Shown in pieces: positions 1-64,000 of a stretch of DNA of 64,000 nt. The notes beneath the pieces were generated by a model. That model had not been told where the DNA came from. It ran no database searches and saw only the letters and a program-made list of their open reading frames with translations. The position numbers were made by a program, and so were the translations under genes. How positions within the stretch are numbered: position 1 is the first letter of the stretch; each line of letters begins with the position of its first letter. Origin of the DNA: Micromonospora sp. HM5-17 (GTDB lineage: Bacteria; Actinomycetota; Actinomycetes; Mycobacteriales; Micromonosporaceae); assembly GCF_003762835.1 (NCBI RefSeq), contig NZ_RJWA01000003.1:186001-250000 (forward strand), written 5' to 3'.

Positions 1-824
1 TCCTGGCCGGCCTCGCCCTCGCCGTGCACTTCGGGACCTGGATGCCGAGCGCCCAGCTGACCTCGGTGGCCACCGCCACCGCGCTGGTGGTGACCCAGCC
101 GGTCTGGCAGGGACTGATCGCGCTCGGGCAGGGCCGGCGCCTGCCCGCGGCGGGCTGGCTCGGCATTGGTGTGGCGGTGCTCGGCGCGGTCTGGGCGGTG
201 GGCGCCGACCTCGACGTCGGGTCGACCCGGGCGGTGCTCGGGGACCTGCTCGCCGTCGGCGGCGGGATCGCGGCGGCGGTGTACACCGCGCTCGGCGAGC
301 GGGCCCGGACGACGATCAGTACCGTGACGTACACCACCATCTGCTACGGCACCTGCGGAACGGCGTTGCTCCTGGTGTGCCTGGTCGGGGGTGTACGGCT
401 GGCCGGCTTCCCCGCCTCGACCTGGCTCGCCGTGCTGGGCCTGGTGGTGGGTGCCCAGTTGCTCGGGCACTCGATGTTCAACTACGCGCTGCGGCGGATC
501 TCGGCGACCACGATCAGCGTGCTCCTCCTGCTGGAGACGCCGGGGGCCGCGCTGCTCGCCTGGCTCTGGCTGGACCAGGTGCCCCGGCCGGCGGCGCTGC
601 CCGGACTGCTTCTCCTGCTGGCCGGGGTCGCCGTCGTGCTGCACGCCGAGGCCCGGGCCGCCCGCCGCGCGGCGGCCGACGCCGCCGTCGAGCACCGCCC
701 GTTGGTCGGTGATCCCGGGCCGGTGCCACGGGACTCCCGCCCCGGGCCGGTGAACTCCGATGCCGGGCCGGGGACGCCGGGCGGATCCGTGGCGGAGCCC
801 CCGGTGCCGGCGCCGGACCGGTGA
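1..824 (+). CDS. EamA/DMT-family membrane transporter (5' partial)
   Basis: The reading frame is open from base 3 of the window, so the start lies upstream; about 274 codons are present. The product is a chain of hydrophobic helices with the drug/metabolite transporter pattern, including a segment near 'VTQPVWQGLIAL' that resembles the conserved EamA half-repeat, and it ends in a long Pro/Gly-rich cytoplasmic tail of about 55 residues. EamA proteins are inner-membrane exporters of amino acids, nucleosides or drugs; nothing here fixes the substrate. The gene converges on a DUF4190 gene and a hairpin spans both stop codons. Confidence 0.8.
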   Translation, partial: LAGLALAVHFGTWMPSAQLTSVATATALVVTQPVWQGLIALGQGRRLPAAGWLGIGVAVLGAVWAVGADLDVGSTRAVLGDLLAVGGGIAAAVYTALGERARTTISTVTYTTICYGTCGTALLLVCLVGGVRLAGFPASTWLAVLGLVVGAQLLGHSMFNYALRRISATTISVLLLLETPGAALLAWLWLDQVPRPAALPGLLLLLAGVAVVLHAEARAARRAAADAAVEHRPLVGDPGPVPRDSRPGPVNSDAGPGTPGGSVAEPPVPAPDR

Positions 825-880
825 CCTCGGGCCAACGATCGGACCGGGACCGGCGGGGCGGGGCTCCGCCGGAGGTCACC
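820..880. terminator. Bidirectional terminator-like inverted repeat between convergent genes
   Basis: Outer arms GGTGACCTC (820-828) and GAGGTCACC (872-880) are perfect complements and contain the stop codons of the two convergent genes. An inner hairpin CCGGCGG/CCGCCGG (850-856/866-872) stacks inside. There is no U-tract, as is usual for actinobacterial terminators. Confidence 0.5.
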
Positions 881-1292
881 CCGTCTGGGTCGTGGAGAAG
901 ATGACCGCGCCGACGACGCCGAGGTAGCCGAGGACGAGCAGGATGGTGAGCACGCTCAGGGCGACGCCGATCCAACCGAGGACCATGCCGGCGGTGGCGA
1001 AGCCCTCGCCCTCCTCACCGCTGGTCCGGATCTCCTCCCGGGCGCGCCTGGCCAGGTAGAGGGCGACCACGCCGAGCAACGGGCAGCTCAGGAGGCCGAC
1101 GATCCCGGTGATCATCGAGGCGAGCGCCATGCCGTTCGTGGGCCGGCGGACCACGTAGGGCGGAGGGCCGGGCGTCCAGGCGGGCTGCGGCGCACCGGCC
1201 TCGGGCGCACCGGCGTACGGCCCGCCGGACGGTGCGGCGTCCGGCCCGTTGTCGAGGCTGTGGGTGGGGTCGGCAGGGTTGTCCGGTTGCAC
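876..1292 (-). CDS. DUF4190 domain membrane protein
   Basis: 138 aa. A Pro/Gly/Ala-rich, probably cytoplasmic N-terminus (about 50 residues) precedes two transmembrane helices (about 55-80 and 100-130) separated by a short charged loop containing 'RRAREEIRTSGEEGEG', the layout of DUF4190 proteins. The function is unknown. The GTG start at 1292 has an AGGAGG about 5 nt upstream. It lies just downstream of a second DUF4190 gene on the same strand (36 nt gap), so the two are probably cotranscribed. Confidence 0.8.
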   Translation of the reverse strand: MQPDNPADPTHSLDNGPDAAPSGGPYAGAPEAGAPQPAWTPGPPPYVVRRPTNGMALASMITGIVGLLSCPLLGVVALYLARRAREEIRTSGEEGEGFATAGMVLGWIGVALSVLTILLVLGYLGVVGAVIFSTTQTG

Positions 1293-1328
1293 GGTTGCCT
1301 CCTGTCGGCGGAACGTTCAGCGGGGGGA

Positions 1329-1853
1329 TTAGCTGTCGTAGCTCGATCCCTGTTTCACGCTGATCACGATGATCACGATGATCGCGATGGTGGCGAGGAT
1401 CGCGATACCGCCGGCGATCCAGCCGACGATGATTCCGGCCAGCGCGAGTCCGTCCCCGCCCTCACCGCGCTCCCGGATTTGCTTGCGGGAGATGTGCCCG
1501 AGGATGGCGCCGACGATGCCGAGGTATCCCCCCAGGCCGTACGCGCAGATGCCGAGCATGCCGACGATGCTCACCACCAGGGCGGCGATCGACATCCCGT
1601 TCGCCTGCGGCGGCACGACGACCGGGTAGGCGGCGCCGGGGTAGCCCGGGTACCCGACTCCGGGGGGCGGACCGGCGGCCGACGGGTTGCCGCTCGTCGG
1701 GTAGCCTGCCGACCCGCTCGACTCGGCCGGGTAACCCGGTTGGTACACCGTCTCCTGCGGGATCGTCGGCTCGGTCGGGTTCGGGTCTCCCCCGACGGAC
1801 GGGGCCTGCCAGGAGGAATCACTGGAGTAGGTACTCGGCTGGGGATCCGTCAT
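1329..1853 (-). CDS. DUF4190 domain membrane protein
   Basis: 174 aa. Tyr/Pro/Gly-rich N-terminal half (repeated 'GYP' units) followed by two transmembrane helices around a loop with 'GHISRKQIRERGEGGDG', which aligns with the loop in the neighbouring DUF4190 protein ('R..IR..GE.G.G'). Function unknown; such proteins are common in actinobacteria and may be scaffold or envelope proteins. Probably the first gene of a two-gene unit. Confidence 0.8.
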   Translation of the reverse strand: MTDPQPSTYSSDSSWQAPSVGGDPNPTEPTIPQETVYQPGYPAESSGSAGYPTSGNPSAAGPPPGVGYPGYPGAAYPVVVPPQANGMSIAALVVSIVGMLGICAYGLGGYLGIVGAILGHISRKQIRERGEGGDGLALAGIIVGWIAGGIAILATIAIIVIIVISVKQGSSYDS

Positions 1854-2140
1854 CTGAAATGCTCACTCCGTCCGTGCGGGATGCGCCGTCAGGGTAGTCG
1901 CCCTGCGCCAGTTTCGCCGTCCCGGCCGGTGGTCCGGCATTGCCCGGATCGTCCGAACAGGGCAGGATCGCGGGCATGGTATTTGACGCCCGCGCCGGGG
2001 ACAGGGCAGACAGCCGGTCCCGCCGGGACGCCGCGCGCCCCGCTCTGGCCCGCCGCAGCCGTACCGGCGTGGCGAACGCCATACCGGCGGGCGCCGACAC
2101 CCTCCGGTTCGGACCGATCGCGGACGACGAACCGGCGACG

Positions 2141-2896
2141 ATGCGCCTGGACGGCCGGGTCGCGCTCGTGACGGGGGCCGGCAGCCCGGACGGGATCGGG
2201 TACGCGACCGCGCGGCGACTCTGCGGGCTGGGTGCCCGGGTGGCGATCGTCTCGACCACCCGACGGATCCACGACCGGGCGAGCGAGTTGGGCGCGACCG
2301 GCTTCGTCGCCGACCTGACCGACGAGGCCGAGGTGGCCGCGCTCGCCGACGCCATCGTCGACCAGCTCGGTGAGGTCGAGGTCCTGGTCAACAACGCCGG
2401 GCTGGCGAGCCGAACCAGCCCGGAGGTGCTCCGGCCGGTCGGCCAGCTCAGCTACGACGAGTGGCATCGGGAGATCGAGCGGAACCTGACCACCGCCTTC
2501 CTGTGCAGCCGGGCGTTCATCGGTGGCATGGCGGAGCGGGGCTGGGGCCGGATCGTGAACCTCGCCGCCACCGCCGGCCCGGTCAACGCCCTGCCGACCG
2601 AGGCGGCGTACGCGGCGGCGAAGGCCGGCGTGGTCGGGTTCACCCGGGCCCTCGCGTTGGAGATGATCGCCGACGGGGTCACGGTCAACGCGGTGGCGCC
2701 GGGGAAGATCTACACCGCCGCGTCCACCATGACCGAGCTGAAGCAGGGGCTCGACACACCGGCCGGCCGTCCCGGTACGCCCGACGAGGTGGCCGCCGCG
2801 ATCGCGTTCCTCTGCTCGCCGGCGGCGTCGTACATCACCGGGCAGATGCTCGTGGTGGACGGTGGCAACAGCGTGCGGGAAGCCGAGTTCCGGTAG
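2141..2896 (+). CDS. SDR-family NAD(P)-dependent oxidoreductase
   Basis: 251 aa, normal length for classical short-chain dehydrogenases. The N-terminal Rossmann motif is [10 protein letters not shown], the structural motif is NNAG, and the catalytic Tyr-x3-Lys occurs in 'AAYAAAKAG'; the C-terminus 'GQMLVVDGG' is typical of FabG-like enzymes. The ATG at 2141 is preferred because the family fold starts there; the frame continues upstream to 1940 without recognisable sequence. The substrate cannot be read from sequence. It sits between DUF4190 genes on the other strand and appears to be a single-gene unit. Confidence 0.88.
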
Positions 2897-2917
2897 CCGG
2901 CCGCCGTCCGGCGGAGG

Positions 2918-3403
2918 CTAGTACGTCCCGTCGGAGCCGGCCCAGATCGCGAGGGCGAGCCAGCCGCAGCAGAAGATCACGTACAGCGCGGTGAAGACGT
3001 AACTGAGGATCAGACCCCAGAGGGCGAGCTGGGCGCCCTGCTCGCCGCTGCTCGCGATCTGCCGCCGGGCCAGGTGCCCGAGCACGATGCCGGCCGGGGC
3101 GAAGACGAACGCGAAGACCAGCGACAGAATCGCCAGGACGTTGTAGCCGCGCGGCTCGCCGTACGGGCCGGGCTGGGGGTACTGGCCCGACTGTCCGTAC
3201 CGGCCGTAGCCACCGTATGGGCCGGGCTGCTCCGGCTGCCCGTACTGGCCGTACCCGCCGGGCGGGCCCCACGGGCCCGGCTGGTGCCCCGCACCCGGCT
3301 GTCCTTGCGGGCCCGGTTGTCCGCCGGGCTGCCCTGAGGACTGGCCCGGCGGTTGCGGGGACTCCTGCGGATCCTGCGGGTCGCCGGGCCCTGGGTAGCT
3401 CAT
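2918..3403 (-). CDS. DUF4190 domain membrane protein
   Basis: 161 aa, the third DUF4190 paralogue within 2.6 kb. The first 80 residues are built from Gly/Pro/Gln/Tyr-rich repeats (PGGYGQYGQP-type), probably disordered and cytoplasmic. Two transmembrane helices follow, with the loop 'GHLARRQIASSGEQGAQ' that matches the other two paralogues. A TAGCGT hexamer about 30 nt upstream and a GAGGAGGGG Shine-Dalgarno support the ATG start. Function unknown. Confidence 0.8.
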   Translation of the reverse strand: MSYPGPGDPQDPQESPQPPGQSSGQPGGQPGPQGQPGAGHQPGPWGPPGGYGQYGQPEQPGPYGGYGRYGQSGQYPQPGPYGEPRGYNVLAILSLVFAFVFAPAGIVLGHLARRQIASSGEQGAQLALWGLILSYVFTALYVIFCCGWLALAIWAGSDGTY

Positions 3404-3458
3404 CGGGACTCTCCCCTCCTCGCCCAGAACGCTACCGGGTGATGTCGGCTTTTACCGG

Positions 3459-3471
3459 TATTGCGGCAATA
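3459..3471. promoter_or_regulatory. Short perfect palindrome upstream of DUF4190 gene
   Basis: TATTGC-G-GCAATA is a 6+1+6 inverted repeat about 55 nt upstream of the start at 3403, close to where a -35 region would lie. It is AT-rich compared with its surroundings. It could be an operator; the regulator is unknown. Confidence 0.25.
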
Positions 3472-3655
3472 GCCGGCCGTGTCGACCGGGGAGACCGTCG
3501 GGCGTGCCGGGGGAGCCACGGCCGGCAGGCCCGCCCGGGCAGGTGGGCGAGGGGGCGTGGCCGGCGGCGCGATCGGGCCGGCAGTGCGATCGGGCCGGCG
3601 GCGACGAGGCTGTTCGCGGAGCGGAGGGACGCGGCGGGCGGCGCCGTCGCGGAGC

Positions 3656-4063
3656 TCAGCCGCGCCGGGACAGCCCGCCGGCGGCGCGTTCCACCGCCAG
3701 ACAGCGGTCCTCGACGTAGTCGATCCCAGCCTCCTCCGCGATCCGCCGGGCCTCGGCCGAGACGATCCCGAGCTGGAGCCAGACCGCCGGCGCGCCGATC
3801 GCCACCGCCTCCCGGACCACCTGGACCGCGTCCTCGGCGGGCCGGAACACGTCGACGAGGTCGACCGGATGCGGGATCTCGGCCAGGGAGCGGTACACCT
3901 TCTCCCCGAAGAGCTCGTCCGCCTGCGGATTCACCGGGACGATCCGCCAGCCGTACCGCTGCATCTGCAGCGGTACGGTGTGGGCCGGCTTCGACGGGTC
4001 ACGCGACGCACCGACGACCGCGATCACCGCCGCGTCGGCCAGGATCTGCTGCGGGGTACGCAT
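3656..4063 (-). CDS. CoA-binding domain protein (YccU type)
   Basis: 135 aa single-domain Rossmann protein. 'IAVVGASRDPSKPAHTV' near the N-terminus is the nucleotide/CoA-binding loop, and 'VWLQLGI' and 'DRCLAVE' near the C-terminus match the conserved end of the CoA_binding domain (the first half of succinyl-CoA synthetase alpha). A TACAGT hexamer ends 6 nt before the ATG, suggesting a leaderless transcript. The biological role of stand-alone proteins of this type is not known. Confidence 0.85.
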   Translation of the reverse strand: MRTPQQILADAAVIAVVGASRDPSKPAHTVPLQMQRYGWRIVPVNPQADELFGEKVYRSLAEIPHPVDLVDVFRPAEDAVQVVREAVAIGAPAVWLQLGIVSAEARRIAEEAGIDYVEDRCLAVERAAGGLSRRG

Positions 4064-4190
4064 CCCGCGACTGTAGCTCCGCCGGCCCCGCGCAACGCCG
4101 GCACGTACCCAGCGGCAGGGATGGGGGAGTCACGCGCCCGCCGAGCAGGGCACCCGCGACGTCGCGGACCCGGCGTCGACAGGCCGGCGG

Positions 4191-5759
4191 TCAGAGCAGG
4201 CTGAGCTGCTCGACGGCCGGTGCCGGGGCGGCGTCCGGCGGCACCTGGCGAGTCTCGCCCGGGGCCGGACGGTGCAGGCCGTACCGCCGCGCGGCGATCC
4301 GGACCCGGGCGGTCACCTCCCGCTGGTACGCCTGCGGCAGGTAGGAGCCCGCGCCGTACAGCTCCCGGTAGCGCGGCACCAGCCCGGGGAACTCGCGGGC
4401 CAGCCAGGCCGCGTACCACTGCCGGGCGCCGGGGCGCAGGTGCAGCGGCAGCGGCGTGACGCTGACCGCCCCGGCCGCGGCGATCGCGGCCACCGTCTCC
4501 TCGATGGAGTCGTCGGTGTCGGTCAGCCCGGGCAGGATCGGCGCCATCAGGACGCCCACCGCGAACCCGGCGTCGCGGAGCGTCCGGACGACGTCCAGCC
4601 GCCGCCGCGGGCTGGGCGTCCCGGGCTCGACCGCCCGCCACATCCGCTCGTCGACGAAGCCGACCGAGAGGGAGAGGCCGACCTGGGTCACCTCCGCGGC
4701 CTGGCGCAGCAGCGGCAGGTCCCGCACGATCAGGGTGCCCTTGGTCAGGATCGAGAACGGGTTGGCGAAGTCTCGCAACGCGGCCAGGATCTGCGGCATC
4801 AGCCGGTACCGGCCCTCGGCCCGCTGATAGCAGTCCACATTGGTGCCCATGGCGATGTGCCCGCCACCCCACCGTGGCGCCGCCAGCTCGCGGCGGAGCA
4901 GCTCGCCCGCGTTGACCTTGACGATGACGCGGGTGTCGAAGTCGCGCCCGGGGTCGAGGTCGAGGTAGGTGTGGGTGTTGCGGGCGAAGCAGTTGTGGCT
5001 GACCACGCCGTTGGCGATGAAGTCGCCCGTCCCGGTGGTGATGTCGTAGAGCCGCAGCTCTCGCCCCTGCGGCTCGATGCGGCGGACGCGTAGCGCCGTC
5101 CGGCTGCTCAGGATCGTCCCGTCGAGCGGGGCGGCCGTGGCCTGGCCGGCGCCACATCGCTCGGGGTCGCCGGTCGTCGGCCCTGACCGCCCGATGCCGA
5201 GCAGGCTGTCGGTGATGGTCAGGTAGGGCCGGGGCGGTTCGCCCGGCGGGGCGGCGGTGACGTGCTTCCACCCGCGTGGAGTGAGGAACCGGTGGTCTGC
5301 GCTGGCGGTCAGCGTGGTGCCGTCCTCCAGCGTGATCCGGTACGCCGGCTTGACGGTCGACCAGTGGGCCAGCACCGCGGTGCGGACGTAGCGTCGGTGG
5401 TTGCCCTGCGCGACGGTCCCGTAGATCTCGTCGCCGACCCGCAGCTCGGCGAGGGGCCGGGTGTGCCCGTCGGCGAGGAGGATCTCGGTCTCGCCGGCCA
5501 GGCAGTAGACGCAGGCGTGGCTGCACCCCCGGTAGGGGTTGACGGTCCACTCGAACGGGACGCGGGAGGCGCCCGGCACCCGGTTGATGATCGACCTGGC
5601 CCGCACCTCGTAGAAGGTCATGCCGGCGAAGCCGGGGGTGTCGAAGGTGCGGGTGACGGCGCCGGGCAGCGCCAGCGGCAGGGGTGGGGCCGCTGGCGCC
5701 GCCTCCGGGGGGTCTCCGGGGCCGCCGTGCGTGGCCGACGACAGGTTGTCCCAGCGCAT
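4191..5759 (-). CDS. Intein-containing Rv2578c-family radical SAM protein
   Basis: 522 aa precursor from the ATG at 5759 ('MRWDN', as in the mycobacterial homologue); an in-frame ATG at 5768 is the alternative. The host protein carries CSHACVYC (Cys79, Cys83, Cys86), the CX3CX2C triad that binds a 4Fe-4S cluster, but the third Cys is the first residue of an intein (residues 86-256). After splicing, Cys257 becomes the third cluster ligand and restores 'CSHACVY-CFARNTHTYLD'. The rest matches the Rv2578c family: 'VKVNAGELLRREL', 'AMGTNVDCYQRAEGRY', 'SILTKGT', 'APILPGLTD'. The biochemical function of the family is unknown. A LexA box lies 10-25 nt upstream, so DNA-damage induction is expected. 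Confidence 0.9.
   Translation of the reverse strand: MRWDNLSSATHGGPGDPPEAAPAAPPLPLALPGAVTRTFDTPGFAGMTFYEVRARSIINRVPGASRVPFEWTVNPYRGCSHACVYCLAGETEILLADGHTRPLAELRVGDEIYGTVAQGNHRRYVRTAVLAHWSTVKPAYRITLEDGTTLTASADHRFLTPRGWKHVTAAPPGEPPRPYLTITDSLLGIGRSGPTTGDPERCGAGQATAAPLDGTILSSRTALRVRRIEPQGRELRLYDITTGTGDFIANGVVSHNCFARNTHTYLDLDPGRDFDTRVIVKVNAGELLRRELAAPRWGGGHIAMGTNVDCYQRAEGRYRLMPQILAALRDFANPFSILTKGTLIVRDLPLLRQAAEVTQVGLSLSVGFVDERMWRAVEPGTPSPRRRLDVVRTLRDAGFAVGVLMAPILPGLTDTDDSIEETVAAIAAAGAVSVTPLPLHLRPGARQWYAAWLAREFPGLVPRYRELYGAGSYLPQAYQREVTARVRIAARRYGLHRPAPGETRQVPPDAAPAPAVEQLSLL
4992..5504 (-). other. Mini-intein in the radical SAM cysteine motif
   Basis: 171 residues, beginning with Cys (codon 5502-5504) and ending His-Asn (Asn codon 4992-4994) followed by a Cys +1 nucleophile (4989-4991). 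Block A is 'CLAGETEILLADG'; block B is 'LTASADHRFLTPRGWK', with the conserved His but Ser in place of the usual Thr of TxxH; blocks F/G are 'LYDITTGTGDFIANGVVSHN'. There is no room for a LAGLIDADG homing endonuclease, so it is a mini-intein and probably no longer mobile. All canonical splicing nucleophiles are present. Confidence 0.93.
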
Positions 5760-5768
5760 GGCGACCAT

Positions 5769-5784
5769 TCGAACACATGTTCGA
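5769..5784 (-). promoter_or_regulatory. LexA binding site (SOS box)
   Basis: The 16-mer TCGAAC-N4-GTTCGA matches the mycobacterial/actinobacterial LexA consensus without mismatch (TCGAACACATGTTCGA on the + strand). It is immediately upstream of the radical SAM gene. Confidence 0.88.
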
Positions 5785-5886
5785 CAAGCCGTGCAACCGC
5801 GACGCGCCGTCAGGAGGCGTCTGCGCAGGTCCGATGGCTCCCGCTCCGGCGGTCCCGCGGTCGGCTTCGCTCTGCCGGGCCGGCCG

Positions 5887-6918
5887 TCAGCGCGGGTCCG
5901 GCGGGGGCGGCGCGGTGCTCTCCCGGCGGATGAGTTCGGCGTCGACGTGCTCGATGTGCGGCGTGTTCAACGGCTCCGGCGGTTGCAGGGCGAGCGTCAT
6001 CGCCCGGGCCCCCATGTCGGCCAGCGGCAGCCGGACGGTGGTGAGGGCGGGGGTCACGTCCCGGGCGATCGGCATGTCGTCGAAGCCGGTCACACTGATC
6101 CGCCCCGGTACGTCGATGCCCCGTTCCCGGAGCACGGCCAGCGCCCCGATCGCCATCGAGTCGTTCAGGGCGACGATGGCGGTGACGTCCGGCTGGGTGT
6201 CGAGCAGCGTCGCCGTCGCGCTGGCGCCGCCGGAGCGGTCGAAGTCGGCGTAGACGATCTGTCGGGCGGAGAGCTTGCGTCCATGTTGTCGGGCGGCCCG
6301 ACGCAGCCCGTTGAGCCGGTCGCTGGTGGTGGTGAGGTGGCGCGGCCCGGCGACGACCCCGATCCGGGTGTGGCCAAGCCGGAACAGCTCCGCCCCGATG
6401 AGCTGGCCGCCGGCCTCGTTGGCCGGGATCACCGCGTGGCCGCTGTGCTCGTGCCGGCCGATCACCGCCACGTGGCCCCCCGTGGCCTGGTAGACCCGCA
6501 GCTTGGCGTCGAGGGTGCGGGTGAACTCCTCGTCGTGGTACCCGGAACCGGCGAGGATGATCGCGGCGGCCTGGTTGGCCCGGAGGAGTTCGACGTACTC
6601 CAGCTCCTTCTCGGGGTCGCGGTAGGTGTTGCAGATGATGACCAGGCGGCCGTGTTCGGTGGCGACCCGTTGCAGCCCCCGGGTGATCTCCGAGAAGTAC
6701 GGGTCGGAGACGTCGTGCACGATCACGCCGACCGCGCTGCGGTGGTTGCGGGCGAGTTGCTGCGCGTGGGCGTTCGGAACGTACTGGAGTTCCTCGACGG
6801 CGGCCAGGACCCGTGCCCGCAACGCCTCGGTCACCGGCTTCGGGCTGCCGTTGATGATTCGGGACGCGGTGGCGGGGGAGACACCGGCTCGCCGTGCGAC
6901 ATCTGCCAGAGTGGCCAT
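5887..6918 (-). CDS. LacI-family transcriptional regulator
   Basis: 343 aa. The N-terminal helix-turn-helix and hinge are canonical ('MATLADVARRAGVSPATASRIING'), followed by a periplasmic-binding-protein-like sensor domain with 'GVIVHDVSDPYFSEI' and 'ISVTGFDDMPIARDVTPALTTV'. The ATG at 6918 is chosen because the HTH starts at once; the open frame extends to 7155 but encodes no domain. It is divergent from a Gfo/Idh oxidoreductase and isomerase pair, and an AAGCGCTT palindrome in between is the likely operator, so it probably represses that sugar-related operon and itself. The effector is unknown. Confidence 0.9.
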   Translation of the reverse strand: MATLADVARRAGVSPATASRIINGSPKPVTEALRARVLAAVEELQYVPNAHAQQLARNHRSAVGVIVHDVSDPYFSEITRGLQRVATEHGRLVIICNTYRDPEKELEYVELLRANQAAAIILAGSGYHDEEFTRTLDAKLRVYQATGGHVAVIGRHEHSGHAVIPANEAGGQLIGAELFRLGHTRIGVVAGPRHLTTTSDRLNGLRRAARQHGRKLSARQIVYADFDRSGGASATATLLDTQPDVTAIVALNDSMAIGALAVLRERGIDVPGRISVTGFDDMPIARDVTPALTTVRLPLADMGARAMTLALQPPEPLNTPHIEHVDAELIRRESTAPPPPDPR

Positions 6919-7079
6919 GGCCTCCAGTCCCTCCCCGACCGCCGGTGACCGGTTGCTGGTCGAGGATAGCGCGGCGCGACCAGCGGGTCCGGTGCGCCGG
7001 ACCGGAGACCGGATGGACCGGAGCGGACCCGACCTGACCTCCCCTTGCCCGAACCAGAACCTGATCGGTAGCGTACGCG

Positions 7080-7093
7080 GGAAAGCGCTTACC
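7080..7093. promoter_or_regulatory. Putative LacI-family operator
   Basis: GGAAAGCGCTTACC contains the perfect 8-bp palindrome AAGCGCTT (7083-7090), extended by further matches after one mismatch. The central CG flanked by AAG/CTT is typical of LacI/GalR operators. It lies in the 281-bp divergent region, 106 nt before the oxidoreductase start. Confidence 0.6.
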
Positions 7094-7199
7094 GGATTCC
7101 CGTGGCACCGGAACTCCGCGCTCCGACCCCCGCGTTCGCCGACCATCCCACCCACCCCACCGTCGCGCGGCGCGGATCAGCAGCCTGAGGAGGCGACGT

Positions 7200-8375
7200 A
7201 TGGCCCGTACCACGATCGGCATCGTGCTCAACGGCGTGACCGGCCGGATGGGCTACCGGCAGCACCTGGTCCGGTCCCTGCTCGCCATCCGCGAGCAGGG
7301 CGGCCTGCCGCTGCCCGACGGGACCCGGCTCTGGCCCGAACCGGTGCTGGTCGGCCGCAGCGAGGCGAAGCTGCGGGAGATCGCCGACCGCCACGGCCTG
7401 ACCGAGTGGAGTACCGACCTGGCCGCGACGCTGGCCCGGCCGGACGTGCAGATCTACTTCGACGCCCAGGTCACCGCCCAGCGCGAGAAGGCCCTGAAGC
7501 TGGCGATCGAGGCGGGCAAGCACATCTACACCGAGAAGCCGACCGCGGAGGACCTGGCCGGTGCGGTCGAACTGGCCCGCCTCGCCGACGCCGCCGGCGT
7601 CAAGCACGGCGTCGTGCAGGACAAGCTCTTCCTACCCGGGCTGCGCAAGCTCGACCGCCTGGTCAAGGGTGGGTTCTTCGGCCGGATCCTCTCGGTGCGC
7701 GGCGAGTTCGGCTACTGGGTCTTCGAGGGTGACTGGCAGCCCGCACAGCGGCCCTCCTGGAACTACCGCGCGGCGGACGGCGGCGGGATCACCGTCGACA
7801 TGTTCCCGCACTGGCACTACGTGCTGGAGCAGATCTTCGGCCGGGTCACCTCGGTGACCGCGTACGTCACCACGCACATTCCGCAGCGCTGGGACGAGGC
7901 CGGCGAGCGCTACGACGCCACCGCCGACGACGCCGCGTACGGCATTTTCGAGATCGAGCGGCCCGGCCAGGACAGCCGGATCGTGGCCCAGATCAACTCC
8001 TCCTGGGCGGTCCGGGTCTACCGGGACGAACTCGTCGAGTTCCAGGTGGACGGCACGGAGGGCAGCGCCGTCGCCGGGCTGCGCAACTGCCGGATCCAGC
8101 ACCGTGCCACCACACCGAAGCCGGTCTGGAACCCGGACCTGCCGGTCACCGAGGACTTCCGGTCACACTGGCAGGTCGTGCCAGACAACGAGGAGTTCGA
8201 CAACGGCTTCAAGGTCCAGTGGGAGCTCTTCCTCCGGCACGTCGTCGCGGACGAGCCGTACACCTGGGACCTCTGGGCCGGTGCCCGCGGGGTGCAGCTG
8301 GCCGAACTCGGCCTGCGCTCTGCCCGTGAGGGCCGGCGGATCGAGATCCCTGAGCTGGTCGGCGGGGCGGCGTGA
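7200..8375 (+). CDS. Gfo/Idh/MocA-family oxidoreductase
   Basis: 391 aa. N-terminal NAD(P)-binding Rossmann fold ('IGIVLNGVTGRMGYRQHL') and the family's 'YTEKP' motif with the conserved Lys, followed by a large C-terminal alpha/beta substrate domain ('GGGITVDMFPHWHY' carries the usual Asp-x3-His arrangement). Such enzymes oxidise sugars, inositols or amino sugars. A GAGGAGG lies about 6 nt before the ATG. The stop overlaps the GTG of the downstream isomerase by 4 nt, and the LacI regulator is divergent, so this is a small regulated carbohydrate operon. Confidence 0.9.
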   Translation: MARTTIGIVLNGVTGRMGYRQHLVRSLLAIREQGGLPLPDGTRLWPEPVLVGRSEAKLREIADRHGLTEWSTDLAATLARPDVQIYFDAQVTAQREKALKLAIEAGKHIYTEKPTAEDLAGAVELARLADAAGVKHGVVQDKLFLPGLRKLDRLVKGGFFGRILSVRGEFGYWVFEGDWQPAQRPSWNYRAADGGGITVDMFPHWHYVLEQIFGRVTSVTAYVTTHIPQRWDEAGERYDATADDAAYGIFEIERPGQDSRIVAQINSSWAVRVYRDELVEFQVDGTEGSAVAGLRNCRIQHRATTPKPVWNPDLPVTEDFRSHWQVVPDNEEFDNGFKVQWELFLRHVVADEPYTWDLWAGARGVQLAELGLRSAREGRRIEIPELVGGAA

Positions 8376-9184
8376 CCGTCCCGGCCCGGTTCTCCTTCAA
8401 CCAGGCCACCGCCAAGTACTGGCCGATCCCGGAGCTGGTCGCCGGCTGCGTCGCCGCCGGGGTCCGGCAGATCGGCCTGTGGCGGGAGGAGACCGCCGCG
8501 TACGGCCTGGACAGGACCGCGGCTCTGGTCCGCGACGCCGGCGTCGCCGTCACCTCGCTGTGCCGGGGCGGCTTCTTCCAGACTCCCGACTGGTACGACG
8601 AGAATCGGCGCGCCATCGACGAGGCGGCCACCCTCGGGGCGCCGGTGCTCGTGCTGGTCTCCGGCGGGCTGCCCGAGGGGAGCCGGGACCTGGACGCGGC
8701 CCGGGCCAGGGTCGGCGAGGCGGTGGGGGCGCTGGTGCCGCATGCCCAGGCCGCCGGGGTACGGCTGGCGATCGAGCCGCTGCACCCGATGTTCTGCTCG
8801 GACCGGTGTGTGGTCGCCAGCCTGGGCCAGGCGCTGGATCTGGCCGCCCCGTACCCGGCCGACGCGGTCGGGGTGGTGGTGGACACGTACCACCTCTGGT
8901 GGGACGACCAGGTCTGGGCGCAGATCGCCCGGGCCGGCCGGGAGGGCCGGATCGCCTGCTTCCAGGTGGCCGACTGGATCACCCCGCTGCCGGAGGGCGC
9001 ACTCCTCGGTCGAGGGCTGCCCGGCGAGGGCTGCGTCGAGCTGCGCCGGTTCCGGGAGGCGGTCGAGGCGGCCGGCTACACCGGGCCGATCGAGGTCGAG
9101 GTCTTCCACGCCGGACTCTGGGCCCGTCCCGGCCCGGAGATCCTGGCGCGGACCCTCGCCGGTTACCTCGCCCACGTCGCATAG
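8372..9184 (+). CDS. Sugar phosphate isomerase/epimerase (TIM barrel)
   Basis: 270 aa, AP-endonuclease-2-like TIM barrel. 'LAIEPLHP', 'VVVDTYHLWWDD' and 'IEVEVFHAGLW' supply the Glu, Asp/His and Glu residues usually found as metal ligands in this superfamily (xylose isomerase-like). It starts with GTG inside the stop codon of the Gfo/Idh gene, indicating translational coupling. Together they probably oxidise and isomerise a sugar or cyclitol; no substrate can be assigned. Confidence 0.85.
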   Translation: MTVPARFSFNQATAKYWPIPELVAGCVAAGVRQIGLWREETAAYGLDRTAALVRDAGVAVTSLCRGGFFQTPDWYDENRRAIDEAATLGAPVLVLVSGGLPEGSRDLDAARARVGEAVGALVPHAQAAGVRLAIEPLHPMFCSDRCVVASLGQALDLAAPYPADAVGVVVDTYHLWWDDQVWAQIARAGREGRIACFQVADWITPLPEGALLGRGLPGEGCVELRRFREAVEAAGYTGPIEVEVFHAGLWARPGPEILARTLAGYLAHVA

Positions 9185-9216
9185 CCGGTGGTGTCCGGGC
9201 GGGGGAGGATGGTCCC

Positions 9217-9621
9217 ATGGACCGACCCACCTTCGTGTACGACGGTGACTGCGCCTTTTGCAGCAAGTGCGCGGAGTTCATCGAGCGGCGGATCCCGACC
9301 GACGTCCGGGTGCTGCCCTGGCAGTTCGCCGACCTGGACGCCCTCGGGCTGACCCCGCAGCAGTGCGACGAGGCCGTCTGGTGGGTCGGCCCCGACGGCG
9401 TCCGCGCGGCCGGCCCGGACGCGATCGCCCGGCTGCTCGGCACGAGCCGGCCGGGGTGGCGCGTTCTCGGCGCGCTACTACGGCTGCCGCCGGTGCGGGC
9501 GCTGGCGTGGCCGAGCTACCGCTGGGTGGCCCGCAACCGGCACCGGCTGCCGGGCGGTACGGCCGCCTGCGCCCTGCCGCAGGCGGCCCGGGACCGGAGC
9601 TACGTGGCGGGCGAGGGCTGA
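9217..9621 (+). CDS. DCC-family thiol-disulfide oxidoreductase-like protein (DUF393)
   Basis: 134 aa. The signature 'YDGDCAFCSKC' at residues 8-18 contains the DCxxC active-site-like pair that names the DCC family; 'VRVLPWQFAD' and a C-terminal 'YRWVARNRHRLPGG' complete the domain. The ATG at 9217 is supported by GGGGGAGG 9 nt upstream. DCC proteins are often adjacent to or fused with HTTM membrane proteins; here the HTTM gene converges on it and the two coding regions overlap by 22 nt. Confidence 0.88.
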   Translation: MDRPTFVYDGDCAFCSKCAEFIERRIPTDVRVLPWQFADLDALGLTPQQCDEAVWWVGPDGVRAAGPDAIARLLGTSRPGWRVLGALLRLPPVRALAWPSYRWVARNRHRLPGGTAACALPQAARDRSYVAGEG

Positions 9622-10643
9622 ACCGGAGGCGTCTCCGGCGGTGTGACCGGGGGTGCCTCCGGTCCGGGCGGTTGTCCGGTCGACGGGCGCGGTGCTCGGG
9701 CCGGGCCGGGCGGGGTGTCTGCCCCGTCACCGTCCGGGGGCGTGGCGGGGGTGCCGACCTCGCCCGCCGGACCGGCGCCGTCGGCGCCCATCGGACGCAG
9801 CCACCGTCGCCTGAGCCAGTTGACCGGCCGGACCCGCTCCAGGGAGAGGTAGCTGGCCATCGCCACCAGGTGCGGCGCGAACGAGATCGTGATGGTGGCG
9901 AAGGTCATCAGGTGGAACGAGTAGAAGAAGGCGACCACCCGCCGCTGCCACCGTGGCGGGGCCACGAAGACCAGCGGGCTGAGCAGTTCGAAGGCGACGA
10001 TCCCGAACTGCGCGGCGATCAGCAGGTAGGGGACCTGGGCGATCAGGTCGGCCAGCTCGGTGCCGCGCCGGATGACAGCCCGGGCCAGTACCGAGCCGGT
10101 CAGCCACTCGATCCCGCCGAACCGGAGCTTCGCCCAGGCGGCCAGGAAGTACGTGCAGACGACCGCGATCTGGGTGACCCGCAGTGCCCAGCCGCCGGCC
10201 TCGGTCCGGGTCGCGTCCCCGTGCCGGGCAGGCCCGGCGGTGGGGAGGACGGCGAGGGCCACCAGGAAGGCGAACCGGTCGTGGTCCACCTTTCCGTAGC
10301 TCATCGCGATGACCATCCACTCGAAATAGAGCAGGAAGACCGGCCAGCCCAGGGCGTGGGGGGCGCGCCCGGTCGCGGCGGCCAGCGAGAGCAGCAGGAT
10401 CGCCCAGAAGAGGATCTCGACCAGCCGGGGGGTGGGGGTCGGCAGCGGCAGCAGCCGTCCGATCAGGAGCGGCTGGTACAGCTCGCCGGGGATGCTGGCC
10501 TTGTGCCGTACCCACGGGGTGAAGATCACCAGGTCCGCGGCGACGAAGAGGTAGACGAGGGTGCGGAAGGCGGCGATCCGGCCCCGGGGCACCGGTTCGG
10601 TCAGCCACCGCGTCAGCCCGCCCGCCAGACTCCGGTACGTCAT
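9600..10643 (-). CDS. HTTM domain membrane protein
   Basis: 347 aa with about six to eight transmembrane helices, an HTTM (vitamin K-dependent gamma-carboxylase-like) layout with 'FEWMVIAMSYGKVDHDRFAF' and 'YFLAAWAKLRFGGIEWLTG'. A Pro-rich tail of about 55 residues follows the last helix. The ATG overlaps the stop of the upstream 146-aa gene (ATGA), so the two are translationally coupled. The DCC neighbour supports a role in redox or membrane chemistry, but true carboxylase activity cannot be claimed. Confidence 0.82.
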   Translation of the reverse strand: MTYRSLAGGLTRWLTEPVPRGRIAAFRTLVYLFVAADLVIFTPWVRHKASIPGELYQPLLIGRLLPLPTPTPRLVEILFWAILLLSLAAATGRAPHALGWPVFLLYFEWMVIAMSYGKVDHDRFAFLVALAVLPTAGPARHGDATRTEAGGWALRVTQIAVVCTYFLAAWAKLRFGGIEWLTGSVLARAVIRRGTELADLIAQVPYLLIAAQFGIVAFELLSPLVFVAPPRWQRRVVAFFYSFHLMTFATITISFAPHLVAMASYLSLERVRPVNWLRRRWLRPMGADGAGPAGEVGTPATPPDGDGADTPPGPARAPRPSTGQPPGPEAPPVTPPETPPVQPSPAT

Positions 10644-11080
10644 GCCGGCACCTGCCACCGGACCGCCGTCTCGTCGACGAAGTCGCCGGTCGGCCGGCCG
10701 TTCCGTATCCCGTGCCAGCGGATCACGATGCGGACCTCGACCAGCGCGGGGGCGCCGGGATGCCGTTTCGCGTACGCGTCGGCGACCTGCCGCAGCAGGC
10801 TCGGGTCGGCGGCGTAGCGGCTCTGCCGCCCCTCGATCTCGGCTCGGCGGATCCCGGTGTTCGCCTGGTCGAGCGGGACCACGGCGCCGGTCACGTCCAC
10901 CCCCTCGACCCGCGTGTCCGGTGCGGGATCGTTCGGCGGGTTGGACGTCGCGTACATTCGGAACGGGCCGAACGGGAAGTGGTCGTCCTGCCCCCAGAGC
11001 GTGCCGGCCAGCAGGAGGGCACCGACCAGTACGGTGATGCCGACCCGCAGCGCACGCCCGCGACTCGTCAACACGTCCAT
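10640..11080 (-). CDS. Hypothetical membrane-anchored protein, partner of HTTM protein
   Basis: 146 aa with one N-terminal hydrophobic helix (about residues 10-30, signal anchor) and an extracytoplasmic domain of about 110 residues starting 'WGQDDHFPFGPFRMYATSNPP'. The 'FPFGPFRMY' region resembles short proteins found next to HTTM genes. It overlaps the HTTM start by 4 nt. No catalytic motif is visible. Confidence 0.7.
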   Translation of the reverse strand: MDVLTSRGRALRVGITVLVGALLLAGTLWGQDDHFPFGPFRMYATSNPPNDPAPDTRVEGVDVTGAVVPLDQANTGIRRAEIEGRQSRYAADPSLLRQVADAYAKRHPGAPALVEVRIVIRWHGIRNGRPTGDFVDETAVRWQVPA

Positions 11081-11294
11081 CGCCCCGAGACCCTACGCCG
11101 TCGGCGCGATCTCGTTCGTCCCCGCCCGGGTCGGGGACCGGTAGGGTCGTCGGAGGTGGCCCGGACCCGGGCGCCGCCCGCCGTCGCGGGTCGCGGCGGA
11201 CATGGCTGTCGCCGGGGGGCGGGGCGGGCATGGTCGCGCCCGGTGGCCTCACGCGGCCTGGCGGACGGCGCGGGATGCAAAGACGGCACATACG

Positions 11295-11327
11295 CCTCCG
11301 GCCGGGCCCGGTGGGCCCGGCCGGAGG
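11295..11327 (-). terminator. Terminator-like hairpin downstream of thioredoxin
   Basis: Perfect 15-bp arms CCTCCGGCCGGGCCC and GGGCCCGGCCGGAGG with a 3-nt loop, about 140 nt beyond the thioredoxin stop. No U-tract. Confidence 0.55.
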
Positions 11328-11371
11328 ACGAGTGACCGGTGGGCGCCGCCGTGGCGCCCGCAGTCGTCCTT

Positions 11372-11405
11372 TCTCGACCTGAACCGCGTCTCGACCTGAA
11401 CCGCG
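11372..11405. repeat. Tandem 17-bp direct repeat
   Basis: TCTCGACCTGAACCGCG occurs twice head to tail with no spacer (11372-11388 and 11389-11405), between the thioredoxin stop and the terminator hairpin. Confidence 0.8.
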
Positions 11406-11469
11406 CGGCGGTCACCCCCCCGCGTCCCGCCGTGCGGACGCCGGGACCACACGTCAGGTTGCCGACGGT

Positions 11470-11838
11470 TCAGTGTGTGTGTTCGTGCTCGGCGAGCTTC
11501 CGGCGCACCTCGTCCATGTCCAGCGCCTCCACCTGCTCGATCAGCGACTCGAGCGCCGACTCCGGCAGGGCGCCCGGCTGGGCGAAGACCACGATGCCGT
11601 CCCGGATCGCCATGATCGTTGGGATGGATCGAATCTTGTATCGCATGGCGAGTTCCTGCTGCGCCTCGGTGTCGACCTTGCCGAAGACGATGTCCTGGTG
11701 CTTCTCGGAGGAGCGCTCGTAGATCGGAGCGAACCGCTTGCACGGGACACACCAGTCGGCCCAGAAGTCCACCAACACGATGCCCGGCTGCTCGGTCACC
11801 TCGTCGAAGTTGGCTGCGGTCAGCTCAACGGTCGCCAT
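11470..11838 (-). CDS. trxA: Thioredoxin
   Basis: 122 aa. 'VLVDFWADWCVPCKRFAP' contains the redox-active CxxC as WCVPC rather than the classical WCGPC, and 'IRSIPTIMAIRDG' supplies the conserved cis-proline. A C-terminal extension of about 15 charged residues ends in His-rich 'EHEHTH'. It should reduce cytoplasmic disulfides with thioredoxin reductase, which is not in this window. CGGAGTGATC precedes the ATG. The CVPC variant may shift the redox potential and is seen in other actinobacterial thioredoxins. Confidence 0.92.
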   Translation of the reverse strand: MATVELTAANFDEVTEQPGIVLVDFWADWCVPCKRFAPIYERSSEKHQDIVFGKVDTEAQQELAMRYKIRSIPTIMAIRDGIVVFAQPGALPESALESLIEQVEALDMDEVRRKLAEHEHTH

Positions 11839-12482
11839 TGATCACTCCGATCGACGCAATTGAAAGGTGCACCTCTGGGAACCTCGTCCATCGTCGGTGA
11901 ATTCCCCGCGCCGAGGGGCTGAAACGGTCATCGTGGGGCGCATCACGTGGGCACTCGCATCGACGCCAATCCCTGCTCTGCAGAGGTGGTCGACCGAAAC
12001 ACGGTTGACATATCTTGCTCACCGAGAGTTATGGGAGCGTTTCCAGGGATTGCCCTGGCCAGCCGGAGTCCGATCGGCGAACGTGTCGGATGGCAAGCGG
12101 AAACAGGAGACAAATGGGATGGCGGGTCGCGTACGTGTCCTCACGATGAGTAACATTACAAAAAGGTAACTGTGACCCCGATCTCGTTGTCGGCTCTTCT
12201 GTCCTGCGGGCCGGGTCGGGCAGAATCTTTCCCAACAGAGCGTGGGCGGCGGGCGCCGGGGAGGGCCCCGCCGCTCATTGCGTCCGGGAGTTGTCGTGCC
12301 GTTCCCCGGCGACCGTGACGCCCGCTCGCTCGACCCCCGTTTCCCGCATCGGTACCGTGCGCGATCGGTTGCTCTCGGTCGACCGGTTCGGTCCGCCGTC
12401 CCGGGCGGGATCGGTGGGGAACTTTCAGGGCATGACCGGATTTCCTCCGCGGGCCCGGCATATGCTGACCCGGGAGGCCGCC
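11839..12482. other. 644-bp divergent intergenic region with an AT-rich patch
   Basis: Separates thioredoxin (leftward) from a hypothetical gene (rightward). It has unusually low GC for this DNA around 12000-12035 and 12140-12175. A perfect -35 hexamer TTGACA (12005-12010) has only a weak -10 candidate (TTATGG, 12029-12034). No long gene is convincing. The 7-codon frame 12146-12169 is too short to claim. Confidence 0.5.
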
Positions 12483-13043
12483 ATGAGTCACACCGGATCC
12501 CCGGACCCGGCCGGCGCCACCGCTCCGGATCCCTCCGGCGGCGTGCGCGACGTCCGGCGAACCACCACGGCCCCCTACTCGCCGGAGGACTGGCAACTCC
12601 TCGTTCGGCTGCCGGGTCGGGTGATCGTGGCGGTCTCGTCCGGGCCCGAGAACCCCGCCCGGGCCGTCGCCGAAGGGCTGGCCGGACTGGACGGGATCGC
12701 CGCCGGCCGCGCCTTCGACAGCGAACTCGTCCGAGCCGTGGTCGCCGCCATCTACGCCGAGTCCGACGACGGGCACTCGGCGCCGGTCCGGTCCCATTCC
12801 CCCGACGGGGGGCTGACGGATTTGCTCCAGTCCTGCCGGGCCGCGGTTCAGGTCCTGACCCGCCACGCAGACCCGGCCGACTCGGCCGCGTACCGGCAGT
12901 GGGTGCAGTCCGTCGCCGCCCGGGTCTGCCGGGCCGCCGGTCCCGACGGCCGGCCCCGGCCGTTCGGCGATCCGGTGGAACCCGCACAGCGGGCGCTGCT
13001 GGATCGCCTCGGGGAGGCACTGGGGCTGCGGTCGGCGGGCTGA
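12483..13043 (+). CDS. Hypothetical protein
   Basis: 186 aa, predicted soluble, with no signal peptide or membrane helix. The first 35 residues are Gly/Pro/Asp-rich; an alpha-helical Ala/Arg-rich body follows ('EDWQLLVRLPGRVIVAVSSG', 'VRAVVAAIYAES', 'RALLDRLGEALGLR'). The ATG at 12483 is preferred because GGGAGG lies 6 nt upstream; the open frame reaches back to 12291. I do not recognise the family. It is followed by a TrmH methyltransferase with its own promoter. Confidence 0.65.
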   Translation: MSHTGSPDPAGATAPDPSGGVRDVRRTTTAPYSPEDWQLLVRLPGRVIVAVSSGPENPARAVAEGLAGLDGIAAGRAFDSELVRAVVAAIYAESDDGHSAPVRSHSPDGGLTDLLQSCRAAVQVLTRHADPADSAAYRQWVQSVAARVCRAAGPDGRPRPFGDPVEPAQRALLDRLGEALGLRSAG

Positions 13044-13117
13044 CCGGGGTACGCCGACGGGCCGGATGGCGGGCCTGGGATCGCCCGGTCGGCGGGTGGC
13101 CGTACCCTCTGCAGACC

Positions 13118-13756
13118 GTGGAGGGTGCGGAGGTCGAACCCGAGGTCGGGGTGGGGCCCTGGCCCGGTGAGCCACCCACCGACCCGCGCTACGACCCGGA
13201 GCTGCTGGCGCACGGCGACCGGCGCAACGTCGTCGACCGGTACCGGTACTGGCGGCACGAGGCGATCGTCGCGGACCTGGACCGGCGACGACACGACTTC
13301 CACGTCGCGATCGAGAACTGGCAGCACGACTTCAACATCGGCACCGTGGTCCGCAACGCCAATGCCTTCCTCGCCGCCGAGGTGCACGTGATCGGCCGCC
13401 GCCGGTGGAACCGCCGCGGCGCCATGGTGACCGACCGGTACCAGCACGTACGCCACCACGAGACGATCGAGGCGTTCGTCGACTGGAGCAGAGCGCACGA
13501 CCTGCCCGTGATCGGGATCGACAACCTGCCGGGCTCCCGGCCGCTGGAGACCGCCGTGCTGCCCCGCCGCTGCGTCCTGCTGTTCGGCCAGGAGGGCCCC
13601 GGGCTCTCCGCACCGGCCCGGGACGCCTGCGCCCAGGTCCTCTCCATCGCCCAGTACGGCTCGACCCGGTCGATCAACGCCGGGGTGGCGAGCGGGATCG
13701 CCATGCACGCGTGGATCCGGGCGTACGGCGGCCCGCCGCCCGACCCGTCGGGCTGA
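13118..13756 (+). CDS. TrmH/SpoU-family RNA methyltransferase
   Basis: 212 aa. The C-terminal SPOUT knot motifs are all present: 'NWQHDFNIGTVVRNANAFLAA' (motif 1, Asn and Arg), 'VLLFGQEGPGLS' (motif 2) and 'AQYGSTRSINAGVASGIAMHAW' (motif 3, with Ser/Asn SAM-binding residues). It should 2'-O-methylate rRNA or tRNA. The GTG start at 13118 has TACCCT 9 nt upstream, suggesting a leaderless transcript. The target nucleotide cannot be inferred. Confidence 0.88.
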   Translation: MEGAEVEPEVGVGPWPGEPPTDPRYDPELLAHGDRRNVVDRYRYWRHEAIVADLDRRRHDFHVAIENWQHDFNIGTVVRNANAFLAAEVHVIGRRRWNRRGAMVTDRYQHVRHHETIEAFVDWSRAHDLPVIGIDNLPGSRPLETAVLPRRCVLLFGQEGPGLSAPARDACAQVLSIAQYGSTRSINAGVASGIAMHAWIRAYGGPPPDPSG

Positions 13757-13865
13757 TCGGCTCCGGATGGGGCCGGTGGGCGAGGATGTCCCCCGGCGTA
13801 CGGGGGAAGGCCAAAAGAGCCGGTTCGCTTGACTACGGGGCAGTGGTACGGCGAGTGTAGTTCTC

Positions 13866-14597
13866 GTGGGTGTTGCGGCGAGCTGTCCACGTTGCGGCGG
13901 TCCGGTCCGGCCGCCCGGCCGCATGCACTCCACGCGGCACGCGCACCGTGGGCCGGCCTCCATCCCGCTCGTGGTGGCGCGTGCCGGGCCGGAGATCGTG
14001 GCCGGCACCGTCGACCGGATCTCCGCCGAGCCCCCCGCCGCCCGGCCCGCCACCGATGGCGGCGCGGCGGCCGGTGGGGAGGCGACCCCGTCGCCCCTCG
14101 GGTGCCGTTGGCCGCTCCCGCCGGGCGGGACGACGACCGGGGTCGGTGGGGCGGGCGGTGATCGCGGCGGGGTCCAGGCGACCGCCACCGCGTGCTGCGG
14201 CCCCGCGTCGCTCGGCGGCGGGCCGGCGGACCGGGTGCTGGTGGCCCCGGAGCCCGGCGTCGGGGCGGGCTGCCGGCTCGCCGGGACGGCGGGGATCGAC
14301 CCGGGTCCACGGCTCACGGAGACGCGGACCGAGGTCGGCCCGGGCCGCGCCGAGCGGGTCGCCGCGGCCAGGGTTCGGGTCGGGCGGCGCTCTCCTCTAC
14401 TGTGGTCAGGCAAATCTCGGACAGACCGAAGCGCCCACGTTCGCATGCTTCGGGAGACCCGGCGGTATGCGATAACCTGGCCGGCGAGCACAGGTCACCT
14501 CCGCGCGGGCGGTGTCGTCCTCCGCGACCTGACCGAGTGGACACCACCTGAGCTTGTGTACGGTGCTCCGTCTCCCTGCCCGCACGGGAGGCTCTGA
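13866..14597 (+). CDS. DUF6758-like zinc-ribbon protein, possibly degenerating
   Basis: 243 aa from GTG 13866. 'CPRCGGPVRPPGRMHS' is a half zinc ribbon, and later stretches ('PDRVLV..EPGVGAG', 'IDPGPRLTE', 'LRDLTEWTPPELVYGAPSP') match what I recall of actinobacterial DUF6758 proteins. Several positions that are normally Trp or Cys are changed: the second Cys of the ribbon is missing after 'MHS', and GWT/GDD-type motifs read GGT/GGD. Codon use is more irregular than in neighbours. It may be a pseudogene under relaxed selection; family function is unknown. Confidence 0.6.
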   Translation: MGVAASCPRCGGPVRPPGRMHSTRHAHRGPASIPLVVARAGPEIVAGTVDRISAEPPAARPATDGGAAAGGEATPSPLGCRWPLPPGGTTTGVGGAGGDRGGVQATATACCGPASLGGGPADRVLVAPEPGVGAGCRLAGTAGIDPGPRLTETRTEVGPGRAERVAAARVRVGRRSPLLWSGKSRTDRSAHVRMLRETRRYAITWPASTGHLRAGGVVLRDLTEWTPPELVYGAPSPCPHGRL

Positions 14598-14657
14598 GAT
14601 GGTCGACCGGGGCGGGGTGGAGATCGTACGCTGTTTATTCACGGTTGGACAGCCGAC

Positions 14658-14664
14658 TGATACT
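14658..14664 (+). promoter_or_regulatory. Putative -10 element upstream of small membrane protein
   Basis: TGATACT resembles an extended -10 box about 52 nt upstream of the ATG at 14717, in a locally AT-richer stretch. No clear -35. Confidence 0.3.
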
Positions 14665-14716
14665 CTGGGTTTTGCCGCGGCTTGTAGCCCGGCACCGCAC
14701 GGAGGGATGGCCCGCC

Positions 14717-14875
14717 ATGGTTAAAAAGGTCTTCACCTGGGGCGGAATCGCCTTCCTGATCTTCTTCATCGCCTACCAGCCCTCGTCCGCTGCCGACGTC
14801 TTCAAGTCGTTGGGCGGCAGCATCATGGACATCGCCCAGGGCTTCGGCGACTTCTTCACCGACCTCGTCGCCTAG
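14717..14875 (+). CDS. Small conserved membrane protein
   Basis: 52 aa. 'MVKKVFTWGGIAFLIFFIAYQPSSAADVFKSL' is one transmembrane helix followed by an amphipathic segment ('GGSIMDIAQGFGDFFTDLV'). GGAGGG lies 10 nt before the ATG. Small proteins of this form (KK-TWG-hydrophobic helix-AAD-amphipathic helix) recur in actinobacteria next to a PH-domain protein, which here starts 6 nt downstream, so they are probably cotranscribed and may interact. Function unknown. Confidence 0.8.
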   Translation: MVKKVFTWGGIAFLIFFIAYQPSSAADVFKSLGGSIMDIAQGFGDFFTDLVA

Positions 14876-14881
14876 CCGTCC

Positions 14882-15754
14882 ATGGGTAATCCGTCGGGTG
14901 AGCCCCCCGAGCCCGAGGACGACGCCGAGCGTCGACGGCGCGAGCGGGACACCGAGCCGATCCCCCGGGTCCGGCCCGACGACGGGCCGGAGTTCGGCGT
15001 GGGGTCAGACCACGGTGCCGGCGCCTCCTATGCGGACGGTCCCGACCTGGTCGACGAGTACGGGGAGCCACGCCGGGCCGGGACGCGGGGCTGGGTGCGG
15101 GATCCGGACGACGGCCCGGAGATCTCCGAGGAGGAGCTCGCCGGCCTTCGGGTCGACGCCTCCGGGATGCCGCTCGGCCCACGGCGCGTGCTGCCGTTGG
15201 AGGACGAGCCGACTGCGCTGGTCGCCCGCTACCTCTTCCCCACCGAGCGCTACCGGGGTGAGTGGAAGCGGCACAAGATATCGCTCGCCGTTCCCCTGCT
15301 GATCGGCCTCGTGGCCACCTTCGTGCTTGGATATCTCGCCGGCTGGCTGGCGGGCGAGGGCGGCGGCACGCTGACCACCCTCTCGGTCCTGGTCTGGCTC
15401 GCGATCATGGGCTGGGTGGCGTGGAAGGTGGCGGACTGGTACTTCGACCGCTTCATCCTGACCAACAAGCGGGTGATGGTGGTCAACGGCATCATCACCC
15501 GGCAGGTCGCGATGATGCCGCTGCTCCGGGTCACCGACATGAAGTACGAGCAGTCGCCGCTCGGTCGGGCGCTGAACTACGGCACCTTCGTCCTGGAGTC
15601 GGCCGGTCAGGACCAGGCGCTGCGTGAGATCAAGTACCTCCCCAACCCCAACGAGCTCTACCTGCGGGTGGTCGAGGAAATGTACGAGCCGCAGGCCGTC
15701 GAGGCCCGGCTGGGCAAGGAGGCCGAGGAGGCCAGCGCCGACGACGGCGCCTGA
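14882..15754 (+). CDS. PH domain-containing membrane protein
   Basis: 290 aa. A charged, Asp/Glu/Arg-rich cytoplasmic region (about 110 residues) is followed by two transmembrane helices ('LAVPLLIGLVATFVLGYLAG' and 'TLSVLVWLAIMGWVAWKVA') and a bacterial PH (bPH2) domain with 'FILTNKRVMVVNGIITRQVAMMPLLRVTDMKYEQS' style strands and 'ALNYGTFVLESAGQDQALREIKYLPNP'. The domain probably faces the cytoplasm at the membrane; its role is unknown. It follows the 52-aa membrane protein by 6 nt. Confidence 0.85.
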   Translation: MGNPSGEPPEPEDDAERRRRERDTEPIPRVRPDDGPEFGVGSDHGAGASYADGPDLVDEYGEPRRAGTRGWVRDPDDGPEISEEELAGLRVDASGMPLGPRRVLPLEDEPTALVARYLFPTERYRGEWKRHKISLAVPLLIGLVATFVLGYLAGWLAGEGGGTLTTLSVLVWLAIMGWVAWKVADWYFDRFILTNKRVMVVNGIITRQVAMMPLLRVTDMKYEQSPLGRALNYGTFVLESAGQDQALREIKYLPNPNELYLRVVEEMYEPQAVEARLGKEAEEASADDGA

Positions 15755-15938
15755 CCTCGGGGCGGGGCGCTGCGGCTGGTGCTCTGCGCGCCGGAGGACC
15801 GGGAGCTGCTCCGCCGGGTCCGGCTTTCGGCCGGACCGGGACGTCGACCACACCGCGAACGAAGAGCGGCTGTTCATCTCATAGACCTGGCGGGCCGGCT
15901 GTGGCAGCCTGTCCGCAACACGGCCGGGGAGGCGACAG

Positions 15939-16742
15939 GTGGCGCCACGACACTCGATGGACGAGGAGTTCCGCGAGTTCGTCGCTGCGCGTTCGGCGGC
16001 CCTGCTGCGGACGGCGTACCTGCTGGCCGGGGACTGGGCGACCGCCGAGGACCTGTTGCAGACCGCGCTGACCAAGACGTACCTCGCGTGGAAGCGGCTG
16101 GGGGAGATCGAGGCGGTCGAGCCGTACGCCCGGCGGGTCCTGATCAACACCGCGACGAGCTGGTGGCGACGGCGCTGGCACGGCGAGCGGCCGACCGAGA
16201 TCCTGCCCGAGCGGCCCGCCCCCGACGAGATCGAGCCCCAACTGGAGCGCGACCGGTTGTGGCGGCACCTCCAGAGCCTGCCGGTCCGGCAACGTGCCAT
16301 CCTCGTGCTGCGGTACTACGAGGATCTCTCCGAGGCGCAGACGGCCGCGCTGCTCAACATCTCGCCGGGCACGGTGAAGAGCCAGACGTCCCGGGCACTC
16401 CACACGCTTCGCCGTCGGCTCGGGGCCGAGGCCGACCGCGCGCTCGATTCGGCCGCCCCGGGGCTGTCACCCGCGTCCCGGACCACCGCCGGGATCGCTC
16501 GTTCCACGGCGTCGTCGGCGGGACGTACCCCGGCACCGGCCGGCGTCGGGCCGCGGACCATCCCGGCGGCCGGCTCCACCGCGCCGCGCCGCCCGGACGA
16601 GTTGCTGCCGGCGGGCCGGCGTGAGGAGTCGCTTCCGGCGGGCGAGCCGGCGCCCCGGCCGCGCCAGGGCGGGGCACGACGGCCCGCCGCCGCGCTCGAG
16701 GTCCCCGCGCCGGTCATCCCGGTACTCGGAGCGGAAGCGTGA
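15939..16742 (+). CDS. SigE-family ECF RNA polymerase sigma factor
   Basis: 267 aa. Region 2 covers residues 10-75 ('EEFREFVAARSAALLRTAYLLAGDWATAEDLLQTALTKTYLAW') and region 4 residues 105-160 ('LPVRQRAILVLRYYEDLSEAQTAALLNISPGTVKSQTSRALHTLR'), the SigE-family ECF layout. About 95 extra C-terminal residues are Pro/Ala/Arg-rich. The GTG start has GGGGAGG about 6 nt upstream. It overlaps the next gene by 4 nt, and that membrane protein is probably its regulatory partner. The signal is unknown. Confidence 0.88.
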   Translation: MAPRHSMDEEFREFVAARSAALLRTAYLLAGDWATAEDLLQTALTKTYLAWKRLGEIEAVEPYARRVLINTATSWWRRRWHGERPTEILPERPAPDEIEPQLERDRLWRHLQSLPVRQRAILVLRYYEDLSEAQTAALLNISPGTVKSQTSRALHTLRRRLGAEADRALDSAAPGLSPASRTTAGIARSTASSAGRTPAPAGVGPRTIPAAGSTAPRRPDELLPAGRREESLPAGEPAPRPRQGGARRPAAALEVPAPVIPVLGAEA

Positions 16743-17932
16743 GCGTCATGGTGGAGGACTCGCTGCGTGAGATGTTCGCCGCCCGGGTCGCGACGCCCCC
16801 GGTCGCGGATGACATCGCGGCCCGGGTCATCCGGCGGGGCCGGGCCATCCGCCGGCGGCGGACCGTCGCCTCGCTGCTCGGGGCGGCGACTGCCCTGGTT
16901 CTCGTCGTTGGCGGCGTGACCTCGCTGGGTGGCTGGCCGGGCGGTCCGCCGCCGGGCGTCGCCAACGTGGCCGGCTTCGACATCGACGCCGTCGAGCCGG
17001 AGCTCACCACGCCCCTCGCGATGCCCGCCCCGGGCATCGACACCGGAATCGGGCTCGACATCCGCAGTGGTGACCAGCTCTGGACCACCGACGGGCGGCG
17101 CCTCAGCCTCGACGGGGTCGGTGAGGTGACCCGGATCTACCGCGTCCCCGCCGGGTGGATATACGCCGGGGTCGACCAGGTCCGGCTCCTCCGGTCCGAC
17201 GGCTCGTCACTCGCGCTCAGCGGCAAGGACGGACGCTGGGTGCTCAGCGCCGACGGCCAGCGGTTCGCCTTCCAGCTCGGCACCACCCTCTACGTCGCCG
17301 CGATCAGCCCCACCGGGATGGCGGTGCTCGGGAACGTGACGGTCCCGGCCGACAGCTGGCCGGTCGCGCTCACCGCCGACCGGGTGCTGCTCTCGGTGGC
17401 GGGCCGGGGCTACGGAACCGTCAACCTGAGGACGCCGGCCCGAGCGGCCCCGAACGCCGACGTCACGGCGGTGTACGGCGTACGGGGGGAGCGGGTGGTC
17501 GGGCTGGTCCGGGGCAGGGGCGACCGAAACGACTGCCTGGCCGAGCTGACCGCGACCGGCGCCGGCCTCGTTTCGGTCCGCAGCGGCGCCTGCGACTTCC
17601 GCTCCACCGGAACGGCGTCCGGGGCCGGACTCACCAGCACCGCCGACGGGCTGGCTCCCGACGGCCGGTGGCTGGCTGCGCGGCGGGGTACCGGGGTCAC
17701 CGTGGTCGACGTCGAGGGCAGCCTCACCGGACCGACCACGGCGGTCGACTGCCCGGGAGAGGCGGTGGTCCTCCCGGTCTGGGCCGACTCCCGGACGGTG
17801 GTGACCGGCGACGCCCGGACCGTCATCCGGTGCGCCGTCGACGGCACGAGGCAGACCCTGCCGCTGCCCGAGGGCGTCGGGGAGGACTGGCAGCTCGTGC
17901 CCAGGCTGCCGGCCGACGCGCCCGGGCAGTAG
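16739..17932 (+). CDS. Membrane-anchored beta-propeller-like protein, sigma-factor operon partner
   Basis: 397 aa. A short cytoplasmic N-terminus (about 40 residues, rich in Arg) precedes one transmembrane helix ('VASLLGAATALVLVVGGV'), and about 330 extracytoplasmic residues contain repeated blade-like strands ('DQLWTTDGRRLSL', 'DGRWVLSADGQRFAFQLG', 'DGRWLAARRGTGVTVVDV'). It starts on the sigma factor's stop codon. Position and topology fit an anti-sigma or sensor role, but no zinc anti-sigma HxxxCxxC motif is visible, so this is inference. Confidence 0.7.
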   Translation: MSVMVEDSLREMFAARVATPPVADDIAARVIRRGRAIRRRRTVASLLGAATALVLVVGGVTSLGGWPGGPPPGVANVAGFDIDAVEPELTTPLAMPAPGIDTGIGLDIRSGDQLWTTDGRRLSLDGVGEVTRIYRVPAGWIYAGVDQVRLLRSDGSSLALSGKDGRWVLSADGQRFAFQLGTTLYVAAISPTGMAVLGNVTVPADSWPVALTADRVLLSVAGRGYGTVNLRTPARAAPNADVTAVYGVRGERVVGLVRGRGDRNDCLAELTATGAGLVSVRSGACDFRSTGTASGAGLTSTADGLAPDGRWLAARRGTGVTVVDVEGSLTGPTTAVDCPGEAVVLPVWADSRTVVTGDARTVIRCAVDGTRQTLPLPEGVGEDWQLVPRLPADAPGQ

Positions 17933-17942
17933 CCTCGGGCCC

Positions 17943-18908
17943 GTGACGTCCCCCGAACCCGCGCCGACGCGACCGCCGACGTCCGACCGGTCCGTCCCCG
18001 GGCCGGAGCCGACCGGCGCGTCGGCGTCGGGTGGGGCGGCCGGCGACGTACCCCGGATCGACCTGCACGCCCACTCGACCGCCAGCGACGGCACCCTCAC
18101 GCCGGCGGAGCTGGTCCGGACGGCCCGGGCCGTGGGACTCGACGTCCTGGCGCTCACCGACCACGACACCACCTCGGGCTGGGAGCCGGCGGCCCGGGCA
18201 CTGCCGCCGGGGCTCACCCTGATCCGGGGCGCCGAACTCTCCTGCCGGTGGTACGGCACCGAACCGTCGATCCCGCTGCACCTGCTGGCGTACCTCTTCG
18301 ACCCCGACGCCCCGGGGCTCGCTGCCGAGCTGGCCCGGGTCCGGGCCGCCCGCGAGGTACGCGGGGAACGGATCGTCGCGCTGCTCCGCGCGGACGGCAT
18401 CGACGTGAGCTGGTCGGAGGTCCTGGCGTACGCGGACGGCGGCACGGTGGGCCGGCCACACATCGCGCAGGCGCTGATCCGGGCTGGTCTGGTCGCCAGC
18501 ACCGCCGAGGCGTTCGCACCACAGTGGCTCGGCGAGCGGTACCGGCTGCCCAAGGACGACATCGACGTGTTCCGGGCGGTGGAGCTGGTCCGGCAGGCGG
18601 GTGGGGTGCCGGTGCTGGCCCACCCGCGCGCGACCCGACGGGGCCTGATCGTGCCGGACACGGTGATCGTCGAGCTGGCAGCGCTCGGGCTCGCCGGCCT
18701 GGAGGCCGACCACGAGGACCACTCGTCGGCCGAGCGGGCGGCGGTTCGGGCCCTCGCCGGACGGCTCGGGCTCTTCGTCACCGGCTCCTCCGACTTTCAC
18801 GGCACCCACAAGACCGTCCGGCTCGGCGCGTACACGACCGGCGTCGAGACGTACGAGCGGATCGTGGCCTCGGCCCGGGGCGTGGCCCCGCTCACCGGTC
18901 CCGGCTGA
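17943..18908 (+). CDS. PHP-domain phosphoesterase
   Basis: 321 aa. All PHP metal-site motifs are present: 'RIDLHAHSTASDGTLTPAELV', 'ALTDHDTTSGW', 'GAELSC', 'VLAHPRATR', 'LEADHEDHS' and 'TGSSDFHG'. The length and order match the YciV/RnaA-type 3',5'-nucleotide phosphatase or 5'-3' exoribonuclease family. A TAGCCT box 7 nt before the GTG suggests a leaderless start. A Pro/Ser-rich N-terminal extension (about 35 residues) precedes the domain. Confidence 0.88.
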   Translation: MTSPEPAPTRPPTSDRSVPGPEPTGASASGGAAGDVPRIDLHAHSTASDGTLTPAELVRTARAVGLDVLALTDHDTTSGWEPAARALPPGLTLIRGAELSCRWYGTEPSIPLHLLAYLFDPDAPGLAAELARVRAAREVRGERIVALLRADGIDVSWSEVLAYADGGTVGRPHIAQALIRAGLVASTAEAFAPQWLGERYRLPKDDIDVFRAVELVRQAGGVPVLAHPRATRRGLIVPDTVIVELAALGLAGLEADHEDHSSAERAAVRALAGRLGLFVTGSSDFHGTHKTVRLGAYTTGVETYERIVASARGVAPLTGPG

Positions 18909-18948
18909 CCCGGGCGAACCGTCCCACCCCCACGACTACCGTGAGCGG

Positions 18949-19563
18949 GTGAACACGAAGCTGCTCGGCGAGGTTCTGGTGACCCTGCTGGTGATCACCG
19001 ATCCGCCGGGCTCGGTGCCGATCTTCGTCGCCCTGACCCGGGCGATGACGCCGCGGCAACGGGCCCGGGCGGCGTGGCAGGCCGTGGCGCTCGCCCTCGG
19101 AGTGATCGTGGTCTTCGCGGTGGCCGGGCGGACCCTGCTGGCCTACCTGCACATCGACCTGCCGGCACTCCAGGCGGCGGGGGGCCTGCTCCTCCTGCTG
19201 GTGGCACTCGAACTGCTCACCGGCAAGAGCGACGATCCCGCGCACCAGAGCACGACGAACGTCGCCCTGGTCCCACTCGGTACGCCGCTGCTGGCCGGTC
19301 CCGGCGCGATCGTCGCCACCATGCTCTTCGTCCAGGAGGCCGGCGGGGTGGCGGACTACCTGTCGATCGGCGTCGGGATCGCCCTGGTGATGGTGGCGGT
19401 CTGGCTGATCCTGCGCTTCTCCGGGATCGTGGTGAAGGTGCTTCGGCCGGCGGGAATCGAGGTGCTCACCCGCATCGCCGGTCTGCTGCTGGCCGCGATC
19501 GCGGTGCAGCTCATCGCCGACGCGGTGGCCGCCTTCGTCGACGCCCACCGGCTCGGGGGCTGA
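18949..19563 (+). CDS. MarC-family membrane protein
   Basis: 204 aa with six transmembrane helices; 'LLVITDPPGSVPIFVALT' and 'LVPLGTPLLAGPGAIVATMLF' are the two conserved MarC half-repeat motifs. MarC proteins are integral membrane proteins of unknown transport function. TACCGT ends 6 nt before the GTG start, so it is probably leaderless and separately transcribed from the PHP gene. Confidence 0.9.
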   Translation: MNTKLLGEVLVTLLVITDPPGSVPIFVALTRAMTPRQRARAAWQAVALALGVIVVFAVAGRTLLAYLHIDLPALQAAGGLLLLLVALELLTGKSDDPAHQSTTNVALVPLGTPLLAGPGAIVATMLFVQEAGGVADYLSIGVGIALVMVAVWLILRFSGIVVKVLRPAGIEVLTRIAGLLLAAIAVQLIADAVAAFVDAHRLGG

Positions 19564-19765
19564 CGGTCGTCCCCGTGGCGGCCCGGTCCCGGGAGCGACA
19601 CGTCCGGCCCGGTCCCGGGAGGCCGGGTCGTCGCGTGTCCTCGGGGGTCGGGAGGGGCGCGGCGGTCCGGCGCGGGAGGTCGCAAAGGGGCGCGTCCGGT
19701 CCGGCCGGGCGGTGGGTGTCGCCTCGCACGGCCGGAGTGTCGGAACGGCATGGCAGGATCGGGGG

Positions 19766-20695
19766 GTGCGCAGGCCCTCCTCTGCCGGCAACCGGACCCC
19801 TCGGCCCCGTGACGAGCCCGAGCAACTGGGGTTCGACGGCATGCCTGAGCGGCTCTTCGTCTGTACGCCCAGCAAGCTCGGCTCCTACACGGACTGTCCC
19901 CGGCGCTACCGCTACGCGTACGTCGACCGGCCGGCGCCGCCCAAGGGGCCGCCGTGGGCGCACAACTCCCTCGGCAGCAGCGTGCACACCGCCCTGCGGA
20001 ACTGGTACGGACTCCCGCCCGACCGCCGGCGCCCCGAGGCGCTGCCAACCCTGCTCAAGGGGACCTGGGTCCGCGAGGGCTACCGCGACGACGAGCAGGA
20101 GCGGGCGGTGTTCCGCCGGGCCCTGGAGTGGCTGGAGTCCTACGTGGAAACGCTGGACCCCACCGTCGATCCGGTGGGGGTGGAGCGGGTCGTGGCGGTC
20201 AAGACCGCGGTCCTCGCCTTCAACGGCCGGGCCGACCGGATCGACGCGCGATCCGGCCCGGACGGTCCGGAACTGGTGATCGTGGACTACAAGACCGGAC
20301 GGGCCGGTCTCGACGCCGACGACGCCCGGGGATCCCAGGCGCTGGCGCTCTACGCGTACGCCGCCGAGCGGGTGTTCCGGCGGCCCTGCCGGCGGGTGGA
20401 ACTGCACCACCTGCCGACCGCCACGGTCGCGGCCCACGAGCACACTGCGGAGTCCCTTGCCCGGCAGGTCGCCCGCGCCGAGGAGACCGCCCGGGACATC
20501 ATGGCCGCCGAGCGGGCGGTTGCCGACGGTGCCGATCCCGACGAGGCCTTTCCGGTCTCGCCCGGGGCACGGTGCGGCTGGTGCGACTACCGGCGGGTCT
20601 GTCCAGCCGGGGCGGAGGCGCCCGCCCGGGACCCGTGGTCGGCGGTCGAGCGCGCGCTGCTGCCGGCGGAGTCGGGGCCCGAGCCGCCGGAGTGA
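19766..20695 (+). CDS. RecB-like PD-(D/E)XK nuclease with Fe-S-type cysteines
   Basis: 309 aa from GTG 19766 (a CAGGAT box lies 6 nt upstream; ATG 19841 is the alternative). Nuclease core: 'FNGRADRIDA' and 'LVIVDYKTGRAG' supply the Asp and Asp-x-Lys residues. One Cys near the N-terminus ('SYTDCPRRYRYAY') and three near the C-terminus ('CGWCDYRRVC') form the split four-Cys arrangement that holds a 4Fe-4S cluster in AddB/Cas4-type nucleases. It stands alone without helicase or Cas genes, so a DNA-repair exonuclease is most likely. Confidence 0.85.
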   Translation: MRRPSSAGNRTPRPRDEPEQLGFDGMPERLFVCTPSKLGSYTDCPRRYRYAYVDRPAPPKGPPWAHNSLGSSVHTALRNWYGLPPDRRRPEALPTLLKGTWVREGYRDDEQERAVFRRALEWLESYVETLDPTVDPVGVERVVAVKTAVLAFNGRADRIDARSGPDGPELVIVDYKTGRAGLDADDARGSQALALYAYAAERVFRRPCRRVELHHLPTATVAAHEHTAESLARQVARAEETARDIMAAERAVADGADPDEAFPVSPGARCGWCDYRRVCPAGAEAPARDPWSAVERALLPAESGPEPPE

Positions 20696-20849
20696 CCGGC
20701 CGCGGCCGCGTCACCTCGACGACGCCCTCGGGGATCCGCGTCGCTGGTTCCACCGTCGCCGGCCGGGCCGGCCCGGCTCGGTAGCCCCGCCGTGGGGCGT
20801 CGGTGACCCGGTTCGTGGCCGGTCGGGCGGTCCGGCGCGCGGTTGGTCG

Positions 20850-21275
20850 TCAGGCGTCGGTGGCCCGGCGGAGCTGGCAGTCCGGGCAGAGCCCCCAGTA
20901 CGTGACCTCCGCCTCGTCGATCTCGAACCCGTACGATGCCACGGGTTCGAGGCAGGGGGCCGAGCCGACCGCGCAGTCCACGTCGGCGATCGCACCGCAG
21001 CCCCGGCAGACGACGTGATGGTGGTTGTCCCCGACCCGCGCCTCGTAGCGGGCGGGAGACCCGGCGGGCTCGATCCGGCGGGAGAGCCCGGCCCGGGACA
21101 ACGCCCCGAGGACGTCGTAGATCGCCTGGGTGGAGACCGAGTCGAGGCGTTCCCGCACCCGCTGGGCGATCTCCTCCACCTCCAGGTGGCCACCGGTGGC
21201 GAGCACGTCCAACACGGCGAGGCGCGGCTTGGTGACCCGGAGGCCCCGCGACCTCAGCAGCTCCTCGCCCGTCAT
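20850..21275 (-). CDS. Fur-family transcriptional regulator
   Basis: 141 aa. Winged-helix domain ('GLRVTKPRLAVLDVLATGGHLEVEEI', 'VSTQAIYDVLGALSRAGLSRRIEPAGSPARYEAR') and C-terminal metal domain ('DNHHHVVCRGCGAIADVDC' and 'YWGLCPDCQ'). The two CxxC pairs indicate a structural zinc, as in FurA-type peroxide/iron sensors. In many actinobacteria furA precedes katG, but no catalase gene is near. A 7-bp inverted repeat directly upstream of the ATG may be an autoregulatory site. Confidence 0.9.
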   Translation of the reverse strand: MTGEELLRSRGLRVTKPRLAVLDVLATGGHLEVEEIAQRVRERLDSVSTQAIYDVLGALSRAGLSRRIEPAGSPARYEARVGDNHHHVVCRGCGAIADVDCAVGSAPCLEPVASYGFEIDEAEVTYWGLCPDCQLRRATDA

Positions 21276-21277
21276 TC

Positions 21278-21297
21278 ATCCATGACAGCACATGGAT
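21278..21297. promoter_or_regulatory. Inverted repeat at the Fur gene start
   Basis: ATCCATG-N6-CATGGAT, beginning 3 nt upstream of the Fur start codon at 21275. A regulator bound here would block initiation, which fits autoregulation. Confidence 0.5.
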
Positions 21298-21484
21298 AGG
21301 GAGGCAACAAGGCGATCTCCAGGTGATCGTGGTAGCCGCCACAGCCGCTTCTTCGCAGGTCGGCGGGGTGCGGGAACCGGAGTGAACCACCGGGACTCCT
21401 GTCCCGTGTAGCGGAGTAGATCGGGCACCGTGATCGAGCCGCCGTACCGTGGGGTCCGGCGATTCCGAGCGTCGATGAGGAGGC

Positions 21485-21964
21485 ATGGTGTTCAGGGAAG
21501 TCATGGGCCTCCCCGCACATGCGTTGCTGGTGCACGCCGCGGTCGTCTTCGTACCGCTGCTGGCGCTGGTGGGCACGGGTTACGCCGTTCTGCCGCGGTT
21601 CCGGGGCCGGCTCGACTGGGCGGCGGCGTCGCTGGCCGTGGTGGCGCCCGTCGCCGCCATCCTCGCGCGACTGTCCGGCGACGAGCTGCGGGACGTGTTG
21701 ATCGCCAAGAACTACCCGGACGAGATCATCCAACAGGTCGACAACCACCAGGCGTACGGCTACCTGACGGTCTGGTGGAGCGTCGCGCTCGGGGTCGCGA
21801 CCCTGGCGCTGCTCGTGCTGACCAGCCGGCGGGTCCGGTCCGCGCCGAGGTGGCTGCCGCCGCTGCTCGGCGCGGTCGTCGTCGTCCTGGCGGTGGTCAA
21901 CCTCTGGTACGTCTACCGGACCGGTGACACCGGTGCCACGGTGGTCTGGCAGGGCGTGCTCTGA
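21485..21964 (+). CDS. DUF2231 membrane protein
   Basis: 159 aa, four transmembrane helices. 'GLPAHALLVHAAVVFVPLLAL' with its two conserved His residues matches the start of DUF2231 domains, which may bind haem or metal. GAGGAGG about 5 nt upstream supports the ATG at 21485. It is divergent from the Fur gene and ends in a strong hairpin, so it forms a monocistronic unit that Fur could control (inference). Confidence 0.82.
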   Translation: MVFREVMGLPAHALLVHAAVVFVPLLALVGTGYAVLPRFRGRLDWAAASLAVVAPVAAILARLSGDELRDVLIAKNYPDEIIQQVDNHQAYGYLTVWWSVALGVATLALLVLTSRRVRSAPRWLPPLLGAVVVVLAVVNLWYVYRTGDTGATVVWQGVL

Positions 21965-21967
21965 CGA

Positions 21968-22010
21968 GCCTCGTCCCGAGGGCGGCAAGGGGGCGTCCTC
22001 GGGACGAGGC
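21968..22010 (+). terminator. Rho-independent-like terminator of DUF2231 gene
   Basis: GCCTCGTCCCGAGG (21968-21981) pairs perfectly with CCTCGGGACGAGGC (21997-22010), a 14-bp stem with a 15-nt loop, 4 nt after the stop codon. Confidence 0.75.
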
Positions 22011-22140
22011 CGGGCCGGATGACCGGGCGGGAGCGGAGCTACCAGCCCGGCCGGCATCGTGCCCACGACAGCGCGCGCCGCTCCGGCAGGGCGACCGCGG
22101 CTCGGGAGCGCGCGTGCGGAACGGGTGGCCGGACACGCGC

Positions 22141-22467
22141 TCAGAACAGCGCACGGGAGCAGAGCAGACACATGAGCACGAGCACCACCGCGCCGCTGAC
22201 CATGCCGATGCCGTAGGTCAGGGTCCGGGCGCTGCTCTCGGCGGCGTCCAGCGCGGGCAGGTCCTGCGGAGGCAGCGTCCGGGGCGGGGGCGGCTGCACG
22301 TGTACGGTCGGCCGCCACTCCGGCGGCGGCATGCTGCTCGGCGGCGGACCGGCGTACGGCGGCTTCCTCTCGCCGGGCTGGGCGGGCGGCCGGGGCGGAT
22401 CGGCGGGTTGTCCGGTGGGCCGACGCCAGAAGGCGTCATCGGCGGAGTCACCGCTGGGCGTCGTCAC
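22141..22467 (-). CDS. Hypothetical Pro-rich protein with C-terminal membrane anchor
   Basis: 108 aa from GTG 22467, chosen because TAGCGT lies 8 nt upstream (leaderless). About 75 Pro-rich cytoplasmic residues ('PPPSSMPPPEWRPTVHVQPPPPRT') precede one C-terminal transmembrane helix ('TYGIGMVSGAVVLVLMCLLC'), a tail-anchored layout. Function unknown. Confidence 0.65.
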   Translation of the reverse strand: MTTPSGDSADDAFWRRPTGQPADPPRPPAQPGERKPPYAGPPPSSMPPPEWRPTVHVQPPPPRTLPPQDLPALDAAESSARTLTYGIGMVSGAVVLVLMCLLCSRALF

Positions 22468-22651
22468 GCTGTCCGACGCTACCAACCTCGATGACCCCGG
22501 GCCTGTCGGCGGGCCTGATCCCGGGACCCTTCCGGTCCGGCCCTGAGGGGCGTCGGGCGCCCGCCGGACATCGACGGCGTCGCGGCGCGGCGCTTGCCCG
22601 GGCTGGCCCCGGGCGGGCAGGCCCCGCGCCGCGGACGGGTACGCTTCTGGC

Positions 22652-22840
22652 GTGCACAGGAGGGACGAACTGTTCGCCGCGGGCGCGGCCACGGACGACG
22701 ACCGGCTGGTCGACCTCACCGACGACGACTTCCGGGTGTTGCCCGACCAGTCGGTGGACGACACCGACCGGGGTTGGGGCGAGCTGCCGGCCTCCAACGA
22801 CGACCGGCTGCTGGCCGAGCGCCCGCCGCACTGGGACTGA
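22652..22840 (+). CDS. Small acidic hypothetical protein
   Basis: 62 aa, very acidic: 16 Asp and 6 Glu. It starts 'MHRRDELFAAGAATDDDRLVDL' and ends 'NDDRLLAERPPHWD'. The TACGCT box 6 nt before the GTG supports a leaderless start. Third-position GC is high, as in real genes here. I recall similar C-termini (DRLLAERPPHW) in small actinobacterial proteins of unknown function. Confidence 0.7.
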   Translation: MHRRDELFAAGAATDDDRLVDLTDDDFRVLPDQSVDDTDRGWGELPASNDDRLLAERPPHWD

Positions 22841-22851
22841 CCAACCGACCG

Positions 22852-23463
22852 TCACGGCTGGACGATGATCGCGAACCGGGTCGCGCCGGGCAGGACGAGT
22901 GCCCGCCGCGCCTCGTCCGGCTTCAGCGCCAGGTAGAGGGCGCTCGCGGAGCCCTCCTGAGTCAGGACGTCGAGCACCAGCGCCCGGCCCGCCACCAGGA
23001 TCGGCTTCGTTGCCGGACTCTCGTCGGCGACGGCGAGCAGATCCACCCGGATCCCCGGTCGAGCCACGGCCAGGGCCGCCGGCTCGGCGAGCCGGATCGG
23101 GACGCCGACCGTGCCGGCCGGCACCGGAAGTGGACGTCCGGCCGTTCCACCGGTGGGCGTCCCGGGGTCACCCGCCCCGGGCGTCGTTCCGCCGGGCGTG
23201 CCGGCCCCGGTCGTTTGGTCTCGTGGGTCCGGGCCGGCGGTCGAGCGGGATGGACCGGCGCCGGGTGAGCCGGCGCCGGTGGCGGCCCGGCCCGCGGTCG
23301 TGTCGGTGCAGGTCGGCTCGCGGAGGTAGAGCAGGCCGATCGCGACCAGGACCAGGACGGTGGCCAGGGCCCACCGGAGCGCCGGGACGCTGCCGAGCCG
23401 CGGCGGCCAGCGGCTCGGGCGCAGGTCACCATCGCCCTCGGTCAGGGTGCGGTCGAGTGCCAT
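22852..23463 (-). CDS. SAF/RcpC-like (CpaB-type) membrane-anchored protein
   Basis: 203 aa. One N-terminal transmembrane helix ('WALATVLVLVAIGLLYL'), a Gly/Pro/Thr-rich linker (about 50 residues), then a domain with 'VGVPIRLAEPAALAVARPGIRVDLLAV' and 'KPDEARRALVLPGATRFAIIVQP', which resembles the RcpC half of Flp-pilus CpaB proteins. Start ATG 23463 has GGGAGG 7 nt upstream. No other pilus genes are nearby, so pilus assembly is only a possibility. Confidence 0.68.
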   Translation of the reverse strand: MALDRTLTEGDGDLRPSRWPPRLGSVPALRWALATVLVLVAIGLLYLREPTCTDTTAGRAATGAGSPGAGPSRSTAGPDPRDQTTGAGTPGGTTPGAGDPGTPTGGTAGRPLPVPAGTVGVPIRLAEPAALAVARPGIRVDLLAVADESPATKPILVAGRALVLDVLTQEGSASALYLALKPDEARRALVLPGATRFAIIVQP

Positions 23464-23557
23464 GGCGTACCTCCCGTGGGGGCGACGCCTGCGCCGATGG
23501 GCGTCGTCCACGGGGCTGCACGCTAGCCGGGAGTGCGGTCGAGGGCGGTGGACCTAC

Positions 23558-23583
23558 GGCGGCCTGTGGACAACCAGGCCGCC
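23558..23583 (-). terminator. Hairpin downstream of FmdB gene, containing a DnaA-box-like 9-mer
   Basis: GGCGGCCTG / CAGGCCGCC form a perfect 9-bp stem with an 8-nt loop, 32 nt beyond the FmdB stop. The sequence TGTGGACAA (23565-23573) is the complement of the DnaA box TTGTCCACA. Confidence 0.5.
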
Positions 23584-23614
23584 TGTGGAAAACGCGTCGG
23601 GGCGAATCGGCAGG

Positions 23615-23965
23615 TCAGGCCGCGCTGGCCGACGCCGTCGACGTGCTGCTGGCGGCACCGCTCGTCGTGCCGGACCCGCCGCCGCTGCCGTTGGCCGAAC
23701 CGGAGGAGTTCGCACCACCGTTGCTGCCGGACGACGTGGCGCTGCTCCTCGTGGAGTCGGACGTGGTCGAGCCGCCGTTCGCGCCGTTGTTCCGGGAGTC
23801 GGTCCGGTAGAAGCCGGACCCCTTGAAGACGATGCCGACCGAGTTGAACAACTTGCGCAGCCGGCCCTGGCACGCCGGGCACTCGGTCAGTGGCTCGTCA
23901 GAGAAGGACTGCACCGCCTCGAGCTGGTGGCCGCACTCGGTGCAAGCGTACTGGTAGGTGGGCAC
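23615..23965 (-). CDS. FmdB-family zinc-ribbon protein (Ruc/Rv0991c-like)
   Basis: 116 aa from GTG 23965 (GGAGG 5 nt upstream). A zinc ribbon, 'PTYQYACTECGHQLEAVQSF', has Cys pairs CTEC and CPAC, then 'LRKLFNSVGIVFKGSGFYRTDSR', followed by about 60 low-complexity Ser/Gly/Thr/Asn residues. This is the layout of M. tuberculosis Rv0991c, described as a redox-regulated chaperone (Ruc), next to the same neighbours (5-formyl-THF cyclo-ligase, galU, moeA). A perfect CIRCE element 26 nt upstream implies HrcA heat-shock control. Confidence 0.85.
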   Translation of the reverse strand: MPTYQYACTECGHQLEAVQSFSDEPLTECPACQGRLRKLFNSVGIVFKGSGFYRTDSRNNGANGGSTTSDSTRSSATSSGSNGGANSSGSANGSGGGSGTTSGAASSTSTASASAA

Positions 23966-23991
23966 ATTCCCCTCCGGATCTTGCAAGCCTG

Positions 23992-24018
23992 TTGGCACTC
24001 GACGTATCCGAGTGCCAA
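23992..24018 (-). promoter_or_regulatory. CIRCE element (HrcA operator)
   Basis: TTGGCACTC-N9-GAGTGCCAA is a perfect 9-bp inverted repeat with the canonical 9-nt spacer, matching the CIRCE consensus (TTAGCACTC-N9-GAGTGCTAA) as found in GC-rich actinobacteria. It lies 26 nt upstream of the FmdB start. Confidence 0.92.
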
Positions 24019-24069
24019 TGGTGCGGCATGGTACCCACTTTCGTCCAGCCGAGGTGTCGGGGCCGACCC

Positions 24070-24681
24070 TCAATCGGGCGACAGCCCGCGGAAGCCCTCA
24101 GTCGGGGTGATCGCCGCCCGGACCGGACGGTCGTGTGGGGCTTCCGGGAGACGATCGACCAGTTCACCGTCGTGGAGCAGCGCCACGGTCGGTGCGGCGG
24201 CGTCGACCCGGGCCAGCGCGCGGTCGTACGACCCGCCGCCCCGGCCCAGCCGCATCCCGCGCCGGTCGACGGCGACTGCCGGCACCACGATCAGCCCCGC
24301 ACCGCCGACCGCGTCCGGGCCCAGCTGTCCGGTGCGCGGCTCGCGCAGTCCCCGCCCGGCGGCAACCAGTGAGTCCGGTCCGTCGTACGGCGCCCAGTCG
24401 AGGTCGAGGTCGGGGCGGAGCACCGGCAGCAGCAGCACTCCGGCCGAGCCCAGCGCCGCGGCGAGCACCTCCGGCAACTCCGGGCCACCGGGCTCGGTCC
24501 CGACCGGCACGTAGGCGGCGACCCGGTGTGGTCGTACCCGGTGGAGCAGGGCGACGAGCGCGGCCTGGACCTGTCCGGCGGCGGCCTGCCGGTCCCCGGG
24601 CGACAGCGACCGGCGGCGGGCGAGCAGCCGGGCGCGGACGTCCCGCTTGGCCCTACCCACCTCATCCGAAAAATCCGGCAC
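24070..24681 (-). CDS. 5-formyltetrahydrofolate cyclo-ligase
   Basis: 203 aa from GTG 24681 (GGGAG 6 nt upstream; ATG 24699 is possible). 'VAAYVPVGTEPGGPELPEVL' is the substrate-binding region and 'GMRLGRGGGSYDRAL' is the conserved ATP/folate loop near the C-terminus. It converts 5-formyl-THF to 5,10-methenyl-THF with ATP. As in M. tuberculosis Rv0992c it lies beside the FmdB gene and near galU, but here it is divergent from a diguanylate cyclase. Confidence 0.9.
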   Translation of the reverse strand: MPDFSDEVGRAKRDVRARLLARRRSLSPGDRQAAAGQVQAALVALLHRVRPHRVAAYVPVGTEPGGPELPEVLAAALGSAGVLLLPVLRPDLDLDWAPYDGPDSLVAAGRGLREPRTGQLGPDAVGGAGLIVVPAVAVDRRGMRLGRGGGSYDRALARVDAAAPTVALLHDGELVDRLPEAPHDRPVRAAITPTEGFRGLSPD

Positions 24682-24764
24682 GTAACACTCCCACGGCAAC
24701 TCCGGTTAACCAGTTCGGTTGGGTCAGCATCGCAGCAACGGATGCGGAGCTTCCGGGGGGACGA

Positions 24765-27329
24765 GTGACGCTGCGCGGACGGTTGACCAGCGCGTTCCTC
24801 GCCGTCGTGCTCGGGCCCGTGCTGCTCGGGGCGCTCTTCGTGGCTGGCACCCTCGCCGCGGTGAGCCGCCACCAGGCCGAGGAGCGGCTCAACCTGGCCG
24901 CCGCCACGATCCGTACCTCGATCAACGCCCTCTGTCAGCAGTTGCACACCGCCGCCGGTGCCGTCGCGCTGCTCGGCGACCCGGCGAGCCGCTCCGGCAC
25001 CGCCGGCCACCTGGTCACCCGAGGGCTGGCCGGCGCGGTGATGATCACCAACCCGGGCGGCGTCGTCACCTTCGTGACCCCCGGCGCTCCCTCCCGCCCC
25101 TGGACGTCCTGCGGGGGCCCGGTGGCTCCGGAGACGACGCCCCGAGCGCTCGCGGCGCGGGTGGAGGTGCGGAGCCGCTCCGGTGACCTGGTCGGCGCGG
25201 TCTGGGCCGCCCAGGCGCTCGACGCAGCCTTCGTCCGCCGGCTCGCGGCGACCAGCGGCGCCGCCGTGACCCTGCTGCGCCGCGAGCCCGCTCCGGGTAC
25301 CGGGGAGTCGACCGCCCGCCCGGTCCACGACGCGACGGGGGCGTCGCCCACCAACCCGCCCACCGGACCGTCCCCGGCTCCGGCCGCGCCGCCCCCGGCC
25401 GGCTCACCCACCACTCCGGCAGCGGTGTCGTCCGGCTCACGATCCGAGTCGCCCCGCTCGTCGCCCGCGTCGACATCCGCGGCCGCCGGCGTCGGGGAGC
25501 TCACCGGGCCGGACCTGGCGGACGACCCCGGAATCGGGCAGACCACCGAGCAGAGCACCGAGTCGATGAGCGCCCGGGCCGGTGTCCTCGCCGCGGCCCG
25601 GCGGATCTCCGGCGACACGGTCGTCCGGACGGACGGCGGCCGGTACGTGCGCCGGGTCGGCCCCTCACCCGGTCAGCCCCTGCCGCTGGTCGTCTCGGTG
25701 CCCCGTGACCCGCCGGCGGCTCGGTACGCGTTCCTCGGCGTGGTCGTCCTCGTCGCCGGGATCGTCGCGGTGGTGGCGGCCTGGCGGCTGGCCCGGTCGA
25801 CCACCCGGCCACTCACCGAGCTGGTCTGGGCCGCCGGCCGGGTGGCCGACGGGGACCTGGCAGCCCGGGTGCCGGTACGGGCCCCGGACGAGGTGGGCCG
25901 GCTCGCGGACAGCTTCAACCGGATGACCCGGGAGACCCAGTCGTACCGGCGGGCGTTGCGCATCAGCCGGCACCAGCTGCGGGACCAACTCGCCGTCCTC
26001 GGCGACACCCTGGCCAGCACCCACGACCTGGACCGGATCCTGCGGGTGATCCTGCGTACCGCGATGATCGCGACCGGTGCGCGGGCCGGTGTCGTCCTGC
26101 TGCGCGACCCGGAGAGCGGCGATCTGGTCGGCCAGGGCGCCAAAGGGCTCGGCGAGGCGCCGACCCAGACCCCGTCGGGTACGGCCGAGCCGTGCGAGCC
26201 GGCGTTCGCCCCCGGCACGCTGCGGATACCGCTGGGCCGAGGGCTGCTCGGCTCGGTCGCGGCCAGCGGTCAGCCCCGGCGGGGCAGGCTGGACCGGGAC
26301 GACCCGTCGCTGTACGAGTCCGAGCCCCGCTGCCAGACGTACGTCGCGGTGCCGTTCTCGGTCCCGGTCCGCACCGGCACGTCCGGCGTCCCGGCTCGGG
26401 AGCCCACCGGCTGGTACCCGCTCGGCACGGACCACGGCCGGTCGCCGGTCGCCGGTGGGGCGTCGCCGCCGCCCGCCGTCGACCCGCGCCCCGAGGTCCC
26501 GTCCGTCGACGACGGGGAGGCCGCGCCGACGCTCGGGGTCCTCGCCCTCTACGACCGGCTCGGTGCCGACGAGTTCGACGACGCCGATCTGGCCACGCTG
26601 CGCTCCTTCGCCAGCCATGCCGCGGTGGCGGTGGACAACGTGCGGGCGCACGAGGAGGTCCAGCGGCTCTCCCTCACCGACCCGCTCACCGGCTTGTGGA
26701 ACTACCGCTGCCTGCGGGAGTCCCTCCGACGGGAGATCGAACGGGCCAGCCGGTTCGGTCACACCCTCGGCCTGCTCGCCCTCGATCTGGACCGGTTCAA
26801 GGAGGTGAACGACACGTACGGGCACGCGGCCGGGGACGCGGTGCTGGCCGAGTTCGCGCAGCGGATCCGGGGCACGATGCGGGAGGTCGACTTCGCCTTC
26901 CGGCAGGGGGGCGAGGAGTTCGTCGTGCTGCTGCCGGAGACGGACGCCCGGGGCGCGGTGCGGGTGGCGGAACGCCTCGGGGCCGCGGTCCGGGAGAGTC
27001 CGATCATCCTCCGGCCGAAGCCGGGCGGCTCCGCCCCGGTCCGAGCCGAGGTCGCGGTCACCGTGTCGATCGGCGTCGCGGTCTACCCGGACCACGCCAC
27101 CACCGGTCCGCAGTTGCTGGCCGCCGCCGACGAGGCGCTCTACGCGGCCAAGGCCGCCGGCCGCGACACGTATCGGACCGCGACGACCGGGGCCCGGGGG
27201 ACGGCGGTACGGGCCGACCCGGCGGCCGGTGGAGCGCCCGGGGTGATTCGCCCTGGTTCGGGGCCGGGCCAGGCCTCCGGCGGCGCGTTATCCGGGCCAC
27301 AACCGCCACGCCAGGGTCGTGGCCGATAG
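24765..27329 (+). CDS. Membrane diguanylate cyclase with HAMP and GAF domains
   Basis: 854 aa. TM1 (about 8-30), an extracytoplasmic sensor domain with an internal Pro/Ser/Thr-rich stretch (about 180-245), TM2 (about 318-342), HAMP (to 395), GAF (about 415-630, with a second low-complexity insert around 540-585) and GGDEF (about 632-800). The active-site loop is GGEEF (about 714), and REVD sits five residues before it, the RxxD inhibitory site, so a working, product-inhibited c-di-GMP synthase is predicted. GGGGGGACGA precedes the GTG start. Confidence 0.92.
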   Translation: MTLRGRLTSAFLAVVLGPVLLGALFVAGTLAAVSRHQAEERLNLAAATIRTSINALCQQLHTAAGAVALLGDPASRSGTAGHLVTRGLAGAVMITNPGGVVTFVTPGAPSRPWTSCGGPVAPETTPRALAARVEVRSRSGDLVGAVWAAQALDAAFVRRLAATSGAAVTLLRREPAPGTGESTARPVHDATGASPTNPPTGPSPAPAAPPPAGSPTTPAAVSSGSRSESPRSSPASTSAAAGVGELTGPDLADDPGIGQTTEQSTESMSARAGVLAAARRISGDTVVRTDGGRYVRRVGPSPGQPLPLVVSVPRDPPAARYAFLGVVVLVAGIVAVVAAWRLARSTTRPLTELVWAAGRVADGDLAARVPVRAPDEVGRLADSFNRMTRETQSYRRALRISRHQLRDQLAVLGDTLASTHDLDRILRVILRTAMIATGARAGVVLLRDPESGDLVGQGAKGLGEAPTQTPSGTAEPCEPAFAPGTLRIPLGRGLLGSVAASGQPRRGRLDRDDPSLYESEPRCQTYVAVPFSVPVRTGTSGVPAREPTGWYPLGTDHGRSPVAGGASPPPAVDPRPEVPSVDDGEAAPTLGVLALYDRLGADEFDDADLATLRSFASHAAVAVDNVRAHEEVQRLSLTDPLTGLWNYRCLRESLRREIERASRFGHTLGLLALDLDRFKEVNDTYGHAAGDAVLAEFAQRIRGTMREVDFAFRQGGEEFVVLLPETDARGAVRVAERLGAAVRESPIILRPKPGGSAPVRAEVAVTVSIGVAVYPDHATTGPQLLAAADEALYAAKAAGRDTYRTATTGARGTAVRADPAAGGAPGVIRPGSGPGQASGGALSGPQPPRQGRGR

Positions 27330-27338
27330 TCTCGCGAC

Positions 27339-28289
27339 ATGCCGGAGCATGCAGCTACCCCAGCGAACCCTGCCCCGTCGGCGGCCGGACGGCGGGCGGT
27401 GAAGGCGGTCATCCCGGCCGCCGGTCTGGCCACCCGGTTCCTTCCCGCCACCAAGGCGGTGCCCAAGGAACTGCTGCCGGTGGTCGACCGCCCCGTGTTG
27501 CAGTACATCGTCGAGGAGGCGGCCCAGGCAGGCCTCACCGACGTTTTGTTGATCACGGGCCGCGGCAAGACGGCGATGGTCGACCACTTCGACCGCCGCC
27601 CGGACCTGGAGGCCCGGCTCGCGGAGAAGCCGGAGCTGCTGGCCGAGGTACGCCGGACGGCCGAACTCGCCTCGATCCACACCTGCCGGCAACCGGAGCA
27701 GCTCGGCCTCGGCCACGCGGTCGGGTACGCCGAGTCGCACGTGGGCGACCAGCCGTTCGCCGTCCTGCTCGGTGACGAGTTCGTCAACCTCTCCGAGCCA
27801 CTGCTCCCCGCCATGCTCGACCTGCAGGCCCGGACCGGCGGCATCGTCCTCGCCTTCTTCGAGGTGCCGCCCGAGGAAACCACGCGGTACGGGATCGCCT
27901 CGGTGGCCCCGGCCGACCCGGCGCTGACCGATCTCGGTGAGGTCGTCGAGGTGACCGGGCTGGTGGAGAAGCCGAAGCCGGAGGACGCCCCGAGCAACCT
28001 GGCGGTGCTCGGCCGGTACGTCCTGCCCGCCGGCATCTTCGAGGCGATCCGCCGGACCCCGAAGGGCAGCGGCGGCGAGATCCAGCTGACCGATGCGATG
28101 GGGCTGATGCTGAAGGAGGGGGTACCGGTGCACGCCATCGTCTACCGGGGTATCCGGTACGACACGGGCATGCCGCTCGGCTATCTCCAGACGGTGGTGC
28201 AGTTGGCCTGTGAGCGCGAGGACATCGGCGCGGAGTTCCGGCGCTGGCTGGGCGAGTTCATCGCCTCCGACGCCGGCCGCCGGACCTGA
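27339..28289 (+). CDS. galU: UTP--glucose-1-phosphate uridylyltransferase
   Basis: 316 aa. 'KAVIPAAGLATRFLPATKAVPKELLPVVDRP' is the GalU nucleotide-binding signature, with 'LGDEF', 'VTGLVEKPKPEDAPSNLAVLGRYVL' and 'GGEIQLTDAM' further on. It makes UDP-glucose for cell-wall and trehalose/exopolysaccharide synthesis. A GATAGT/TAGTCT box 6-8 nt before the ATG suggests a leaderless mRNA. Order galU-moeA-rimJ-membrane protein matches the M. tuberculosis Rv0993-Rv0996 block. Confidence 0.95.
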   Translation: MPEHAATPANPAPSAAGRRAVKAVIPAAGLATRFLPATKAVPKELLPVVDRPVLQYIVEEAAQAGLTDVLLITGRGKTAMVDHFDRRPDLEARLAEKPELLAEVRRTAELASIHTCRQPEQLGLGHAVGYAESHVGDQPFAVLLGDEFVNLSEPLLPAMLDLQARTGGIVLAFFEVPPEETTRYGIASVAPADPALTDLGEVVEVTGLVEKPKPEDAPSNLAVLGRYVLPAGIFEAIRRTPKGSGGEIQLTDAMGLMLKEGVPVHAIVYRGIRYDTGMPLGYLQTVVQLACEREDIGAEFRRWLGEFIASDAGRRT

Positions 28290-28311
28290 CGAGTCGCGGT
28301 GAGGTGACGGT

Positions 28312-29622
28312 GTGACAGCCACGGCCGACGCCGAGGCGGCCGCCAACGAGCTGACGCCGCTCGCCGAATACCTGGGCAGCGTGCTGCGCAGGCTGCGGGC
28401 GCTACCCCCGCTCGACCTCGACCTGACCCAGGCGTACGGCAACGTCCTCGCCGAGGACGTGGTGGCGCCGCACGCCTACCCGGCGTTCGACCAGGCGGCC
28501 ATCGACGGATATGCGGCCCGCTGGGAGGACATCTCGGGCGCGAGCCGGGCCGGCAGCGGCTACGGTCCGGCTCAGCACGGCAGCCCCCGCCCGGTACGGC
28601 TCAACGTGGTCGGGGACCTCGGCGCGGCGAGCTGGCGGCCGGTCCGGTTGACCCCGGGATCGTGCTTCTCGGTGGCGGCCGGATCGCCGCTGCCGATCGC
28701 CGCCGACGTGGTGGTGCCGGTGGAATGGACCGACCAGGGCATGGCGGCGGTGGAGATCTTCCGGGTCCCGAAGCGCGGCTACGGGCTGCGCCGGGCCGGT
28801 GAGGAGCTCCCCGCCGGCACGCTCCTGGCCCGGGCCGGCTCGTACATCTCCCCGGCCCTGGTCGCGGTCTTCGCCGCGACCGGCATCGGGCACGTCGTGG
28901 TCCGGCCCAGCCCCCGGGTGGTGATCGTGGCCACCGGCGACGAGCTGGTCGACGTGGGCCGCGGCAGCCAGCCGGGCCAGGTGGTGGACATCAACTCCCA
29001 CGCGCTCACCGCGGCGGCAGCCGAGGTCGGTGCGCTGGCGTACCGGGTCGGGATCTGCGACGACGACCCGGAGGGGCTGCGCGGGCTGCTGGAGGACCAG
29101 ACCCTGCGGGCTGACCTGATCATCACCACCGGCGGCACCGGGGCCGGGCCCGGGGACATGATCCGGCGGGTGTTGTCCCGCCGGGACGGCGGCCGGGCCA
29201 GCCCGGTCAGCTTCCGGGAGGTGGCCCTCTATCCCGGAAGCACCCTCGGATTCGGTACGGTCGGGGCCGAGGAGGTGCCGGTGGTGTGTCTACCCGGTGA
29301 ACCCGGTGCGGCGTTGATTGGATTCGAGGTGTTGGCGCGTCCCGCCATCCAGCTGCTGGCTGGCGCGGAGCCGGTCTTCCGGCCCAGTGTCCGGGCGCAC
29401 CTGCTGGAGACGGTTTCCTCGCCGGCCGGGCTGCGCGAGTTTCGGCCGGCGCACGTGGCGGAGCGCCGTGGCGGCGGCTACACCGTGCAGCCGCTGCGCG
29501 GTGGGCCGTACACCCTCTCCGGCCTCGCCGAGGCGAACGGCCTGGTGGTGCTCGGCGAGCGGGTGACCACCGCGGCCGCCGGCTCCACCGTGGACGTGCT
29601 TCTGCTGGACCGGCGCCGTTGA
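28312..29622 (+). CDS. moeA: Molybdopterin molybdotransferase MoeA
   Basis: 436 aa from GTG. 'LAEYLGSVLRRLRAL', 'AYGNVLAEDVVAPHAYPAFDQAAIDGYA' (conserved Asp-x2-Ala-x-Asp-Gly), 'VVIVATGDELVDVGRGSQPGQVVDINSHAL', 'IITTGGTGAGPGDM' and 'VVCLPGEPGAALIGFE' are the characteristic MoeA motifs. It inserts molybdate into adenylylated molybdopterin. It overlaps the downstream acetyltransferase start by 4 nt (TTGA). Confidence 0.93.
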   Translation: MTATADAEAAANELTPLAEYLGSVLRRLRALPPLDLDLTQAYGNVLAEDVVAPHAYPAFDQAAIDGYAARWEDISGASRAGSGYGPAQHGSPRPVRLNVVGDLGAASWRPVRLTPGSCFSVAAGSPLPIAADVVVPVEWTDQGMAAVEIFRVPKRGYGLRRAGEELPAGTLLARAGSYISPALVAVFAATGIGHVVVRPSPRVVIVATGDELVDVGRGSQPGQVVDINSHALTAAAAEVGALAYRVGICDDDPEGLRGLLEDQTLRADLIITTGGTGAGPGDMIRRVLSRRDGGRASPVSFREVALYPGSTLGFGTVGAEEVPVVCLPGEPGAALIGFEVLARPAIQLLAGAEPVFRPSVRAHLLETVSSPAGLREFRPAHVAERRGGGYTVQPLRGGPYTLSGLAEANGLVVLGERVTTAAAGSTVDVLLLDRRR

Positions 29623-30260
29623 ACCACGTCGAGACCCCGGGCTGGCCGGCGGTGCTTCAGGACGGACCGGTGGTGCTGCGGCCGTATCGGCGCTCCGACG
29701 CGGCGGCCTGGTCGGAGGTGCGCTGCGCCAACCAGGCCTGGCTGGCACCGTGGGAGCCGTCGCCGTCTGGCCGGTGGGAGGACCTGAACTCGCCGGCCGC
29801 GTTCCGGTACGTGTACCGGGACCACCGCCGGCAGTCGCGGCGGGGCGAGGCGATGCCGTTCGCGGTCTGTCTGCGCGAGGACGGCCGGGAGCGGCTGGTC
29901 GGGCACCTCAACATCGGCAGCATCGTGCGGCGGGCCTTCTGCTCGGCGTACGCCGGCTACTGGGTGGACGGCCGGGTCGCGGGCCGGGGGATCATCCCGA
30001 CCGCCCTGGCCCTCGCCGTCGACCACGCCTTCGGCCCCGGCGGCCTGCACCGGATCGAGGTCAACATCCGGCCGGAGAACGGACCGTCCCGGCGGGTGGT
30101 GGAGAAGCTGGGCTTCCGCGAGGAGGCGTACCACCCCCGCTACCTGCACATCGACGGTGCCTGGCGCGACCACGTCGGGTACGCGCTGACCATCGAGGAC
30201 GTGGCGGCCGAGGGCGGCCTGCTGGCCCGCTGGCACCGCCTGCGCAGCACCGCCTCCTGA
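29619..30260 (+). CDS. RimJ/RimL-like GNAT N-acetyltransferase
   Basis: 213 aa. Starts with TTG inside the moeA stop. 'GPVVLRPYRRSDAAAWSEVR' is the RimJ N-terminus, and 'YWVDGRVAGRGIIPTALALAVDHAFGPGGLHRIEVNIRPENGPSRRVVEKLGFREE' contains the acetyl-CoA loop (V-x-G-R-G-I/A) and the NxxSxxVxxKxGF end. It probably acetylates ribosomal-protein or other N-termini, as its Rv0995 counterpart is annotated. Translationally coupled to MoeA. Confidence 0.9.
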   Translation: MNHVETPGWPAVLQDGPVVLRPYRRSDAAAWSEVRCANQAWLAPWEPSPSGRWEDLNSPAAFRYVYRDHRRQSRRGEAMPFAVCLREDGRERLVGHLNIGSIVRRAFCSAYAGYWVDGRVAGRGIIPTALALAVDHAFGPGGLHRIEVNIRPENGPSRRVVEKLGFREEAYHPRYLHIDGAWRDHVGYALTIEDVAAEGGLLARWHRLRSTAS

Positions 30261-30490
30261 GGGCGCCACACGTCGCGCCGGTGATCGACCCGGGGTCGGC
30301 CGGTCGGCGCGCCGCACGAATTTCCTGGTCTACCCGCTTAACCTGGGATAACTGGGACGTGCGGCAACGTCGGACGAACCCGCTCGATCTTCGCGGTCGG
30401 TGATCCGCGCGTCGCCGTGCGCTCCGCCGTCGCCGTGATCCTGCGGGTCCGGGACGACGGTGCCCGAGCTGGGTGACGGGAGGGATGAGG

Positions 30491-31273
30491 GTGCCGGCCT
30501 CGGTGCTCCTCGCCGTCCTCGCCGCCGCCGGTCTGCTCGCCCTCGCGCCGGCACTGGTCCGCCGGTACGACGCCACGGAGCGGCTGGCGGCGGAGCGGGC
30601 GTTGTCGACGGCGCGGGTGCTCCAGCGCCGTCGGCGGCGCCGTACCGTCCCCGGCCGGAAGCCGGTCAACCCGCCGCGCTCGTGGACCGGCACCCTCCGG
30701 GAGGTCGAGGCCCCGGCCCCCACGCCGCCTGCCCGGGCCCGGCGGCGTGGCGGACTCCGCCTGGTGCCCCGCACCTCCGGCCGCGGCCGGCGTCGCCCAC
30801 CGCCACGCCGGCACACCCCGGCGATCTACCGGCGCCGCCGGGTTCTCGCCGCCCTCGTGCTGCTCAACCTCGTCGAACTGCTCGGGGTGGTGCTGGCGAG
30901 CTCGGGCTTCTGGATCGGCTTCTCGGTCAGCGCGACGCTGCTCGTCGCGTACCTCGTCCACCTGCGCAGCCGGGCCATCGCCGACCAGCGACGGCGCCGG
31001 GCCCAGGCCCGGGAGGCGGCCTGGTTGGCCGCGCGCCAGGCCGAGGTGCGGCAGGCCCAGGCCCGCCGGGCCCAGGCCCGCCGGGAGGCGCAGCGCCGGC
31101 TGGCGGCCCAGCGCGAGCTGGTACGCCGGGCGGCGCTCGGCCTGGATCGGGTCGAACTGCCCCGGGCGGCCAGCGGTGGGGGCCGGTCGGCCGGCTCGGT
31201 CTCCTACCGGCGCACCGGCGGCCTGCGCGGCCGGCCGTACGAGGCGGGCCGGGGGCCGACGGTCGGTCAGTGA
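30491..31273 (+). CDS. Conserved membrane protein with basic coiled-coil tail
   Basis: 260 aa. The GTG at 30491 is preferred because GGGAGGG ends 6 nt upstream (ATG 30485 lies directly on it). One N-terminal helix ('SVLLAVLAAAGLLALAPALV'), an Arg/Pro-rich basic stretch, two more helices ('VLAALVLLNLVELLGVVLASSGFWIGFSVSATLLVAYLVHL') and a 60-residue Arg/Ala/Gln-rich helical tail. Positional equivalent of Rv0996. The tail may bind nucleic acid or the membrane face; function unknown. Confidence 0.75.
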   Translation: MPASVLLAVLAAAGLLALAPALVRRYDATERLAAERALSTARVLQRRRRRRTVPGRKPVNPPRSWTGTLREVEAPAPTPPARARRRGGLRLVPRTSGRGRRRPPPRRHTPAIYRRRRVLAALVLLNLVELLGVVLASSGFWIGFSVSATLLVAYLVHLRSRAIADQRRRRAQAREAAWLAARQAEVRQAQARRAQARREAQRRLAAQRELVRRAALGLDRVELPRAASGGGRSAGSVSYRRTGGLRGRPYEAGRGPTVGQ

Positions 31274-31411
31274 CCCGTCCGACCGCCGGGCTCGGACTGG
31301 ATCGGGAACGCCGCGTCGGGGGGTGGATTCGCGGACCGGGCCGGTTACCTGTTAGCCTAGTCGCCGGTCCACCGTCATCCAGCGGTGGGCTCGCGGGTGG
31401 CTTCCGCCCGA

Positions 31412-31485
31412 GGGGCTGTGGCGCAGACCGGTAGCGCACCTCGTTCGCATCGAGGGGGTCAGGGGTTCAAATCCCCTCAGCTCCA
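31412..31485 (+). tRNA. tRNA-Ala (anticodon CGC)
   Basis: A 74-nt cloverleaf. Acceptor stem GGGGCTG/CAGCTCC has the G3-U70 pair that identifies alanine tRNAs, D-stem GCGC/GCGC, anticodon stem CCTCG/CGAGG with loop TTCGCAT (anticodon 31446-31448, reading GCG), and T-arm AGGGG-TTCAAAT-CCCCT. Discriminator base A; the 3' CCA is not encoded (ACCG follows). Confidence 0.95.
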
Positions 31486-31539
31486 CCGCGAAGCAGCAGG
31501 TCAACGGCGAGTTTTCGGATGATCGAGGGCTCGCCTCGA

Positions 31540-32166
31540 TCATTTGCCCGGCTGGCGTCCGGCGGACGCCAGCTCCGGTGCCGTGGCCAGTCGAGGTTTG
31601 TCCGACGATGATCTGGCGGTAGCCCGCCACCAGCGGCGCGACGCCAGCGCGGCCAGCCCGGCGCCCGCGGCGTTGAGTAGTACGTCATCCACAGAGGACA
31701 CCCGGTCCAGGCGCAGGACGTACTGCGCGGTCTCGACCAGGATCGAGCAACCCGCCGCGAGCGCCAGGATCCGCGACACCGACGCCAGCGCCGCGAACCG
31801 CAGTGGGGCGAAGAAGCCCAGAGCCGCGAATATCAGCAGGTTGACGACGACCTGGCCGATCAGCGTCACCAGCCCTCGGTCGGCGAGGATCGCAACCAGA
31901 TCCCGCAGCGGTACCAGGCTCACCCGACCGGAGACGCTGCCGGCTCGGTCGCCCGGCAACAAAATCATCCATACCCACGGCACCGTCCCGTAGACGATGC
32001 CGACCTCTGCCAGCGACAACCGCCACGTCCACGGCGGCGTGACGCCGGTGACGCTCCGGCGTCGGGCCAGCGACCACACCGCCAGGGCGGCCCACGGTAG
32101 TGCCGCCACCGTGATGGAGGCCACGCCGGTGAACGTACCGAGCCAGCCGTGCCACCCCTTCATCAT
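31540..32166 (-). CDS. VanZ-family membrane protein
   Basis: 208 aa, four to five transmembrane helices. 'PWVWMILLPGDRAGSVSGRVSLVPLRDL', 'VVVNLLIFAALGFFAPL' and 'SILVETAQYVLRLDRVSSVDDVLLNAAGAGLA' are the VanZ-domain hallmarks. VanZ proteins are associated with low-level teicoplanin resistance or cell-envelope functions. The ATG at 32166 has GGAGG 5 nt upstream. It ends 54 bp from the tRNA-Ala and points toward it. Confidence 0.85.
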   Translation of the reverse strand: MMKGWHGWLGTFTGVASITVAALPWAALAVWSLARRRSVTGVTPPWTWRLSLAEVGIVYGTVPWVWMILLPGDRAGSVSGRVSLVPLRDLVAILADRGLVTLIGQVVVNLLIFAALGFFAPLRFAALASVSRILALAAGCSILVETAQYVLRLDRVSSVDDVLLNAAGAGLAALASRRWWRATARSSSDKPRLATAPELASAGRQPGK

Positions 32167-32236
32167 GTCGCCTCCGTTCCTGTCCGGTCGGGCCATCTGT
32201 CCGGTCCGACCCTCCCGGCGGCTGGCCCAACCGTCC

Positions 32237-32288
32237 GCTGCCGGGAGTCGAACCCGCCTTGACAGCGGTTCGTCCAACTCCCGGCAGC
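32237..32288 (-). terminator. Terminator-like hairpin downstream of secreted hydrolase
   Basis: A 12-bp perfect outer stem (GCTGCCGGGAGT / ACTCCCGGCAGC) encloses an inner stem CGAACC/GGTTCG. It lies about 130 nt after the hydrolase stop. Confidence 0.55.
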
Positions 32289-32419
32289 TGGCCCGACCGG
32301 CCGCATGCGAGTACTACCTACGAGGGCTGTTTCTGCGCCGAAGCCCTGATCGGCATGGCCACGCTCTGCCGCGGCGGCCCATGGTGGTGGTTCGACCGCA
32401 CCATCCGTGCGGGTAGCGG

Positions 32420-33847
32420 TCAGGGGCAGGCGGGTGCGACGAAGTCCGCCCGGACGCCGACAGTGAACCGGCAGCCGAAGTCGTCGCGGGCCACCACGCG
32501 CCGGTCGAGGATGGCGTCCCCGGTCGGACGGTGCCCGGTGCGGACCCAGTTCACCAGGTCATCGAAGCCCCGTGCCAGCTCGGCTTCGGTGAAGTCGCAG
32601 TGCCCGTTGGCGCGTATCGCGCGCGACACGAACAGCTGTGACTGCCCGTGCGACGCGACGGCGGTCGCATAGGCCTGTTCCATCGAGAACGGCACGAACA
32701 GGTCGCCGATGTTGTGCAGCGACAGCACGGGAATGCGTGGATCGCCGTCCACCCGCGGCATGCCGCTGAGGTCCGAGCTCGGCTGGGCCGTGCGGTCGAC
32801 CCGGAGCGCCGTCAGGTTCAGCTTGATCTCATCCACGCTCGGCAGCACGTGATCGTCCAGCTCGTACCAGGTGGACCGATTGGACGTGAGGTTGCCGTCC
32901 GCGATGCCGGCCGTGCCGCCGTCAAGGCCGGGGTAGAGCGCGAACAGGAACGGCAGGTCGGTGTACGGCGTCAGCCCTCTGATCGCGTTCCAGAACGCGA
33001 ACGTGCTCTCGAAGCCGGGCCGCTCACCGCCGGAGCGCCGCTCGACCGCATCCGACCACTTCCGTCCGGCAGGGGTCAGGTTCGGTGGCCGCCCGATGTC
33101 GACGCCAAGCGCCGCCTTGATGTCGTCCACCGTCGCGCGGAAGGTGGTCGGGAAGTCCGCCGACGGTTCCAGCGGGAACTCCAGGGGGACGCGCGCCAGC
33201 GCGGCCGCGGTCACCGTCGCGTCGAGGAAGTAGTCGAACAGCTTGACGCCGTCGAGGACGCCACAGTACGGCATGGCCCCGACGAACGAGCCGCGGAACT
33301 GCTCGATCGCAGTGGCCGTGACGTGGCCCCCCATCGACCCGCCGGTCAGGTAGACGGTGTGGGCCGCTGTGCCGTGGACGCGGGCGAACTGGGCGATCAG
33401 CGCGTGCGAGTCGCGCACGCCCTGCCCGACGTCGTAGCCGTTGGTCTGATAGCTGGACGCGGCCCAGGCGAAGCCCCGGGCCACGAAGTGCTCCCGCAGG
33501 GGAGGGCTCTCGACGTGTACGGTGGTGCCCCGGCCTCGGTAGCCGTGGGCGTACACGACGAGTTCGCCGTTCCAGTCCAGCGGCACCTCCATCCGGAAGG
33601 CGGCGCCGTTCTCGATGCCGGTGTAGGTCTTGCTGACGGGGTTGCCGTCAGCGTCGGTGAGCGGCTGGAACGGGGTGCCGTCGGGGTCGCAGTTCGGGTC
33701 CGCGACCGTGTAGCCGGGCTTGGTGGTGCTCGGCACCGGCGCCTGGCAGCCGACCGGCGCGGCCTGGGCCGCGTGGCTGGGCGCGACGAGCGCCGCGCTG
33801 ACGAGCAGGACGCCGGGGAGCCAGCGAGCGGCTGACCTGATCTTCAT
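32420..33847 (-). CDS. Secreted alpha/beta hydrolase
   Basis: 475 aa. Sec signal peptide (residues 1-29, 'LPGVLLVSAALVAPSHAAQA-AP'). The hydrolase core has 'LVVYAHGYRGRG' (oxyanion region), the nucleophile elbow 'TGGSMGG', and late 'HNIGDLFVPFSMEQAY' and 'GHCDFTEAELA' for the acidic residue and His. It may act on extracellular esters or peptides; the substrate is unknown. A GGAGGCGAATC Shine-Dalgarno precedes the ATG. Divergent from a two-component system that might control it. Confidence 0.82.
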   Translation of the reverse strand: MKIRSAARWLPGVLLVSAALVAPSHAAQAAPVGCQAPVPSTTKPGYTVADPNCDPDGTPFQPLTDADGNPVSKTYTGIENGAAFRMEVPLDWNGELVVYAHGYRGRGTTVHVESPPLREHFVARGFAWAASSYQTNGYDVGQGVRDSHALIAQFARVHGTAAHTVYLTGGSMGGHVTATAIEQFRGSFVGAMPYCGVLDGVKLFDYFLDATVTAAALARVPLEFPLEPSADFPTTFRATVDDIKAALGVDIGRPPNLTPAGRKWSDAVERRSGGERPGFESTFAFWNAIRGLTPYTDLPFLFALYPGLDGGTAGIADGNLTSNRSTWYELDDHVLPSVDEIKLNLTALRVDRTAQPSSDLSGMPRVDGDPRIPVLSLHNIGDLFVPFSMEQAYATAVASHGQSQLFVSRAIRANGHCDFTEAELARGFDDLVNWVRTGHRPTGDAILDRRVVARDDFGCRFTVGVRADFVAPACP

Positions 33848-33952
33848 GATTCGCCTCCGTCGTCAGTCAAATCCATGATCACGTCCTTTCCCGGTCGACA
33901 ACCGGACCGGTGCAGGTCTACCGGCGACCGCGTATCGGCAGCTGATCGGCCG

Positions 33953-33972
33953 CCCATACGCCACCCATATGC
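33953..33972 (+). promoter_or_regulatory. Tandem repeats, putative response-regulator site
   Basis: CCCATACGC (33953) and CCCATATGC (33964) are direct repeats 11 bp apart, one DNA turn, as for OmpR/PhoB dimers. They precede a GATACT -10 box (33982-33987) 6 nt before the response-regulator ATG, so leaderless and autoregulated expression is plausible. Confidence 0.6.
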
Positions 33973-33993
33973 GGTGCTCGGGATACTGGGCGG

Positions 33994-34650
33994 ATGCGGG
34001 TGTTGCTCGTCGAGGACGAACAGCCGCTGGCCCGATACATCGCGGCCGGGCTACGCAAGCACGGCTGTGCCGTGGACGTGGCCCACGACGGCCAGCAGGC
34101 GCTGGACAAGTGCGACATGACGCCGTACGACGTGGTGGTCCTGGACCGGGACCTTCCGGTGATGCACGGTGACACCGTGTGCCGGCGGTTGGCGCAACAC
34201 GGCACCGCCCGGGTGCTGATGCTCACTGCGTCCGACGCCGTGTCCGACCGGGTGACCGGGCTGACCCTGGGCGCCGACGACTACCTGGGCAAGCCGTTCG
34301 CCTTCGCCGAGCTGGTCGCCCGGGTACGCGCGCTGGCCCGGCGCAGCACGCCGGCCCGCCCGCCGGTGCTGCGCGCGCGGGATGTCGAACTCGATCCGTC
34401 CCGGCGCGTCGTCGAACGAAACGGTCGGCTGCTGTCGCTGACCCCGAAGGAGTTCGGGGTGCTGGAACGGCTGCTCGCCGCCGACGGTGCCGTGGTCAGC
34501 GCCGAGACGCTGCTGGAAAAGGTGTGGGACGAGCACGCCGACCCGTTCACCAACGCGGTACGCATCACCATCAGCACGCTGCGCCGCAAGCTCGGCGATC
34601 CACCACTGATCGAGACCGTGACCGGCGTCGGTTATCGGATCACCCCGTGA
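33994..34650 (+). CDS. OmpR/PhoB-family response regulator
   Basis: 218 aa. Receiver domain with 'LLVEDEQPLARYIAAGL', phosphoacceptor Asp in 'VVVLDRDLP', Thr in 'LMLTASD' and Lys in 'LGKPFAFAELV', then a winged helix with 'LSLTPKEFGVLERLLAADGAVVSAETLLEKVWDE' and 'NAVRITISTLRRKLGDP'. The stop overlaps the kinase start by 4 nt. Tandem repeats upstream may be its own binding site. Confidence 0.93.
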   Translation: MRVLLVEDEQPLARYIAAGLRKHGCAVDVAHDGQQALDKCDMTPYDVVVLDRDLPVMHGDTVCRRLAQHGTARVLMLTASDAVSDRVTGLTLGADDYLGKPFAFAELVARVRALARRSTPARPPVLRARDVELDPSRRVVERNGRLLSLTPKEFGVLERLLAADGAVVSAETLLEKVWDEHADPFTNAVRITISTLRRKLGDPPLIETVTGVGYRITP

Positions 34651-35711
34651 TCGGGCGACTGACCGCCCGCAGCCTTCTCACGCTGCTGTACACCGTCCTG
34701 GTGCTGGCCGCCGGGTCGCTGCTCACGATGCTGACGTACCTGCTGCTGTTTCGCAGCCTGCGGCTGCACATCGACGCGGCGATGGCCAAGCTGCTGACCC
34801 AGGCCGTACCGGCGCTGCTGGTCGTGACCGCGCTGGCCGGGCTGACCGGCTGGGTGGTGGCCGGGCGGATACTGCACCCCATTCGCACGATCTCCGCGAC
34901 CGCGAACCGGCTCTCCGCGGAGAACCTGTCCGAACGGATACCCGTCCGCCAGCCCGCCGACGAACTCGCCGCGCTGGCCACCACCATCAACGGCATGCTG
35001 GACCGCATCCAGCACGGCCTCGCCGAACGCGACCGGATCCTCGACAGCCAGCGCCTGTTCGTCGCCAACGCCGCGCACGAACTACGCACCCCGCTCACCA
35101 CCATACGTACCGCCATCGACGTCACCCTCGACGGCGAACCCGACCGGGCCGAACTCATCGCGATGGCCGGCGACATCGCCACCGCCGTCGAAACCACCCA
35201 GCGCACCCTCGACGGACTCCTTGTCCTGGCCCGCAGCCAGGCCGGTCCGCTCCATCGGACGCCCGTGGACCTGGCCGAGGTCGCCGCCGCGACCGTCGCC
35301 GCCGCCGCCGACCAGGCCGCGCGCGAGGCCATCACCCTGCACACCGATCTGCGGCCGGCACCGGCCAGCGGCGAGCCGGTACTGCTGGAACGGTTGACCG
35401 GCAACCTGCTGGACAACGCCCTGCGCTACAACCATGCCGGCGGACACGTCACGATCACCTCCGGCACCGCGAACGGGCACGCCTTCCTACGGGTGGTCAA
35501 CACCGGTCCGGCGGTCACCCTCGGTGAGGAACAACGGCTGTTCGAGCCGTTCGTCCGAGGCACCACCAACGGCACCCGCGGAGCCGGGCTCGGCCTGTCC
35601 ATCGTCCGCGCGATCGTCACCGCGCACGACGGAGAGATCGTTGCCACCGCCCAGCCGACCGGCGGTATGGACATCGCCGTATACCTACCGCAGACCGCCA
35701 CGCGCGGGTGA
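34647..35711 (+). CDS. Sensor histidine kinase
   Basis: 354 aa from GTG. Two transmembrane helices ('LLTLLYTVLVLAAGSLLTMLTYLLLF' and 'AVPALLVVTALAGLTGWVVAGRIL') enclose only about 20 residues, so it senses within or at the membrane. HAMP follows, then an H-box 'NAAHELRTPLTTIR', N-box 'NLLDNALRYN', and G-box 'GTRGAGLGLSIV'. Partner of the preceding regulator. The signal may be envelope stress, as in other short-loop kinases (inference). Confidence 0.92.
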   Translation: MIGRLTARSLLTLLYTVLVLAAGSLLTMLTYLLLFRSLRLHIDAAMAKLLTQAVPALLVVTALAGLTGWVVAGRILHPIRTISATANRLSAENLSERIPVRQPADELAALATTINGMLDRIQHGLAERDRILDSQRLFVANAAHELRTPLTTIRTAIDVTLDGEPDRAELIAMAGDIATAVETTQRTLDGLLVLARSQAGPLHRTPVDLAEVAAATVAAAADQAAREAITLHTDLRPAPASGEPVLLERLTGNLLDNALRYNHAGGHVTITSGTANGHAFLRVVNTGPAVTLGEEQRLFEPFVRGTTNGTRGAGLGLSIVRAIVTAHDGEIVATAQPTGGMDIAVYLPQTATRG

Positions 35712-35792
35712 TGGTCAGCAGACGGCGGCTGGGAGGCACAGGCCGGTTCGGGTCGCCGAACACCGGGCCCGGCCGCCGGCGCGCCGCCCTGG

Positions 35793-36611
35793 TCAGCGCT
35801 TCCGGGCCGCCGACTGGAGCGCGGACGTCACGATCCCGGTGTAGCCGACGTGCCCGGCTCGGTTCGGGTGGTACGACTCGCTGAGCGGGTTGGAGATGCC
35901 ATTGATCCACTCGACGTCGTCACAGACCGCGTGTCCGGTGAACGGGCCACGGGCGTCGACGAAGGCGAAGCCGTGCGCCTCGGCCCGGGCCCGGATGGTG
36001 GTGGCGAGCAGGTCGGCGGCGGCGTTCATCTCGGCCTGTTCCCCGGGGGAGATCCGGGCGATGAGGTTGCACTCCTCACCGTTGAACAGTCGCGGGTAGC
36101 CGACGACGGCGACCCGCGCGTTCGGGGCGAGGCTGCGGATCCGCGAGTAGAGCTGGTCGAGCCGGCCGGGGAGGGTGTTGCGGATCATGTTCTCCGCGGC
36201 GTCGATCTCCGCCCAGCAGGTGTACGGCCACGGCAGCGCGCACCGGCTCACCACCGACACCCAGCCGATGTCGTTGCCGCCAGCCGAGACCGTGACATAG
36301 CTGGTCGCGGAGTTGAGGCCGGAGAGCTGCCCGTTGAGCACACCGGACACGGTCGCGCCGGAGCACGCGTTGAAGGTGAGGGTCGCGCCGAGCCGTTGCG
36401 CGCCGAGCACCGGGTACGCGTGCGGCGAGCGCTCACAGCCACCACTGTCCGGGTAGTACTCCCGGGTCCCGGTGCCAGAGGCGTAGGAGTCGCCGAGCGC
36501 GACCCAGGTGAGCGCGGCGGCGTGCGCGGGCGGGGCGGTGCCCAGCCCGAGCGTGAGGGCGGTGATCAGGGGCAGGGCGAGGGCGGTGACGACGAGGCGG
36601 CGCAGCGACAT
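35793..36611 (-). CDS. Secreted SGNH/GDSL-family hydrolase
   Basis: 272 aa from ATG 36611 (GGAAGG 5 nt upstream). Signal peptide ('LVVTALALPLITALTLGLGTAPPAHAA'). SGNH blocks: 'VALGDSYASGTGT' (Ser), 'ACSGATV' (Gly), 'VSAGGNDIGW' (Asn), and 'SYHPNRAGH' (Asp/His region). This matches secreted lipase/esterase enzymes of actinobacteria. Six Cys residues probably form disulfides. Substrate unknown. Confidence 0.9.
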   Translation of the reverse strand: MSLRRLVVTALALPLITALTLGLGTAPPAHAAALTWVALGDSYASGTGTREYYPDSGGCERSPHAYPVLGAQRLGATLTFNACSGATVSGVLNGQLSGLNSATSYVTVSAGGNDIGWVSVVSRCALPWPYTCWAEIDAAENMIRNTLPGRLDQLYSRIRSLAPNARVAVVGYPRLFNGEECNLIARISPGEQAEMNAAADLLATTIRARAEAHGFAFVDARGPFTGHAVCDDVEWINGISNPLSESYHPNRAGHVGYTGIVTSALQSAARKR

Positions 36612-37024
36612 CGTGGCCTTCCTTACCATCGGCAATGGTAGATGTCAGGCTGGCAGAAACATGCGCTTTGGGGAAGACTTCTTGGAAGTTTCCTTCCTGG
36701 CTGGCACCGTCGATCGACCGCGGCACGACCGGGGCCTGGCCCGTGGGCGCGGGTGCGGCGAGCGAATGTGGGTGTGGTCAGGACAGCCCGAGGCCGGCAC
36801 CGCGCGGTGGGTGCGGGCCGGCCTCGCAGGCGGTGATCAGGACCACGGCGGCGACGGCGAGCCACTTGGGTGTCGCAGCACCTGACCGCGTCCGCGCGCC
36901 GCGGGGCTGGTCGGCGCGTACCGGGAGGGGCGGCTGGTCCGCTACTCGCGTACCGCGGCCGCCGGGGCGCTGCTGGCCGCCAGCGCCTCCGGGTAGCGAC
37001 GGCCCGCCGCCGAGCCGGAACGGA
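36612..37024. other. 413-bp region with a broken regulator gene
   Basis: Holds the upstream region of the SGNH hydrolase and a frameshifted ArsR-like C-terminus (36870-36996). No intact gene. Confidence 0.5.
36870..36996 (+). pseudogene. Frameshifted remnant of an ArsR-type winged-helix regulator
   Basis: One frame reads 'VSQHLTAS', and a +1-shifted frame continues 'RAAGLVGAYREGRLVRYSRTAAAGALLAASASG-stop' (TAG at 36994). Joined, this is the recognition helix and wing of an ArsR repressor (pattern VSQHL-x-x-LR-x-AGLV-x-x-x-REGR-x-x-RY). The upstream half, including the first HTH helices, is not intact. No start codon or promoter is evident. Confidence 0.5.
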
Positions 37025-38551
37025 TCAGGGGGCGGCGATGGCGTGGAAGGCGCCCGCGCGGGTCCCGACGTAGATCCGGCCGCGCCAGACCGCCGGCGTC
37101 GACTCGATGCAGCCGCCGAGGGTGACCGTCCACAGGCGCCTCGGCCGGGCGCGGGTGTCGGCGACGTCGTACGCGTGCAGCCTGCCGGCACAGTCTCCGA
37201 TCAGGAGTACGTCGTCGACGACCACCGGCGACTGCCAGGTCGGCCCGGGCAGCCGGAACCGCCACCGGACCTCGCCCGTCTCCCGGTCGATGCCGAGCAC
37301 CTCGCCGCCCTGCGTGTCGAAGATCGCCAGGTCACGGTGGAGCGCCGGGGTGCCCCAGACGCCGGCCGGTCGGCGGCCGTGGTCGTCGACCTTCCAGACC
37401 AGCGGGTCGCCGTCCCGGCTCGGATCCAGCTTCATCATCTGGCCCACCCGCCTCGACCGGGCGGTGCCGCGCTCGTACTCCGAGCCGACGTAGAGCGCGC
37501 CCGCCTCGTCGATTACCACCGAGGCGTCCGTGTCGTCCCCGGTCCAGTACCGGAAGACCCGCTTCGGCGTGCGGCCCTGGGTCAGTCCAGCGATGTCCCA
37601 GCCCTGTACCAGCCCGCCCGAGTTGGCGAAGTAGACCGTGTCGCGATGGATCGCGACGGAGTTCTCGATCGAGACCATCCGGTCACCGACGTCGCGGAGC
37701 AGCCGCGCGTCCCAGCCGGGAGTGTGGAAGACCAGCCGGGGCCTGACCGTGACCGTGCCGTCCGGCCCGTACCGTCGGTTGAGCTTCACGATGTGAAACT
37801 GGCTGTTCTCGCCGCCGAGGAAGAGGTGGTCGTCGAGGACCAGACCGGCCCCGTCGAAGTCGTCGTTCCACATCGTCGGCGAGACCGCCCGCGCCGACAG
37901 TTTCCACAGCTCGGTGGGGCGACCTCGATCGATGGCGATGATTCGATAGTGGTTGTCCCGCGAGCCGGAGTAGATTAGCGGAAAGCCGTCCGGGTCCACG
38001 GTGACCGAGCCCTTGATGATGTCCCCGGTGGGGAAGTCGGGCAGGATCTGCTCACCCGTCTCGGCGTCCAGGAAGTGGATTTTGTGGTCGTACGCCCCGA
38101 AGACGACCCAGGTCCGGCCGTCGCGTTCGAAGACCGCCGGCTGCCCCGTCCAGCCCGTACCGCACCAGACCCGGGTTCCCTTCTCGTCGGTCGACGTACC
38201 GCAGAGCCCGCCGGTGCGCGGGAACGTCCACTGTCGCGTCGGTTTCTCGCGCGGAATCGGTCCCGTGCCGTAGTACGTCCGAGTGGGGTTGCCACGGAAG
38301 GTGAGCAGCCCCGCAACCGTGTCACCGTACGGCTGACCGACCCGGGCCGGATCCGACCAGCCGGTGAAGGCCTCGGGCGCCGGGCTGGCCGGAGTGCTCG
38401 ACGGGGTGGACCAGACCGGCCCCTGGCCGCCGGGATCGGCGTCACCGGAGTCACAGGCGGTGATGCCGAGGACGACCACCAGCGCCAGTACGCCGAGCCG
38501 GAGGGGCGCGGAGGTGAGGTGCGGTGCGGGGGACGGTGTGGGCACGGTCAC
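37025..38551 (-). CDS. PQQ-binding-like beta-propeller lipoprotein
   Basis: 508 aa from GTG 38551. Lipoprotein signal with lipobox 'ITAC' ('LGVLALVVVLGITACDSGD'), a Pro/Ser linker, then repeated propeller blades: 'VFGAYDHKIHFLDAETGEQI', 'SGSRDNHYRIIAIDRGRPTELWKL', 'IFDTQGGEVLGIDRETGEVRWRF', 'IGDCAGRLHAYDVADT', 'YVGTRAGAFHAIAAP'. It is anchored outside the cell. Such proteins resemble BamB or PQQ dehydrogenases, but no catalytic motif is visible, so a scaffold or sensor role is likely. Confidence 0.85.
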   Translation of the reverse strand: MTVPTPSPAPHLTSAPLRLGVLALVVVLGITACDSGDADPGGQGPVWSTPSSTPASPAPEAFTGWSDPARVGQPYGDTVAGLLTFRGNPTRTYYGTGPIPREKPTRQWTFPRTGGLCGTSTDEKGTRVWCGTGWTGQPAVFERDGRTWVVFGAYDHKIHFLDAETGEQILPDFPTGDIIKGSVTVDPDGFPLIYSGSRDNHYRIIAIDRGRPTELWKLSARAVSPTMWNDDFDGAGLVLDDHLFLGGENSQFHIVKLNRRYGPDGTVTVRPRLVFHTPGWDARLLRDVGDRMVSIENSVAIHRDTVYFANSGGLVQGWDIAGLTQGRTPKRVFRYWTGDDTDASVVIDEAGALYVGSEYERGTARSRRVGQMMKLDPSRDGDPLVWKVDDHGRRPAGVWGTPALHRDLAIFDTQGGEVLGIDRETGEVRWRFRLPGPTWQSPVVVDDVLLIGDCAGRLHAYDVADTRARPRRLWTVTLGGCIESTPAVWRGRIYVGTRAGAFHAIAAP

Positions 38552-38763
38552 AGTGTGCCGAGCGTCCGGCGTCCGGCAGTCCATCCGACCGTCTCGGCGG
38601 TGACATGTTGCGCGGTTTCGGCTGATCGGACAGTCACCGCATCCTCCGAAGCGACGAGGGGAGCGGTCGGCGGAGGTCCGGATCGATCCGGTTCGGACCG
38701 TCACCGTGGACAGCTCGCGGCCGTGACCGGGCCGTGGGGCGGCCCGGACAGTGGCGTGTCGGG

Positions 38764-40662
38764 TCAGGACGTGGGTGGCGGCGGGACGTGTGTGGAGGCG
38801 ACCCCTCCCGTCGCCAGGGTCCGAATCACCGGGCGCAACGCCGGCCGAGGCTGCCCCAGCGGAGGCTGTCGCCGCGGTCGTACCACCAGGGGTACGAGCG
38901 GCTCCGCCGTCCGCTCCCGCTCCTCGGCCGCGACCAGCTCCTCGACCGCCCCGTCGGGCAGCGGGACCGGACCGAGGTCGGCGCCGAACTGCGCCCGCCA
39001 GTTGGGGTGCAGCCGCCGGCGCAGCAGGTGGCCGCCGGAGATCCGTGGTGCGGCCGGCCCGAGGACGTGCACGATCGCCTCGGCGGCCTGCTGCCGCCGC
39101 GCCCAGGCCCGCCGTTCCGGTTCGGTGATCAGGCCGCGGGCCACGGCGTCGCCGCGCGAGGCGGACGCGGCGTTCGCCTCGGCCGCGATCCGGCGGACCC
39201 GTAGCCCGAGCGGTGACTCGTCCTCGACCCGCCACCGGTCGCCGGCCGCCGCCCGGTCGAGAGCCGCCACCAGCTCCGGGTAACCGTCGAGGCCGGTCTC
39301 GGCGGCGAGCCGGCGTGCCTGGGCGAGCAGCGCGGCGCGCAGCCGCTCCTCGTCCGCGTACGCCAACTGGGCGGCGAGGAGTGGTTCGACCCGGGCGGAG
39401 ACGGCGCTGGTCGTCGGCGGGTCGGGCAGCACCGGCAGGAACTGGGCACTGGGCAGCGGCGGGCGCAGCAGGTCACCGTCGAACTCGATGCCCAGTTCGG
39501 CGCGGAGCACCCCGAGCAGCGCCGGGACGTCCTCGTCCGGGTAGCGCGTGGCATCCGGCGGCGCCAGCCCGGCGGCGCGCAGCGCCGGCAGGAACCGGTC
39601 CGGGTCGCGGCCGGTCCATCGGGCCGGGTACAGCGTGTCGCCCTCGATGACCGGGGTCCCGTCCTCGACCAGGGTGAACCGGGTGCTGCTGCCCGTGTAG
39701 TGCAGCGCCACGGCCCAGGTGCCGGCCGAGAGCCGGCGGAGCGCCTCCGGGCGTACGCCCTCGGGCCTCCGCTCCTCCTCGACGGCGAACGCCCACCGCC
39801 CGGCCCGGCCGACCCGCAGCACCGGGAGGACCCAGGAGTCGCGCAGTGCCCGGGCCTGCATCCGGGTACGCGAAACGGCCCGGGCCGGGTCGGCGCCGAA
39901 CCGCCGCAGCAGTTCCGCCTCGTCGATCCCCGCCACGAAGGTCAGGGCGACGTGCCCGTACTCGCCGACCCAGCCGGCGTCCGGATGCGGCGGCACTCGG
40001 TGCCGCTCGGGCGGGGATACCGGCGGAACCGGCGTGCCGGACCGGCGCGCCGCGGCGGCCAGGTCGAGCAGGGACCGCGGCGCGGGATGCTGCTCCTCGA
40101 CGATCTCCCAGCGCAGCCGGCCGCCGTACGCCACCGGGTGCCAGTGCCCGATCGGCCGGTCCCGCGACAGCGCGTCGGCGACGTCGGACAGCAGGGCCGC
40201 CAGGTCCGCCCAGTGGCCGAAGTGGGTGCCGTCGCCCTCCTGATGGATCCCGACCGCGCCGTACGTCGGACCGGGTCGGCAGTCCACCACCAGCATGTCG
40301 ACCGAGTTCGTCTTCGCGAACGGCACCCACTGGGGATGCCAGTACCCGCTGCGGATCAACTCGTCCCGGTCGTCGTGGTCGAGCGCGTCGGTGGCGGCGC
40401 GCCACCGCGGAACGATGTCGTCGACCCGCATGGGTTGGTAGTCGCCGGCGAGCTGGAACGCGGCCGGTCCGTCGGTGGCGCCGTCGTGTCGGGCCAGCGA
40501 GGCGCGCAGGTCGGCCGGGAAGGTCACCCCGATGGCGCGCTCCGCCGCCTCGACCGCCACCGGTTCGGCGGGCGGCCGCAGCGTGCCGAGGGTTTCCGTG
40601 GCGTGCGTCGCCAACCAGGTCTCGATCGCCGCCCAGCGGTCGGCCACCCGCCCGTCACGCAC
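38764..40662 (-). CDS. SMI1/KNR4-domain protein with DUF6461-like region
   Basis: 632 aa from GTG 40662. Residues 1-170 form an SMI1/KNR4 domain: 'VEAAERAIGVTFPADLRASLARHDGA', 'ELIRSGYWHPQWVPFAKT', 'GHWADLAALL'. Residues about 230-400 resemble DUF6461 ('ALTFVAGIDEAELLRRFGAD', 'RPEALRRLSAGTWAVALHY'). The rest is helical and unknown. SMI1/KNR4 proteins are commonly immunity proteins for polymorphic toxins; no toxin gene is nearby, so the function is open. Confidence 0.72.
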   Translation of the reverse strand: MRDGRVADRWAAIETWLATHATETLGTLRPPAEPVAVEAAERAIGVTFPADLRASLARHDGATDGPAAFQLAGDYQPMRVDDIVPRWRAATDALDHDDRDELIRSGYWHPQWVPFAKTNSVDMLVVDCRPGPTYGAVGIHQEGDGTHFGHWADLAALLSDVADALSRDRPIGHWHPVAYGGRLRWEIVEEQHPAPRSLLDLAAAARRSGTPVPPVSPPERHRVPPHPDAGWVGEYGHVALTFVAGIDEAELLRRFGADPARAVSRTRMQARALRDSWVLPVLRVGRAGRWAFAVEEERRPEGVRPEALRRLSAGTWAVALHYTGSSTRFTLVEDGTPVIEGDTLYPARWTGRDPDRFLPALRAAGLAPPDATRYPDEDVPALLGVLRAELGIEFDGDLLRPPLPSAQFLPVLPDPPTTSAVSARVEPLLAAQLAYADEERLRAALLAQARRLAAETGLDGYPELVAALDRAAAGDRWRVEDESPLGLRVRRIAAEANAASASRGDAVARGLITEPERRAWARRQQAAEAIVHVLGPAAPRISGGHLLRRRLHPNWRAQFGADLGPVPLPDGAVEELVAAEERERTAEPLVPLVVRPRRQPPLGQPRPALRPVIRTLATGGVASTHVPPPPTS

Positions 40663-41574
40663 GTCGCACCCCCGGAATCTCGGCTGTCCCTGGGCGCGGT
40701 CGTTCCGACCGCGTGTGGCGGCAGCGTATCGGGCCGGGCCGACACCGCGGTAGAACCGCGACGGGCGGGTGGGCACCCGCGGCGGCATCAGCGGCGGTAC
40801 CAGCGCAGTCCCGCGTGGTCCCAGAGCCGCCGAGGCATGGCGGTTGCCGGGTGTGCCGGGGTACGGCGGTTTCCGGGAGCGGCGTCTGCGGGTACGGCCC
40901 GCGGCCGGGTCGGGGCACGGGGCGGGCCCGCCCCGGGTGGCGCCGCCGTGGAGGAGACGACGACACGGCCGGGACGGGCCGGTCGGGAGGCCGGTGCCGG
41001 GTCAGCCGGTGCCGGGGCCGCTGGTGAACCGTCCCGGGTCTGCGGTGATCCGCCCGGCGGAGCTACCCGCTGCGCGAGGATCGGACATGGCTCTCCTCCG
41101 GGTTCCGAGGGGGAGGTCCCGCGGGTCCGTGGTGTGCGGCCCGCGGGAGGAGCGGGGGAGGACACCGGCACCGACGGCGGCGGCTCACCGCCCGTTCTAT
41201 GGCGTCAAACGGGCAGCCGGATCAGCGGTGACGGCAACGGGTTGGTCGCCATGCCGACCCTCCGGCCGGTCGGTCGGTACCTGACCGGGCCGTGTTTGAC
41301 GACGACGGGTGGTGCTGCGGTGGGCGGAGGACCGGTCGACCGCCGCGCCCCATATATCCGTTACGGTCGGCGGCGCGCGGGTCGGAAATCTGACTGAACG
41401 CCACCCGTTGTGCGGGTGATCCGGGGTGGTTAAGCTCCTTGGTGCGCGCCCCAATCGCCCGCTTCCCCCGTGGCAGGCGATCGGGGCGCGCGTCTGTGTC
41501 CGAGGCTTTCGGTCCAGGTCACGCCGGCCGCCGAGGCGCCCTGACCGCGCCTCGACGCCATCCGCGCCGTCCGA
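40663..41574. other. 912-bp gene-poor region
   Basis: No reading frame shows a recognisable fold or the codon bias of real genes here; the frames on both strands are Pro/Arg-rich and low-complexity. A GTAACGGATATATGG stretch (about 41348-41368, minus sense) is locally AT-rich and may be a promoter. A hairpin at 41444-41491 is a likely pmt terminator. Confidence 0.5.
41444..41491 (-). terminator. Terminator-like hairpin downstream of pmt
   Basis: 16-bp stem with one mismatch: GCGCGCCCCAATCGCC (41444-41459) against GGCGATCGGGGCGCGC (41476-41491), 16-nt loop, 84 nt beyond the pmt stop. Confidence 0.6.
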
Positions 41575-43296
41575 TCAGATCCAGCGGTTGCCGAGCCACA
41601 TCCGGGCCGACCACTCCGCGTACGGGATCACCTGTCCGACGAAGACCGGGTAGAAGTACGCGAAGCAGATCGCCACGAGCAGGACGTACGTCCCGACCAC
41701 GATCGACCCGATCATCCGACGATCGCTGACCCGGGTCTTCGGTGCCCCGGCGGAGCCCGGGTCCGAGCCGGCCGACCCCGAATCCCCGCTGCGCGCCGCG
41801 CCCGACGACGTGTCGGCCTGGGCCGGGCCGGCGATCACCCCCAGCACGTACGTCACGGCGAGGACCAGGAACGGCACGGCCGGGGCGAGGTAGAACGAGA
41901 ACATGGTCCGGCCCTGCAGGGCGAACCAGAACCAGGGGAGCCAACCGGCGGCCACCACCAGCAGGATCGCCCCCGCCCGCCAGTCCCGGCGTGCGATGCC
42001 GAGCCAGCAGAGCGCGCCGAGCGCGGGCAGGAACGACCACCAGAGCAGCGGGGTCCCGAGCAGAATGATCTCGGAGGAGCAGCTCGCGGCCCCGCAGACC
42101 CCGTCGCCGGTGTAGTGGAAGACGACCGGGCGGCCCAGCAGCAGCCACTGCCAGGGCCAGGACTGGTAGGGGTGGCTGTCGTCGAGCTGGGTGTGGAACC
42201 GCAACGCCTCCTGGTGGTAGTGGACCAGGTTCCACAGGTCACCGATGATCGGCGGGCTGGAACGACCGTTGTCGGCGAGCCAGTGTCGGAAGTAGCCGTC
42301 GTCGCTGACGAACCAGCCGGTCCAGGTGGCGAGGTAGGTGACGAGCATGATCAGCCCGGCCAGCAGCAGCCAGCCGGTCTCGTCGACGAACGTGTCCCGC
42401 CAGGGCCGGCGTACCCCGGCGGAGCGGCGGGCGCCAGCCTCCCAGAGGATCACCAGCAGCGCGAACGCCGGCACGAAGTAGAGCGCGCTCCACTTCACCC
42501 CGAAGGCGCAGCCGAGCAGGACGCCGGCCAACAGGCGCCACCACGGGACGGAGTCGGCGAATCGGAACGGGGGCTGGCCGGCCCGTCCGGGGCGGCTCGG
42601 GTCGATTCCCGACTCGATCGCCCGTAGCCAGCGCCGCCGCCGGGCGTCCCGGTCCAGCACGAGGGCGCCGAAGGCGGCGAGGACGAAGAAGCTCAGGAAG
42701 ATGTCGAGCAGCGCGGTGCGGGACAGCACCAGGTGGTACCCGTCCAGGGCCAGCAGCAGGCCGGCGGTGCAGCCGAGCACGGTCGACCGGAACATCCGCC
42801 GGGCGATCCGCACCAGCAGCAGCACGGAGAGGGTGCCGACGATCGCGGCCGCGATGCGCCAGCCCAGCTCGTTGTAGCCCCAGATCCGCTCGCCGAGCGC
42901 GATCATCCACTTGCCCAGCGGCGGGTGGACGACGTACGCGGCCCGGTTGTGCTCCTCCTCCCACTCGACGCCGTGCTGCAGCAGCTCGTACGCCTCGGTG
43001 GCGTAGTAGACCTCGTCGAAGATCTTGCCCTTGGGGTTGCTCAGCCCCACCATCCGCAGGATTCCCGCGATGAGGACGATGACGCCGGTGGCCAGCCAGG
43101 ACCACGGGTCGAGCCGGGTCTCCAGCGGTGCGAGCCGGCGTCGGATGATCGCCGGCACCCCCGCGAGCGGGCGGTCGGTCCGGTCGCCCTCGGCGGGTTG
43201 CCCGCCGGAACCGTGTACGGTCACCTCGACCGCCGGGTTCGTCGGCGATCCGGCCTGTCCCAGGACCTCGGTCTGCGCTGTCGACGCCAGAGTCAC
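41575..43296 (-). CDS. pmt: Polyprenol-phosphate-mannose--protein mannosyltransferase (PMT family)
   Basis: 573 aa from GTG 43296 (TACGAT 6 nt upstream). GT39 fold with about ten transmembrane helices; the first loop has the catalytic 'FDEVYYATEAYELL' (Asp-Glu pair), and 'HPPLGKWMIALGERIWG', 'SRTALLDIFLSFFVLA', 'GVKWSALYF' are PMT motifs. It transfers mannose from polyprenyl phosphate to secreted proteins, as Rv1002c does. The neighbouring rsmI (divergent) and downstream metG and tatD repeat the M. tuberculosis order. Confidence 0.93.
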   Translation of the reverse strand: MTLASTAQTEVLGQAGSPTNPAVEVTVHGSGGQPAEGDRTDRPLAGVPAIIRRRLAPLETRLDPWSWLATGVIVLIAGILRMVGLSNPKGKIFDEVYYATEAYELLQHGVEWEEEHNRAAYVVHPPLGKWMIALGERIWGYNELGWRIAAAIVGTLSVLLLVRIARRMFRSTVLGCTAGLLLALDGYHLVLSRTALLDIFLSFFVLAAFGALVLDRDARRRRWLRAIESGIDPSRPGRAGQPPFRFADSVPWWRLLAGVLLGCAFGVKWSALYFVPAFALLVILWEAGARRSAGVRRPWRDTFVDETGWLLLAGLIMLVTYLATWTGWFVSDDGYFRHWLADNGRSSPPIIGDLWNLVHYHQEALRFHTQLDDSHPYQSWPWQWLLLGRPVVFHYTGDGVCGAASCSSEIILLGTPLLWWSFLPALGALCWLGIARRDWRAGAILLVVAAGWLPWFWFALQGRTMFSFYLAPAVPFLVLAVTYVLGVIAGPAQADTSSGAARSGDSGSAGSDPGSAGAPKTRVSDRRMIGSIVVGTYVLLVAICFAYFYPVFVGQVIPYAEWSARMWLGNRWI

Positions 43297-43381
43297 CCCG
43301 TGATCGTAGGCTGCCAGGCAGTGAATTGGGGCACGACGCTCGCGAACTGCGATGACATGTATCGATGGAGGGGTCGGTTTC

Positions 43382-44239
43382 GTGAGGGAAATGCCCGGTG
43401 AGGGCCGGCTGGTCCTGCTCGGCGCGCCGCTGGGCGATCCGGCGGACGCCTCGGCGCGGCTGCGCGACACCCTCGCCCGGGCCGACGTGGTCGCCGCCGA
43501 GGACACCCGGCGGCTCGCCCGACTGGCCCGCGACCTCGGGGTCGCCGTCGGCGGCCGGATCGTGTCGTACTTCGAGGGCAACGAGGAGCGGCGCACCCCG
43601 GAGCTGGTCGAGGCCGCCCTCGGCGGCGCGCTGGTCGCGCTGATCACCGACGCCGGGATGCCGAGCGTCTCCGATCCCGGCTACCGGCTGGTCCGGGCCG
43701 CGCTCGACGCGGGCGTGCCGGTCACCGCCGCTCCCGGGCCGAGCGCCGTCACCACCGCGCTCGCGCTCTCCGGACTCCCCACCGACCGCTTCTGCTTCGA
43801 GGGCTTCCTCCCCCGCTCCGGCGGCGGACGCCGAAGCCGGCTGCGGGCGCTGGCCGCCGAGGAGCGGACCCTGGTCTTCTTCGAGGCGCCGCACCGGGTG
43901 GCGGCCACCCTCACCGACCTGGCTGCGGCCTTCGGCCCGGGCCGGCCGGCCGCGCTCTGCCGCGAGCTGACCAAGACGTACGAGGAGGTGCTGCGCCGCC
44001 CGCTCGGCGAGCTGGCCGCCTGGGCCGCCGCCGGTGAGCCGCGCGGCGAGATCACGCTGGTGGTGGCGGGGGCTCCGGCAGCCGCCGCGCCTCCGACCGA
44101 CGCGGAGCTGCGGGCCGCGGTCGCCGAGCTGGAGGCCGCCGGTACGTCCCGGCGCGACGCCGTCGCCGCCGTCGCCGCCGAACACGGCCTGCGCCGCCGC
44201 CACGTCTACAACGCCGTCCACCCGCCCGCCGGCGCCTGA
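43382..44239 (+). CDS. rsmI: 16S rRNA (cytidine(1402)-2'-O)-methyltransferase
   Basis: 285 aa. GTG 43382 is preferred (GGAGGGG 8 nt upstream); ATG 43391 is possible. TP-methylase motifs: 'GRLVLLGAPLGDPADAS', 'VVAAEDTRRLARL', 'LITDAGMPSVSDPGYRLVRAAL', 'VTAAPGPSAVTTALALSGLPTDRFCFEGFLPR' and 'LVFFEAPHRVAATL'. It modifies C1402 in the ribosomal decoding centre. Normal length. Divergent from pmt. Confidence 0.94.
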   Translation: MREMPGEGRLVLLGAPLGDPADASARLRDTLARADVVAAEDTRRLARLARDLGVAVGGRIVSYFEGNEERRTPELVEAALGGALVALITDAGMPSVSDPGYRLVRAALDAGVPVTAAPGPSAVTTALALSGLPTDRFCFEGFLPRSGGGRRSRLRALAAEERTLVFFEAPHRVAATLTDLAAAFGPGRPAALCRELTKTYEEVLRRPLGELAAWAAAGEPRGEITLVVAGAPAAAAPPTDAELRAAVAELEAAGTSRRDAVAAVAAEHGLRRRHVYNAVHPPAGA

Positions 44240-44293
44240 CCCGGCCGGCCCGGTTGGTGGCGTGCCCGTGCGGCGTGCCGGCCCGGCGGGCGG

Positions 44294-45427
44294 TCAGTAC
44301 GCGGCGGCGAGGAAACCGGCGGTGAGCAGGAGCGGCCCGGCGTAGCTGACCAGGGCGGCCCGGCGTCGGCCGTTCCGTTCCGGGAACCGCAGCGCGCCGC
44401 TGCACCAGCCCGTCCCGACGGTGCAGAGCAGGACCACGCCGAGTCCGAGCGACCAGTGCAGGTGTAGCGTCCCGGTGCCGGCGCCGACGTACGCCCGGGT
44501 GCGTTCGGCGTCGATGATCCGGGCGGGCAGCTCGAAGCCGACCTTCTCGGCGCCGCCGGTCACGCCCACCAGCCGGACGTCCCGGGCGAGAAGGACGCCG
44601 TCGGTGGAGACGAACTCGCCACGGCAGTGCAGCCCGAGGCCCCGACCCCGGCAGCTCTCGACGACCACCGTGCCCCGCTCGCCGTGCCCGACCGCGAGCC
44701 ACCAGGGTTCGGCGCTGACCCAGGCGAAGAAGCTGGCCACCAGGCAGAAGAGGATCACGCCGGCGAGTCCGAGGGCCGGGTGCGGTGGCGGCTTCGGTGG
44801 CCTCGGTGGCCGGGGCGGGGCGGCCTCGCCCGGTCGGCGCTTCGGCCGGCCGTACCAGGTCCGGGGTGTCGGCTCCACCGGGGTGCCGTCCCAGTGGACC
44901 TCCTCGATCGGCAGCCAGAAGTCGTCGTCCTGGGCGGTGTCCGCCGTATCGGGGGCCTCCGGGCCGGTCCGGGCGGCCGGCGCGTTCCAGGGCGGCCGAT
45001 TGCGGGGGGTGGCCCGGGGCGCCCGTTGCGGCAGCATGGCGAGCGGGGCGCCGGTGGTCGGCTCGATCGCCGACGGGTTCGGCAGCGTGCCGGGGGCGCT
45101 GAGCCACGGCGAGCCGAGGGCCGGTGCGGCGCCCCGGAACGGGGCGGCCGGGGCGGGCTCGTACCGGCGCACCTCCTCTGCCGGGGTCCGGGGCGTCGGC
45201 GCCGGCCCCGCCTCAACCACCGCCGACTCCGTCCCGGGTGGCAGGACCTCGCCGGCCGGTGGTGGTGCCTCGTCCGGTGGTGACGTCTCGCCGGGCCGGG
45301 GCAGGGCCTCGCCGGCCGGTGGTCCGGGCTCGTCGGGAGGTCGCGAAGCGTCGGCCGGCACCCCGGCCCCGGTCTCGGGTGGGGGTGTTTCCTCTGGTTG
45401 CTGCCCACCTGAGCTGCCCGTCACCAC
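44294..45427 (-). CDS. Pro-rich membrane protein, function unknown
   Basis: 377 aa (GTG 45427 or 45424). The first 230 residues are Pro/Ala/Glu-rich and probably disordered; then a transmembrane helix ('[18 protein letters not shown]'), an extracytoplasmic region of about 90 residues with '[19 protein letters not shown]' (two Cys), and two more helices at the C-terminus. It is divergent from metG and converges on rsmI. I do not recognise the family. Confidence 0.68.
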
Positions 45428-45583
45428 TCTATTGGACACCGGAACTACGCTCCGGAAGTGAAAGCGCACTCCGCGTGTCTGTGTCGGTTCAGTCGGAAAT
45501 CCGCCACTTCCGGCGGGGCGGCCCGGGCGGCGCCGAGACGTTGGTTCGCGGACGCCCGACGTCGGTCACTAGGCTTGCTCCAC

Positions 45584-47392
45584 ATGAGTTACGTTCTCGC
45601 GGCGGTCGCCTGGCCGTACGCCAACGGCCCGCGCCACATCGGTCACGTCTCCGGCTTCGGCGTTCCCTCCGACGTGTTCAGCCGGTACATGCGAATGGCG
45701 GGGCACAACGTACTCATGATCTCCGGCACCGACGAGCACGGCACGCCGATCCAGGTGCAGGCGGACAAGGAGGGTGTCACCCCCCGCGAGCTCGCCGACC
45801 GCTACAACCGGGTGATCGTCGAGGACCTGCACGGGCTGGGTCTGTCGTACGACCTCTTCACCCGGACCACCACCCGCAACCACTACGCCGTGGTGCAGCA
45901 GATCTTCGAGACGCTGCACCGCAACGGCTACGTCGTGCCCAAGGTCACCATGGGGGCGATCTCCCCGTCGACCGGCCGAACCCTGCCGGATCGCTACATC
46001 GAGGGCACCTGCCCGATCTGCGGCTACCCCCAGGCGCGCGGCGACCAGTGCGACAACTGCGGCAACCAGCTCGACCCGGTCGACCTGGTCGACCCGCGTT
46101 CCAAGATCAATGGCGAGACCCCGCAGTTCGTCGAGACCGAGCACTTCTTCCTCGACCTGCCGGCCTTCGCCCAGGCGCTCGGGAAGTGGCTGGACAGCCG
46201 GGAGGGCTGGCGGCCGAACGTGCTGCGCTTCTCCAAGAACCTGCTCGACGACCTCCAGCCCCGGGCGATCACCCGGGACCTCGAGTGGGGCGTGCCGATC
46301 CCGCTGGAGGGCTGGCGCGACCGCTCCGACAAGCGCATCTACGTCTGGTTCGACGCCGTGATCGGCTACCTCTCCGCCTCGATCGAGTGGGCCCGCCGCT
46401 CGGGCGACCCCGAGGCGTGGCGCCGCTGGTGGTCGGCGGACGAGCAGGGCGCCGGCGCGGACGCTCGCGGCTACTACTTCATGGGTAAGGACAACATCGT
46501 CTTCCACTCGGTGATCTGGCCGGCGCTGCTGCTCGGCTACGACGGCGAGGGCGACCGGGGTGGCGAGCCCGGCGAACTGGGCCGGCTCAACCTCCCGACC
46601 GAGGTGGTCTCCAGCGAGTTCCTGACCATGGAGGGGCGCAAGTTCTCCTCCTCGCGGCAGGTCGTGATCTACGTCCGCGACTTCCTGGAGCGGTACGACG
46701 CCGACGCGCTGCGCTACTTCATCGCCGTCGCCGGTCCGGAGAGCAACGACACCGACTTCACCTGGTCGGAGTTCCTCCGCCGCAACAACGACGAGCTGGT
46801 CGCCGGGTGGGGCAACCTGGTCAACCGGTCGATCTCGATGGCGGCCAAGAACTTCGGCGCCATCCCGCCGGTCGATCCGGCCGGCCTGACCGAGGCGGAC
46901 GAGGCGCTGCTCGCCACCGCCCGGGCCGCGTTCGGCACCGTGGGCGAGCTGATCGAGCGGCACCGGCAGAAGCAGGCGATCGGCGAGGCGATGCGGGTGG
47001 TGGCCGAGGCCAACAAGTACCTCTCCGAGCAGGCGCCCTGGAAGCTCAAGAGCGAGGCGGACAAGCCCCGGATGGGGACGATCCTGCACGTGGCGCTTCA
47101 GGTGGTCAGCGACGCCAACACGCTGCTCACCCCGTTCCTGCCGCACTCGGCGCAGAAGATCCACGAGCTGCTCGGCGGCACCGGCGTCCACGTCCCGATG
47201 CCGTCGATCGTGGAGGTCGAGGACCTCGACGGCGGACCGTCGTACCCGGTGTTGACCGGCGACTACACCACCGGCGCCCGCTGGGAGTCGGTGCCGGTCG
47301 AGGTCGGCCGGGCGCTGGCCCCGCCGAAGCCGGTGTTCCGCAAGCTCGACCCGTCGATCGTGGACGAGGAGCTGGCCCGGCTCGGTGGCTGA
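45584..47392 (+). CDS. metG: Methionyl-tRNA synthetase
   Basis: 602 aa, ATG 45584 with TAGGCT 8 nt upstream (leaderless). Class I motifs: '[20 protein letters not shown]' (HIGH) and '[11 protein letters not shown]' (KMSKS equivalent, KFSSS). A zinc knuckle '[18 protein letters not shown]' marks the Cys4 type. The C-terminal anticodon-binding helix bundle is complete, with no EMAP/tRNA-binding extension. Confidence 0.96.
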
Positions 47393-47538
47393 CCACCCGT
47401 CTCCGTCCCAGCCGTTTCCCGGCCCGCTCAGCCCGGCCCGCTCGACGCGGCCGTACGAGCAGCCGCCGGTCCGGGCGGGCCGGGCGCGGCCGGTGGCCGG
47501 ACGGAACCGGCGGCCGGCCCGCTCGCGACGATGCGGAT

Positions 47539-47558
47539 CCCGCCGGTGTGCCGGCGGG
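47539..47558 (+). terminator. GC hairpin after metG
   Basis: CCCGCCGG-TGTG-CCGGCGGG, a perfect 8-bp stem with a tetraloop, 147 nt beyond the metG stop between convergent genes. Confidence 0.4.
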
Positions 47559-47620
47559 TCGGCGCCGTCGTACGGGTTCGGCGGACGCGGTGCCGCCGCC
47601 GGTGCGGGTCCGGCCGCCGG

Positions 47621-48442
47621 TCAGCGGGCCGAGGTGGTCTCCCGGACCCAGGGCAGCATCAGCCGCTCCACCAGCACGAGGGCGTAGTAGAGGATGATGC
47701 TGAGGATCCCGACCAGCAGGATCGCGGCCCAGGCGGTCGCACCGTCCGCGACGCCGCTGTACTGGAGAATCGCGTATCCGAGCCCACCCTCGTCGCCGGC
47801 GTAGAACTCGCCGATGACGGCACCGATCGCCGCCAGCGGCATGGCGACCTTCAACCCGACGAACATCTGCGGCAACGCGATCGGGAAGCGCACCTTCACG
47901 AAGGTCTGCCAGCGGGACGCGTCCAGCGACCTGGTCAGCTCGACCAGGTCGTTCGGGGTGCTGGTCAGCCCCGTGGTCGTGGCGAGCACGACCGGGAAGA
48001 ACGAGAGCAGGACGACCATGGTCAGAATCGGCTTCTGCCCGTAGTCCAGGGCGATCACCAGCAGCGGCGCGAACGTGATCTTCGGTACCGCGTTCAGGGC
48101 CACGAGCAGTGGCGAGAACATCCGGTCGGTCGTCCTCGAGGTGGCCAGGGCGATGCCGAGCAGGACGCCGCCCGCGGTGGCGAGCAGGAAGCCGAGCACC
48201 GTCTCCCGGGTGGTGATCCAGGTGCCGGTGAGCAGCTCCTCCGGGCGGTGGAGGAACGCGGCCAGCACCTCGCCCGGTGGGGGCAGGACCGCCGGGTGCA
48301 CGAGCGAGGTCGCCGAGGTGGCGAGCCACCAGGCGGCGACGAGGGCCACCAGCCCAATGACCGGCCAGACCGCGGCGCTCACCGCCGGAGCAGACCCCCA
48401 TCGGGTACGCGGCGCGCGGGCCCGCGATTCGATCTCAACCAT
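47621..48442 (-). CDS. ABC transporter permease (nitrate/sulfonate/HMP type)
   Basis: 273 aa, six transmembrane helices. Starts ATG 48442 with GGAGGAGAGG 5 nt upstream. The EAA-like cytoplasmic loop 'LTRSLDASRWQTFVKVRFPIALPQMFVGLKVAMPLAAIGAVIGEF' is that of SsuC/TauC/ThiX permeases. It is the second gene of a unit with an NMT1/THI5-like binding protein; a hairpin lies between them. No complete ATPase gene is nearby. Confidence 0.88.
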   Translation of the reverse strand: MVEIESRARAPRTRWGSAPAVSAAVWPVIGLVALVAAWWLATSATSLVHPAVLPPPGEVLAAFLHRPEELLTGTWITTRETVLGFLLATAGGVLLGIALATSRTTDRMFSPLLVALNAVPKITFAPLLVIALDYGQKPILTMVVLLSFFPVVLATTTGLTSTPNDLVELTRSLDASRWQTFVKVRFPIALPQMFVGLKVAMPLAAIGAVIGEFYAGDEGGLGYAILQYSGVADGATAWAAILLVGILSIILYYALVLVERLMLPWVRETTSAR

Positions 48443-48486
48443 GTGAACCTCTCCTCCGGTCTCCGGCACGGGCCGGAACGGCACGA

Positions 48487-48523
48487 GGGGTACACCCGCC
48501 GGTCGTGCCGGCGGATGTACCCC
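48487..48523 (-). terminator. Intercistronic hairpin between binding protein and permease
   Basis: 16-bp stem with one mismatch and a 5-nt loop: GGGGTACACCCGCCGG (48487-48502) against CCGGCGGATGTACCCC (48508-48523), 16 nt after the binding-protein stop. It may attenuate permease expression or stabilise the upstream mRNA. Confidence 0.6.
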
Positions 48524-48538
48524 TGGCCGGGAAAACGG

Positions 48539-49555
48539 TCAGGCCTTCGGCGTGAAGGAGGGGTCGACGACCTGCTCCGGGGTCAGTCCGGCCGGGACCG
48601 AACCGGCGGCCTGCAGCAGAGCGATGCTGCGGGCCACCCGCGCCATGTCGATGGCGCCGACACCGATGTCCGAGCTGACGTACGCGGCCATCAGCTCCAG
48701 CTCGGCGGCGGCCGGCTCGGCGGCCGCGGCCGGAACGTTCTTGTGCAGGATCTCGCCGGCCTCCTTCGGGTTGGCGATGGAGTATTCCAACCCCTTGATG
48801 AGCGCCGCGACGAACCGCTTGACCATCTCCGGCTTCTCGGTCGCCAGCTTGCGGGAGGTGACCAGCACGTTGCCGTACAGGTCCTTCATGATGTCGCTGT
48901 AGGGCAGGACCACGGCCTTCCGGCCCTTGGCGGCGGCCTCCACGGTGGGCCGGCCGACCACGAACTGCCCGATGGCGTCCACGCCACCGCCGGCGAGCGT
49001 GCCGATCAGGGTCTGCGGGGTGCCGTTGACCCACTTAACCTTGCTGGCGTCGATGCCGGCGAGCTTGGCGTACGTCGGGAAGAGGTTGCGCACCACCGAG
49101 CTGGGGCTGTCGGCGAGCGTCTTGCCCTCCAGGTCGGCGGGCCGGGTGATGCCGTTGCCCTCCAGCGACATGATCGCGGTCATCGTCCGCTGCTGGATTC
49201 CGGCGACCGCCACGATGTCCTGGCCCTGACCCTGGCCCTTGGCGAGCAGGATGCCGGTGAGGTCGAGCGGGCTGAACATCGCCTGCCCGGTCGAGATCAT
49301 CTTGAGGTTTTCCGAGGTCGCGTTGCCGGGCTTGATGTCGACGTCGAACCCGGCCTCCTTGAAGTAGCCCTTCTCCTTCGCGACCCACGCGTAGGCGTCC
49401 CGGCCGAAGTTCCCGAAGCTGGTCAGGTATGTGATCTTCTCCAGTGAGGCGGTCTTGCCGTCGCCGCCGTCGTCCGACGAATCGGAGCAGCCGGCGGCAC
49501 CGAGGAGCAGGGTCGTGGCCAGAGCCGCGACCCCGAACGTACGGGCGAACTTCAT
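48539..49555 (-). CDS. ABC transporter substrate-binding lipoprotein (NMT1/THI5-like)
   Basis: 338 aa. Lipoprotein signal with lipobox 'AAGC' ('VAALATTLLLGAAGCSDSS'). 'YAWVAKEKGYFKEAGFDVDIKPGNA', 'FSPLDLTGILLAKGQGQGQDIVAVAGI', 'LEGKTLADSPSSVVRNLFP' are typical of the NMT1/THI5-like or SsuA family, which bind pyrimidine thiamine precursors, sulfonates or nitrate. No TPP riboswitch is visible upstream, so the ligand is unknown. Confidence 0.86.
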   Translation of the reverse strand: MKFARTFGVAALATTLLLGAAGCSDSSDDGGDGKTASLEKITYLTSFGNFGRDAYAWVAKEKGYFKEAGFDVDIKPGNATSENLKMISTGQAMFSPLDLTGILLAKGQGQGQDIVAVAGIQQRTMTAIMSLEGNGITRPADLEGKTLADSPSSVVRNLFPTYAKLAGIDASKVKWVNGTPQTLIGTLAGGGVDAIGQFVVGRPTVEAAAKGRKAVVLPYSDIMKDLYGNVLVTSRKLATEKPEMVKRFVAALIKGLEYSIANPKEAGEILHKNVPAAAAEPAAAELELMAAYVSSDIGVGAIDMARVARSIALLQAAGSVPAGLTPEQVVDPSFTPKA

Positions 49556-49907
49556 CGCTGACTTTCCTTTCAAGCCGGTGGCGCGAAGCCAGCCGGAGGA
49601 GAGGTGTGCGCACAGAGCGCGGAAAGCCCCGATCCGATGTGGCCCGGTCGGAGCGGTGAGAGGCCCCACATAGGACGGAGGATGACGTCATCGTTGCCTT
49701 CGGTCGGGCCAACCTACGAGTTCATCCGATCGAAACCGCCATATGAGTTCCTCGTCGTCTACCAGCAGCACGCTGGGGCAGCCTGGTGGGGGCCACCCTG
49801 GAGTAGATCATTCGGTCCAGGCAAACACAATGGACGAGCCTCCGATTCTGTACGGTGATCCACCCGACGCGGCGGCCGTTCGCGACACCCGCTAACCTGT
49901 CGAGGCT
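49556..49907. other. 352-bp divergent region upstream of binding protein
   Basis: Contains presumptive promoters for the leftward binding-protein operon and the rightward ATPase-fragment/LLM unit (TAACCT at 49893-49898). No gene, riboswitch core or repeat recognised. Confidence 0.5.
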
Positions 49908-50156
49908 GTGGAGAACGACGCCACCGTCCTCCTCGTCACCCACCTGATCGACGAGGCGGTGCTGTCGGCCGACCGGGCGGTCGTCCCGAGTCCACGGCCT
50001 GGTCGGATCCGCGCCGTGGCCGGCATCGACGTTTCCCGGCCGCGTCGCCTCGGCCGCGACGCCCACCTCGCCGAGGTGGCCCGGTGCAGCGCGGAGTTGC
50101 ACGAACGACTGATGGAGCGGGAGGAACCGGCGATGGTCGGGGTGAGCGGGTCATGA
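49908..50156 (+). pseudogene. C-terminal fragment of an ABC-transporter ATPase
   Basis: 82 codons: 'ATVLLVTHLIDEAVLSADRAVVPSPRPGRIRAV' is the H-loop (switch His) and following region of an SsuB/ThiZ-type ATPase; Walker A, signature and Walker B are absent. A TAACCT box 9 nt before the GTG and a 4-nt overlap with the LLM gene show it may still be translated. It points opposite to the adjoining permease and binding-protein genes. Confidence 0.75.
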
Positions 50157-51109
50157 CCATGCGGGTAGCGATCTTCACCGAGCCGCACCGCGGCGCCAGC
50201 TACGAGGACCAGCTCCGGATGGCCAAACTGGCCGAGGAGTGCGGGTTCGACGCCTGGCTGCGAGCCGACCACTACCAGTCGATGAGTGCCGACCTGGGAC
50301 TGCCCGGCCCCACGGACGCCTGGCTCACCCTCGCCGGGCTGGCCCGGGAGACCTCCCGAATCCGGCTCGGCACCCTGGTGACCTCGGCCACGTTCCGGCT
50401 GCCCGGCCCGCTCGCCATCCAGGTCGCGCAGGTCGACCAGATGAGCGGCGGCCGGATCGACCTGGGCATCGGCGCCGGCTGGTACGAGCGGGAACACGTC
50501 TCGTACGGCATCCCGTTCCCACCGGTCCGGGAGCGGTTCGACCGGCTGGCCGAGCAGCTCGCCATCGTGACCGGACTCTGGTCCACCCCGGTCGGGGAGC
50601 GGTTCAGCCACCAGGGCGCGTACTACCAGTTGAGCGACGCCCCCGCCCTGCCGAAGCCGGTGCAGGTGCCGGGGCCGCCGATCATCGTCGGCGGCCGAGG
50701 TCCGAAGCGGACGCCGGAGCTGGCCGCCCGGTACGGTGACGAGTTCAACCTGCCTTTCCGGACGGTCAAGGAGACCGCCGAGGCGTACGAGCGGGTCGCC
50801 GAGGCGTGCGAGCGGGTCGGTCGGGCCGAGGCCGGCCGGAAGCCACTGGTCCTCTCCGCCGGCATCGTGGTGGCGATCGGCCGCAACGACGCCGAGGTGC
50901 GCCGCCGGCTCGCGCCGCTGCACGAGGAGAGCGCCCTGCCGCCGGAGGACCCGGTGGCCGGTTCCCCGGACCAGCTGGTGCAGCGGATCGGGGAGTTCGC
51001 CGAGATCGGGGCGACCCGGGTGCACCTGCGGCTCACCGAGATGACCGACCTCGACCACCTGGAACTCATCGCCGCCGAGGTGCTGCCGCAGGTCGTCGGG
51101 CCGGCGTAG
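50153..51109 (+). CDS. LLM-class F420-dependent oxidoreductase
   Basis: 318 aa from ATG 50153, overlapping the ATPase fragment by 4 nt. Luciferase-like TIM barrel: 'AEECGFDAWLRADHYQS', 'RIRLGTLVTSATFRLPGPLAIQVAQVDQMSGGRIDLGIGAGWYEREHVSYGIPFPP', 'PIIVGGRGPKRTPELAARYGDEFN'. This subfamily uses reduced F420 or FMN; F420 is usual in actinobacteria. The substrate is unknown. Confidence 0.88.
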   Translation: MTMRVAIFTEPHRGASYEDQLRMAKLAEECGFDAWLRADHYQSMSADLGLPGPTDAWLTLAGLARETSRIRLGTLVTSATFRLPGPLAIQVAQVDQMSGGRIDLGIGAGWYEREHVSYGIPFPPVRERFDRLAEQLAIVTGLWSTPVGERFSHQGAYYQLSDAPALPKPVQVPGPPIIVGGRGPKRTPELAARYGDEFNLPFRTVKETAEAYERVAEACERVGRAEAGRKPLVLSAGIVVAIGRNDAEVRRRLAPLHEESALPPEDPVAGSPDQLVQRIGEFAEIGATRVHLRLTEMTDLDHLELIAAEVLPQVVGPA

Positions 51110-51170
51110 CCCTTCCGCCGGGCGGACGTGGCCGAGCGGGCCGGGACGCGGGCGGCGAGCCCTCCCCCGG

Positions 51171-52409
51171 TCAGCGCGGGTACGCCACGTCCCGCAGGCC
51201 GTCGTCGGTCGTCTCGGCGGCTGGTGCCCACGCCTCGTAGACACCGCGTTCGTAGCACTGTGCCCCGAGCGCGGCGACGCTGTCCGGGTCCGGTCGGCAG
51301 AGCCGGACCCGCAACCAGCCGGACTCCTCGCGGAGCACGAGGCAGCGGGCGCCGCGCCAGGTGACGTACCGGGCCAGCCGGACCAGGGTCTCCACCGGGT
51401 AGCGGGCCGCCCGGGTCCGCGCCAGCACCCGGAACTCGTCGGGTGGGTCGGCCACCGCCTCGTGCTCCTGCCCCCGGTAGGTGCCGATCAGCACCGTGGA
51501 ACGGGGCGCCTCCGCGGTCGAGACGTACTCCTGGTCGGGCGAGATCCCCGGAATGCCGGCCAGCAGGTGCCGCCACCGTGGGCCGACCATCCGCAGCCAG
51601 CCGCGCTGCTCCGGCTGGTACGTGTAGAGCACCACCTCGTCCCCGTCGGAGGTGTGCGCGAGCAGGGCCGCGTTCGCCGGCAGCGGCAGGTCGGCGAAGT
51701 CCCGGGTGACGAACTCGGGGATCAGGTGCCGTCCGCTCGGGGTGAACCCGGTGCCGAGCACCGGCGGGCCGACCCGGTCGTGTGACGGGATCCGGAGCAG
51801 ACCCCGGTGCTCCGGGCCGGCCGGGAGCACGTAGTCGATCGGGTCGGTCGCGCGCCAGCGCAGCAGGTAGGCGACCTCCGGGACGGCCCGGCCCGCCTCG
51901 CCGTCGGTGCGCAGCAGCGTCTGGTCGGCGGGGGTCCGCAGGTGGGCGACGTCGTACTCGCGGTAGCAGAAGCCGTACGGCAGCCAGCCGCGCAGCAGGT
52001 AGCCGGTGAGCTGGTACGCGGAGAGGGCCTTGACCATGGGGGTGCCGCGCCGGATGACGGCCGACCTGCGGACCGCCGCCAGCAGCGGGTGGTCGGCCGC
52101 GGCCGGGGTCTGGCTCAGCTCGTGGACGTCCCGCCAGGTCAGTTCCCGGTTGAGCGGCACCATCAGCGGACTCTCCGGGTCGGCGGTGCCGGGCGGCCGA
52201 CCGACCTCGCTGGTGTGGACGTAGCGGTGCCACGGATAGCGCGCGGTGGGTCGGGTGTCCCGGAGGAACCCGTCGACGGGCTCCTGGCTGAACAGCTCGT
52301 ACGCCGCCCCACGGGCGAGTTCCTCAGCCGGGTGCATCGCGCCGCCGTACCGTACGCGCAACCCGGCCGGCGCCTCCGGCACCTCGCTGGCCTGCGGAGA
52401 CACGCTCAT
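51171..52409 (-). CDS. Hypothetical protein, function unknown
   Basis: 412 aa from ATG 52409 with TAGTGT 7 nt upstream (leaderless). No signal peptide or membrane helix; Arg/Pro/Leu-rich, with many Trp and Tyr. Notable stretches: 'ELFSQEPVDGFLRDTRPTARYPWHRYVHTSEVGRPPG', 'LTGYLLRGWLPYGFCYREYDVAHLRTP' and 'LLRWRATDPIDYVLPAGPEHRGLLRIP'. I recognise no family. It lies between the LLM gene and tatD. Confidence 0.65.
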   Translation of the reverse strand: MSVSPQASEVPEAPAGLRVRYGGAMHPAEELARGAAYELFSQEPVDGFLRDTRPTARYPWHRYVHTSEVGRPPGTADPESPLMVPLNRELTWRDVHELSQTPAAADHPLLAAVRRSAVIRRGTPMVKALSAYQLTGYLLRGWLPYGFCYREYDVAHLRTPADQTLLRTDGEAGRAVPEVAYLLRWRATDPIDYVLPAGPEHRGLLRIPSHDRVGPPVLGTGFTPSGRHLIPEFVTRDFADLPLPANAALLAHTSDGDEVVLYTYQPEQRGWLRMVGPRWRHLLAGIPGISPDQEYVSTAEAPRSTVLIGTYRGQEHEAVADPPDEFRVLARTRAARYPVETLVRLARYVTWRGARCLVLREESGWLRVRLCRPDPDSVAALGAQCYERGVYEAWAPAAETTDDGLRDVAYPR

Positions 52410-52570
52410 CGCCCGGACACTAGGGCGGTGGCGTACCGGACGGGTGAACGACAGGTTACCGACGGACGTCGATGGTGGGCGCCGCCGCCGAACTGCCGGT
52501 TCGGCCGGCCGGCGGTGTCGCTTCGGCCCACCGGGACCGGCCGGTCCGGTGATGTGTGATGCTGGCAGCG

Positions 52571-53461
52571 ATGACCGAGCAGACCGAGTCCCGCCGGCAG
52601 CGGGCCGCCCGGCGGGCGGGAGAGTTTCCGCCGATACCGGAGCCGGTGCCGCAGCCGGTGATCGACAGCCACACACACCTGGACCTCACCCTGGCCGAGG
52701 ACGGCGCCCCGCCGTGGGCCGACCGCCCCGGCGATCCGGTCGCCGCGGCCGTGGCGGTGGCCGCCGAGGTCGGGGTGGACCGGCTGGTGCAGGTCGGGGT
52801 CGACGTCGCGTCGTCGCGCTGGGGCGCCGACCTGGCGCGGCGGCAACCGGCGGTGGTGGCGACGGTGGCCCTGCACCCGAACGAGGCGCCTCGGGTCGCC
52901 GACCTGGACGAGGCGCTGCGCGAGATCGAGGCGCTCGCCGCCGAGGACCGGGTACGCGGGATCGGCGAGACCGGGCTGGACACGTTCCGGACCGGGGAGG
53001 AGGGCCGGGCCGCCCAGGAGACGAGCTTCCGGGCCCACATCGCGATCGCGAAGCGGTACGGCAAGCCGCTGGTGATCCACGACCGGGACGCCCACGCCGA
53101 CGTCCTGCGGATCCTCGACGAGGAGGGCGCCCCGGAGACGGTGGTGCTGCACTGCTTCTCCGGCGACGCCGAGTTCGCCGCCGAGTGCGTGCGACGCGGC
53201 TACGTGCTGAGCTTCGCCGGCACGGTCAGCTTCCGCAACGCCGGGGCGCTCCGGGAGGCGGCCCGGGTGACCCCGCTGGACCAGATCCTGGTGGAGACCG
53301 ACGCGCCCTACCTGACCCCGACGCCGTACCGGGGCCGGCCGAACGCGTCGTACCTGATCCCGCTGACGGTCCGGTCGCTGGCCGAGACGACCGGCGCCGA
53401 CCTGGCGACACTCTGCGCGGCGATCTCGGCGACCGGGGAGCGGATCTTCGGGCCCTGGTGA
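52571..53461 (+). CDS. tatD: TatD-family metal-dependent deoxyribonuclease
   Basis: 296 aa from ATG 52571 (GATGCT box 7 nt upstream). 'VIDSHTHLDLTL' (metal-binding HxH), 'GIGETGLDTFR', 'PLVIHDRDAHADVL', 'VVLHCFSGDAEFA' and 'ILVETDAPYLTPTPYRGRPNAS' cover the TatD active site. It is the expected next gene after metG in the actinobacterial order, but here 5 kb of other genes intervene. TatD proteins are 3'-5' exonucleases of DNA repair. Confidence 0.92.
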   Translation: MTEQTESRRQRAARRAGEFPPIPEPVPQPVIDSHTHLDLTLAEDGAPPWADRPGDPVAAAVAVAAEVGVDRLVQVGVDVASSRWGADLARRQPAVVATVALHPNEAPRVADLDEALREIEALAAEDRVRGIGETGLDTFRTGEEGRAAQETSFRAHIAIAKRYGKPLVIHDRDAHADVLRILDEEGAPETVVLHCFSGDAEFAAECVRRGYVLSFAGTVSFRNAGALREAARVTPLDQILVETDAPYLTPTPYRGRPNASYLIPLTVRSLAETTGADLATLCAAISATGERIFGPW

Positions 53462-53572
53462 CCCGGTTCCGGCCCGCCCGCACCGGCCGCTCCGCATCGG
53501 TCACCGACCGGGCCGCCGCGGTTCGCCGTCGCCGGCCCGGGTCGCCCGCCGGCGCTCCGCTGAGCCCGGGTG

Positions 53573-54697
53573 TCAGGAGGAGACGCGCCGACTGCGGGCG
53601 GTACGACCGTTGCCCTTCACCGGTCCGGGTGACTCGGCCCGGGTGGTGGGCACCGCCGTCGCCACCGGCGCTGCCGAGGTCGCCCCCGACCCGGCCGCGT
53701 CGCCGACCTCGGCGGCGAGTCGCCGCGCCGCCCACGGGGTGACCACGAAACCGCGTTTGACGGTCAGCAGCTCCACCCCGGCCGTCCAGGCCTGGATCCC
53801 GTCGATCTCGCCGAGCGTCTTGGTGGTGAACTCGAAGACGTCGGCGTGGGTCGGCAGGATCACCTCGCACATCAGCGACTCCTGGCCGAGCGTCGCGGCG
53901 ACGTACCGCACCCCGCGCAGCGCCGCGAGCTCGCGGGCCACCGCGTCGAGCCGGGACGGCGCCACCGAGAGCCAGAAGAGGATCTCGGCCTCGAAGCCGA
54001 GCGCCGCCGCCGGGACCAGCGTGATCACCTGGACGCAGCCGGCGGTGTACAGCGACTCGAAGCGGCGCCGGACGGTGCTCTCGCTGACCCCCAGGCCGAC
54101 CGCGACCGACTGGAAGCTGGCCCGGCCATCCTCGCGCAGCGCCGCGATGATCTGCTCGTCGAGCTCGTCGAGGTGGGCGGGCGGGCAGTCGTGCACCGGA
54201 GGCGGGGCAACGAGCTGGCTCCCGGTGCCGAGCAGGTGCCGGCTCCACTCGTGGGTCGACTTGTAGGTGTGCAGCTCCAGGTCGGCGACGCTGCCCTCCA
54301 CGCCGGGAATCCGCTGCAGCCCGTTGAGCAGCACGCTGTGCAGGCTGACCCCCTTCGGCACCAGCACCTCGGCGACGAGGTCGTATACCCCGGTGACCAG
54401 CGCGACGAAGCGGACCTCCGGCATCGCCGCCAACGCCTGGGCGGCGGGAAGCTGGCTCCCCGCCGCGCAGCGGATCCGGACGATCAGCAGGTCGGCCGGC
54501 CCTCCGCCGGGGTGCGGCGCGGCGGTCACCTTGACCAGCCCATCGGCGAAGAGCTGCTGGGCCCGCCGGGCCACCGTGGTCACCGAGGTGCCGGCGAGCT
54601 GGGCGATGTCGGTCCAGCTCGCCCGCCCGTTCACCTGGAGCGCGGCGACGATGCGCCGGTCGATGGGGTCGAGGTCGTACATCTCGACGGGCATCAT
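53573..54697 (-). CDS. Lrp/AsnC-family regulator with two modules
   Basis: 374 aa. Module 1 (residues about 5-150): HTH 'LDPIDRRIVAALQVNGRASWTDIAQLAGTSVTTVARRAQQL' plus an AsnC ligand domain. Module 2 (about 172-320): HTH 'LDELDEQIIAALREDGRASFQSVAVGLGVSESTVRRRFESL' plus a second ligand domain. The last 50 residues are Pro/Ser/Arg-rich. Its ATG overlaps the stop of the upstream hydrolase by 4 nt, so it ends the peptide operon and is probably its own amino-acid-responsive regulator. Confidence 0.9.
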   Translation of the reverse strand: MMPVEMYDLDPIDRRIVAALQVNGRASWTDIAQLAGTSVTTVARRAQQLFADGLVKVTAAPHPGGGPADLLIVRIRCAAGSQLPAAQALAAMPEVRFVALVTGVYDLVAEVLVPKGVSLHSVLLNGLQRIPGVEGSVADLELHTYKSTHEWSRHLLGTGSQLVAPPPVHDCPPAHLDELDEQIIAALREDGRASFQSVAVGLGVSESTVRRRFESLYTAGCVQVITLVPAAALGFEAEILFWLSVAPSRLDAVARELAALRGVRYVAATLGQESLMCEVILPTHADVFEFTTKTLGEIDGIQAWTAGVELLTVKRGFVVTPWAARRLAAEVGDAAGSGATSAAPVATAVPTTRAESPGPVKGNGRTARSRRVSS

Positions 54698-55548
54698 GCC
54701 CGCAGCGCCGGTACGCCGGCCAGGAACTCGCGGACGACCCGCTGGAAGAGTTCCGCCTCCTCCACCTGGGGCGAGTGTCCGGAGTGTTCGAAGACCACCA
54801 GTCGGGCGTTCGGGATCAGCTTCACGATCGTCTCGCTGCACTCCACCGGGGTGATCCAGTCGTGTCGGCCCACGGTGACCAGGGTCGGGCAGGAGATGCG
54901 GGGCAGCAACGGCTTGATGTCGTAGTTCGGCTGGTTCACGGCGAAGGCGAAGTTGTGCGTGGCGTACCGGTAGGGGGTGTTCTCCACCCGCTGCCGGACC
55001 TTCGCCCAGTCCAGCTCGTGGTCGTAGAGCGGCAGGATCTCCGCCCAGCAGTCCCGCAGGTCGGTGTTGTCGCGTACCCGACCCGACATGATCCGGTCCA
55101 GCTTCTCCCGATCGATCTCCACCCGGGCGGAGGCGAGCGCGTTGCGGATCGCCAGCTCCTGGTTGGCGTTGTCGGCCGCGGTGTCCCGGAGCACCAGTGC
55201 GGCGACCCGGTCGGGGTACCGGATCGCGTACTCCATCGCGATGAAGCCGCCGTACGAGCCACCGGCCATCACGATCCGCTCCGCGCCGGCCCACTCCCGC
55301 AGACCGTCCACGTCGGCCGCCCACTGTTCGTGGGTGAACGGCTCGATCCCCTCGCTGGCGCCGGAGCCCCGGGCGTCGAAGACCACCACCCGGAACTCGT
55401 CGGCGAGCGGGCCGAACGTGGCCCGGGGTTCGGCCATCGAGCCCAGCCCCGGCGCCCCGTGGTGGGCGATGAGCGTGGGCTTGCCCGGCGCGTCGCCGAG
55501 GACCTCCACGTTCAGCCGGTTGCCGTTGATCTCCACGAACATGCTCAT
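54694..55548 (-). CDS. Alpha/beta hydrolase (proline iminopeptidase-like)
   Basis: 284 aa. 'LIAHHGAPGLGS' (oxyanion HG), nucleophile elbow 'VMAGGSYGGFIAMEYA', Asp in 'VTVGRHDWITPVECSE', and His in 'VFEHSGHSPQVEE'. Resembles prolyl aminopeptidases of family S33. Start ATG 55548 overlaps the M24 stop by 4 nt, and the stop overlaps the Lrp start, so it is coupled on both sides. Probably acts on an imported peptide or amide. Confidence 0.88.
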   Translation of the reverse strand: MSMFVEINGNRLNVEVLGDAPGKPTLIAHHGAPGLGSMAEPRATFGPLADEFRVVVFDARGSGASEGIEPFTHEQWAADVDGLREWAGAERIVMAGGSYGGFIAMEYAIRYPDRVAALVLRDTAADNANQELAIRNALASARVEIDREKLDRIMSGRVRDNTDLRDCWAEILPLYDHELDWAKVRQRVENTPYRYATHNFAFAVNQPNYDIKPLLPRISCPTLVTVGRHDWITPVECSETIVKLIPNARLVVFEHSGHSPQVEEAELFQRVVREFLAGVPALRA

Positions 55549-56717
55549 GCTCCGATCACGATGTCGGTCAGGTCCCGGGGGAAGCTGGTGAGGCGGCGCG
55601 GTCCGTCGTCGGTCACGAGGACGGTGTCCGAGATCCGGTATCCGGCGTGCCCGGGTACGTAGACGCCGGGCTCGCTGGAGAGCACCATCCCCGGCGCCAG
55701 TTCCGTGTCGTCGCCGTCGGCGACCCACGGAGGCTCGTGGAAGCCGAGCCCGATCCCGTGGCCCTGCCGGTGTCGCAGGTACTCCTCGAGGCCGGCCCGG
55801 CGGATCACGTCAAGACAGGCCCGGTTGGCGTCCGCGCAGCGGGTTCCGGGACGCAGCGCCTCGGTCCCCACCTGTTGCGCCTCCCGTACCACCTCGTAGT
55901 AGCGCCGCTGCTCCCGCGTGGGCGCGCCGAGCAGGAAGGTTCGCTCGCTCTCCACGAACCGACCGCCGACCGCGCAGCCGAGGGAGAGCATGAACGGCTC
56001 GCCGGGGCGCAGTCGGTCGCCGCCGGGAAGTCGGTGCGGCTGCGCCGAGTTCGGGCCGCCGTAGACCAGGCCGCCGGTGAGCATCGGCACCACCACGACC
56101 TCGTCGTGTTCGGCGTACATCAGCGCGGCGCCGTACCGGGTGACGTGCCCGGCCAGCTCGGTCTCCGTGGGCAGCTCCGTCCCCTCGGCCACCGCCGAGG
56201 CGACCAGGCGTGCCCCCTCGGCCAGCATCGCGTCGGCGATCCGGGCCGCCTCGGTGTGCAGGGCGATCTCCTCCGGCGTCTTGCGCAGCCGCAGGGTGCC
56301 GACGATGTCGCTGGTCACCCACGTGGTGCCGGGGAACGCCGCGCCGAGCGCGGCAACCCGACCGACCGAGGTCGACGGGGCGTGGCCGGCCCGGGCGGGC
56401 AGTGCCGGCAGCGCGTCGGCGAGGACCCGCCACGGACTCCGCTCGCCGGGGAACTCCGGGTAGACCACCAGCTCGGCGGCGGCCCGTTGGTCGGCGGCGT
56501 ACTCCCGCTCCAGGTCGGGGACGAGCAGCAGCACCGGGCCGTCGAGCGGCACGTACGCCACCACCGGTCGCTCGTTCGGAAAATGGAAGAACCCGGTCAG
56601 GTACGCCACGTCGAGCGGGTCGTCGAGCAGCAGCGCGTCGAGCCCGGCGGCGTCGAGGGCGGCACGGACCCGCTCGTGCAGGGCGGGAAAGAAGGAGGGC
56701 TGCAGTCGCACGGTCAC
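55545..56717 (-). CDS. M24-family (creatinase/aminopeptidase P-like) protein with altered metal site
   Basis: 390 aa from GTG 56717, overlapping oppC by 4 nt. N-terminal creatinase domain ('LDALLLDDPLDVAYLTGFFHF'), then a pita-bread fold. The usual five metal ligands are Asp, Asp, His, Glu, Glu; here they read Ser (in 'MLSLG', about 243), Glu (in 'VESERT', about 254), His ('GFHEPP', about 327), Glu ('SSEPG', about 346) and Ser ('RISDT', about 362). Metal-free members such as creatinase hydrolyse C-N bonds, so a creatinase-like role is possible. Confidence 0.85.
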   Translation of the reverse strand: MTVRLQPSFFPALHERVRAALDAAGLDALLLDDPLDVAYLTGFFHFPNERPVVAYVPLDGPVLLLVPDLEREYAADQRAAAELVVYPEFPGERSPWRVLADALPALPARAGHAPSTSVGRVAALGAAFPGTTWVTSDIVGTLRLRKTPEEIALHTEAARIADAMLAEGARLVASAVAEGTELPTETELAGHVTRYGAALMYAEHDEVVVVPMLTGGLVYGGPNSAQPHRLPGGDRLRPGEPFMLSLGCAVGGRFVESERTFLLGAPTREQRRYYEVVREAQQVGTEALRPGTRCADANRACLDVIRRAGLEEYLRHRQGHGIGLGFHEPPWVADGDDTELAPGMVLSSEPGVYVPGHAGYRISDTVLVTDDGPRRLTSFPRDLTDIVIGA

Positions 56718-57595
56718 CTCGTCCGGGGGTTGCGGGCGTCGTTGTACGCCACGGCCAGCAGGGTCGTGGCCACCACCAGCAGCAGGATGGCCAGCGAGGG
56801 GAAGAGGGTCGTCCACCAGGCGGTGGCGAGCGACCCGGAGCGCTGCGCCTGGTGGAGGATCGTCCCCCACGACCAGCTGTTCGGGTCGCCGAGGCCGAGG
56901 AACGACAGCCCCGCCTCGGAGAGCACCGCCCGGGAGGTGGTCAGCACCACCGAGACGGCGACGACCGGCGCCACTCCCGGCAGCACGTGCTTGCGGATCA
57001 CCCACAGGTGCGAGCCGCCGACGACGTGCGCCGCCGCGACGTACGGCATCGGCACCACGGCGAGTCCCTGGGACCGGACCACCCGGGCCACCTCGGGCCA
57101 GCTGAAGAGCGCGATCACCACGACCAGGGTCGGAACGCTCGGCCCGGCCAGCGCGGCGACCAGGATCATCAGCGGCAGCACCGGCAGCGAGAGCGAGACG
57201 TCGACGATGATGCCGAGGACCAGGTCGGCCGGGCGGAAGTACGCGGCGAGGACCCCGACCAGGACACCGATCACGATCGCCAGCAGGCTCGCCGCCAACC
57301 CGACCACGATGCTGACCCGGGTACCCCAGACCACCTGGGCGAAGACGTCCCGGCCCAGGTCGTCGGTGCCGAACCAGTGCGCCCCGCTCGGGCTGGCGAG
57401 GACGTCCTCGCCGTATCCGGAGGGGTAGTCGGCGATCAGCGGCGCGGCGAGCGCGACCAGCCCGAGCAGCAGCAGTACGGCGGCGCTGGCCAGGCCGAGG
57501 GGGTTACGCCGGAACGCCTGCCAGGTCTGCCGGCCGACCGACTCGGACGGCGGCAGGGCGGCCGGCGTGGTGCCCTTCTCCAGAATCTCGGTCAT
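56714..57595 (-). CDS. Peptide ABC transporter permease OppC/DppC
   Basis: 293 aa. 'WQAFRRNPLGLASAAVLLLLGLVALAAPLIADYPSGYG' start, 'GTDDLGRDVFAQVVWGTRVSIVVG' and the EAA loop region 'VIRKHVLPGVAPVVAVSVVLTTSRAVLSEAGLSFLGLG' are DppC hallmarks. Six transmembrane helices. ATG 57595 overlaps the oppB stop by 4 nt. Confidence 0.93.
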   Translation of the reverse strand: MTEILEKGTTPAALPPSESVGRQTWQAFRRNPLGLASAAVLLLLGLVALAAPLIADYPSGYGEDVLASPSGAHWFGTDDLGRDVFAQVVWGTRVSIVVGLAASLLAIVIGVLVGVLAAYFRPADLVLGIIVDVSLSLPVLPLMILVAALAGPSVPTLVVVIALFSWPEVARVVRSQGLAVVPMPYVAAAHVVGGSHLWVIRKHVLPGVAPVVAVSVVLTTSRAVLSEAGLSFLGLGDPNSWSWGTILHQAQRSGSLATAWWTTLFPSLAILLLVVATTLLAVAYNDARNPRTR

Positions 57596-58557
57596 GACGT
57601 CCGCACCCTCGGGTCGAGCAGTCCGTAGGCGAGGTCGGTGAGAAGGTTGGCGACGATGACCGCGAACGCGAGCATCAGGAACGCCCCCTGCAACACCGGG
57701 AAGTCGAGCTGGCCGACCGCCTCGAAGATGGCCCGGCCGACGCCGGGGTACGCGTAGATCGACTCGGTCAGCACCGCGCCGCCGACCAGGAAGCCGAGCT
57801 GCAACCCGACCAGCGTGGTGGTCGGCAGCAGCGCGTTGCGCAGCGCGTGCCGCCACACCACCCTGCGGTTCGGCAGGCCCTTGGCCCGGGCCAGCGTGCA
57901 GTAGTCCTCGCCGAGAGCGTCGATCAGCGTGCTGCGCAGCGTCAGCACGTACGAGCCGAGCTGCACCAGCGCCAGGGAGAGGCAGGGGAGCACCAGGTGC
58001 GCGGCGATGCTGCCGTACGCCGCCAGCCCGTAGACGTCGTCGTCCATCGCGCCGCCGATCGGCAGGATCCCGAGCTGTACGCCGAAGACGTAGAGCAGGA
58101 ACACCCCGACGCTGGGGACGAAGAGCGACTGGCCGGTGATGCCGCCGATCTGGATCAGTCGATCGACCGCCCCCCTGGCCCGGGTGGCGGCGAGTACCCC
58201 GAGTGGGATGCCGAGCACGACGGTGACGACCAGCGCGCTCCCGGCCAGCAGCAGGGTCCAGGGGAGACGCTCGAGCAGGATGTCGAGAACCGGCTGGTTC
58301 TGCCGGAACGACACGCCCAGGTTCCCCTGGGCGAGCTGGGTCAGGTATTCCCAGTACTGCACCGCCAGGGGGCGGTCCAGTCCGTAGTCGCGAAGCAGGT
58401 CGGCGCGGAGCTCCTCGGTCATCGTGGGGTCGGCGACCGCCAGCGCCGGATCCCCGGGCAGGAGTCGGAGCAGGAAGAACGTCACCGTCACGGCGAACCA
58501 CATGGTCACCAGACCACGGAGCAGCCGGCGGACGACGAACCGTGCGCCAGCGGACAT
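57592..58557 (-). CDS. Peptide ABC transporter permease OppB/DppB
   Basis: 321 aa. 'VTVTFFLLRLLPGDPALAVADPTMTEELRADLLRDYGLDRPLAVQYWEYLTQLAQGNLGVSFRQNQPV' is the classical DppB N-terminal region, and 'LARAKGLPNRRVVWRHALRNALLPTTTLVGLQLGFLVGGAVLTESIYAYPGVG' is the EAA loop. Separated from the binding-protein gene by 77 bp containing a large palindrome. Confidence 0.94.
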   Translation of the reverse strand: MSAGARFVVRRLLRGLVTMWFAVTVTFFLLRLLPGDPALAVADPTMTEELRADLLRDYGLDRPLAVQYWEYLTQLAQGNLGVSFRQNQPVLDILLERLPWTLLLAGSALVVTVVLGIPLGVLAATRARGAVDRLIQIGGITGQSLFVPSVGVFLLYVFGVQLGILPIGGAMDDDVYGLAAYGSIAAHLVLPCLSLALVQLGSYVLTLRSTLIDALGEDYCTLARAKGLPNRRVVWRHALRNALLPTTTLVGLQLGFLVGGAVLTESIYAYPGVGRAIFEAVGQLDFPVLQGAFLMLAFAVIVANLLTDLAYGLLDPRVRTS

Positions 58558-58580
58558 GAGTAACTCCCTCCGGGAGTGAA

Positions 58581-58628
58581 AGGAAGGGCCCCTTCCTATC
58601 GTTTTTTGTTGTAGAAGGGGCCCTTCCT
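58581..58628. repeat. Intergenic palindrome between binding-protein and oppB genes
   Basis: AGGAAGGGCCCCTTC (58581-58595) and GAAGGGGCCCTTCCT (58614-58628) are perfect 15-bp complements around an 18-nt AT-rich loop with TTTTTT. Each arm is itself nearly palindromic. I recall this type of element as dispersed in Micromonospora-type genomes. It can act as an mRNA stabiliser or attenuator after the first genes of the operon. Confidence 0.75.
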
Positions 58629-58634
58629 AACGGG

Positions 58635-60245
58635 TCAGTCGGCCGTGGCCTGGGCCAGCGAGACGGGGTTGATGATGGAGAGCAGCTCACTCGGCTGAAC
58701 CACGAAGTTGGACCACTTCGCCGAGTGGGCGATGGTGAAGGTCTCGACGTAGAGCACGTTGTCGTACACCTTCTCCGAGATGATCTTCGCGGCCTGCTGG
58801 ATGGGCGCCTTCTGGCTGGCCTGGTCGAGCTGGGCCCGCGCCTCGTCGATCAGCCGGTCCAGCTCCGGGTCGCAGACCTGGGCGTAGTTGATGAAGCCGC
58901 CGCACTTGAAGGCCAGCGCCAGGTTGGCCGGCGGGTTCTCCATGATCGCCCACGAGCCCGCGTAGATGTCGTAGTCCCGCGCGGTGTACTTCTCCACGTA
59001 CGTGTTCCGCTCGAGACCTTCCAGCTTGATCTCGATCCCGGCCTCCTTGCTGGAGTCCCGGACGAGCTGTGCCCACTTGGAGATGTTCGGGTCGGCCTGG
59101 TCGTAGATCATCCGCAGGCTCAGTCCGTCGAAGAGGCCGTCGCCGTTCGCGTCGGAGAAGCCGGCGTCGGTGAGCAGCTGCTTCGCCTTCGCCGGGTCGT
59201 GGACGTACTCCTTCGCCGTCGGGTCCTGCCACTGCTTCAGCGTCGGGGTGAGCACGGACGAGTTCGACGAGACCGCCTTGCCCTGCAGCGCCACCCGGCG
59301 GATCGCCTCGTAGTCGACCGCGGCGGCCAGCGCCTGGCGCACCTCCAGCCGGTCCAGCGGCTTGCGCTTGGTGTTGTACTGCATGTGCGCCCAGCCCAGC
59401 GACGGGACGCTGACCAGCTTGATCCTGCTGTCGCTCTCCAGCGTCTTCGCCAGCGGCGGCGGCAGGGCGTTCGCGATCAGGTCGATGTCGCCGTTGCGCA
59501 GCGCCAGGGCCTCGGTGTTGACGTCCGGGAAGACCCGGAAGACGACCTCCTTGGTCTTGGGACCGCCCGGCACCAGCGGGAAGTTCTCCACCCGCTCCAG
59601 CACGTACCGCTGGCCCCGTTCCACCGTGGTGAGCCGGTACGGCCCGGCCGAGACCCAGTTGGAGTCGTTGGCGAACTTCTGCACGCTGCCGACCGTGCCG
59701 AAGACGTGCTTCGGCACCACCGGCATCCAGAAGCCGACGTTCTCCAGGAAGGTGCCGTCCGGCTGGGAGAGCTGGAACTCGATCTCCGTCGGGGAGATGA
59801 CGGTGGACTTCTCGTACGACGAGATGAGGCCGGCGACGACGCCGATCTTCTCCTTGGCGACGGCGTCGATGGTGAACGCCACGTCCTCGGCGGTCACCTT
59901 CTGCCCGTCGCTCCAGGTGAAGTCGTCGCGCAGGGTCACCCTCGCCGTGCGCCCGCCGTTGGTGTACTCCCACTTCGTGGCCAGGTACGGCGTTCGGACG
60001 CCGTCCATCCCCATCCCCATCAGGCGGGGATACATCAGGTTCGTCACCCAGGTGTCGGTGCGACTGTTGCCGACCAGCGGGTTGTAGTTGAGCACGTCGG
60101 CGGTGGTGCCGATGGTGATCCGGTCGGCGGAACCGCCGCCGTCCCCGGAGCCGCTGTCGGGGTTGCTGGGGGCGCAGGCGGTCGCCGCCAGTCCTATCGA
60201 GAGCGTGCCCACCGCCACGGCGAGGGCACGCCGAAACGTACGCAT
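58635..60245 (-). CDS. Peptide ABC transporter substrate-binding lipoprotein (SBP family 5)
   Basis: 536 aa. Lipobox 'ATAC' ('VGTLSIGLAATACAPSN'). 'VTLRDDFTWSDGQKVTAEDVAFTIDAV', 'SAGPYRLTTVERGQRYVLERVENFP' and 'KPLDRLEVRQALAAAVDYEAIRRVALQGKA' are SBP_bac_5 motifs. Its start shares one base with the dipeptidase stop (TGATG). Binds an oligopeptide, dipeptide or related solute outside the membrane. Confidence 0.94.
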   Translation of the reverse strand: MRTFRRALAVAVGTLSIGLAATACAPSNPDSGSGDGGGSADRITIGTTADVLNYNPLVGNSRTDTWVTNLMYPRLMGMGMDGVRTPYLATKWEYTNGGRTARVTLRDDFTWSDGQKVTAEDVAFTIDAVAKEKIGVVAGLISSYEKSTVISPTEIEFQLSQPDGTFLENVGFWMPVVPKHVFGTVGSVQKFANDSNWVSAGPYRLTTVERGQRYVLERVENFPLVPGGPKTKEVVFRVFPDVNTEALALRNGDIDLIANALPPPLAKTLESDSRIKLVSVPSLGWAHMQYNTKRKPLDRLEVRQALAAAVDYEAIRRVALQGKAVSSNSSVLTPTLKQWQDPTAKEYVHDPAKAKQLLTDAGFSDANGDGLFDGLSLRMIYDQADPNISKWAQLVRDSSKEAGIEIKLEGLERNTYVEKYTARDYDIYAGSWAIMENPPANLALAFKCGGFINYAQVCDPELDRLIDEARAQLDQASQKAPIQQAAKIISEKVYDNVLYVETFTIAHSAKWSNFVVQPSELLSIINPVSLAQATAD

Positions 60246-61453
60246 CAGTGCCAGACCTCCTCAAGGACGCGCAGGATGTTGCCCCCCAGGACCTTGGTGA
60301 TCTCGTCGTCCGAGTAGTCGTGGCTGACCAGCCAGGAGACGATGTTCCAGAAGCACTCGGCCGGGTTCTCCAGCCCGTCGACGTACGGCACGCGGGGGTG
60401 CTCGACGTGCCCGTGCGCCTCGGCGATGGACAGGTGCGCGGCGAATGTGTCGTGCAGCCCGACGTGGTCGCCGAAGAGCGTGTCCGGCCCGAACGCGACG
60501 TGGTCGATGCCGACGAGGTCGACGCAGTAGGTGAAGTGGTCCATCACCGAGTCCAGGCTGTGTCGGGGATGGGCCGGGGAGAGGGTGGTGTGTGGCGCGG
60601 CCTCCAGACCGATCACCCCGCCCCGCTCGGCGCAGGCCCGGATCACCTCGTCGGGCTTCATCCGGTTCGTCGGCCAGACGCTCCGGGCCCCGGCGTGGGT
60701 GATGAAGATCGGCTTGGTGGAGTGGCGGATGACGTCGAGCGAGGTCCGGTCGCCAGAGTGCGAGACGTCGATGGCGATGCCGAGCTTGTTCATCCGGCGT
60801 ACCGCCTTCTCGCCGAAGTACGTCAGGCCGCCGTCGTTGCGCTCCTTGAGGCCGCTGCCCAGCGTGTTCGCCTCGCTGTACGCGATACCCATCTGCCGGA
60901 CCCCGAAGCCGTAGAGCATGTCGATCCGGTCCAGCTCGTTCTCGATCATGGTGGCGGCCTCGGTGGCCAGCACCAGCCCCATCCGCCCGGTCTCGTGGGC
61001 GTGGTGGATGTCGGCCAGCCGCTCGACCCGGATCAGGAAGTCCTGGTGGGCCAGGTCGGACAGACGCATGCCGAGGTCGGCGATGACGTCGGTCCATTTC
61101 CAGCCCATCTGGCTGGTCACGCAGCAGGTGCCGTCCATCATGTTGTCGAAGACGGCGGTCATGCCGGAGCGGGCCAGCCCGGCGTAGCCGGTGCGGTGGC
61201 GCGCGGTGCGGTTGTAGTCGACCGTCTCCCGGATGTTCTCCGGGAAGACCGACGGGTGGTCGTGCAGCGAGATCACGATGTTGTCGGTGAGCAGCCGACG
61301 GACCCGGTCCCGCTGCGAGTCCGACAGCGAGATCCCCTGGTACGCCGGCACCCGACCAAGCTCCGGGGCGAGTGTGAACTCCCGGTAGTCGACGCCTGGC
61401 TCAAGGTAGCTGTAGGACGTGTATCCGGTGTAGGCGGTGGCCGGGTCGAGCAC
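60245..61453 (-). CDS. Membrane dipeptidase (peptidase M19)
   Basis: 402 aa from GTG 61453 (GGAGGG 6 nt upstream). 'DNIVISLHDHPSVFPEN' (metal-binding HxH), 'GLVLATEAATMIENELDRIDMLYGFGVRQMGIAYSEANTLGSG', 'GIAIDVSHSGDRTSLDVIRHSTKPIFITHAGARSV' and 'HVAFGPDTLFGDH' match renal-dipeptidase family M19, which hydrolyses dipeptides. No signal peptide. First gene of the operon, divergent from oppD. Confidence 0.9.
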   Translation of the reverse strand: MLDPATAYTGYTSYSYLEPGVDYREFTLAPELGRVPAYQGISLSDSQRDRVRRLLTDNIVISLHDHPSVFPENIRETVDYNRTARHRTGYAGLARSGMTAVFDNMMDGTCCVTSQMGWKWTDVIADLGMRLSDLAHQDFLIRVERLADIHHAHETGRMGLVLATEAATMIENELDRIDMLYGFGVRQMGIAYSEANTLGSGLKERNDGGLTYFGEKAVRRMNKLGIAIDVSHSGDRTSLDVIRHSTKPIFITHAGARSVWPTNRMKPDEVIRACAERGGVIGLEAAPHTTLSPAHPRHSLDSVMDHFTYCVDLVGIDHVAFGPDTLFGDHVGLHDTFAAHLSIAEAHGHVEHPRVPYVDGLENPAECFWNIVSWLVSHDYSDDEITKVLGGNILRVLEEVWH

Positions 61454-61668
61454 GCCGTTCCCTCCTTCGGATCGTTCCCCGGGACCCCGGGCGCGCGGCG
61501 GTTTCCGGCGTCTGGGCGGATCCCGGCGTGGATTGTCGGCGATGTGGGTGCAGAGATTGCCAGGATCGGGCGCATCGTGTCAACATGGTGTCCACTTCCG
61601 GCGCGAATCTTGGATCCGATGCCAGAAATCGTTACGTCGGGAAACATCACGGAAATTCAGGAGGTGTA
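61454..61668. promoter_or_regulatory. Divergent promoter region of the two peptide operons
   Basis: 215 bp between the dipeptidase and oppD starts. The oppD-proximal half is AT-richer (about 61600-61660). GTGTC is repeated 11 bp apart near 61577 and 61588. The two-module Lrp would be expected to bind here, but Lrp sites are too degenerate to identify by eye. Confidence 0.4.
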
Positions 61669-62700
61669 GTGACTAGGACGGCACCGACCGGACGCGGCGC
61701 ACCGGGCGACGCCCCCGCCGCACTCCGGGTCCGGGACCTCGACGTCACCTTCTCCGGCCGCCGTGGCGAGGTCCCGGCGGTACGCGGGGTCGACCTCGAC
61801 GTCGACGCCGGCGAGGTGCTGGCGCTGCTCGGCGAGTCCGGCTCCGGCAAGTCGGTCACCGCCCGCGCCGTGATGGGCCTGCTCGACGGCCCCGGCGTAC
61901 ACGTCCGCGCCGCCGAGGTGCGGGTCGCCGGTACCGACCTGACCCGGCTGCGCCCGGACGAGGTCCGTACGCTGCGCGGCGAGACGATGGCGCTGGTCTT
62001 CCAGGACGCGCTCTCCGCACTGAACCCCGTGCTCTCGATCGGCGACCAGCTCGGCGAGGTCTTCCGGATCCACCGCGGTCTCTCCCGCCGGGCGGCCCGG
62101 GCCGAGGCGGTGGAGCTGCTCCGGTTGGTCGGCATCCCCGCCCCGGAACGCCGCATCCGGGACTACCCGCACCAGTTCTCCGGCGGCATGCGCCAACGGA
62201 TCCTGATCGCGATGGCCGTGGCGCTCGGTCCCCGGCTGCTCATCGCGGACGAGCCGACCACGGCCCTCGACGTCACCGTGCAGGCGCAGATCCTCGCCCT
62301 CGTCGACCGGCTGCGCACCGAACTCGGGATGGGTGTCCTGCTCATCACTCACGACCTCGGGGTCGCCGCCGAACTTGCCGACCGGGTCGCGGTGATGTAC
62401 GCCGGCCGGATCGTCGAGACCGGCACGGTGACCGAGGTCCTGGACGCCCCGGCGCACCCGTACACCGCGGCGCTGCTGCGCTCCGTACCCGATCTGGACC
62501 AACCGGGCGACCGGCTGCGCCCGATCCCGGGCAGCCCGCCGAACCTGCTCGCGCTGCCCAGCGGCTGCGCCTTCCACCCGCGGTGCGACCGGGCCGGCGC
62601 CGAGTGTCCGATGGTCCGTCCCGAGCGCCGGACGCTCACCGCCCCCGGCCGGACCGCCGCCTGCCACTACGCCGAGGAGGCCGTCGATGCCGCCGTCTGA
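61669..62700 (+). CDS. Peptide ABC transporter ATPase OppD/DppD
   Basis: 343 aa from GTG 61669 (AGGAGGT 5 nt upstream). Walker A 'GESGSGKS', signature 'FSGGMRQR', Walker B '[12 protein letters not shown]', H-loop 'LLITHD', and the C-terminal oligopeptide-transporter extension with '[17 protein letters not shown]' (the Cys set binds Fe-S in some members). Works with OppB and OppC encoded divergently. Confidence 0.95.
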
Positions 62701-63985
62701 CCACCCGGCCGCGCCCGGCCGGACCGCCGCCGGTCCAGCCTCCGCCGGTCGGCGTCCCGTCGGGCCGGCCGGGCCTCATCCGGCCGCCGCCGCGCAGGAC
62801 GCCGGCAGCGGACCGCCGGCCGCCGACACCGGGATGCCCACGGTGCTGTCGGCCTCCGCTGGCCCGCGCACTCCGGGCCCGCTGACCTCCGGTCCGTCCG
62901 AGGCCGCCGGGCCCGGTCCGACCGGCCCGGCGCACCCCGGCCCGGCGCACTCCGGCCCGGCCTCCGGTCCGGCGGGTCCGGGCGAGCCGCTGCTGGTCGC
63001 CGTCGGGGTCCGGAAGTCGTACCGGGCCGGACGCAGCCTCGGCGGTCGCGCCCGGGTACGCGCGGTGGACGGGGTCGACCTGAGCGTCTTCGCCGGGGAA
63101 ACCCTCGGCGTGGTCGGCGAGTCCGGTTGCGGCAAGTCCACGCTGGCCCGGATGCTGGTCGGGCTGGAACGACCCGACGCCGGGCACGTCCGCTACGCCG
63201 GTCTCGACGTCGCCACCGCCCGGGGTGCCCGGCGCCGCGAGCTGCGCCGTGCCGTGCAGATGGTCTTCCAGGATCCGCTCACCTCGCTCAACCCCCGGAT
63301 GCCGATCATCGACGTGGTCGCCGAACCGCTCGACGTGCACCGGCTCGTCCGGGGTGCGGCGGCCCGGCGGGACCGGGTCGCCGAATTGCTGGAGATGGTC
63401 GGGCTGGCGCCGGACATGATGCGCCGGTTCCCACACGAGTTCTCCGGCGGGCAGCGGCAGCGGATCGGCATCGCCCGGGCACTGGCCACCGAACCCCGGG
63501 TGATCGTCTGCGACGAGCCGGTCTCCGCGCTGGACGTGTCGGTCCAGGCGCAGGTGGTCAACCTCCTCGCCGAGTTGCAACAACGGCTCGGGATCGCGTT
63601 GGTCTTCATCGCGCACGACCTCGGCGTGGTCCGCCACGTCTCGCACCGGGTCGCGGTGATGTACCTGGGCCGCGTCGTGGAGCTGGGCCCGGGCGCGGCG
63701 GTCTACCGGGAGCCGGCCCACCCGTACACCCGGGCGCTGCTCTCCTCCGTACCGGTCCGGCACCCGAGCGAGCGGGGACGGCCCCGGATCGTGCTCGCCG
63801 GAGACCCGCCCAGCCCGGTCGACCCGCCCGCCGGCTGCCGCTTCCACACCCGCTGTCCGATCGTGCAGGACGTCTGTCGGCGCGAGGAACCCGTGCTCCG
63901 TACGCCCGGCGGCGAGGCGGCGGAGACCCACGTCGCCGCCTGCCACTTCGCCGGTGCGCCCGTACTCCCCACCCCGGCGGGCTGA
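62687..63985 (+). CDS. Peptide ABC transporter ATPase OppF/DppF
   Basis: 432 aa from ATG 62687, overlapping oppD by 14 nt. Walker A 'GESGCGKS', signature 'FSGGQRQR', Walker B '[12 protein letters not shown]', H-loop 'VFIAHD' and Cys-containing tail '[21 protein letters not shown]'. The first 100 residues are a Pro/Gly/Ala/Ser-rich low-complexity extension absent from typical OppF. A later start near residue 97 cannot be ruled out, but no Shine-Dalgarno marks it. Confidence 0.93.
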
Positions 63986-64000
63986 CCGTCGCACCGGGAG

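Follow-up and report, generated by a model that had tools for sequence, protein, structure and literature searches.

A predicted class 1 mini-intein at the third cluster cysteine of an Rv2578c-family radical SAM protein with an SOS box, probably derived from a homing allele

Why should an intein occupy a catalytic cysteine motif, and does it regulate its host there or is it merely tolerated? A gene from Micromonospora sp. HM5-17 raises this question. It lies in what we call the window, the whole 64,000-nucleotide stretch of DNA that was analyzed. The original prediction, made from the letters, was that a mini-intein interrupts the Fe-S cysteine motif of an SOS-linked radical SAM protein. It also proposed that splicing could act as a switch for cluster assembly. 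We examined the host gene, the insert, the SOS box, and the history of the site in related genomes, and then we weighed what splicing might be for.

Two family models bore out the host assignment in that prediction, an Rv2578c-type radical SAM protein. NF038135 (Rv2578c family) scored 521 bits against a cut-off of 430, with its match starting at residue 4 of the frame at 4191-5768. NF038136, which is named "intein-containing Rv2578c family radical SAM protein," matched the whole protein with 832.1 bits (cut-off, 700). Because the NF038135 match begins at residue 4, the ATG at 5759 (MRWDNL...) is the likely start. Counted from this ATG, the cysteine at which the insert begins is Cys86, as had been claimed, and it is Cys89 when counted from the ATG at 5768. 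The combination of intein and host is already catalogued in NCBIfam as NF038136, which shares the host family and the presence of an intein with the window protein. The length of that model (574 positions, versus 317 for the intein-free NF038135) suggests that larger inteins went into it; the insert in the window is a mini form of 171 residues with no endonuclease. The intein is an ordinary one from a catalogued family. Among the titles listed by a literature search for Rv2578c, and for intein together with radical SAM, LexA/SOS, or Micromonospora, none concerned this intein.

The insert could be read exactly at 4992-5504 of the minus strand. It is 513 nucleotides, or 171 codons, and it is in frame. 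Its letters are CLAGETEILLADGH...ANGVVSHN, preceded by YRGCSHACVY and followed by CFARNTHT (features are in Table 1). As had been noticed, it begins with Cys and ends with His-Asn, with a Cys immediately after. Its location in the cluster motif was also correctly called: it is at the third cysteine of CX3CX2C, with C-SHA-C-VY before it and CFARNTH after it. The class 1 splicing set is complete, comprising Cys1 as the N-terminal nucleophile, block-B Ser-x-x-His, block-F Asp, and His-Asn before Cys+1. TIGR01445 (intein_Nterm) matched residues 89-163 with 34.8 bits (cut-off, 24.5), and TIGR01443 (intein_Cterm) matched residues 241-260 with 19.8 bits (cut-off, 15.6). These scores and the exact 171-codon boundaries uphold the call of a mini-intein at this place. 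Pfam Intein_splicing reached 29.2, under its gathering score of 35.8, and this counts against the explanation that we favor below. No LAGLIDADG match was found in the window protein with Pfam at E values up to 1; the insert is of mini-intein size and has no homing endonuclease domain. Judged by its sequence, the stretch is a class 1 mini-intein, and it would be expected to splice itself. Chance or misassembly as the source of the insert was ruled out because many genomes share this insert at this position.

Table 1. Features of the intein-bearing gene and its upstream region (positions are those of the window).
Feature	Position	Strand	Evidence or remark
Rv2578c-family radical SAM gene, precursor with intein; other upstream ATG at 5768	4191..5759	-	NF038135, NF038136
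C-extein, rest of radical SAM protein	4194..4991	-	PF04055 best stretch 289-419
Cys+1, C-extein nucleophile, third cluster Cys once spliced	4989..4991	-	invariant in A1 as C260
Mini-intein, 171 aa, Cys1 to Asn171	4992..5504	-	boundaries read, family models, fold match
Block G His-Asn, intein end	4992..4997	-	
Block F Asp (YDITT)	5043..5045	-	
Variable linker, limits approximate; LAGLIDADG domain position in large relatives; holds intein Cys117	5124..5186	-	low pLDDT at residues 198-211
Block B SADH (Ser-x-x-His)	5292..5303	-	
Intein Cys1, occupying third motif position of precursor	5502..5504	-	sequence reading
N-extein, ending YRGCSHACVY	5505..5759	-	
Cys(-3), second Cys of CX3CX2C, candidate disulfide partner of intein Cys1	5511..5513	-	invariant in A1 as C86; precedent PMC3922620
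Cys(-7), first Cys of CX3CX2C	5523..5525	-	invariant in A1 as C82
Palindromic SOS (LexA) box TCGAACACATGTTCGA	5769..5784	.	0 mismatches; begins 25 nt before ATG 5759

We modeled the precursor with AlphaFold2 from 28 sequences (mean pLDDT, 74.9; pTM, 0.59). The model contains a predicted HINT domain, in which residues 87-261 aligned with the Ssp DnaB intein 1mi8 (Z, 21.6; rmsd, 1.6; 136 residues), the best structural match. Among solved chains, the best sequence match of the intein was the Npu DnaB intein 4o1r (E, 2.7e-6). Unlike the window's intein, the Npu and Ssp DnaB mini-inteins sit in a helicase, and in the alignment 4o1r has Thr in block B where the window's intein has Ser. A fold search with the model matched, for the host, spore photoproduct lyase (4fhf, E of 1.9e-5; 4fhc, E of 3.5e-5) and lipoyl synthase (5exk, E of 2.7e-5), all with TM scores below 0.5. 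With one intein-free relative (L197) as the query, no solved relative of the host was found by sequence at an E value of 0.1.

The prediction hinged on intein-free relatives aligning across the junction, and they do. In our alignment A1, six such relatives join both sides of the junction and are gap-free beside the insert. C82, C86, and C260 are invariant in this alignment. One further claim, that the third cluster ligand arises only through splicing, needs correcting. The intein Cys1 itself holds the third motif position (CSHACVY-C1), so the letters of the precursor already read CX3CX2C.

The SOS linkage that had been claimed was supported at the sequence level. The box is perfect and is at a promoter position, starting at -25, and LexA presumably regulates the gene in the window's organism. 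Across the 64-kb window, 3 matches to the pattern were found when up to 2 mismatches were allowed, versus 2.08 expected from shuffles. Window-wide matches are thus no more than chance, and the SOS claim rests on the exact match and on its position, which is conserved in relatives. A box with up to 2 mismatches was present between -250 and +20 in 116 of 120 parsed genomes (the window included). It started at -23 to -26 in 113 of the 120, and 3 of the 7 others have an estimated start. An equally good match occurred in 7 of 1200 mononucleotide-shuffled upstream stretches and in none of 120 coding stretches of equal length. When genomes were separated by intein state, the box (up to 2 mismatches) was found with 45 of 47 empty sites, 17 of 18 mini-inteins, and 54 of 55 large and mid-sized inteins. 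Because its share is the same in empty, mini, and larger alleles, the SOS link is a property of the host gene and is indifferent to the intein. A connection between intein presence and SOS control was ruled out, since box quality is alike in all intein states.

Published work also links radical SAM genes to the SOS response, and this gene family to a phage. In Streptomyces venezuelae, the radical SAM gene vnz_31145, a possible member of this family, is described as LexA bound and induced about 20-fold by mitomycin C (PMC9380542). The core Gram-positive SOS regulon is said to include a radical SAM protein (PMC7739468). According to PMC12924846, phage Samy integrates in a Streptomyces gene of the Rv2578c family; the same source cautions that SplB is a weak annotation. 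Counting the intein, two or more kinds of mobile element therefore target this gene family.

We turned to the distribution of the insert, as the original prediction had proposed for the Micromonosporaceae. Among 200 genomes from the window's family, a profile search with the host model matched 167. Seventeen of the 167 had no listed place and were left out of the length classes. By length alone, the 150 listed places comprised 81 with an insert of more than 200 residues, 13 with a mini insert, and 56 with none, so that large, mini, and empty sites coexist in the family. The exact site was parsed in 120 genomes, mostly hand-picked to span states and genera so that the numbers are not frequencies; it was empty in 47, held a mini-intein in 18, an insert of 200-280 residues in 3, and a larger one in 52. 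Of 80 further loci (those listed of 577), 79 were parsed and L164 was left out. The window's genus group is Plantactinospora (P. endophytica and P. alkalitolerans), and the mini form was present in all 7 genomes examined. The Micromonospora genus group (g4) had 20 empty sites and 14 large inteins. Of 394 genomes spanning the class, 31 passed the NF038136 cut-off. Among the matches listed, mini forms occurred in Hamadaea, Kibdelosporangium, Jiangella, Phytoactinopolyspora, Cryobacterium, Microbacterium, Pseudonocardia, and others.

The homing cycle, in its usual description, runs through intact, decaying, deleted, and empty forms of one site, and such forms coexist here. The LAGLIDADG domains of the large inteins are decayed to differing degrees. 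Pfam LAGLIDADG_3 (E up to 0.01) was found in 16 of 28 large or mid-sized inteins scanned. Both LAGLIDADG motif acids were found by regular expression in at least 5 of 55 large or mid-sized inteins, which is a lower bound because the expression is strict. Where large relatives have the endonuclease, a short variable linker is present in the window's insert. We found no close phage or plasmid copy of the intein: a tblastn search (E of 1e-3) returned 43 phage and 2 plasmid records, all below 60% identity. Among the 20 phage records listed of the 43, 13 were terminase, 4 were helicase, and 3 were hypothetical genes.

Trees were built from the 120 genomes and 31 of the 79 parsed loci (151 rows in the extein tree); they were quick trees with many open forks. 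Intein presence or absence required at least 30 changes on the 151-row extein tree, versus a mean of 43.0 (range, 35-49) in 200 label shuffles. The mini and large states required 11 changes on the 100-row intein tree, versus a mean of 30.8 (range, 24-38) in 200 shuffles. Because the observed changes are below those of the shuffles yet numerous, there is phylogenetic signal plus many gains or losses, the counts being blind to gain versus loss. All seven Plantactinospora rows were united in the intein tree with a support of 93. In the extein tree, the window's row was apart from the other six Plantactinospora rows, on open forks, and this counts against the explanation that we favor below. In the seven Plantactinospora genomes, median pS was 0.24 for the extein and 0.24 for the intein, an equality that would fit joint vertical descent. 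Their median pN/pS, obtained by pairwise counting and not by a likelihood test, was 0.265 for the extein and 0.330 for the intein. By these values, the Plantactinospora mini-intein evolves under purifying selection, which would be the outcome if the unspliced protein is useless. Among the 14 large forms from Micromonospora, change is faster in the intein (0.470) than in the extein (0.189).

We are highly confident that the insert represents a homing class 1 intein allele that lost its endonuclease in the Plantactinospora lineage and persists as a splicing-only mini-intein. An actinobacterial class 1 allele would home to the DNA that specifies the third cluster cysteine in Rv2578c-family proteins. 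The endonuclease would have been lost in the Plantactinospora lineage and splicing kept. After DNA damage, LexA would be expected to release the gene, and the precursor would be made. Cys1 would then attack the Tyr(-1) bond, the N-extein would be passed to Cys+1, and Asn would cyclize. The ligated product would regain CX3CX2C with Cys+1 as its third cysteine, and only this ligated protein is likely to be an active enzyme. The mini-intein is most likely a homing element minus its endonuclease, retained since the host needs splicing.

What splicing is for is a separate matter, on which two readings differ, and either can be compatible with the homing-allele explanation. In the first, the intein is a selfish leftover that splices fast and unconditionally. 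It would persist only because an exact deletion seldom occurs and an imprecise one destroys the enzyme. We think that this is probably correct. The homing-cycle pattern, the patchy distribution, and the series of decaying endonucleases all favor it, and so does an SOS box that is independent of intein state. Retention in 7 of 7 Plantactinospora genomes fits it less well, as neutrality allows this outcome but predicts it weakly.

The second reading is redox-gated maturation. Here, in an oxidizing cytoplasm, a Cys(-3)-Cys1 disulfide would block the first splicing step and reduction would release it, as proposed for MoaA, so that an oxygen-labile cluster enzyme is finished only when the cluster can survive. 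MoaA is itself a radical SAM protein, and its intein in Pyrococcus abyssi was reportedly studied by Callahan in 2011. A native disulfide between an N-extein cysteine, given as Cys-3 in one review, and Cys1 is described as controlling the splicing activity of that intein (PMC10663303, PMC3922620). The window precursor has the same two cysteines (CVY-C1), so a redox trap in it is plausible. The spacing Cys(-3)-X-X-Cys1 was also present in the two sets of 73 and 56 intein rows, counts that are partly built in because the parser required Cys1, Cys+1, and the motif cysteines. Furthermore, residues 84-259 of the precursor model aligned with 3nzm, a DnaE intein in a redox trap, with a Z score of 17.9. 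However, Cys(-3) serves catalysis as a cluster ligand, and it does not vary among the six intein-free proteins of A1 either. Because catalysis keeps this cysteine anyway, the layout is no evidence of a selected switch. Model residues 82-86 had pLDDT values below 50. There are also relatives with the same SOS box that have no intein, and this patchiness argues against a conserved regulatory need. We regard redox gating as possible but doubtful, and a regulatory role of the intein is not favored.

Comparison with other inteins bears on the same point. The P. abyssi MoaA intein is likewise in a radical SAM protein with Cys(-3) and Cys1 available, but its host is from another family and another domain of life, and the likeness is drawn from review descriptions and not from sequence. 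The DnaBi1 intein of Mycobacterium smegmatis is actinobacterial too and is described as an oxidative-stress sensor (PMC6195587). It is given as a class 3 intein with two intein cysteines, whereas the pair in the window is the extein Cys(-3) and the intein Cys1. The SufB intein of M. tuberculosis, as described, is actinobacterial like the window's. Within the window's intein, Cys117 is unlikely to be a conserved sensor because its place is in the variable linker and none of the other six Plantactinospora inteins has it. A literature search, with most subscription journals outside its reach, found no redox experiment on the window's intein. We also considered that the intein senses the cluster or redox state directly. 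In this view, the nucleophile would be held, and splicing stopped, either by the Cys(-3)-Cys1 disulfide or by Cys(-7), Cys(-3), and Cys1 jointly binding a metal or an Fe-S cluster. A store of precursor built under SOS would then mature into a repair enzyme only once an oxidizing insult is over. We consider this unlikely.

The original prediction had also proposed that Ser in block B, in place of the usual Thr, may slow splicing. As a local peculiarity, this did not hold up. Of 73 inteins in one set, 69 have Ser (the other 4 have Gly by pattern), and in a second set it was present in 56 of 56, so it is the norm of the allele. Decay as the origin of this Ser was ruled out, since it is usual in the allele, large inteins included. 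A related proposal is that the Ser slows splicing until it becomes rate limiting after SOS induction. Thr is the usual block-B residue and is described as aiding the first splicing step (PMC10663303), so a slower first step is possible for the allele as a whole. However, a residue that is normal in the allele, even in its large inteins, does not indicate a relaxed or decayed site, and we find a rate-limiting role very improbable.

The same genome has other inteins. RecA (L134, G000:C12, approximately 300032-301975) contains two. The first is in the P-loop (GPESSGK before, HN-TT after) and has a LAGLIDADG domain, and the second starts after GVMFG. Upstream of recA there is an SOS-like box with 2 mismatches (L134, 1135-1150), and a second such match, also with 2 mismatches, is farther upstream (L134, 899-914). 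GyrA (L132, G000:C12:755047) has an intein with a LAGLIDADG domain (E, 5.6e-16). A phage-type fusion resembling a DNA adenine methylase and GNAT (L136, G000:C2:107313) has an intein after FPPFY. RecA, the SOS inducer, and the radical SAM protein, a likely SOS output, would both need splicing.

This locus amounts to a natural panel: related species share one gene with one insertion site and a conserved SOS box, and their alleles are empty, mini, or endonuclease bearing. The panel provides matched intein-free controls for asking if an intein placed at a catalytic cysteine has a regulatory effect on its host or is merely tolerated. If cluster or redox sensing were true, it would be a case of convergence with the MoaA intein, in the same kind of motif but in another radical SAM family. 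Two radical SAM families would then share one posttranslational switch.
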